In this document: piece by piece, positions 1 through 21,375 of the stretch
Position numbering within the stretch: position 1 is the first letter of the stretch
Layout: each line of letters starts with the position of its first letter
Source of the DNA: a virus
Reading direction: 5' to 3' (one strand)
DNA: 21,375 nt
IMG/VR virus record: IMGVR_UViG_3300050021_000475
Location: 1 to 21,375 of that record
Made by a program: the position numbers and the translations under genes
The notes under the pieces: generated by a model
What the model was told of the DNA's origin: nothing
The model's database searches: none
Seen by the model: only the letters and a program-made list of their open reading frames with translations

Positions 1-195
1 ATCAAGGCACCACGCTACCAGGCCGACCAACTGCCGGATCTGCGCGCGGAACTGGTGCGTCTCTACGGCAGGCATGTGCACGACCACACGATGGTGGCCG
101 TGCTGCTGGTGGCGATGGGGCTGCTGGACATGGCGGAGGCGATGGCAGTTGAGCTGGCTGCGTTGCGAGGCGTGGCGCAGGACTATGCCGTCTAG
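1..195 (+). CDS. Partial unknown protein (C-terminal 64 residues)
   Basis: Frame 1 is open from the first base of the window to a TAG at 193-195, so the gene starts upstream of the window. The visible part encodes 64 residues. The middle is alanine-, leucine- and methionine-rich (around MVAVLLVAMGLLDMAEAM) and looks helical. No known family is recognised. The next gene follows after 28 bp with its own SD, which suggests one rightward operon of small genes upstream of the packaging genes. It could be a small DNA-metabolism or regulatory protein of the phage early or middle region, but nothing in the sequence shows this. Confidence 0.5.
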   Translation: MKAPRYQADQLPDLRAELVRLYGRHVHDHTMVAVLLVAMGLLDMAEAMAVELAALRGVAQDYAV

Positions 196-223
196 GAGAC
201 GGCTCGTCAAGGAGGGGGGCTCT

Positions 224-469
224 ATGGCACTCAATGACTCGGTGGCTTTCTCTGACTGTCCCGACTGTCGTGCTATATCAAGCGGGCGGTGCCCGAGACA
301 CCCGCTGGTCTATGTGACCGGATCCACAGGTGCGATGTCTATCGCCAATGTCGAAGTCAAGGGCCTGCTGGAACTCCGGGTCGAGGCTCTTGAAGGACAG
401 GTCACGCACCTTCAGGCCCTGATTTCGGGTCTGCTAAACGCAAGGGGGCATGAGTGGGGGGGGCTATGA
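224..469 (+). CDS. Small unknown phage protein
   Basis: This 81-residue protein starts at ATG 224, chosen because a strong SD (GGAGGGG, 211-217) lies just upstream; the frame is open further upstream to 74 but only as an overlap with the preceding gene. The N-terminal part has a CxxC pair (SDCPDCRA) with a third Cys in GRCPRHP, compatible with a small metal knuckle. The C-terminal half (LLELRVEALEGQVTHLQALI) has heptad-like leucines and may form a short coiled coil. The stop overlaps the next start as ATGA (466-469), indicating translational coupling. Function is not recognised. Confidence 0.6.
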   Translation: MALNDSVAFSDCPDCRAISSGRCPRHPLVYVTGSTGAMSIANVEVKGLLELRVEALEGQVTHLQALISGLLNARGHEWGGL

Positions 470-930
470 CTGAGATGGAGCGACAGGAGAGAGAAACTAG
501 ACCCGCAGTATTGAGATTTGTCCGCGAAGTAGTAGACAACGGCTTGATGCGCGTAGTCGCCGCCAGCAAAGAACGGTCCATGTCGGGGCACTTTAACGGC
601 GTGGCGCTGAGGTCTTTTGTGATGGCCGGTCGCGTGATGTTCACGTTAGAGAGCGAGGGAGGTACCGTCAGTCTGCTTGGTCAGGAAGAGGACACGCGAG
701 ATTATAAGAAGCACTATAAGAGCTTCTTCGGTGAGGACAAGCGTACAGAAAACTTTCATCGGGTGGGACTTCACAACCTGGAATGCACGGTGGGGGCTGC
801 CAACCACATGATCGGCGCCGTGTGCGACGGGTGGCCTACGAAACCTGCCGAACAAAAGCACCAGTTCCACAACGACCCTGAGGTGACTCTTGATGTCTTG
901 GCGGGGATAGACAAAAAGGAGACTAGATGA
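466..930 (+). CDS. Unknown phage protein, 154 aa
   Basis: ATG 466 is preferred over the upstream in-frame GTG at 454 because it overlaps the previous stop (ATGA) and follows a G7 run (456-462) that can serve as SD. The protein is charged and soluble, with no membrane segment and no family motif that I recognise. The centre is rich in Asp, Lys and aromatic residues (around DTRDYKKHYKSFFGEDK). It ends in another ATGA overlap with the following gene (927-930), so at least three genes here are translationally coupled. I do not assign a function. Confidence 0.6.
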   Translation: MTEMERQERETRPAVLRFVREVVDNGLMRVVAASKERSMSGHFNGVALRSFVMAGRVMFTLESEGGTVSLLGQEEDTRDYKKHYKSFFGEDKRTENFHRVGLHNLECTVGAANHMIGAVCDGWPTKPAEQKHQFHNDPEVTLDVLAGIDKKETR

Positions 931-1427
931 CTGGCCAACCCGAACAACCGGTGGCGACCCCCTGCGCATGGTGTGGCGGCCTGATGCCTCAGGATGGCTC
1001 TGTTGAGTGCCCGACATGCCGGGAGTCGGACCAAGCAACGCGCATGAAACGCCTCCTGGCGTGGGCCGTGGTCTGTGCGCAGCAGCAGATCGTGGGGCTG
1101 GTGCAGAGCAACCAACTGCCCGCTACCGTGCAGCTCGCCTGTGCGGTCATGTGGCCGATGGCGCATAAGGAAGAGCGCTTTCTGTTCGTTGGTCCACAGC
1201 CGGGGCAGTGGCAGATCTTCCAGTCACTCTCGCCGGCAGCGAAACAACGCATGGACGATGGTGGCGCATTCCAGCAGTGGCAATCGCTGCAGCAGTTGCA
1301 CCTGCAAGTAGGCTTCCGCTGTGGATTCATGGTGCAGGTCGAGCATGATGCGGGTGCGACTGGCGGCACGGGCATCGTGCTGCCGAACGGGCATATACCG
1401 GCAAAGCGGCCGGTGCGTCGAGCATAA
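927..1427 (+). CDS. Zinc-ribbon-like unknown protein, 166 aa
   Basis: The start ATG overlaps the previous stop (ATGA at 927-930). The N-terminus carries CAWCGG and, 12 residues later, CPTC, a two-knuckle Cys4 pattern typical of a small zinc ribbon (about residues 13-31). The remainder is rich in Gln and Trp, without a recognised fold. Such N-terminal zinc ribbons are common in small phage proteins that touch nucleic acid, but the family is not identifiable from sequence alone. The metal-binding reading is moderately supported; any specific function would be a guess. Confidence 0.6.
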   Translation: MTGQPEQPVATPCAWCGGLMPQDGSVECPTCRESDQATRMKRLLAWAVVCAQQQIVGLVQSNQLPATVQLACAVMWPMAHKEERFLFVGPQPGQWQIFQSLSPAAKQRMDDGGAFQQWQSLQQLHLQVGFRCGFMVQVEHDAGATGGTGIVLPNGHIPAKRPVRRA

Positions 1428-1439
1428 GGGGGGTTGGTG

Positions 1440-1748
1440 ATGAACGAGTCACTGGGCGTCGAGATCGAGGCACAGAAAGCAGAGATCGCGGATCGCGAGG
1501 CACAGCGGGACCACGCTCGTGCAGTAGCAGAGGAACTGTGGCGCGTGGCGTCGTGCTACGCCTACACCATCCAGCCTCGTGTGTATTTTGCCGATCTTCC
1601 TGAACCAAGCGACGGTTGGATGGTCGGGGATGATGTTGGTTCTTACAGCCAGGATCTGGCAGAAACCCAGTACAAGCAAGCGAGTCAGAACTTGAAAGAA
1701 ACCCACACGAGTATAGCGAGCCAGTTGGTCGTAGAAACCCAAAGGTAG
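1440..1748 (+). CDS. Unknown coiled-coil protein ending inside the 18-bp-period array
   Basis: ATG 1440 is chosen because AAGGGGGG (1426-1433) lies 6 nt upstream; in-frame TTG 1434 and GTG 1437 are poorer. The N-terminus (VEIEAQKAEIADREAQRD) looks like a charged coiled coil. The last 30 or so residues are a degenerate six-residue repeat of the form xTQxxx-xSQxxx, which is how the 36-bp array reads in this frame. A TAG at 1746-1748, in the third array unit, ends the gene. Beyond it the same frame stays open to a TAA at 2118-2120, still showing the TQ/SQ pattern. The protein may therefore be a truncated form of a once longer repeat protein, or the array may have grown out of its 3' end. Confidence 0.5.
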   Translation: MNESLGVEIEAQKAEIADREAQRDHARAVAEELWRVASCYAYTIQPRVYFADLPEPSDGWMVGDDVGSYSQDLAETQYKQASQNLKETHTSIASQLVVETQR

Positions 1749-1912
1749 AAAGCGAGCCACGGCGGGGCAGCACCCCAAGCAAAAAGAGCGGGCCACAGGA
1801 CGTTAGGAACCCAGAACGGTGGAGCGAGCCACAATCGACAAGAAACCCAAAGGTCACGAGCGAGCCAACACCAACAAGAAACCCAAAGAAGAGAAGCGAG
1901 TGAGTCTTTCGC
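1661..1912. repeat. 18/36-bp-period array of conserved and variable 9-mers
   Basis: There are seven units of exactly 36 bp starting at 1661, 1697, 1733, 1769, 1805, 1841 and 1877. Each unit is AGAAACCCA, nine variable bases, AGCGAGCCA, nine variable bases. Box 1 is exact in five of seven units (variants AGCACCCCA and AGGAACCCA). Box 2 is exact in four of seven (variants end GTCA or GTGA, or read GCGGGCCA). The two boxes resemble each other (AGnnA[C/G]CCA), so the underlying period is 18 bp with 14 boxes and no indel. A degenerate half box (TTACAGCCA) sits one step upstream at 1643-1651. The array covers the 3' end of the preceding gene and the gap before the IS110-like gene. It could be a protein-binding array, a structured RNA or a decayed coding repeat. 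Confidence 0.9.
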
Positions 1913-1926
1913 AGCAGGGGGGATCG

Positions 1927-2838
1927 GTGGAAAGCCAGACAAAGCAAGCCATGAAGACTCTGGTCAACACGTTCTATATGATGCAGAAGCTACGCATCCA
2001 AACCGGCAATCGGATCTGCCGCAACTTCACTGCCCAGCTCGGTCAGGAAGACGGCATGCCGCAGGACGAGTTGACGAGCGATGCGAAGGACACGCTCGAC
2101 ACCTTGAAGGCAGAGCATAAACTTCTCGCTTCCGCCTTGGCGGGCAGCATCAACATCAAGAAGCGGCGCGCGCTACTCGATGAGCATGCCGGCATTCTCA
2201 GCACGCCCTATGAGTACGCGATGGTTGAATCGTACGTGGATTTGGAACATAACGAGGAACGGCTCGGGCGTGAGATCGCCGCGATGGTCGCTGAGCATCC
2301 GCTTTGGGATGGATTCCTTCAGGATGTGAAGGGTATCGGTCCTATCCTCGCTGCGGTGATCATTGCAGAGCTTGACCCGTCTGCGCCCTATCCCTCGTCA
2401 TTCTGGAAATACGCCGGCCTTGACGTGGCAGACGATGGCGCGGGCCGCTCTCGCCGCGCCGAGCACCTCGTCACCCGCGCGTACACCAACAGGGAGGGTC
2501 AGCCGGCTGAGCGGCAATCTATCACTTTCAATATGTTCCTCAAGACAAAGATGATTGGCGTCGCGGGCCCCTGTCTGCTTCGTGCTGGCGGGGAGTATGC
2601 CACGGTGTATCGAGATTACAAGCATCGACTGGAGAATAGACCCGATGTGGGCCTGACGGCGGAAGCTGTGAAGTGGCCGGGGGCCAGCAAATTGCATCGG
2701 CATAACATGGCAATGCGGTATGCCGTGAAGATGTTCCTCAAGGATCTTCATTCGCGGTGGCGTGCTATCGAGGGACTTGCCCCCAGCCTCCCCTACCAGG
2801 AAGCGAAACTCGGCTACCACCACGGGCAGGGAGGGTAG
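1927..2838 (+). CDS. IS110-type transposase C-terminal domain (HhH) protein, lacking the DEDD domain
   Basis: The C-terminal half contains GFLQDVKGIGPILAAVIIAE followed by FWKYAGLDV, the helix-hairpin-helix signature of the Transposase_20 (IS116/IS110/IS902) domain. Further on come a YRDYKHRL segment and a basic helical region (KLHRHNMAMRYAVKMFLKDL), similar to the family's last helices. The N-terminal ~150 residues do not look like the RuvC-like DEDD domain of IS110, and the usual Ser-Gly of the catalytic segment after YAGL is replaced by DDGAGRSRR. It is therefore probably a stand-alone DNA- or RNA-junction binding protein, not an active element. GTG 1927 is preferred because G6 (1917-1922) precedes it; ATG 1951 and GTG 1819 (inside the array) are alternatives. 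Confidence 0.75.
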   Translation: MESQTKQAMKTLVNTFYMMQKLRIQTGNRICRNFTAQLGQEDGMPQDELTSDAKDTLDTLKAEHKLLASALAGSINIKKRRALLDEHAGILSTPYEYAMVESYVDLEHNEERLGREIAAMVAEHPLWDGFLQDVKGIGPILAAVIIAELDPSAPYPSSFWKYAGLDVADDGAGRSRRAEHLVTRAYTNREGQPAERQSITFNMFLKTKMIGVAGPCLLRAGGEYATVYRDYKHRLENRPDVGLTAEAVKWPGASKLHRHNMAMRYAVKMFLKDLHSRWRAIEGLAPSLPYQEAKLGYHHGQGG

Positions 2839-3432
2839 GTGAGAATGGCGGTAGCACCGAAGCGGCGGCCGGTTCCACGGCAGATCCTGCTCTGGGAACA
2901 CCTCAAGCAGCTCGCGCCGCCGCTTGACCTGCAGCACCGCAACGCTGAGGATAGCCGCCGACTTACCGCGCTCGACGAGTGGAACCGCTATCGTATCGAC
3001 GCTGGACCCGAGGAGACGGAGGGCCTGCTGATGACCAGCGACTGCTCGGAGCCCCTGCGCCTGCACACCATGCGAATGGTTGATCTGCTTGGCGCACCCG
3101 AATTGTCACACGACATGTACGTCTACCTGGACGGGTACGAGCGGTGGGTGATGCTCACACCGCGGCAGAAGGCCGTCGCTGAACTGTGGAAGGCGGACCC
3201 GCTTGGCTGTATGATGCTGCGTGGTGAGTATGAGGGTATGAGTCAGGCGAGGACGGCTCGTGTGCTGCATTGCTCGCAGTCCAAGGTCAGTCGACATCTG
3301 AAACAGGCGCACGAGCATCTCGATCAGCGCACGGCCTATTGGAAGGGTGAGTGCCCTGCCGCACGAACTGCGTGGGATGTTCGCGTGAAAGATGAAATAG
3401 TGCTGCTGAAGGAGATGTTCACTAGTGAATGA
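2839..3432 (+). CDS. Putative helix-turn-helix late regulator (sigma region 4-like)
   Basis: This 197-residue protein starts at GTG 2839, one base after the previous stop, with GGAGGG at 2829-2834; ATG 2845 is also possible. Residues about 104-160 (LTPRQKAVAELW, then SQARTARVLHCSQSKVSRHL) read like a sigma-70 region 4 or ArpU/RinA-type helix-turn-helix, in which a 'pre-helix' is followed by a recognition helix (QSKVSRHLKQA). Proteins of this kind commonly sit just upstream of terminase genes and switch on late transcription, and a promoter-containing gap does lie 450 bp downstream. The C-terminal 25 residues (starting CPAARTAW) are shared with the next protein. The regulator role is inferred from motif plus position. 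Confidence 0.6.
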   Translation: MRMAVAPKRRPVPRQILLWEHLKQLAPPLDLQHRNAEDSRRLTALDEWNRYRIDAGPEETEGLLMTSDCSEPLRLHTMRMVDLLGAPELSHDMYVYLDGYERWVMLTPRQKAVAELWKADPLGCMMLRGEYEGMSQARTARVLHCSQSKVSRHLKQAHEHLDQRTAYWKGECPAARTAWDVRVKDEIVLLKEMFTSE

Positions 3433-3835
3433 AGAAGCATTGTTGCGCGCCTTCGCGGTGTTGCGACTGCAGGTAGACGATGGTTCATTCTGGGGGGAAG
3501 ACGGGTTTGGCCCGCATTTGGGTGATGTAGATGATCCCACGACATTCAACCACGAATGGGAACACAAGCGGGTGATTGGGCCGAATGGGCTACGAGATCT
3601 GAGCAAAGCACCGATATATGAGTGCCAGGACTGCCATATCATCGTGCCGGAAAAGATGGTGGCTGTAGAACGGCGGCCTTTATATGGCAGGGACACAGAG
3701 GGAACGACACAACAAATCCAACCGGACATTCCTGCCGGCCAGGAAGACTGCCCCGTCGCACGAGCTCTATGGGAAGATAAGGTGGAAAAGGAAGTAGCAG
3801 CGTTGAAAGAGCGGTTCGCCCGTGAGATCACATGA
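3425..3835 (+). CDS. Unknown protein with CxxC and a C-terminal motif shared with its neighbour
   Basis: The GTG start at 3425 overlaps the preceding gene by 8 bp. The protein has 136 residues. It carries one CxxC (YECQDCHIIVPEK) near the middle, like half of a zinc ribbon, preceded by a His in FNHEWEH. The last ~28 residues (from CPVARALW) match the tail of the upstream HTH protein in pattern CPxARxxWxxxVxxEvxxLKExF, so both probably bind the same partner or arose by partial duplication. No family is recognised. It is the last gene before the 243-bp gap upstream of terS. Confidence 0.6.
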   Translation: MNEEALLRAFAVLRLQVDDGSFWGEDGFGPHLGDVDDPTTFNHEWEHKRVIGPNGLRDLSKAPIYECQDCHIIVPEKMVAVERRPLYGRDTEGTTQQIQPDIPAGQEDCPVARALWEDKVEKEVAALKERFAREIT

Positions 3836-3868
3836 TTGTACAAAGCCGGATGGAGAATAGAGGGACTC

Positions 3869-3898
3869 TTGACGTGCACGCTTCTTCATGCACATAAT
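3869..3898 (+). promoter_or_regulatory. Candidate sigma-70-type promoter upstream of terS
   Basis: TTGACG (3869-3874) and CATAAT (3893-3898) each match 5 of 6 consensus bases and are 18 bp apart. The spacer contains an inverted repeat, GTGCA (3874-3878) and TGCAC (3889-3893), which could be a repressor or activator site. It lies in the only sizeable gap between the early-type genes and the packaging genes, and would give a leader of about 170 nt before terS. Assigned by eye only. Confidence 0.5.
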
Positions 3899-3923
3899 AC
3901 ATGTGGATAAACTATCTCTTCAA

Positions 3924-3960
3924 GCCGCTCGACTCCCCGTCTGAGCGGCGTTTCCTTTGT
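3924..3960 (+). terminator. Hairpin in the terS leader, possible terminator or attenuator
   Basis: GCCGCTC (3924-3930) and GAGCGGC (3943-3949) form a perfect 7-bp GC-rich stem with a 12-nt loop, followed by GTTTCCTTTGT. The T-tract is interrupted, so termination would be weak. It lies just downstream of the candidate promoter at 3869-3898, so it could attenuate late transcription or terminate transcripts arriving from the upstream operon. The rest of the 3836-4078 gap holds only short palindromes such as CTCCGGAG (3973-3980). A packaging (pac/cos) signal could also lie here, but nothing identifies one. Confidence 0.35.
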
Positions 3961-4078
3961 CCCGCGCAGGCTCTCCGGAGCCACGAGGTTGCGACGATCG
4001 AGGCGGTTCCCAATTCCCCCGGGCCATGCCGAAGGGTATCCGTACAGGCTGGCACAGTCGCATAAGTAGGTTATCGTT

Positions 4079-4540
4079 ATGGCCCTTACTCTCAAGCAGC
4101 AACGCTACACCACGGCGTACCTAGGACCAGCTAAGGGCAACGCGACGGAAGCAGCGCGGATTGCTGGGTACCGAGATCCCGAGCAGTCTGGCTGGGAGAA
4201 CAGGCACAACCTAGAGATTGCCGCGCGCATTGAGGAGCGCTTGCTTGCCGAGTCGCTGTCCAGCGGGGAAGTGCTGGCCGAACTGACCGCCATTGCGCGG
4301 GCTGGGTGGACCAACTTCGTCCGGGAGCGCACAGACTACAAGGGCGAAGTGATATCAGCCACGCTGGATCTGGGCGATAAGGTCAAGGCTCTGGAATTGC
4401 TTGGCAAATACCACAAGCTCTTCACGGACAAGACGGAGCACTCGGTTGATGCAAACTTCCTTGACGCGCTCCGCGCCTTCGCCACTGGTGCTGACGAGTC
4501 TGGATCGGCAGGGTCTCCAGAAGCTTCGGACTCAGCCTGA
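4079..4540 (+). CDS. terS: Terminase small subunit
   Basis: The N-terminus (LTLKQQRYTTAYLGPAKGNATEAARIAGY) has the Terminase_2-type pattern: a 'LTxKQxrf..aYL' helix, then N-x-t-x-AA-x-x-AGY, the helix-turn-helix that recognises the packaging site. The central region (EVLAELTAIARAGWTNFV, then KVKALELLGKYHKLF) also matches small terminases, where 'AL.lLgK..klf' is typical. At 153 residues the length is normal. ATG 4079 has a modest SD (AGTAGG, 4065-4070). The 3' end overlaps terL in another frame, as usual. TerS binds phage DNA and hands it to TerL for packaging into proheads. Confidence 0.85.
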   Translation: MALTLKQQRYTTAYLGPAKGNATEAARIAGYRDPEQSGWENRHNLEIAARIEERLLAESLSSGEVLAELTAIARAGWTNFVRERTDYKGEVISATLDLGDKVKALELLGKYHKLFTDKTEHSVDANFLDALRAFATGADESGSAGSPEASDSA

Positions 4541-5933
4541 CCAGTTCATCCGCGTGTGGCTTGGCGGCGACCTCTGGGCCAAGCAGATCGAGATCGCGGA
4601 GTCGGTCCGCGACCACCGGCGCACGGCGGTCAAGAGCGCCCACTCGGTCGGCAAGTCGTTCATATCCGCGCGGATTGGCGTGTGGTGGCTCCATGCTTGG
4701 CAGCCATCCGTCGTACTCACGACCGCCCCAACTGGGCGCCAGGTGACAAATATTTTGTGGAGGGAGTGGCGCACCGCAGTTGCCAAGACGAAGCTCCCGC
4801 TGCTTGGCCGCTGTCTGGTGCAACGGCACGAGATCGCACCGGACTGGTACGCGATCGGCTTCAAGGCCGCGGACACGGACCCAGACGCCTTCCAGGGCTT
4901 CCATAGTCTCAAGCCGCTGGTGATCGTGGACGAGGCGGCCGGCGTGCCCGAGACCGTCTTTGACGCACTCGACGCCGTGATGAGCAACCAAGACGCACGC
5001 ATGTTGCTGATCGGTAACCCGACCAACCCGGCCGGCACGTTCTACAACGCCTTCCACAAGGACCGCGCGCTTTACCACACCATTAGCGTGACCGCCTACG
5101 ACACGCCCAACTTTCAACCCGGCGCGCGCCAACGGCCCTATCTGGTCAGTCCCCAAGCCGTGCAGGAAGAGATCGACAAGCACGGACCCGACTCGACCTG
5201 GGTTCGCTGTCGTATTAATGCGGAGTTCCCTGAGGGCAGTAGCCAGGGCTTGATCCCACTGGCCTGGGTCGAAGCAGCCAACGAGCGGCGCATCGAGCAC
5301 GAGTCCGGCGATATCGAGGCCGGCCTGGATATCAGTCGTGGGGGCGATGACGAAACTGCGCTGTGCATCCGCCGCGGAATCCAGGTACTTGAGCAGCATG
5401 CATGGAGTGGGCCCGAGACGCGTGACCTGATGGCCACGGTCGGCAAGGTGCGAAACCTGCTGGCGCCATACCCGACGCTCAAGGCGATCAAGGTGGACGT
5501 GATCGGTATCGGCGCCGGCGTGTATGACCGGATGCGTGAGCTCGGCTATCCGGCTATCGCGGTCAACGTCGGATCGGCCAGCAGCGACAAGTCTAAGTGG
5601 TCAAACCTTCGCCACGAACTCTACTGGTCCATGCGCGAGATATTCCACGACGGCGCGATCGCTGGCCCGCTGGACGAACTGTGCATGGGGCAACTCGCGG
5701 ACGTTCGGGCCAGCTATGACTCGGCGCATAGCATGCCGGTGATCGAGAAGAAGGAAGACATGAAGAAGCGACCCGGCGGTCATAGCCCTGACCGTGCTGA
5801 GGCGCTGCTGCTCGCGTTTACCAATCAGGTGCCACATGGGTACGGCCAGGTGGTCTATGCCGGCGAGCGTAGTTCCATCAGGGTACCAGCGCCAGCGGAG
5901 GACGGCTGGTGGTCTAGACTCGGGAATGAGTAA
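4488..5933 (+). CDS. terL: Terminase large subunit (packaging ATPase and nuclease)
   Basis: The N-terminal ATPase has an atypical Walker A (SAHSVGKS, 4635-4658) and Walker B (LVIVDEAAG, about 4917-4943), followed by LIGNPTNPAGTFY, a typical coupling segment. The C-terminal RNase H-like nuclease shows AGLDISRGGDDETA (first Asp), VDVIGIGAGVYDRM (second acid) and SPDRAEALLLAF (third acid), the usual DDE set. The frame is open from TTG 4401, but GTG 4488 is a more conservative start, overlapping terS by about 50 bp; ATG 4449 is an alternative. TerL cuts concatemeric DNA and pumps it into the prohead through the portal. Confidence 0.92.
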   Translation: MLTSLDRQGLQKLRTQPDQFIRVWLGGDLWAKQIEIAESVRDHRRTAVKSAHSVGKSFISARIGVWWLHAWQPSVVLTTAPTGRQVTNILWREWRTAVAKTKLPLLGRCLVQRHEIAPDWYAIGFKAADTDPDAFQGFHSLKPLVIVDEAAGVPETVFDALDAVMSNQDARMLLIGNPTNPAGTFYNAFHKDRALYHTISVTAYDTPNFQPGARQRPYLVSPQAVQEEIDKHGPDSTWVRCRINAEFPEGSSQGLIPLAWVEAANERRIEHESGDIEAGLDISRGGDDETALCIRRGIQVLEQHAWSGPETRDLMATVGKVRNLLAPYPTLKAIKVDVIGIGAGVYDRMRELGYPAIAVNVGSASSDKSKWSNLRHELYWSMREIFHDGAIAGPLDELCMGQLADVRASYDSAHSMPVIEKKEDMKKRPGGHSPDRAEALLLAFTNQVPHGYGQVVYAGERSSIRVPAPAEDGWWSRLGNE

Positions 5934-5941
5934 AAATAGAA

Positions 5942-5973
5942 GGAAGCAGCAAGTATTTCCTCCTGCTGCTTCC
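5942..5973 (-). terminator. Rho-independent terminator of the leftward two-gene unit
   Basis: GGAAGCAGCA (5942-5951) pairs perfectly over 10 bp with TGCTGCTTCC (5964-5973) around a 12-nt loop. Read on the minus strand the stem is followed by TTCTATTTTTA, a good U-tract, so it should end transcripts of the leftward genes at 7170-6092. On the plus strand, just after terL, no T-run follows, so there it is only a hairpin. Confidence 0.7.
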
Positions 5974-5980
5974 CGCCTCT

Positions 5981-6091
5981 GGTTTAACTGCCCCAGGCCA
6001 GACCTGTCCTTGAGCAGCCCAGCCTGTCCTCATCGGTCCGCGTCGGGTCGCTCCGCACCGCCCCTTGCCATTCCGTGCCCAAGTATCCGTG
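5981..6091. repeat. Left pentanucleotide-period array (NNCCN on the plus strand)
   Basis: From 5991 to 6080 the sequence divides into 18 consecutive pentamers. In 14 of them positions 3-4 are CC and in three more they are TC, while the other positions vary freely. The array begins with GGTTTAACTGCCCC (5981-5994), nearly the same as the left edge of the second array at 7192, and ends against the stop codon (6092-6094) of the leftward gene. On the leftward transcript it is a G-rich 3' untranslated stretch before the terminator hairpin. Confidence 0.8.
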
Positions 6092-6535
6092 CTAGGCTGC
6101 TTGTTCGTTTCTGTTCAGGAGTTCACGCATCATCGCGAATACCGGCTCTAACTCGGGAAGCATGCGGTACTTGTGTTCGAAGGCTTCCATCTCGCGTTTG
6201 GCATCCGCGAACATCTGGGCCTTGTAGTCCGTATCCGAGTAGACATCCGCCGTCAACCGATAGAATCCCTCAGGACCGCGATCCGGTGTCAAGGACACGA
6301 ACGCTCGTACCTTGATTGGTTCCTGATCGGGGCGCTCAAGCACATGGACCGTAACTCGGATATAGTCGTGTGCCTGGTGAATGCGATACTGCTCCCCGGC
6401 GACCGCATCGTCCCATTCAAAGTAGCGATGGAGTGGTGCATCTTCTGGCCTGGCAGCGTTCACCACATCCGCTGGCTTGAGAACCTTGTTATGATCGGCT
6501 GCCAGTCTGAGCAGTTCATCGCGTAGTGCGCTCAT
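6092..6535 (-). CDS. Unknown phage protein, second gene of the inverted cassette
   Basis: This is a 147-residue soluble protein. It has a helical N-terminus (ALRDELLRLAADHNKVLKPA), a central SPLH-like segment (APLHRYFEWDDAVAGEQYRI), a beta-rich middle (YIRVTVHVLER, VRAFVSLTPDRG) and a helical C-terminus (AMFA-type AKREMEAFEHKYRML). I have an impression that proteins of this layout occur in other phages, but I know of no function for them. Its start overlaps the stop of the upstream gene as ATGA, so the two are coupled. It is antisense to the flanking structural genes, with its stop abutting the left pentamer array. Confidence 0.75.
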   Translation of the reverse strand: MSALRDELLRLAADHNKVLKPADVVNAARPEDAPLHRYFEWDDAVAGEQYRIHQAHDYIRVTVHVLERPDQEPIKVRAFVSLTPDRGPEGFYRLTADVYSDTDYKAQMFADAKREMEAFEHKYRMLPELEPVFAMMRELLNRNEQAA

Positions 6536-7170
6536 GCTGCATCCCTATCTTCGATAGTGAAGAGTCCCCAGCCCATGCCGGCGCTCTTCTTGGAATCCGG
6601 GCGACCCTCGCCAATGCCGACTTGCTCCCCGACGCGGCTGAGCAGGTTGGTAATGTCCGATGCCGTGAACTGGTCCGCGTCAAACCGGATACGCAGGGTG
6701 ATCTTCCAGTTGTGATATGCAGGGCGCACGCAGATGTATGGCTCTCCGGTGCTGGTGCGCGCTACGTCTTCTTGTTTGACCGGATCAGCGTCGATACGAA
6801 CGAGCGGTATCTGTGGCTCCAGTGTGTCCCAGCCGTCGGCGACCACGAAGATCGAGAGTTTGGCCAGCGTCATGGTGAAGCCAACGAGACGACAGGCCGA
6901 GATGAGCGCGGCACGGAATGCGCCCGCGTGTACGCCGTCCCAGCCACCCGGACCACGGTAGCGTGCTTCGTTGAAGAGGTCGTCCGTCAGTTTGGCTTCG
7001 CGGATCTTGCGTGAGGATGCTGCTTTGCCAGTCTCCATTTTCTGCTTGAACTCGTTCTTAAGCTTCGTCGAGATGCGGTGAACCACCAGCGGTGCGGTGC
7101 CCACGAGGGTGAACTCGCCCACTTGCATGTTCGGTGCCTTGATTTGAACTACTGCTTTCCGTGCTGGCAT
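6532..7170 (-). CDS. Unknown protein, first gene of the inverted cassette
   Basis: The start is ATG at 7170-7168, which follows a purine-rich GGGAGAGAAAG leader. The open frame extends to 7260 but that extension only translates the pentamer array. The 212-residue protein has an early beta hairpin (GEFTLVGTAPLVVHRI), a helix after GGWDGVHAGAFRAALISACR, and a glycine-rich C-terminus (VGIGEGRP, then GMGWGLFTI). The glycine-rich end and the 'G.....fR.ali.A' segment loosely recall RAMP/Cas7-type folds, but this is weak. It is translationally coupled to the next gene. No function is assigned. Confidence 0.75.
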   Translation of the reverse strand: MPARKAVVQIKAPNMQVGEFTLVGTAPLVVHRISTKLKNEFKQKMETGKAASSRKIREAKLTDDLFNEARYRGPGGWDGVHAGAFRAALISACRLVGFTMTLAKLSIFVVADGWDTLEPQIPLVRIDADPVKQEDVARTSTGEPYICVRPAYHNWKITLRIRFDADQFTASDITNLLSRVGEQVGIGEGRPDSKKSAGMGWGLFTIEDRDAA

Positions 7171-7191
7171 TATCTTTCTCTCCCGCTGATT

Positions 7192-7430
7192 GGTTAAACC
7201 TGCCCAGTCAAGCCCAGCCCAGTCACACCCCGCTCCGCCCCGCCCTGCCTTGCCGGCCATGTAGTGCCTCGCCTTGTCCAGTCGGGCCTAGCCAGCCCGG
7301 GCCGCGCCTGCCGTGTTCGCCCAGTCGAGCCTCGTCTAGTCGAGCCTCGCCTTTCCTGCCAATCCGTGCCTCGTTTAGCCTAGCTTTGCCTCTCCCTGTC
7401 TCGCCACGCCAAGCCTGCCGTGCATCAGTT
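7192..7430. repeat. Right pentanucleotide-period array
   Basis: This fills most of the 328-bp gap between the two divergent genes. It consists of about 45 pentamers with a recurrent [G/T]CC and two variable bases, with a few one-base phase shifts (for example near 7255 and 7316). On the minus strand it reads GGCNN over and over. Its left edge, GGTTAAACCTGCCC (7192-7205), nearly repeats the edge of the left array at 5981. It ends near 7430, before an AT-richer stretch. It lies in the 5' leader of the leftward transcript, between the promoter at 7475-7483 and the start codon at 7170. Confidence 0.8.
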
Positions 7431-7474
7431 ACGAATAGCTAGAATACATCTCTCTCCTCTCTACTAATGAGTCC

Positions 7475-7483
7475 ATTATACCA
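7475..7483 (-). promoter_or_regulatory. Extended -10 promoter for the leftward cassette
   Basis: The minus strand reads TGGTATAAT, a perfect -10 hexamer (7480-7475) with the TGn extension (7483-7481). No recognisable -35 hexamer is present at 16-18 bp, which extended -10 promoters tolerate. Transcription would start near 7468 and read through the right pentamer array into the genes at 7170-6092. The site overlaps the leader of the rightward portal gene. Confidence 0.55.
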
Positions 7484-7498
7484 CGAAGCGGTGCGCAT

Positions 7499-9205
7499 AT
7501 GGCGAAGAAACCAGCCACTGGCGATACGTTGCCGGTTGCCGCGCCACTCCCTGGCTCAATCCAGAGCACCATCGAGATCGGAGGTAGACCAGGGGCGCCC
7601 AATACTGGGCAAGTTGCCCAAGCGCCCGAGGTGCGCACGCTGCGCTCAGATCCACGCAAAGACTATCTGGCAGCCGTAAACATCGGAACCACTTGGTACC
7701 TCAATCTGGCCCGGTCCCTGCCGCCGTACATCGACTCCTTGGAAGAGAAGAAGGGCGTCGATATCTACGAACGCATGATGGCGACCGACCCGCAGATCGC
7801 CGCCAATATCAATGTGTTCAAGGCATCGGTGATCGAGAATGGGCCGTCCTTCACCGCGGCTATCAGCGATACCGATAACCCGGACTTCCAGCAGGCTCAG
7901 TTCATCAAGGACTGGTGCGCGGCGATCATCACGGATCTGGGCCATTCGATTGACGACATCCTGTGGAATATGACCGATGCGTTTATCGTCGGAAACAAGG
8001 TCGCGGAACTCGTCTACGAGTATAGCGATCAGTATTGGCACTTGCCGGCCCGGGAGGACAAGCATGGCAAGACGCTGCCCATACCGACAGAGGCACCAGC
8101 GGGAGTCGGCGGCCCACAACTGATCCTGAAGGACATCAAAGTCAAGCCGCGCCGGTCATTGGGTTTCCTGTGCGACGCGTACATGAACATCCTGGGCATT
8201 CTAGGCCAAATTCCCGGCAACTTCTATCCGCTCATGCCCGGCATGGTCTACGCCAGCATCGACAACATTCCCAACCTGCTTCCGGCCGAGAAGTTCATGA
8301 TCCTGGCCTTCCGGCCACACGACTCCGATCCCCGCGGCGTTTCCATGCTGACGCCCGCCTACAATGCGTGGTACATCAAGCAGCAACTCTGGACGGAGTA
8401 CAGCCGCTTCCTCTCGCAGATGGCTGGCGGCATGGTCCTGGGGCAGCCCAGTCCTTCAGCCGTGCCACTTCAGATCCAGAACGCGGATGGAAGTCCCACC
8501 GGCGAGACGGCCACACCGGCCGAGGCCATGCTGCAGGTATTGCAAAAGGCTAAGAACGGCGCCGTGCTGGTTACCGAGTCTGGTTCGACGGTCGATGTCA
8601 AGTTCCCGGCTGGTGGGGGTGAAGCGTACCTGCAGGCATTCACGCTGCTCAACCTGGAGATGATCAAGGCCATCCTGCATGTCTCGCTGGCTACGACTGA
8701 GGGCGAGCACAACTCGCGCGCCGCCTCCGAGGTGCATGCCGACGTACTTTCCATCCTGATCCGCCAGGCCAAGGGGGCCGTGGAGCGTATGCTCAAGGAC
8801 GTGCTGCGTCGCATGGTCAAGTACAACTATGGTGAGGACGCGATCCGGTTCACGCCGAATGTCTCGCTCGGTAGCGTGAATACCGCGGATATGGCCAGCC
8901 TGATGGCGGTCATCGCCCAGTTGGTGGGATCCGGCTACTTCACCGCAGACCAGATGCCGCAGCTGGACGAGCTACTCAAGCTTCCCGTACGCACGCCCGA
9001 GGCGGTTGAGGAACAGCAGCAGGAGGCCGGGACGACCGGGGCATCGCAGCCGGAACCTGGCACGGGCACTGCCAGCCAGACCATCCAGCAGGGGCGCAAC
9101 CCGCGTGACATGGATCATGCAGATCCTTTGCGACCGGAAGAAACGCCTATTCCCGCATCCGATCACACGTATCTGCCCGCGCGACCTGCAAAGGGGGCAG
9201 CCTAG
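7499..9205 (+). CDS. Portal protein, Mu gp29-like (DUF935 family)
   Basis: This 568-residue protein has the DUF935 layout: a disordered Pro/Gly-rich N-terminus, then a helical wing (YERMMATDPQIAANINVFKA), FIVGNKVAELVYEY, a stretch with PAEKFMILAF, and a clip/stem region with helices (NLEMIKAILHVSLATTEGEHNSRAASEVH) typical of Mu-like portals. The C-terminal ~70 residues are Gln/Pro-rich and probably disordered. ATG 7499 has only a weak SD. The dodecameric portal forms the DNA entry channel and docks TerL, encoded one cassette upstream. The following gene encodes a MuF-type protein, the usual partner. Confidence 0.85.
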   Translation: MAKKPATGDTLPVAAPLPGSIQSTIEIGGRPGAPNTGQVAQAPEVRTLRSDPRKDYLAAVNIGTTWYLNLARSLPPYIDSLEEKKGVDIYERMMATDPQIAANINVFKASVIENGPSFTAAISDTDNPDFQQAQFIKDWCAAIITDLGHSIDDILWNMTDAFIVGNKVAELVYEYSDQYWHLPAREDKHGKTLPIPTEAPAGVGGPQLILKDIKVKPRRSLGFLCDAYMNILGILGQIPGNFYPLMPGMVYASIDNIPNLLPAEKFMILAFRPHDSDPRGVSMLTPAYNAWYIKQQLWTEYSRFLSQMAGGMVLGQPSPSAVPLQIQNADGSPTGETATPAEAMLQVLQKAKNGAVLVTESGSTVDVKFPAGGGEAYLQAFTLLNLEMIKAILHVSLATTEGEHNSRAASEVHADVLSILIRQAKGAVERMLKDVLRRMVKYNYGEDAIRFTPNVSLGSVNTADMASLMAVIAQLVGSGYFTADQMPQLDELLKLPVRTPEAVEEQQQEAGTTGASQPEPGTGTASQTIQQGRNPRDMDHADPLRPEETPIPASDHTYLPARPAKGAA

Positions 9206-9217
9206 CAAGGGGGCACC

Positions 9218-11413
9218 ATGGCTCCTGCCACAACCACCAAGCCGGGGAAAAGTGCCCAGCAGTCATATCGGGAACGACTGGAGCAAAGCACACGCAGCAG
9301 GGCCCTCCAAGCCGCCATTCTCGCGCTACTGGCTGCATCTGGCCGCTGGTCCCTGCGACCCGACTACGCCGCCGAGCGCTTCCGCATTATCCATGCCGGC
9401 TCGCGCCGTATCGCGCGTGAGATGGCGCCGTTCATCCTGCGTTCCTTGCCGGGCAGCATTGCCAAGACCGTAGACCTGCAGGCACTCACGAACCAGATTG
9501 AGGCACACCTGGCCGCACCGATCTCCGGCTACGTCGAACAGGCGCTACCCGAACTGGCGGCGAAATATACCGGCCGTGCGTTCAAAGACGCCTTGGCGAA
9601 TCGTGTGGTTCTGATCGTGGCATCGGAGACGCAGCAGGCATTTGTGGCCGTGTTTCGCAGTCTGGCCGGTGATACGGGCACGCTCATTCGGAAGACGACC
9701 TCGGGCAATCCCTGCCCACGGTGCATAAAGTTGGCGGGCGAGTACGAGGCACCGTGGCCCGATGACGTTTGGGACGTCCCGCATCCGAATTGCCTTTGTT
9801 CATTTCGCATAGTACATACTGTCCAAATGAGTACAGACAGACTGGAGGTCTACAGCATGGCACTGACGAAAGACGGGCTTCCAGCCTCGTCCTATCTCGT
9901 CGTGGACAAGCCGGATGAGGTCACGACCTGGCATTTACCGATACGCGATCCGAGCGGGAAGCCGGACCACGGCTTGATGGGCGCCGCACATGCCGCGCTG
10001 ACGGCCCCCAACGGCTATCGTGGCAACAAATACGATGGGCCGAGCAAGTCGGGGGCACTGGCAAAGCTCCGTGCTCTGTACAAGGCCGAAGACCTGCCGT
10101 GGCCCGATACCGCGGCGAGCGCCAATGACCCATACGAGATGGTCGAACGCACTGGCCTGATATTTCGCGCAGCCGAGTACGCTGATAAAGCGGTCACCGT
10201 CACCGACGCCGATCTGGCGACTGCCGTTGCCAACTTCACCGCGCCGCTGGATGCGGAGCTCGAGCACATCAACACGGCCGGCGTGAGGACCTTCCTGGAC
10301 GGCAAACTCGGCCAACTTACGAGCGTCTGGGCCAAGGGGTCGGATCTCTACGGCAAGCTGCTGGTGCCGAAGTGGATGGACCCACTCTGGGCGGAGTTCG
10401 GTCGCAAGGTTTCCGTCGTGTGGAATGACAAGACGAAGAGTCTCCGTCGTATCGGCCTGGTGCTCAATCCGCGGGTGGAAGAGGCAACGGTAATGAGCGC
10501 GTACACCGCCTTTGCCGCCGGGCAGCACGACACGCCGCATGCCACGGACATCCTGCAGCAGATCCATGACCTGGCCGCAACGGCCGGGGCCATTTGTCAG
10601 AAGCCAGAGCAGGCGGCTTCCGCCAATATGGGCGAATCCGAGGGCATGCAAAGGGTGCATGATACGGCGGTCGAGCATGGTGCTATCTGTCCTGGTCTGA
10701 ATATCCCCAGCGCGCCCGAAGTCCAGCAGTTTCACGTCCTGGCGCAGGGCCAGGCACCCCAACGCGCGTTTGGCGCGGGGGGGAAAATGGTCAGTCCACG
10801 GAGGTTTGTTGGTATGCGTCTGGATAGTCTGAAGTTTTGGCGGTCGGTGCCGCGCACCATGCGTGAGGAAGCACGCGATCAAGGTATTCAAGTCCCGGAG
10901 GAGGAAGTCTTCTCGGCTATTGACGATGAGGCTGCGTTTGCCGCAGAGGAAGCGCGCCGCGAACAACTGGCAGAACTTGAAAAGGACAAGGCCGTGGCCA
11001 TCGCTGATCGCGACAAGGCACGGCAGGAACTCTTTGCCGCCACGGCCCAGCGCCTGCAGGGCGAGGCCGCGGCCTTCGCCGACGGGCTGATCACCGGCAA
11101 CAAGCTCTACCCCGCCGAGCGCGAGTCATTCATCGCCAGCTTTACCCAGGCAGGCATGGACGATGCGACACCCGGCAATGCGATCACGTTTGCCAGCGGT
11201 GCGACGGGATCGCGCATAGAGTTGATCAAGGCGCAGTACGCGGCTCGTCCGGCGCATGGACTAACCAAGGAGCAGATCGACGCCCGCGGCAACCTGACCG
11301 TGGTAATGAGCGGCGACACGCAGGCGGACGGCCCCGACGGCTACAGCCACGAGAAGCTGCTGAGCATGACCGACGCCGGCAAGAAATTCCTCTCCATGAA
11401 GAAGCACGCCTGA
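9218..11413 (+). CDS. Fused MuF minor head protein, prohead protease and scaffold
   Basis: This 731-residue protein joins functions usually split in Mu. Residues about 1-205 are MuF-like (Phage_Mu_F) and end with the characteristic CPRC (C166, C169) and HPNCLC (H189, C192, C194) cluster. Residues about 222-300 (HLPIRDPSG, MGAAHAAL, GYRG) resemble the small domain preceding phage proteases (DUF6582-like). Residues about 310-435 (LIFRAAEYADK, AELEHIN with H350, RKVSVVWND, RIGLVLNPRV) match Mu I/prohead-protease proteins. Residues about 530-731 hold a coiled coil (about 570-615) and a C-terminal scaffold-like helix pair (KLYPAERESFIASF). Two internal in-frame starts with SD sites are described separately. 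Confidence 0.85.
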   Translation: MAPATTTKPGKSAQQSYRERLEQSTRSRALQAAILALLAASGRWSLRPDYAAERFRIIHAGSRRIAREMAPFILRSLPGSIAKTVDLQALTNQIEAHLAAPISGYVEQALPELAAKYTGRAFKDALANRVVLIVASETQQAFVAVFRSLAGDTGTLIRKTTSGNPCPRCIKLAGEYEAPWPDDVWDVPHPNCLCSFRIVHTVQMSTDRLEVYSMALTKDGLPASSYLVVDKPDEVTTWHLPIRDPSGKPDHGLMGAAHAALTAPNGYRGNKYDGPSKSGALAKLRALYKAEDLPWPDTAASANDPYEMVERTGLIFRAAEYADKAVTVTDADLATAVANFTAPLDAELEHINTAGVRTFLDGKLGQLTSVWAKGSDLYGKLLVPKWMDPLWAEFGRKVSVVWNDKTKSLRRIGLVLNPRVEEATVMSAYTAFAAGQHDTPHATDILQQIHDLAATAGAICQKPEQAASANMGESEGMQRVHDTAVEHGAICPGLNIPSAPEVQQFHVLAQGQAPQRAFGAGGKMVSPRRFVGMRLDSLKFWRSVPRTMREEARDQGIQVPEEEVFSAIDDEAAFAAEEARREQLAELEKDKAVAIADRDKARQELFAATAQRLQGEAAAFADGLITGNKLYPAERESFIASFTQAGMDDATPGNAITFASGATGSRIELIKAQYAARPAHGLTKEQIDARGNLTVVMSGDTQADGPDGYSHEKLLSMTDAGKKFLSMKKHA
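9857..11413 (+). CDS. Predicted nested protease-scaffold product from an internal start
   Basis: ATG 9857 is in frame with the large gene (Met214) and is preceded by GGAGG at 9844-9848 with 8-nt spacing, a better SD than that of the full-length start. Initiation here would give 518 residues starting MALTKDGLPASSYL, exactly at the boundary after the MuF cysteine cluster. In Mu the protease is a separate protein, so internal initiation would restore that arrangement from a fused gene. In-frame ATG 9827 is an alternative without a good SD. This is a prediction; the sequence cannot prove use. Confidence 0.5.
   Translation: MALTKDGLPASSYLVVDKPDEVTTWHLPIRDPSGKPDHGLMGAAHAALTAPNGYRGNKYDGPSKSGALAKLRALYKAEDLPWPDTAASANDPYEMVERTGLIFRAAEYADKAVTVTDADLATAVANFTAPLDAELEHINTAGVRTFLDGKLGQLTSVWAKGSDLYGKLLVPKWMDPLWAEFGRKVSVVWNDKTKSLRRIGLVLNPRVEEATVMSAYTAFAAGQHDTPHATDILQQIHDLAATAGAICQKPEQAASANMGESEGMQRVHDTAVEHGAICPGLNIPSAPEVQQFHVLAQGQAPQRAFGAGGKMVSPRRFVGMRLDSLKFWRSVPRTMREEARDQGIQVPEEEVFSAIDDEAAFAAEEARREQLAELEKDKAVAIADRDKARQELFAATAQRLQGEAAAFADGLITGNKLYPAERESFIASFTQAGMDDATPGNAITFASGATGSRIELIKAQYAARPAHGLTKEQIDARGNLTVVMSGDTQADGPDGYSHEKLLSMTDAGKKFLSMKKHA
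10814..11413 (+). CDS. Predicted nested scaffold protein from a second internal start
   Basis: ATG 10814 (Met533) is in frame and follows GGAGG at 10800-10804 with 9-nt spacing; ATG 10787 after G7 (10777-10783) is a close second choice. The product would be 199 residues, covering the coiled coil (LAELEKDKAVAIADRDKARQ) and the C-terminal helices. This mirrors Mu gene Z and lambda Nu3, scaffolds made from internal starts at the 3' end of the protease gene. Such scaffolds direct prohead assembly and are cleaved by the protease they share sequence with. Confidence 0.45.
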   Translation: MRLDSLKFWRSVPRTMREEARDQGIQVPEEEVFSAIDDEAAFAAEEARREQLAELEKDKAVAIADRDKARQELFAATAQRLQGEAAAFADGLITGNKLYPAERESFIASFTQAGMDDATPGNAITFASGATGSRIELIKAQYAARPAHGLTKEQIDARGNLTVVMSGDTQADGPDGYSHEKLLSMTDAGKKFLSMKKHA

Positions 11414-11489
11414 CCGGTACGCCAGCCAAGTCCCCTATCTGCTCATGACATACCCGGCGCGCGTACCGCGCCGCTAAGGAGGTTCCCAC

Positions 11490-12245
11490 ATGTCGCTCAA
11501 GCCCCTCATGACCTTTGGTCAGAGTCAACTGCAGCCGTACTACGATCCAAAGAACGCCCGCGAGATCCCAGTTAACCTGGTGGCCGGCACTTATCTGCCG
11601 GGTCAGGTGCTCGGCCAGGTGACCGACGTGCCGGTTGATGCCGTGCAGACCATCACCACTACCGGATCGCCGACCGGCGGCACGTTCACCTTGGCCGGCC
11701 AGCCGATAACCTACCCCGAATCCGCGACCACGGACCCGCTTTCTTCGACATGCACCGTGGCGCAGATGCAGGCAGCCATGGACGCCTTGTATGGCGTCGG
11801 CAACACCATCTGCTCCGGTACCGCATTGCCGGCCGGCTCTATTGCTATCACCTTCACCGGCGATCTGGCGGCCCAGCCAGTCACGGCATTGACGACGATC
11901 GACACTGGCTTGACCGGGGGCAGCACGCCGCACTCCGTGGTCACGCAGACCACCGTGGGTGTGGGCAATACGGGCAGTTACGGCGCCTATGCCACCGGCC
12001 ACGGCGACGGCACGCAGTTGCCCAAGGGGGTGCTGCGCTACGGCTGCACGGTGGATTCGGCGGGCAACATTTCGATCAGCAATGAGATCCCCGGCCTCAC
12101 GCAGCTCTCGGCCCCGATGTTCTGGGCCGGTACCTTCCGGACGGATGATCTGGTTGGCCTCGATTCAGGCGGCCTGGCGGCGTGGGTCGGCGCGCACTTG
12201 GTCGAAGGCACGATCGTCAGCGGCGTGGTAGTCATTCCTGCGTAA
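11490..12245 (+). CDS. Head decoration protein with an inserted beta domain
   Basis: This 251-residue protein starts at ATG 11490, preceded by an excellent SD (AAGGAGG, 11476-11482). A GC-rich hairpin (GGCGCG 11456-11461, CGCGCC 11467-11472) lies just upstream. The N-terminus (YYDPKNAREIPVNLVAGTYLPGQVLGQVT) and C-terminus (YATGHGDGTQLPKGVLRYG, VGAHLVEGTIVSGVVVIP) fit lambda gpD-like/DUF2190-type decoration or head-stabilising proteins that precede the major capsid gene. Between them, residues about 55-145 (GGTFTLAGQPITY ... ITFTGDLAAQPV) form an inserted beta-rich domain that resembles one in the sheath gene. Its stop nearly abuts the stop of the convergent endonuclease gene. Confidence 0.75.
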   Translation: MSLKPLMTFGQSQLQPYYDPKNAREIPVNLVAGTYLPGQVLGQVTDVPVDAVQTITTTGSPTGGTFTLAGQPITYPESATTDPLSSTCTVAQMQAAMDALYGVGNTICSGTALPAGSIAITFTGDLAAQPVTALTTIDTGLTGGSTPHSVVTQTTVGVGNTGSYGAYATGHGDGTQLPKGVLRYGCTVDSAGNISISNEIPGLTQLSAPMFWAGTFRTDDLVGLDSGGLAAWVGAHLVEGTIVSGVVVIPA

Positions 12246-12246
12246 T

Positions 12247-13011
12247 TCAATGGTCTGGAAAGTTCAGGTGCGCGCGAGAGCCAAGCAGTTCTCGTGCCTT
12301 CGCATCATAGGCACGGGCGGCTTCTTCTGCGGTGGCGTAGTAGCCAATGTAGTGTGTTTTGCACTGCTGAGTGATTACGGCACGATACCTGCCAGTTTGA
12401 GGGTGAGGGCCCCAAACGCCGTTGAATCCGGTTCGATTGGTTGATATCAGGACGCTTCGTGTAGGTGCCTGGGCACTGGCGATTGGCGCATCACTTGATA
12501 GGTACGAATCCGCACTAGTCCGTGCAAACTCCCCGTGGGCCAATGTAGCTGCTTGGTCGTATGCGGCGGCCGCCTCCAATTCGGTGCGAAACACGCCAAT
12601 GTGGCGAATGGCACCATTGGCACGCAGTTGGGCACTCCATGGGTTTCGTTTCCTGTTCGTGGCGTAAACGCCCTTGTAGCCCGACGAATTGTTCGCGTAG
12701 CGCGTCGTGTTGGCCTTGTTCTGCGACGCTGTAGCACTGCGCATGTTGCATCGCCGGTTGTCCAGTCCATCCCCATTTTCGTGATCCACCAGCACATCAG
12801 TATCGATACCCATCAAAAGCCGGTGCATCAGCAGGATCCGTCGTGTTCCATCTGGCATCGATACTGAGTGGTTGGCGGCATACCAGAGTTCCCGATGCTT
12901 GGTGCGCGATTGGCGCATGGCATACCACCGCAAATGCCGCACGAGCGGCCAATCTTCCTCGTCTATGATCGCTTGTTTTCCCTGAGTCAAGAGAACGGCG
13001 ATGGTGCCCAT
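12247..13011 (-). CDS. HNH homing-type endonuclease with two AP2 DNA-binding domains
   Basis: This 254-residue protein reads against the structural genes. Residues about 60-105 carry the HNH_3-type nuclease core (LMHRLLMG, VDHENGDGLDNRRCNMR, SQNKANT). Two AP2 domains follow: SGYKGVYATNRKRNPWSAQL...GVFRTELEAAAAYDQAA and TGFNGVWGPHPQTGRYRAVI...GYYATAEEAARAYDAKA. ATG 13011-13009 has SD AAGGAGG. HNH-AP2 proteins are selfish homing endonucleases found in many phages, usually free-standing between virion genes. It occupies almost the whole gap between the decoration and capsid genes, so it probably arrived after the head module formed. Confidence 0.92.
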   Translation of the reverse strand: MGTIAVLLTQGKQAIIDEEDWPLVRHLRWYAMRQSRTKHRELWYAANHSVSMPDGTRRILLMHRLLMGIDTDVLVDHENGDGLDNRRCNMRSATASQNKANTTRYANNSSGYKGVYATNRKRNPWSAQLRANGAIRHIGVFRTELEAAAAYDQAATLAHGEFARTSADSYLSSDAPIASAQAPTRSVLISTNRTGFNGVWGPHPQTGRYRAVITQQCKTHYIGYYATAEEAARAYDAKARELLGSRAHLNFPDH

Positions 13012-13076
13012 AGAGCCTCCTTTTGGATGGATGATCAGGCACCTTAAGTATACTCCGTTGAACTGGAGGCTAACAA

Positions 13077-14087
13077 GTGGCTAGCGATTATGCATACCCG
13101 GTAGTCCAGCATTACAAGGAGATCGAGAGTGACCTCCTACCGATTTTGACTGCGGACAATCCATGCTTCGACCTGTTCCCAATCGAAGATGATATGGACG
13201 ACGTGCTTCGGTGGGAACAAATGGACAACATCAAGGGCCTGCAGATGGTCCGCGGCTTGAACGGCGAGCCGGGCAACATCACGCGCGTCGGTATGAAGGA
13301 TTGGGTGGTCACGCCCACCGTCTACGGCGAGATGGGCAATGTAGACGAGCGCGAGCTGACCAAGCGGCGTAAGTTGGGCTCGGTCAACGAGAAGATCGAT
13401 ATCACGGATATCATCGCCCAGATCCAGACCCAGCAACTCACCCGCGAGTTGGCTCGTATGGCCCAGATTTGCTGGACCGTAGCGACCAGCGGCACGTACA
13501 GCGTGTACAACCGGGACGGCCAGATTGTCAGCAGCGACAGCTTCCCGATCCAGACCTACACCTGTTCGCCGGGTTGGGGCACAGTTCTAACCGCGACCCC
13601 GTTGCTCGACCTGCGTGCCATGAAGCTGTTGGCCCGTGGACACAGCGTGGATTTCGGCTCCAAGGCCACGATCTATATGAATCAGGGCACCGCGAACAAC
13701 GTCCTGGGCAACCAGAATGCCGCCGATCTCTTCGGACGCCGCGGTATGTACGGGGCAACCTTGAACAGCATCAAGAGTGACAACGCTATTCTGATGGAAA
13801 ACGGCCTGCCGCAGATCGAGGTCTTTGACGGTGGCTATATTGACGACACCGGCAAGTTCACGCTGTACATCCCGAACAACAAGGCGGTGCTGTCCGGTCT
13901 GCGTCCGAATGGCGCCCCGGTCGGCCGCTATCGTAGGACCTTCAACGCTGTCAGTCGCGGCACTGGCTCGTACATGGTGATCAAGGAATACGAGGACGAA
14001 GTACCGCCCAAGATCACCGTTCAGCGGGGTCACAGCGGCGGACCAGTTTTGTACTGGCCCAGTTCGCTCGTGATGATCAATTGCTAA
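13077..14087 (+). CDS. Major capsid protein, lambda gpE-like (HK97 fold)
   Basis: The 336-residue length is usual for Phage_cap_E proteins. Typical segments are an N-terminal FDLFPIEDDMDDVLRWEQ strand pair, the E-loop/spine region (TPTVYGEMGNVDERELTKRR), and an A-domain with ATIYMNQGTANNVLG, DDTGKFTLYIPNNKAVL and ending with PVLYWPSSLVMI. The start is GTG 13077 with GGAGG at 13065-13069. TATACT (13049-13054) upstream could be a -10 element, but no good -35 is seen. It builds the icosahedral shell on the scaffold encoded at the end of the protease gene. It is separated from the decoration gene only by the antisense HNH gene. Confidence 0.88.
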   Translation: MASDYAYPVVQHYKEIESDLLPILTADNPCFDLFPIEDDMDDVLRWEQMDNIKGLQMVRGLNGEPGNITRVGMKDWVVTPTVYGEMGNVDERELTKRRKLGSVNEKIDITDIIAQIQTQQLTRELARMAQICWTVATSGTYSVYNRDGQIVSSDSFPIQTYTCSPGWGTVLTATPLLDLRAMKLLARGHSVDFGSKATIYMNQGTANNVLGNQNAADLFGRRGMYGATLNSIKSDNAILMENGLPQIEVFDGGYIDDTGKFTLYIPNNKAVLSGLRPNGAPVGRYRRTFNAVSRGTGSYMVIKEYEDEVPPKITVQRGHSGGPVLYWPSSLVMINC

Positions 14088-14154
14088 GCATACAGCGCGC
14101 GTGGGGGCCATTCTGCTTGCCGGCATGACCCCTTACTGCGCGAGAGGGGCCAAC

Positions 14155-14463
14155 ATGGCAGTCAAGGCCACTGTGGAAAATGCCGTCGAGAAAGCATGGG
14201 TCGTGGTGCACGGCGGGGTTAGCCGGTTCTATCGCGGCGAGATCGTGACGCTGGCGCATCTCAAAGGCGGAGTGGATCGGGAGGTCGATATCGATCGACT
14301 GCTTCGACTCGGCGCCATTGCACCGGTCGACAGCACGGAAGCAAACAAGGTGATTGAGGAAGCCGGCACGGACGCCGAGTCTGCGTCGGGCACGAAGGTC
14401 GGCACGATGCCACCTATGCCTCCCGTGGATGTGACGAACAGAACGCCCATACCCACGGCTTAA
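14155..14463 (+). CDS. Small unknown head-region protein
   Basis: ATG 14155 is preferred over the open extension to 14101 because GAGAGGGG (14142-14149) is 5 nt upstream. The 102-residue protein has an N-terminal helix-strand segment (ENAVEKAWVVVHGGVSRFYRGEIVTLAHL) with an SH3-like 'G..v.Ls.l...v.r....gai.p' pattern, seen in small proteins that follow capsid genes. The last 35 residues are Pro/Thr/Ala-rich and likely disordered. A head-tail connector or head accessory role is suggested by position only. Confidence 0.6.
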   Translation: MAVKATVENAVEKAWVVVHGGVSRFYRGEIVTLAHLKGGVDREVDIDRLLRLGAIAPVDSTEANKVIEEAGTDAESASGTKVGTMPPMPPVDVTNRTPIPTA

Positions 14464-14480
14464 GAAGGAAGGGCAGCAGC

Positions 14481-15074
14481 ATGGTGTTTCTTCTGAGTCC
14501 CGGCAATGACACGGACGCCGTGCGTGCGCTGCTGCTGCCTACCCAGGATCCCGAGGACCTGACTACGCTCGTACCGGATACGACGATCCTGCTGCCCAGC
14601 GTCGGTGGTCGTGCCGAGGCCATCGTCATGCAGCGCCTGGGTAACGACTGGCCGATGTTTGCCAACTACCTGGCCAACCGAATCTTGCCAGCTTATTATG
14701 CGCAAGGAAATGCGGCGCTGGCCTATCAACTCTGTCACGACGCGCTGACCGCGTTCTGTTGTTGTCAACTGATCGCCTTGGGTGTGCCGCAACAGATAGT
14801 GGCCGGCTCTACCAGCATCGACAGCGTATCTAGTACGTATGCTATCGATTGGGAGAAACGCCGCGCCGACCTGGAGAAGCAGGGCTACGATGCGCTGAAC
14901 CTCCTGCGCCGGGCCTTTCCCATTCCCGGCCGACAGTTCCTCAGTCCCGCGGGTGGCGCGGCCGGTCAGATGCTCGATGGTATCCAGCCGGACCCGGACT
15001 ATCAGCCGTTCTACGACATGGACGGGGATCGACGTCCCGAACCGTGGCGTCGTGATTACGACCGTCACTGGTAG
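14481..15074 (+). CDS. Putative head-tail connector protein
   Basis: This is a 197-residue protein starting at ATG 14481, with GAAGG/AAGGG upstream (14464-14473). It has a long helical core (ILPAYYAQGNAALAYQLCHDALTAFCCC, WEKRRADLEKQGYDALNLLRRA) and a polar C-terminal tail. Between the capsid and neck genes one expects an adaptor of the gp6/gp15 class, which is likewise mostly helical, and this gene fits in place and predicted fold. I do not recognise a specific family. A CCC run in AFCCCQL is unusual for a cytoplasmic virion protein. Confidence 0.5.
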   Translation: MVFLLSPGNDTDAVRALLLPTQDPEDLTTLVPDTTILLPSVGGRAEAIVMQRLGNDWPMFANYLANRILPAYYAQGNAALAYQLCHDALTAFCCCQLIALGVPQQIVAGSTSIDSVSSTYAIDWEKRRADLEKQGYDALNLLRRAFPIPGRQFLSPAGGAAGQMLDGIQPDPDYQPFYDMDGDRRPEPWRRDYDRHW

Positions 15075-15082
15075 GAGCGAGC

Positions 15083-15901
15083 ATGCTTCGACGCAATGCC
15101 ACTATCTCGTCCGTCACGGTCGATGGGGCACCCGTATTCACCAATCGGCGCGTGCTCATGCAACATGCGTCCGTGCAGGCCCAGGTGACCGGCGTGGAGA
15201 TCATGCCGGAAGCCTCGACGGCCATGGCGCCAATGCTGGACTACGAAGTTACCGATCGCAGGGATAGTTTGGCGAACGGATCGACCCCCGGCTGGGCGCG
15301 CGGCGATATTGTCACGTTTGAGCGTTTCGGCAGTCGCAGCAGCCCCCCCAACGCCAACCCATTTCACGTGATGCGTACCTACGAGGTACAGGTACCAGGC
15401 CAGACCGTCAAGAATGTGGTCAAGGTCGCACTAAGCCGCCTGGACATGTTGACGCAGACCGTCACTTGGTGGCCGGCACTGCGCGCGACCACCGCTGCCG
15501 CTACCCGTGCCGCGTCCTATGATGCCAATCGCCAGCAGGTCATGAGCGCGGCCGGTACGGACAAGGGAATCGGCTGGACCTGGGTCGATACCTCCGTGAC
15601 GCCCCATGTGGCCTACAACGGCTACGGACCGAAGCGGACCATCACCATTGCTATCAACGAGTATGCGACGATGACGGAGATGGACGACAGCGGTCTCATA
15701 TCCTACGAGCATCCCGTGTTGCTGATTGAGGAGCCGTCTCCATTCGAGTTTGCGAAATATGACGTGATCGGGCTCGCCGATGGGCGCCGCCTCGTGGTCG
15801 CCGATCTGCAGCACAAACTGCAGCGTGACGGTGTGGTACTGGCCACGCTGATCATGACGGAGCAGCGCGCGTCCGACAACATGGTCTATGACCTGACCTA
15901 A
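15083..15901 (+). CDS. Unknown neck-region protein, 272 aa
   Basis: ATG 15083 has GGAG (15074-15077) overlapping the end of the previous stop. The protein contains beta-rich segments (TRGDIVTFERF-like WARGDIVTFERFGS, TITIAINEYATM, YDVIGLADGRRLVVADLQHKL) and a Trp-rich middle. By order (connector, this gene, coiled-coil, gp10-like) it may be the head closure or stopper protein, which is beta-barrel-like in other phages, but at 272 residues it is larger than usual stoppers. The assignment to the neck is positional. Confidence 0.5.
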   Translation: MLRRNATISSVTVDGAPVFTNRRVLMQHASVQAQVTGVEIMPEASTAMAPMLDYEVTDRRDSLANGSTPGWARGDIVTFERFGSRSSPPNANPFHVMRTYEVQVPGQTVKNVVKVALSRLDMLTQTVTWWPALRATTAAATRAASYDANRQQVMSAAGTDKGIGWTWVDTSVTPHVAYNGYGPKRTITIAINEYATMTEMDDSGLISYEHPVLLIEEPSPFEFAKYDVIGLADGRRLVVADLQHKLQRDGVVLATLIMTEQRASDNMVYDLT

Positions 15902-15921
15902 CGTAGCGATAAGGAAACACC

Positions 15922-16203
15922 ATGAACCTGACCGATCGCACGGCCGCGTTGGCGGCCCAGAAGCAAGCACTCGACGAGCAGATCGCGGCCATCGACGCGC
16001 AATGCGCGCAAGCCACAGCTGCCTTTGAGACGCAAAAAGAGCCGATCCGCAAGCAGTTGGATGTGGTGGCCGTGCAGGCTGCCTATCTGGCTGATATGCT
16101 CAATGATCCGGATAGCAACGTGCCGGTTGCCGATCCCACACCGGAGGAAGCGGCACCGGCGCCGGTCGACGCCACGACCGTGGAGGATGTGCCGACCCAG
16201 TAG
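15922..16203 (+). CDS. Small coiled-coil protein
   Basis: This 93-residue protein starts at ATG 15922 with AAGGAA (15911-15916) as SD. Residues 1-58 form one long predicted amphipathic helix (RTAALAAQKQALDEQIAAID, then AFETQKEPIRKQLDVV), and the last ~30 residues are Pro/Ala/Glu-rich and likely disordered. No family is recognised. It sits between two neck-module genes and may be a small structural or assembly accessory protein. Confidence 0.6.
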   Translation: MNLTDRTAALAAQKQALDEQIAAIDAQCAQATAAFETQKEPIRKQLDVVAVQAAYLADMLNDPDSNVPVADPTPEEAAPAPVDATTVEDVPTQ

Positions 16204-16232
16204 GCGCAGGCGCCCGGCGAGAGGAACGAACT

Positions 16233-16673
16233 ATGGCAGACGATCTGCGTACCGTGCTGTCTCCGCTTGCCAACAGCGCCATGGCTGACTACATGATGGC
16301 CCTGATGCCGGCCTGGGCAGCGGCCACGCGCGAGGCAGCGCCAGTCCTGACGGGCGCGCTGGCCGGATCCGTGCGCGCTGTGTCGACCGGTCCGCTCTCC
16401 TGTGAGTTGCGCATGCGCTTCTACGGCCGCTTCGTGCAGGGCGGCCATGCGGTGGGGAACTGGAATACCAGCGCCCGCCGGCACGGGCCGGGATCCGCCG
16501 CCTATAACCGCCGGCATCCGCTCAAGACTACCGGCTTTGTGGCAGCCAACCCTTTCATCAGCCGGGCCATCACGGTGATGCAACCCTCCGGCGAGGTGCC
16601 CCCCTCGCTGGTGGCGATCTTCAAGGCCGTGGCCGAACAGGCACTCGCAGAGGCCATGACCGGCAAAGGCTAA
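16233..16673 (+). CDS. HK97 gp10-like neck/tail completion protein
   Basis: This is a 146-residue protein starting at ATG 16233 (SD GAGAGG, 16219-16224). It has the pattern of the HK97-gp10/tail-component family: an N-terminal helix, then APVLTGALAGSVRA, a strand pair with FYGRFVQGGH, and a C-terminal TTGFVAANPFISRAI with a final helix. These proteins sit at the head-tail interface. The genomic position just before the tail terminator candidate and sheath agrees. Confidence 0.75.
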   Translation: MADDLRTVLSPLANSAMADYMMALMPAWAAATREAAPVLTGALAGSVRAVSTGPLSCELRMRFYGRFVQGGHAVGNWNTSARRHGPGSAAYNRRHPLKTTGFVAANPFISRAITVMQPSGEVPPSLVAIFKAVAEQALAEAMTGKG

Positions 16674-16675
16674 AC

Positions 16676-17347
16676 ATGACTCAGGTGATTCAGGGCATGA
16701 CACAGGCCGCCGAAGGACTCATGATCACCTGCCTGCAATCCATCTTTCAGAATCCCTCCGTGCAGATTCTGGACAATGCACAGAATGTGCTGACCGTCGA
16801 TCTGCGCGCGGTCGCCGCCGACAACCCGCCGCAGAACCCACAGATTCTGGTCGGCATCGAGGACGGGCCGACCGGTTGGCTGAATGAAGCAGGCATGGTC
16901 GGGCCGAACGCCGCAGGCACCGCGTCGAACGCATTCGCGCTGATGCCGGGCGCCAAGGTCGTGTTTATCATCGATGCGCCGTTGGCATCGGTGCGAAAGT
17001 TCCTCAAGGATCGGCTGCGCTGGGACATACTCACCGCGTATGCCGTGGCCAACGGGCGCGTGATCCCGTCCTATTTGCTGCGCGCACTGGCCGGACGTGG
17101 TATTTCCCCAAAGCGTGGACCACTGCTGTTTGATGCGCCGATCGATGATCCAATCAATCTGGATCGGATGCGGCCACGCCCGCAGGGAATGGTCTTTTCC
17201 TCTTTGCTCCGGATGAACGTCGATCTGCAGATCAGTTGGTCGACCCCGGTCAACCCACCGCCGCAAATCACGGTCAATCTCGCGCCGCTTCCGCCTGGGC
17301 AGGAACTTGCGTTACCGCCCATTGTGCTCATACCACCCAGTTCGTGA
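16676..17347 (+). CDS. Putative tail terminator/completion protein
   Basis: This is a 223-residue protein starting 2 bp after the preceding stop. It lies directly before the sheath gene, where contractile phages encode their tail terminator. Visible features are an N-terminal helix (AAEGLMITCLQSIF), alternating strands and helices (KVVFIIDAPLASVRKFLKDRL, MVFSSLLRMNVDLQISW) and a Pro-rich C-terminal tail (LPPGQELALPPIVLIPP). No family motif is recognised, so the assignment is by synteny only. A hairpin (17353-17373) separates it from the sheath gene. Confidence 0.45.
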   Translation: MTQVIQGMTQAAEGLMITCLQSIFQNPSVQILDNAQNVLTVDLRAVAADNPPQNPQILVGIEDGPTGWLNEAGMVGPNAAGTASNAFALMPGAKVVFIIDAPLASVRKFLKDRLRWDILTAYAVANGRVIPSYLLRALAGRGISPKRGPLLFDAPIDDPINLDRMRPRPQGMVFSSLLRMNVDLQISWSTPVNPPPQITVNLAPLPPGQELALPPIVLIPPSS

Positions 17348-17352
17348 CTACT

Positions 17353-17373
17353 CCCCAGCCCTAAAGGGCGGGG
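17353..17373 (+). terminator. GC-rich hairpin before the sheath gene
   Basis: CCCC (17353-17356) plus GCCCT (17358-17362) pair with AGGGC (17365-17369) plus GGGG (17370-17373) around a 2-nt loop with one bulged A. No T-run follows, so it may be an RNA processing or stability element, or a Rho-dependent pause, more than an intrinsic terminator. The sheath SD (TAGGAGG, 17391-17397) lies 17 nt downstream. Confidence 0.35.
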
Positions 17374-17402
17374 CACTCTGGGCAGTTTAGTAGGAGGTCG
17401 CC

Positions 17403-19280
17403 ATGTCCGCCCCTGTCTTTGGCATTTCGGTTCAGAACACTACCCCGCAGCCGCCGACGACATCGGCCGCCGCGACGACGCGCCGCATGGCCATCCTCGG
17501 TACTGCAGGAAGCGGCCCGGCTGGCTGGACGAAGATCACGCCGGCCCAGGCCGCCAGGTTTGGCAATGCGAACGCCAGCCTCGGCTACTCTCTGCCGCTA
17601 TGCCTGGCCGAAGCATTTAGTCAGAGTCCGGAAAACAAGGCATATGATGTGGAATACCTTGTCGCGCGGACGCATACTACGAGCGCTACGGCCAACCTGG
17701 TCGATGGATCCGCGTATCCCGTCGTAGCCCTGACGGCGCAGGGCACCATGTCCGGAAGCGCCGGGAACGCGCTCAGCGTGGCATCGACGGGCCCCCAGGT
17801 GATGGTTAATCGTATCCAGATCGGCAATGGCGCGCATAACGAGATCCACCAGATCGCCATCTATGCGGCGTCCGGTGCCTCAGGCACGTTCACGCTGACC
17901 GGCAAGGACTACCAGGGGGTTTCGTTCACGACCGCAGCAATTACCTATTCCGCCACGGCCGCGACTATGTCAACGAACATCCAGACCGCACTCAATACAG
18001 CATCGCCGGGGGGGTATGGGTCGGCTGCTGTCGCCGTGGCCGTTGCCACAGTTCCCCCGACTGCCATTGCCGGTGCCGTCTATTTTAACGTGACCTTCTC
18101 CGGTACAAACTACAAGAACGCCACTTGGGCACCGGCCAATATGGGCACGGATTCGCTCACCGGCGGCACGGGTGTGGTCCCTTTGCAGTCGATTGTCGTT
18201 TCCCAGTCCGGCGCGCCTGTCCAAACCATCACCTTTGGTCCGAGTTGCGACCTCTCCACCGTGGACGGCATTATCAATGCCTTCACGGCGGCCAATCCGA
18301 CCGGGAGTGCAAGTGCCGTACTCGTGCCGACCAATGTGGCTGCGGATCCGTCTTACTTCCCGGCAGCGCAACTTGCCACAAGTTTCGCGGGCGGCAGCGA
18401 TGGCCTTGGCGGCACGGTGGCCAACGATTCCGGCGGGACCATTGCCGCGCTGCTGGCCGACCTCGCATCGAACAACTATGGCGAGGTGCATCTGGTGGCC
18501 TGCGGCTTCGACGCCAACAGCATTACGGCACTCGCCACAGCCGCGGCGGCAGCCGGCGAGGGGAATAACGTGCACCTGAAGTTCGTGCTCGGGCCATCGT
18601 CCAGCGTGCCGAAGGCCACGCTCACCAGCTCATACCAGATTGCCAATACAGGCCGCGTGACGATCATCGGCGTCTCCAAGATGCCGGGATCGTGCGTCAA
18701 CGGCACGTTACCCGGCTACGCTATCGCGGCCGGCGTGGCAAACATGGCGGCTATGACCAGCGCCGAATTCAATCTGTGGAATCGGCCGGTTTCCGGCGTG
18801 GTGGCCACGTGGCCAGTGGATAGCGCCACGAACGCCAAATACACCCCGGGCGATATCGACGCCATCGCCAACGCGCACATGACGCCGCTGCGCTACGACC
18901 GCGTGCAGAATGCGCTCGTGGTGGATCGATTCCTGACCACGGCACCGAGCCTGGACAGTTACGGCAGTCCCAATCCGTTCATCTACTTCAGCGTGCAGGA
19001 CTGCTACGACATGCTGGCGCGGCAGTTGTATGAAACGCTGTACCCCGTGATTGGCGATCCGGATGCGGCGCTCGCCGACGTCACCGCGCAGATCGACGGC
19101 CTTTGCCAGGCGGTCTTCGCATCGACCTATAAGCGCTACCACAATGGCGCGTACGAGTCGAGCACGTTTGACCCCACGACGAACCCGCCGTCGGTCACGA
19201 TTTACGCCACGTTCGGGCCGCGTTTGCCTATCGGCAAGATGGTCATCTACCTGGCCGCGCAACCCGGCTATAGCAGCTAA
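17403..19280 (+). CDS. Contractile tail sheath protein
   Basis: This 625-residue protein starts at ATG 17403 with TAGGAGG upstream. The N-terminus (VFGISVQNTTPQPPTTSAA, RRMAILGTAGSGPAGW, FGNANASLGYSLP) fits the sheath N-terminal pattern 'V.Gi....t......iiGtA..GP...p......FG'. The C-terminal domain (YDRVQNALVVDRFLTTAP, DCYDMLARQLYETLYPVIG, VTIYATFGPRLPIGKMVIYL) matches the conserved sheath core. Residues about 125-260 carry an inserted Thr/Ala/Gly-rich beta domain (SGTFTLTG ... NVTFSGTNY) like that in the decoration protein. The sheath surrounds the tail tube and contracts during DNA delivery, so the phage is of myovirus type. Confidence 0.85.
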   Translation: MSAPVFGISVQNTTPQPPTTSAAATTRRMAILGTAGSGPAGWTKITPAQAARFGNANASLGYSLPLCLAEAFSQSPENKAYDVEYLVARTHTTSATANLVDGSAYPVVALTAQGTMSGSAGNALSVASTGPQVMVNRIQIGNGAHNEIHQIAIYAASGASGTFTLTGKDYQGVSFTTAAITYSATAATMSTNIQTALNTASPGGYGSAAVAVAVATVPPTAIAGAVYFNVTFSGTNYKNATWAPANMGTDSLTGGTGVVPLQSIVVSQSGAPVQTITFGPSCDLSTVDGIINAFTAANPTGSASAVLVPTNVAADPSYFPAAQLATSFAGGSDGLGGTVANDSGGTIAALLADLASNNYGEVHLVACGFDANSITALATAAAAAGEGNNVHLKFVLGPSSSVPKATLTSSYQIANTGRVTIIGVSKMPGSCVNGTLPGYAIAAGVANMAAMTSAEFNLWNRPVSGVVATWPVDSATNAKYTPGDIDAIANAHMTPLRYDRVQNALVVDRFLTTAPSLDSYGSPNPFIYFSVQDCYDMLARQLYETLYPVIGDPDAALADVTAQIDGLCQAVFASTYKRYHNGAYESSTFDPTTNPPSVTIYATFGPRLPIGKMVIYLAAQPGYSS

Positions 19281-19317
19281 GTATCATCCTGCACGCCGCA
19301 CGTCCCTTGTTGGCAGC

Positions 19318-19361
19318 GAGCCCCCTGGTTGATCCTGGGGGCTCCCAATTTTGATGGGAGC
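19318..19361 (+). promoter_or_regulatory. Mutually exclusive hairpins controlling the tail tube gene
   Basis: Hairpin 1 is GAGCCCCC (19318-19325) with GGGGGCTC (19337-19344), a perfect 8-bp stem with AATTTTG after it, so it resembles a weak intrinsic terminator. Hairpin 2 is GCTCCC (19341-19346) with GGGAGC (19356-19361). The two share bases 19341-19344 and cannot form together. Hairpin 2 covers GGGAG (19356-19360), the SD of the tail tube gene, which begins 9 nt later at 19370. The expected effect is adjustment of tube expression relative to sheath. Confidence 0.55.
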
Positions 19362-19369
19362 ACTCCACA

Positions 19370-19972
19370 ATGGCAACTGACACGTTCAACGGCCTGGCCA
19401 ACCAGGTTCCGACTTTTCCGGTTTCCGACGGGACGAACGGCACGCTCGACAATCTCAAGTCCTGCCTGTATATCAACATGTGGCTATTGGGCCCGTCGGC
19501 GAAAACCGGCGTCTTTGTGCCCGGCATCAAGTTGCTGAACGTGAAGGAGGATGACCCCACGACGCTTGAGGCATTTGCCGGCACGCAACGCCAGGAGCGC
19601 GTGATTCATCCGCGGTCGTTCCTCGGCACGTTCACGCGGGCGCAATTCATCATGACGCCGCTGAAAGAGATTATCCGGCACTCCTACGCAATGAAGGCAG
19701 GTGCTGATATTCGTCTGGCGCGGCTGACCTGCGGCGTTAAGATCCAATTTGCGCTCTATGACGAGACCTTTACGAACAAACTCGATACGGAGGTGTGGCG
19801 CTATGATGAGTGCACGTTCACGGGCCTCGACAACCAGTTCATTCCCGCGGCCGACGGTTACGCTACGGAGCAGATCACTTTTCTGACGCAGGACGAGACC
19901 ATCATGATCATGGGTGGCCTGCAGTGCGCCACACAGCCCGCCGCCCAGGGTACGTACGCCAAGGTCGGCTAA
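19370..19972 (+). CDS. Tail tube protein
   Basis: This is a 200-residue protein starting at ATG 19370 with GGGAG at 19356-19360. It lies directly after the sheath and before the frameshifted chaperones, the position of the tail tube in contractile phages, and its length is usual. It is beta-rich (VIHPRSFLGTFTRAQFIMTPL, ARLTCGVKIQFALYDETF, EVWRYDECTFTGLD, EQITFLTQDETIMIMGG), with the tube-like pattern of long strands and one helix (LKEIIRHSYAMKAG). Tube subunits stack as hexamers inside the sheath. Confidence 0.7.
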   Translation: MATDTFNGLANQVPTFPVSDGTNGTLDNLKSCLYINMWLLGPSAKTGVFVPGIKLLNVKEDDPTTLEAFAGTQRQERVIHPRSFLGTFTRAQFIMTPLKEIIRHSYAMKAGADIRLARLTCGVKIQFALYDETFTNKLDTEVWRYDECTFTGLDNQFIPAADGYATEQITFLTQDETIMIMGGLQCATQPAAQGTYAKVG

Positions 19973-19974
19973 TC

Positions 19975-20523
19975 ATGCGTTTGCCCCTCATTGGCGAGAT
20001 CACGCCTATCGATGATATCGCGCACCTGGGCAGCTTTTCCTTCCCGGTTACCTGGGACGTGACCGGGACTGATGACGATATCGCTATCGGCGAGGCCGCG
20101 CACTCGCTGGACGAGTTGGCGCGCGACACGAAGGAAGCCAAGGAGACAATCGCACGTGCGCTGGTCTCCGTGCGTGGCAAAGCCTTCACCTTTACCAGTG
20201 ATCCGGTCAAGAATCTGGAGCGCAAGCGCCAGGAAGTCGGGAAGTTCCCCGGCCCGCTGCGTACGGCGCTCATCGCCAGCTACTGGCGGGCCTATGGCCG
20301 GTTTGAGATAGAGTGGGACGCGCTGGAGTCGGACCCAAACTCCGAAACCGGACCCGCGACGCCTGGCGGCGCGCCTGGGCAACCGGATTCTATAGCAATC
20401 GAACCATCTCCGTTCGCGAAGCCGCTTTCATCGAGTGGTCCCTTGCCGCCGACGAGCGAGAGCGCGCCGCCGCCGCCGCCGAGGCGCGTGACATCGAGAC
20501 GCGCCACATCGCCCAGGCCCTAG
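19975..20523 (+). CDS. Tail assembly chaperone, unshifted form (G-like)
   Basis: The start is ATG 19975, just after the tube stop; the frame is open further upstream to 19810 only as overlap with the tube gene. The product is 182 residues. The first ~115 residues are mixed alpha/beta (MRLPLIGEITPIDDIAHLG, LDELARDTKEAKETIARAL, LRTALIASYWRAYGRFEIEW). Past the slippery site the sequence becomes Pro/Ser/Arg-rich low complexity, as expected where the in-frame tail is of little functional use. Tail chaperones of this class are made between the tube and tape measure genes and bind the tape measure. Confidence 0.7.
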   Translation: MRLPLIGEITPIDDIAHLGSFSFPVTWDVTGTDDDIAIGEAAHSLDELARDTKEAKETIARALVSVRGKAFTFTSDPVKNLERKRQEVGKFPGPLRTALIASYWRAYGRFEIEWDALESDPNSETGPATPGGAPGQPDSIAIEPSPFAKPLSSSGPLPPTSESAPPPPPRRVTSRRATSPRP

Positions 20524-20777
20524 CGCTGGTTGCCTGCGGACGAAAAGGCATCGAGCGCGTGCTGGAATGGGCCATGGAACCCCTCCAGGCCCGAGTCGAA
20601 AAGGCGAGCACACAGCGGGACACGCGCGATGATGATACCGCGTTCTTCCAGGACAATGGATTCTTCTATCTCGAGCCGGAGGAGCCGGACATCGCGCCCA
20701 ATCCCAACGCGCGGCGCCATCAGCAGCAGGCCGCGCTGCAATTCCATGCCGCACGACAACGTTCTTCCCGCATGTAG
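19975..20777 (+). CDS. Tail assembly chaperone, -1 frameshifted fusion (GT-like)
   Basis: A -1 shift at C CCA AAC (20334-20340) would join the first 122 codons of the chaperone frame to the frame ending at TAG 20775-20777, giving 267 residues. The downstream segment reads naturally across the junction (…WDALESDP then LRNRTRDAWRRAWATGFYSN) and continues with helical sequence (EAAFIEWSLAADERERA, RHIAQALALVACGRKG, VLEWAMEPLQARV). It has no good start codon or SD of its own near the junction. This is the lambda G/GT, P2 E/E' logic, in which a small fraction of ribosomes make the fusion needed for tail assembly. Confidence 0.75.
20334..20340 (+). promoter_or_regulatory. -1 programmed ribosomal frameshift site (CCCAAAC)
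   Basis: CCCAAAC obeys the X XXY YYZ rule and is phased correctly: upstream-frame codons are GAC CCA AAC, which re-pair as CCC AAA after a one-base slip. The shift moves translation into the frame that is open to 20777. No strong downstream pseudoknot was proven, but the following 50 bp are GC-rich. Confidence 0.7.
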
Positions 20778-20788
20778 AGGGCTGATTC

Positions 20789-21375
20789 ATGGCTGACGCC
20801 GAATTCGTGATCGCCGCGCGCTTCGACACCACCGACATGGACGCGCAGATCGCCGAACAGCAGGAGCGGCTGCGCACGGCGTTCAACCGCATCCCCGGCA
20901 TGCCAAAAGCCGAGACCTTCGAGGAAGCGCGCGGACGCATCAACCAGGAGTCCGACGTGGGCATGGGCACGCTGCGCGGCCAGGCACCGGCGTTCGGTCG
21001 CGCGGTCAACAGCTACAACACGTTTGCCATGACCGGATCGACACAGGACCAGATCAACCAGCAGAGCCGGCAGGACAAGCAACAGGGCATGGCGCTCAAC
21101 CGTCAAATGTACCAGCAGAAGCGCCAGAGTCTGCAACTGGCGCAGCAGGAGTACGTCAATCGCGTCAAGGCCATCTCCACCTTCGGTGCGCTGCTCACCG
21201 GCAACCCCATGATGGCCCTGCAGAACTGGGCCATGACCAGCGTGGTGGGTGCCTTGGCCGGCCCCCGTACCATGTCTGGATCTGCCAGCCAGGCGGTGCA
21301 AGCTGCCGCCGGTGGCACGTCCGGCAGCACTGGACCCGTCTCGGCGCTGGCCAGCGCTATTGGCAGCATTGTGCG
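20789..21375 (+). CDS. Tape measure protein, N-terminal part (runs off the window)
   Basis: ATG 20789 opens a frame with no stop to the window end (195 full codons). SD-like AGAGGG (20776-20781) precedes it. The N-terminus (MADAEFVIAARFDTTDMDAQ) fits the common tape-measure opening. A Gln-rich helical stretch follows (QDQINQQSRQDKQQGMALNR, then QQKRQSLQLAQQEYVNRVK), and then an Ala/Gly/Ser-rich hydrophobic region (LLTGNPMMALQNWAMTSVVG). Position directly after the frameshifted chaperone is the usual place of the gene that sets tail length and carries the hydrophobic segments used in DNA ejection. Confidence 0.75.
   Translation, partial: MADAEFVIAARFDTTDMDAQIAEQQERLRTAFNRIPGMPKAETFEEARGRINQESDVGMGTLRGQAPAFGRAVNSYNTFAMTGSTQDQINQQSRQDKQQGMALNRQMYQQKRQSLQLAQQEYVNRVKAISTFGALLTGNPMMALQNWAMTSVVGALAGPRTMSGSASQAVQAAAGGTSGSTGPVSALASAIGSIV

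What the first reader, a model, noticed from the sequence alone, without database searches (positions are those of the whole stretch)
1643..1912. Strict 18-bp array of conserved and variable 9-mers next to an IS110-like gene
Fourteen boxes (AGAAACCCA and AGCGAGCCA alternating, related as AGnnA[C/G]CCA) occur at exactly 18-bp steps with no indel, while the 9 bases between them are nearly unconserved. Recent tandem duplication would conserve all 36 bp, so selection seems to act on the boxes and on the spacing only. 18 bp is six codons, so a coding constraint is possible (TQ/SQ repeat on the plus strand; Gly-Phe-Leu/Gly-Ser-Leu on the minus strand, open across all units), but plus frames contain stops. 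The array lies immediately upstream of a gene for an IS110-type HhH domain, which raises the possibility that this protein binds the array, or its transcript, through the boxes. I know of no named system with this architecture.
Basis: partly seen in the sequence, partly recalled or inferred. Interest (0 to 1): 0.85.

Follow-up and report, generated by a model that had tools for sequence, protein, structure and literature searches.

The report
Phage TIGR-Tas guide-RNA array (TasA type)
The repeat array is a phage-borne TIGR array, a string of seven 36-base guide-RNA units with two 9-base guides each, sitting just before the gene for its partner protein TasA; this makes it a new example of an RNA-guided DNA-binding system described in 2025, not an unknown kind.

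Summary
From 1643 to 1900 two alternating 9-bp boxes stand at exact 18-bp steps, separated by variable 9-mers. It is a TIGR array (Tandem Interspaced Guide RNA; Faure et al. 2025, PMC12045711) of seven units: edge repeat AGCGAGCCA, spacer A, loop repeat AGAAACCCA, spacer B. [quoted passage not shown] The next gene (1927-2838) encodes its Tas protein: it passes the curated NCBIfam TIGR-Tas cut-off, its model's best PDB matches are TasH and TasR, and I see no nuclease domain, so it is the TasA type. Strict arrays with these boxes accompany tas in 24 of 28 homologous loci, always on the tas strand. In pooled arrays, edge-repeat positions 2/3 of one copy covary with positions 7/6 of the previous copy, while loop repeats pair internally. 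That is the pairing of a mature tigRNA cut inside edge repeats. Coding-repeat and IS110 readings fail. Natural targets were not found. Novelty is modest: a new member of a known kind. In passing, the same contig carries a second RNA-guided locus, VIPR (about 6535-7426); two other Tas contigs do too.

The parts
1643..1651 (+). 5'-truncated edge repeat (ttacAGCCA): first edge, only its box C half is conserved
   Evidence: in 22 arrays the box before the first loop keeps positions 5-9 (14, 19, 17, 19 and 15 of 22) but not 1-4 (3-7 of 22)
1652..1678 (+). unit 1: spacer A GGATCTGGC, loop AGAAACCCA (1661-1669), spacer B GTACAAGCA
   Evidence: register from covariation
1679..1714 (+). edge AGCGAGTCA, then unit 2: spacer A GAACTTGAA, loop AGAAACCCA (1697-1705), spacer B CACGAGTAT
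1715..1750 (+). edge AGCGAGCCA, then unit 3: spacer A GTTGGTCGT, loop AGAAACCCA (1733-1741), spacer B AAGGTAGAA
1751..1786 (+). edge AGCGAGCCA, then unit 4: spacer A CGGCGGGGC, loop AGCACCCCA (1769-1777), spacer B AGCAAAAAG
1787..1822 (+). edge AGCGGGCCA, then unit 5: spacer A CAGGACGTT, loop AGGAACCCA (1805-1813), spacer B GAACGGTGG
1823..1858 (+). edge AGCGAGCCA, then unit 6: spacer A CAATCGACA, loop AGAAACCCA (1841-1849), spacer B AAGGTCACG
1859..1894 (+). edge AGCGAGCCA, then unit 7: spacer A ACACCAACA, loop AGAAACCCA (1877-1885), spacer B AAGAAGAGA
1895..1900 (+). 3'-truncated edge repeat (AGCGAG): last edge, only its box D half is conserved
   Evidence: in 18 arrays the box after the last loop keeps positions 1-4 (17 of 18 each) and drops off after that (2 to 9 of 18)
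1927..2838 (+). tasA: 303-aa TIGR-associated protein, solo Nop/IS110-type RNA-binding domain, no nuclease domain seen (GTG start at 1927)
   Evidence: NCBIfam NF052498.1 132 bits, cut-off 100; PF02371 2e-6; PDB TasH/TasR by sequence and by fold

Best explanation
This is a TIGR-TasA locus in a tailed phage. The array at about 1643-1900 is transcribed on the plus strand as a precursor. It is cut inside each edge repeat (AGCGAGCCA) into seven 36-nt tigRNAs. In each tigRNA the box C half of one edge pairs with the box D half of the next, and the loop repeat (AGAAACCCA) closes on itself, so the two halves form equivalent binding sites for a TasA dimer. Spacers A and B then pair with opposite strands of an 18-bp DNA target; I infer a top strand of spacer A followed by the reverse complement of spacer B, with a 0-2 bp gap. 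With no nuclease domain, the complex most likely binds, opens and bends the target without cutting it, and so blocks transcription or replication of a competing mobile element. Shown here: array anatomy, register, pairing pattern across homologous arrays, family and fold of the protein, and lack of a recognisable nuclease. Inferred from the founding paper: transcription, processing, RNA binding and DNA binding. Least certain: the biological role.
For: The unit matches the published definition: two alternating 8-12 nt repeats, 9-nt spacers, 36-nt unit, CCA box C ends, truncated edges at both ends. The protein passes the curated TIGR-Tas model, 132 bits against a cut-off of 100, and fails the IS110 equivalog, 34 against 140. 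Its model (pLDDT 79) has TasH 9w04 (E 8e-7) and TasR 9mty among its top PDB matches, ahead of IS621. Strict arrays accompany tas in 24 of 28 homologous loci from IMG/VR and genome contigs, always on the tas strand, though neighbouring genes are not shared. Over 342 adjacent edge pairs, position 3 of copy n+1 pairs with position 6 of copy n in 330, against 312.1 (sd 2.4) in within-locus shuffles, 0 of 2000 reaching it; position 2 of n+1 with 7 of n: 261 against 248.2, 0 of 2000. For 3-6 the same copy (341 of 378, 340.1 shuffled), n-1 and n+2 show nothing. Loop positions 2 and 7 pair within one copy: 342 of 385 against 329.6, 0 of 2000.
Against: No expression data. Box D reads AG here, where the TasR structure has UG; the paper says the motifs diverge but covary. 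No intrinsic terminator follows the array, whereas published arrays usually end in one; here the array seems to read straight into tasA. The within-locus covariation comes mostly from one locus, L004, with little from L001 and L002; L013 and L043 show the compensated T-A form throughout. The window's own seven edges hardly vary, so its pairing rests on homologues. No target was found: own-contig matches at up to 2 mismatches are no more common than in control geometries, pooled contigs the same, and exact IMG/VR hits are comparable with control-geometry hits.
Confidence: 0.92

Rival explanations
1. DNA-level binding array (iteron- or operator-like): the neighbouring protein or another phage protein binds the boxes as double-stranded DNA at 18-bp phase, to control tas or replication.
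For: Strict phase, conserved boxes, and a position directly upstream of tas.
Against: The covariation pairs position 3 of copy n+1 with position 6 of copy n, 36 bp apart, and not within one copy; that is RNA pairing across a processed unit, which a DNA site does not predict. Spacers stay 9 nt but change completely. Arrays also lie downstream of tas, or 5.7 kb away in G003.
Confidence: 0.03
2. Coding repeat: an 18-bp (six-codon) peptide repeat in an ORF, for example the tail of ORF 1440-1748 or an N-terminal extension of the tas frame.
For: ORF 1440-1748 runs about 105 nt into the array and one minus-strand frame is open through it.
Against: Plus frames contain stops in the window; relatives have stops in most frames and spacings of 17, 19 and 20 that shift frame while the boxes persist.
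Confidence: 0.01
3. Remnant of an IS110 transposon with a bridge RNA upstream of its transposase gene.
For: PF02371 match; PHROG family phrog_4285 is labelled transposase; IS621 is among the fold matches.
Against: IS110 equivalog not met (34 against 140 bits). The N-terminus is a helix, not a DEDD RuvC-like fold. TasH/TasR outrank IS621. A bridge RNA is a single two-stem unit, not a periodic array, and the array RNA is not unusually structured (z 0.56).
Confidence: 0.01
4. TIGR-TasA locus whose role is regulation of the phage's own genes or its integration (for example as an integrase aid), not competition with other elements.
For: The founding paper proposes this for TasA because of the strong DNA bend. 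The gene lies next to an HTH/sigma-region-4-like protein and close to the terminase genes.
Against: No excess of spacer matches to the phage's own contig over control geometries in the window or relatives; but most contigs are fragments, so this is weak.
Confidence: 0.3

Closest known systems
TIGR-TasA systems (Faure et al. 2025, PMC12045711)
   Same: Two alternating short repeats, 9-nt spacers, 36-nt unit, truncated edge repeats at the ends, array beside a solo-Nop Tas gene, location in a tailed phage.
   Different: Box D is AG, not the UG of TasR arrays; no terminator after the array; array directly upstream of tasA. Whether this contig or clade is in the paper's tables could not be checked.
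TasR and TasH (nuclease-bearing Tas proteins; PDB 9mty, 9w04, 21kl)
   Same: Closest solved folds and natural sequence relatives; same edge/loop pairing topology.
   Different: No RuvC or HNH domain was recognised here.
IS110/IS621 bridge-RNA recombinases
   Same: Shared Nop/Transposase_20 RNA-binding domain.
   Different: No DEDD domain, no bridge RNA, multi-unit array instead.
Box C/D snoRNP proteins (Nop5, PDB 3pla)
   Same: Nop-type fold and box C/D logic; weak fold match, E 0.42.
   Different: Guides DNA recognition, not RNA methylation; no K-turn, L7Ae or fibrillarin.

Membership tests
TIGR-Tas | two distinct alternating 8-12 nt repeats with about 9-nt variable spacers (36-nt unit) | tested here: met
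   caller score 122.7 against shuffled maximum 10.8
[quoted passage not shown]
   1643 TTACAGCCA and 1895 AGCGAG; same pattern in most relatives
TIGR-Tas | Tas protein with Nop domain | tested here: met
   NF052498.1 above curated cut-off; PDB TasH/TasR top fold matches
TIGR-Tas | box C/D pairing across processed edge repeats and within loop repeats | tested here: met
   met in pooled homologous arrays; the window alone varies too little to test
TIGR-Tas | terminator after the array (typical, not required, in the founding paper) | tested here: not met
   none found at the array end; terminator-like sites in 1300-4100 do not exceed chance
TIGR-Tas | array processed to 36-nt tigRNAs bound by Tas | not testable with these tools
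   needs RNA sequencing
TIGR-Tas | dual-strand 18-bp DNA targeting | tested here: inconclusive
   no natural target above control geometries
TasA subtype | Nop domain without RuvC or HNH nuclease | tested here: met
   no nuclease family hit; the NCBIfam hit is a 215-position model matched at residues 10-279; N-terminus helical in the model
IS110 transposase | IS110 equivalog score and DEDD catalytic domain | tested here: not met
   34 bits against cut-off 140; no such fold at the N-terminus
CRISPR array | single repeat of about 25-36 nt with spacers of similar size and cas genes | tested here: not met
   two 9-nt repeats, no cas gene among proteins scanned

The most novel reading that the evidence does not exclude
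Phages of this group carry two unrelated, apparently nuclease-free RNA-guided DNA-binding systems, TIGR-TasA and VIPR, and use both as programmable repressors in conflict with other phages. VIPR was shown to do this in 2026 (PMC13142463), and that paper's main text does not mention TIGR. The role of TasA is an open question, and this pairing would give it a function and a setting in which to test it.
Probability: 0.3. Interest if true: 0.72.

Novelty: new member of a known kind. Interest (0 to 1): 0.45.

Why it matters
The natural role and targets of nuclease-free TasA systems are unknown. This locus adds a phage example with a compact seven-unit array. The homologue set gives a purely sequence-based demonstration that edge repeats pair between neighbouring copies and loop repeats within a copy, which fixes the guide register and predicts the target of each unit without an experiment. 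It also places TIGR-TasA in the same phage as VIPR, a system already tied to conflict between phages.

Tried and rejected
Self-targeting: 385 A-loop-B units against their own contigs or loci, gaps 0-2; matches at up to 2 mismatches are no more common for the expected geometry (5) than for three others (10, 11, 7) or for edge-flanking control pairs. Cross-targeting over 718 kb of pooled contigs: no exact hit, 1-mismatch counts 4 against 4, 1, 7 and 2 in controls. Exact scans of IMG/VR for five predicted targets gave 0, 0, 2, 13 and 6 stretches; 12 of the 13 are one conserved prophage stretch, and some of the six (three independent sequences) look like intrinsic terminators, a convergent sequence; control geometries gave 2 and 3. 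Coding repeat, IS110 element and CRISPR were rejected as above. Rfam has no match in the window. The array RNA is not unusually stable, z 0.56. A first array caller was too permissive, chaining across whole loci and shuffles alike, and was replaced (then 42). No array of this type was found with tas in L012 (whole contig searched) or L039 (contig begins inside tas); L040 has a diverged one and L005 a four-box start at its contig end.

Full report
Observation. The window is a complete IMG/VR virus record of 21,375 bases with phage packaging and head genes: small terminase, large terminase, Mu-type portal and E-type major capsid. At 1643-1900 two 9-bp boxes alternate at exact 18-bp steps with 9 variable bases between them. 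The outermost boxes are half boxes: TTACAGCCA at 1643 keeps only the 3' half of AGCGAGCCA, and AGCGAG|TGA at 1895 keeps only the 5' half.

Identification. These features are those of a TIGR array as defined by Faure et al. 2025 (PMC12045711; [quoted passage not shown] 8-12 nt repeats; 9-nt spacers; truncated edges at both ends; and a neighbouring gene for a Nop-domain Tas protein. The gene at 1927-2838 passes the curated NCBIfam model TIGR_Tas_endo with 132 bits (cut-off 100) and fails the IS110 equivalog with 34 bits (cut-off 140). Phmmer against PDB sequences finds 9mty (TasR, E 6.6e-7) and 21kl (TasH, E 1.6e-4); a chain named dTor_9x57R, 6xr1, also appears at E 5e-7 over one helix, which I take to be unrelated. 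The AlphaFold2 model (pLDDT 79, 13 sequences) has TasH 9w04 as best PDB match (E 8e-7) and TasR 9mty close behind, then IS621. No nuclease family is hit and the N-terminus is helical, so it is the TasA type. The NCBIfam name 'endonuclease' should not be taken literally here. PHROGs labels the family transposase, which is misleading.

Relatives. Fifteen IMG/VR loci and thirteen genome-contig loci encode homologues at roughly 26-49% identity. A box-chain caller, whose best score in 637 kb of shuffled sequence is 10.8, finds arrays at 20 or more in 12 of 15 and 11 of 13 within 5 kb of tas, and in a thirteenth IMG/VR contig 5.7 kb away. All are on the tas strand, with the same or slightly changed boxes and different spacers; four IMG/VR loci (L008-L011) carry the same array and were counted once in pooled tests. 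The caller's matrix was tuned on these loci, but a matrix-free count of period-36 columns picks out the same kind of array in most of the IMG/VR loci. None of the other window genes tested has a homologue in these contigs (the gene at 6535-7173 was tested separately, see below), so array and tas travel together through otherwise different phages.

Register and RNA pairing. I pooled 378 edge and 385 loop boxes from 21 non-redundant loci. Position 3 of edge copy n+1 pairs with position 6 of copy n in 330 of 342 cases, against 312.1 (sd 2.4) after shuffling within loci; none of 2000 shuffles reaches it. Position 2 of n+1 with position 7 of n gives 261 against 248.2, again none of 2000. For positions 3 and 6 the same copy, the n-1 neighbour and the n+2 neighbour show nothing; for positions 2 and 7 the same copy shows a weak excess (283 against 274.2, 30 of 2000). 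In loop repeats positions 2 and 7 pair within one copy (342 of 385 against 329.6, none of 2000). The TasR cryo-EM structure shows exactly this: the edge pair forms between two different edge repeats of one processed tigRNA, the loop pair within the loop. The lack of signal at n-1 excludes mere similarity of neighbours. Within-locus signal is mostly from L004; L013 and L043 carry the compensated T-A pair throughout. The window's own boxes vary too little to test alone. This fixes AGCGAGCCA as edge and AGAAACCCA as loop, giving seven units.

Array ends. Across 22 arrays the box before the first loop keeps positions 5-9 but not 1-4; across 18 arrays the box after the last loop keeps positions 1-4 and loses most of the rest. 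The window follows both rules.

Mechanism. By homology (not shown here) the array is transcribed, processed in edge repeats to 36-nt tigRNAs, and bound by a TasA dimer; spacers A and B pair with opposite strands of an 18-bp target. From the reported 8-nt 3' overhangs I derived the target top strand as spacer A followed by the reverse complement of spacer B. With no nuclease domain, binding and bending are the likely effect. The founding paper suggests blocking of transcription or replication of competing elements, or help to integrases; neither is shown for TasA.

Targets. None was found above control levels in the own contigs, in 718 kb of pooled contigs, or by exact scans of IMG/VR. The own-contig test is weak because most contigs are fragments. 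The failure agrees with the founding paper, which says genuine targets are hard to identify.

Alternatives. Coding repeat: contradicted by stops and frame-shifting spacings in relatives. IS110 element: contradicted by model scores and fold. DNA-binding array: does not predict pairing between copies 36 bp apart. CRISPR: wrong repeat and no cas genes seen.

Second system in the same contig. The minus-strand gene at 6535-7173 and the GGC-pentamer run at 7198-7426 match VIPR (PMC13142463), a phage RNA-guided system reported in 2026. A profile of seven homologues hits PDB 36pp, 'SUSP1 Vipr protein', at 1.3e-9. A low-confidence model (pLDDT 48) has RAMP proteins of CRISPR complexes as its top fold matches, none below E 0.001. 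All eight homologues examined have a pentamer run on the same strand. Contigs G006 and G013 carry both systems too. I did not establish a base rate, so whether this exceeds chance is open.

Verdict. A well-supported TIGR-TasA locus: a new member of a known kind, not a new kind of system. I could not check whether this contig or clade is already listed in the founding paper's tables.

Noticed in passing
window 6535-7173 (-) and 7198-7426; also L006 9737-10360 (-) with 10399-10496, and L015 495-1277 (+) with 1790-2120: A second RNA-guided locus: a Vipr-family protein (phrog_4652; profile hit to PDB 36pp SUSP1 Vipr, E 1.3e-9) beside a run of GGC-NN pentamers on the same strand, as in VIPR systems (PMC13142463). 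Three of the 14 Tas-bearing viral contigs (window plus 13) carry it, so these phages hold both TIGR-TasA and VIPR.
   Followed up: partly
L093-L097 (Cyanophage Cy-LDV1; Gordonia phages ODay, Pipp, Ecliptus, UmaThurman); also Mycobacterium phages: Vipr homologues annotated as hypothetical proteins; the five loci read have a GGC pentamer run on the same strand within about 1.5 kb. The Mycobacterium phage hits were not examined for pentamer runs.
   Followed up: partly
window 12247-13011 (-): AP2-domain (7e-11) and weak HNH match: a homing-endonuclease-like gene inserted among the head genes.
   Followed up: no
window 1440-1748 (+): A plausible upstream ORF whose last 105 nt or so run into the TIGR array and stop inside unit 3; no homologue in the Tas-bearing contigs.
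   Followed up: no
L091 (Microcystis phage Mvi-JY20, PP438412) and L092 (Arthrobacter phage Talia1610, PQ559666): Distant tas homologues annotated as hypothetical proteins in isolated phages; their surroundings were fetched but not searched for arrays.
   Followed up: no
window 1751-1786 (unit 4): The predicted target CGGCGGGGC-CTTTTTGCT occurs in IMG/VR phage contigs, in three independent sequences inside what look like intrinsic terminators; probably convergent sequence, as control geometries also give hits.
   Followed up: partly
G010 (L012) 11220-12134 (-): A second, weak tas-like ORF in a contig that has tas but no detected array.
   Followed up: no

What the first reader, a model, noticed from the sequence alone, without database searches (positions are those of the whole stretch)
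5981..7430. Pentanucleotide-period arrays flank the inverted cassette on both sides
Two tracts (5981-6091 and 7192-7430) share a five-base period with [C/T]C or [G/T]CC held constant and the other bases free, and start with nearly the same edge sequence (GGTTTAACTGCCCC and GGTTAAACCTGCCC). They fill exactly the two untranslated flanks of the leftward unit. On its mRNA they are G-rich (GGCNN); on the plus strand they are C-rich and G-poor in places, as in Rho-utilisation sites. They could therefore insulate the cassette from read-through, be targets of an RNA-binding protein, or be recombination edges by which the cassette moves.
Basis: partly seen in the sequence, partly recalled or inferred. 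Interest (0 to 1): 0.8.

Follow-up and report, generated by a model that had tools for sequence, protein, structure and literature searches.

The report
Phage guide-RNA arrays (VIPR system)
The five-base-period tracts are very probably arrays of gapped guide RNAs that work with the neighbouring CRISPR-like protein, so this phage appears to carry a VIPR system, a kind of RNA-guided weapon against rival phages that was first described in 2026.

Summary
Both tracts, read on the leftward strand, are GGY-NN pentanucleotide arrays (7196-7419 and 5985-6079). They frame a two-gene operon with an extended -10 promoter and a hairpin terminator. The first gene (6532-7170, minus) has a Cas7-type RAMP fold. 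It belongs to PHROG 4652, the family that holds Vipr of phage SUSP1. In 82 of 86 relatives (70 of 74 distinct proteins) a same-strand GGYNN array lies within 1.5 kb. This is a VIPR locus: vipr, a partner gene (vap) and vrRNA arrays, as in preprint PMC13142463. Two results agree with its code (NN pairs, one target base skipped): NN dinucleotides look like codon positions 1-2, and four of 495 guides, from two phage lineages, spell conserved vipr motifs in sense frame. Differences from the SUSP1 type: guides of mostly 7-13 NN run together, punctuated by a four-base GGCA|GGC step; no shared 3' tail; partner gene PHROG 15946. No target of the window's own guides was found. The Rho, insulator and recombination readings are not supported.

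The parts
7475..7483 (-). extended -10 promoter element TGGTATAAT of the leftward operon; expected start near 7468
   Evidence: read directly; the consensus scan did not list it, no fitting -35 box
7196..7419 (-). vrRNA array 1 (5' flank): four runs of GGYNN units separated by four-base GGCA/GGCC steps; guide runs at 7361-7415, 7313-7356, 7259-7308, 7205-7254
   Evidence: HMM score 72.5; run coordinates follow from the unit list
6532..7170 (-). vipr gene: 212-aa RAMP-fold protein, PHROG 4652
6092..6535 (-). partner gene (vap candidate), 147 aa, PHROG 15946; start overlaps the vipr stop (ATGA)
5985..6079 (-). vrRNA array 2 (3' flank): 19 units, more degenerate, no GGCA step
   Evidence: HMM score 23.7
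5941..5974 (-). intrinsic terminator of the operon: 13-pair stem, loop of 8, U-rich tail
   Evidence: z-score -4.98

Best explanation
The locus is a VIPR system (Viral Interference Programmable Repeat) carried by a tailed phage between its terminase and portal genes. One leftward transcript carries array 1, vipr, the partner gene and array 2, and ends at a hairpin terminator. Vipr, a minimal Cas7-like RAMP, binds the repeated GGY triplets of the array RNA, probably one subunit per five-base unit (inferred). The two free bases of each unit together form a gapped guide: successive NN pairs match target DNA with one target base skipped, so in coding targets the skipped base is the wobble position. 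Bound Vipr would block transcription of the target, most likely genes of rival phages, including their vipr genes (repression is shown in the preprint for other VIPRs; here it is inferred). Array 1 holds four guides of about 9-11 NN, set off from each other by GGCA|GGC steps, which I take to be handles or processing points (inferred). Array 2 holds one longer guide. Shown here: array periodicity, strand and linkage, predicted RAMP fold, family membership, operon signals, codon-phase statistics. Not shown: transcription, RNA binding, any target of this phage.
For: RAMP fold: AlphaFold2 pLDDT 90.8; all 50 listed Foldseek matches are CRISPR RAMP-containing effector entries (Csm, Cmr, type VII, III-D, Cas7-11/gRAMP), best E 4.4e-5; VIA-align Z up to 11.6 (rmsd 3.4 A over 149 residues). 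Family: window protein and SUSP1 Vipr both fall in PHROG 4652 (E 2e-13 and 1.4e-96); the profile of 66 relatives hits PDB chain 36pp_D 'SUSP1 Vipr protein' at E 9e-5. Linkage: 82 of 86 relatives (70 of 74 distinct proteins) have a same-strand array within 1.5 kb, at 33-68% GC; in 1.83 Mb of relatives' contigs 54 of 70 arrays lie within 2.5 kb of vipr. The same model, set up before SUSP1 was fetched, finds three arrays in the SUSP1 locus, where the preprint reports four vrRNAs. Partner: PHROG 15946 profile matches in 77 of 89 loci; in 50,697 phage records A and B hit the same six. Code: NN composition fits sense codon positions 1-2 (mixture weight 0.72; 0 for the other two phases); bases within NN are coupled (71 nats), bases across units are not (4.5 nats); four of 495 guides match vipr codon motifs at 25-26 bits, best of 2475 shuffles 18.0.
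Against: No target for the window's own guides: four exact 1-nt-skip patterns (guides 1 and 3, with 10 and 9 NN each) had no match in IMG/VR, and none stood out in the held DNA. Bulk DNA searches gave no excess for a one-base skip in 0.66 Mb and a weak one in 2.57 Mb (13 matches at P<0.02 against 5, 3 and 9 for skips 0, 2, 3); guides against vipr and partner genes did not beat shuffles in number. One Roseococcus guide in 200 related genomes gave one match, as chance would. The dinucleotide-coupling test alone cannot tell sense 1-2 from antisense 2-3 (gains 49.1 and 48.6). No conserved 3' tail, a feature of the published SUSP1 clade, was seen (94 array ends). The window arrays are more degenerate than most. 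Guide boundaries depend on my parsing.
Confidence: 0.9

Rival explanations
1. The arrays are RNA-binding sites through which Vipr regulates its own operon (a TRAP-like scaffold or autoregulation), not guides; the NN bases are free spacers.
For: Arrays lie in the operon's own untranslated regions on the same strand; period 5 with a fixed triplet also suits a ring or filament protein (TRAP comparison recalled, not tested).
Against: Free spacers would not be expected to resemble codon positions 1-2, to be coupled inside NN but not across units, or to spell vipr motifs of other phages better than the own gene.
Confidence: 0.05
2. C-rich, G-poor Rho-utilisation or insulator sequence that shields the leftward cassette.
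For: Plus strand is C-rich in both tracts.
Against: 103 of 109 arrays lie on the vipr strand, where they are G-rich; arrays keep the same design in phages of 33-68% GC; a hairpin terminator follows array 2.
Confidence: 0.01
3. Recombination edges of a mobile cassette, with the similar 14-base edges as ends.
For: The cassette sits between terminase and portal; a distant terminase relative (36.7% identity) has its next gene 2 bases after the terminase stop (that next gene had no PHROG match).
Against: Edges are no rarer than chance as 14-mers, not conserved at 94 array ends, and relatives carry arrays on either or only one side of vipr.
Confidence: 0.03

Closest known systems
VIPR system of Escherichia phage SUSP1 (type II; PMC13142463, whole main text read)
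   Same: Vipr of the same PHROG; GGY/NN arrays upstream and downstream of a two-gene locus in a phage
   Different: SUSP1 has separate vrRNAs each with a 3' tail (preprint) and no GGCA step; its neighbouring 146-aa protein gave no match to the PHROG 15946 profile built here; Vipr sequence similarity is weak
Other VIPR array designs named in PMC13142463 (staggered arrays with overlapping vrRNAs)
   Same: possibly the same design: several guides in one array
   Different: could not be compared: the figure is in a supplement that could not be opened here
CRISPR Class 1 Cas7-type RAMPs (Csm3, Cmr, type VII)
   Same: predicted RAMP fold over nearly the whole protein
   Different: guides here are gapped pentanucleotide runs and the operon has only two genes
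VIPR-like loci of Gordonia phages ODay and Pipp and Cyanophage Cy-LDV1 (not annotated as such in their records)
   Same: PHROG 4652 protein, PHROG 15946 homologue and GGYNN arrays with GGCA steps
   Different: 29-52% identical to the window's Vipr; placed at other sites of the phage genome

Membership tests
VIPR | Vipr: minimal RAMP protein | tested here: met
   PHROG shared with SUSP1 Vipr; 36pp_D by profile
VIPR | glycine-rich loop and thumb of RAMPs | tested here: inconclusive
   conserved GEGRPDSKxSAGMGWG stretch with invariant glycines in the relatives; its role as G-loop and the thumb were not mapped on the model
VIPR | vrRNAs of alternating GGY/NN units next to vipr | tested here: met
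   sequence level only; control on SUSP1
VIPR | 9-16 units per vrRNA | tested here: inconclusive
   336 complete runs between steps: 5-16 NN, most 7-13, peak 9; transcript ends unknown
VIPR type II (SUSP1 clade) | invariable 3' tail after the repeat tract | tested here: not met
   94 array ends show no shared tail by eye and by motif counts; the preprint names other array designs, so this bars the type II label, not the VIPR label
VIPR | accessory gene (vap) beside vipr | tested here: met
   PHROG 15946 profile matches in 77 of 89 loci; only a weak winged-helix-like resemblance of residues 1-101, Z up to 5.8; whether it is one of the published vap1-6 is unknown
VIPR | target recognition by NN with one skipped base | tested here: inconclusive
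   for; no target of the window's guides:
VIPR | arrays are transcribed and bound by Vipr | not testable with these tools
   promoter and terminator signals only
CRISPR-Cas | constant repeats with unique spacers, and several cas genes | tested here: not met
   the tandem repeat scan lists no CRISPR-like array at the locus; two genes between terminase and portal

The most novel reading that the evidence does not exclude
This is a separate VIPR design in which guides are laid head to tail in one continuous transcript and punctuated by a strictly kept GCAGG step (GGCA|GGC, spacing 5k+4), with no 3' tail: the step would be the handle and cutting point, an analogue of the CRISPR repeat, and the system would store many guides per phage, some aimed at the vipr genes of rivals while sparing its own.
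Probability: 0.35. Interest if true: 0.78.

Novelty: new member of a known kind. Interest (0 to 1): 0.62.

Why it matters
VIPR is a very recently described and possibly ancestral relative of CRISPR whose guide code is gapped. Meeting it again from raw sequence, with codon-phase statistics and vipr-against-vipr guides in loci with a different array form and partner gene, supports the published code. The punctuated arrays would let one test how multi-guide VIPR transcripts are cut and how guides change.

Tried and rejected
TRAP-like binding was my first idea from the period of five; it gave way when the profile hit SUSP1 Vipr. Direct target search in held DNA: no excess; in 2.57 Mb: weak, and the strongest hits there were at skip 3, one guide from L123 against one repetitive stretch of L032, which I regard as low complexity. 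A direct search of all guides against vipr and partner genes did not beat shuffles in number; only the profile search in codon space did, and there antisense vipr and sense partner-gene searches gave nothing above shuffles. Of the two L150 guides that match vipr motifs, the exact pattern of one gave no IMG/VR match and that of the other three, none in a recognisable vipr gene. Roseococcus guide: chance. Rfam: no match in the window. PADLOC: no match. NCBIfam: nothing above cut-off. RNA folding of the arrays: no more stable than shuffles. Fold of the partner protein: no Foldseek match at E<=0.001. The type number (I-VII) could not be assigned. Literature: one paper describes VIPR; searches listed no other on it in the held library, which lacks most subscription journals.

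Full report
What was checked. The window is a 21,375-base IMG/VR virus record with terminase (4401-5933, +), Mu-type portal (7499-9205, +) and capsid genes. Between terminase and portal lies a leftward pair of genes flanked by the two tracts. Lag-5 identity is 0.44 and 0.51 in the tracts, and a model of GGYNN units that allows four-base steps places arrays at 7196-7419 (score 72.5) and 5985-6079 (23.7), both on the minus strand. One dinucleotide shuffle of each of 41 sources gave nothing above 12.

Operon. On the minus strand an extended -10 box TGGTATAAT lies at 7483-7475, array 1 follows, then vipr (start 7170 by alignment), the partner gene with an ATGA overlap, array 2, and a 13-pair hairpin with a U-rich tail at 5974-5941. 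These are sequence signals; transcription was not shown.

Protein A. An AlphaFold2 model from 66 relatives has pLDDT 90.8. All 50 listed Foldseek matches are entries of CRISPR RAMP-containing effectors (best E 4.4e-5); VIA-align gives Z 11.6, 3.4 A over 149 residues. The profile hits PDB chain 36pp_D, 'SUSP1 Vipr protein', E 9e-5. The SUSP1 protein taken from its record falls in PHROG 4652 at 1.4e-96 and the window protein in the same PHROG at 2e-13.

Linkage. Two scans gave relatives: 80 of 148 viral matches kept and six in genomes. Of these 86 loci, 82 (70 of 74 distinct proteins) have a same-strand array within 1.5 kb; 103 of 109 arrays are on the vipr strand; of arrays within 1.5 kb on that strand 18 are upstream and 82 downstream. 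The four misses are L052, L088, L091 and L093; L091 and L093 still show a lag-5 signal and L093 reads as GAY-NN rather than GGY-NN (sequence). GC of the loci runs from 33 to 68%. The 86 include near-duplicates, hence the count by distinct protein. In 1.83 Mb from 42 of 50 handled contigs (the other eight, and the remainders of some, were not fetched), 54 of 70 arrays lie within 2.5 kb of vipr; some of the 16 others lie at the ends of my 20-kb pieces. The partner family is found in 77 of 89 loci, and in 50,697 phage records the searches with A and with B hit the same six.

Array grammar. GCAGG[CT] recurs at spacings of 5k+4 (39, 44, 49, 54, 59, 64, 69; peak 49), which nine control motifs do not show. 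Between steps there are mostly 7-13 NN (336 runs in 71 loci). At the unit after the step the two G are kept at 1.00 and 0.99, against 0.89 and 0.80 in the middle of runs, and the last N1 before the step is A in 62%; part of the step's conservation comes from its definition. SUSP1 arrays show no such step. The window's array 1 has four runs; array 2 has none of the steps.

The code. PMC13142463 (whole main text read; supplement not available) reports that vrRNAs of 9-16 GGY/NN units recognise DNA through NN with one skipped base. Here, 4711 NN from 466 guides were compared with codon phases of 187 long ORFs from the loci: a mixture gave 0.72 to sense positions 1-2, 0.02 to antisense 1-2, 0.25 to uniform and 0 to the other phases. 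A constant codon phase along a guide implies a step of three target bases, that is one skipped base. Inside NN the bases are coupled (gain 71 nats over independence), across units they are not (4.5 nats); the coupling alone does not separate sense 1-2 from antisense 2-3. In codon space, four of 495 guides match the Vipr family at 25-26 bits (L018 and L021, near-identical; two guides of L150, a piece of the contig of L042) against at most 18.0 in 2475 shuffles. They match the stretches MGWGLFE, GMGWG-FE and a motif near residue 70 of the family. Mismatches to the own vipr gene are 4, 3 and 7; to the best other vipr gene 0, 1 and 3. [quoted passage not shown]

What failed. No target of the window's guides was found, bulk searches showed little or no excess, and one Roseococcus guide gave chance results in 200 genomes. 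So the guide function is inferred for this window from family, array form and the statistics of relatives.

Verdict. A VIPR locus, confidence 0.9; a new member of a kind published in 2026. The GGCA-punctuated, tail-less arrays and the PHROG 15946 partner differ from the SUSP1 type, but may be one of the seven types or the 'staggered arrays' of the preprint, which I could not compare.

Noticed in passing
L196:7922-8890 (142.8-kb contig of L080, IMGVR_UViG_3300024331_000152): A second, divergent Vipr-like gene (8156-8797, PHROG 4652 E 2.3e-17, PDB 36pp_D E 2.1e-6) flanked by its own GGY/NN arrays: two VIPR loci on one phage contig.
   Followed up: partly
L194:13170-13224, L195:5406-5479, L179:18202-18256: Short solitary GGY/NN arrays more than 6 kb from the vipr gene or on a piece without one: possible orphan vrRNAs.
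   Followed up: partly
L096:3614-3847 (Gordonia phage Pipp): Annotated gene 43 (3617-3886) overlaps a vrRNA-like array and is probably not a protein gene.
   Followed up: no
L093:4620-4830: The Dadabacteria relative has a period-5 array with GAY instead of GGY (sequence).
   Followed up: no
window 12247-13011, minus: HNH endonuclease with an AP2 domain, a homing-type gene against the grain of the head genes.
   Followed up: no
window 1819-2838, plus: IS110-type transposase-like gene that opens with a 36-base tandem repeat at 1823-1900.
   Followed up: no
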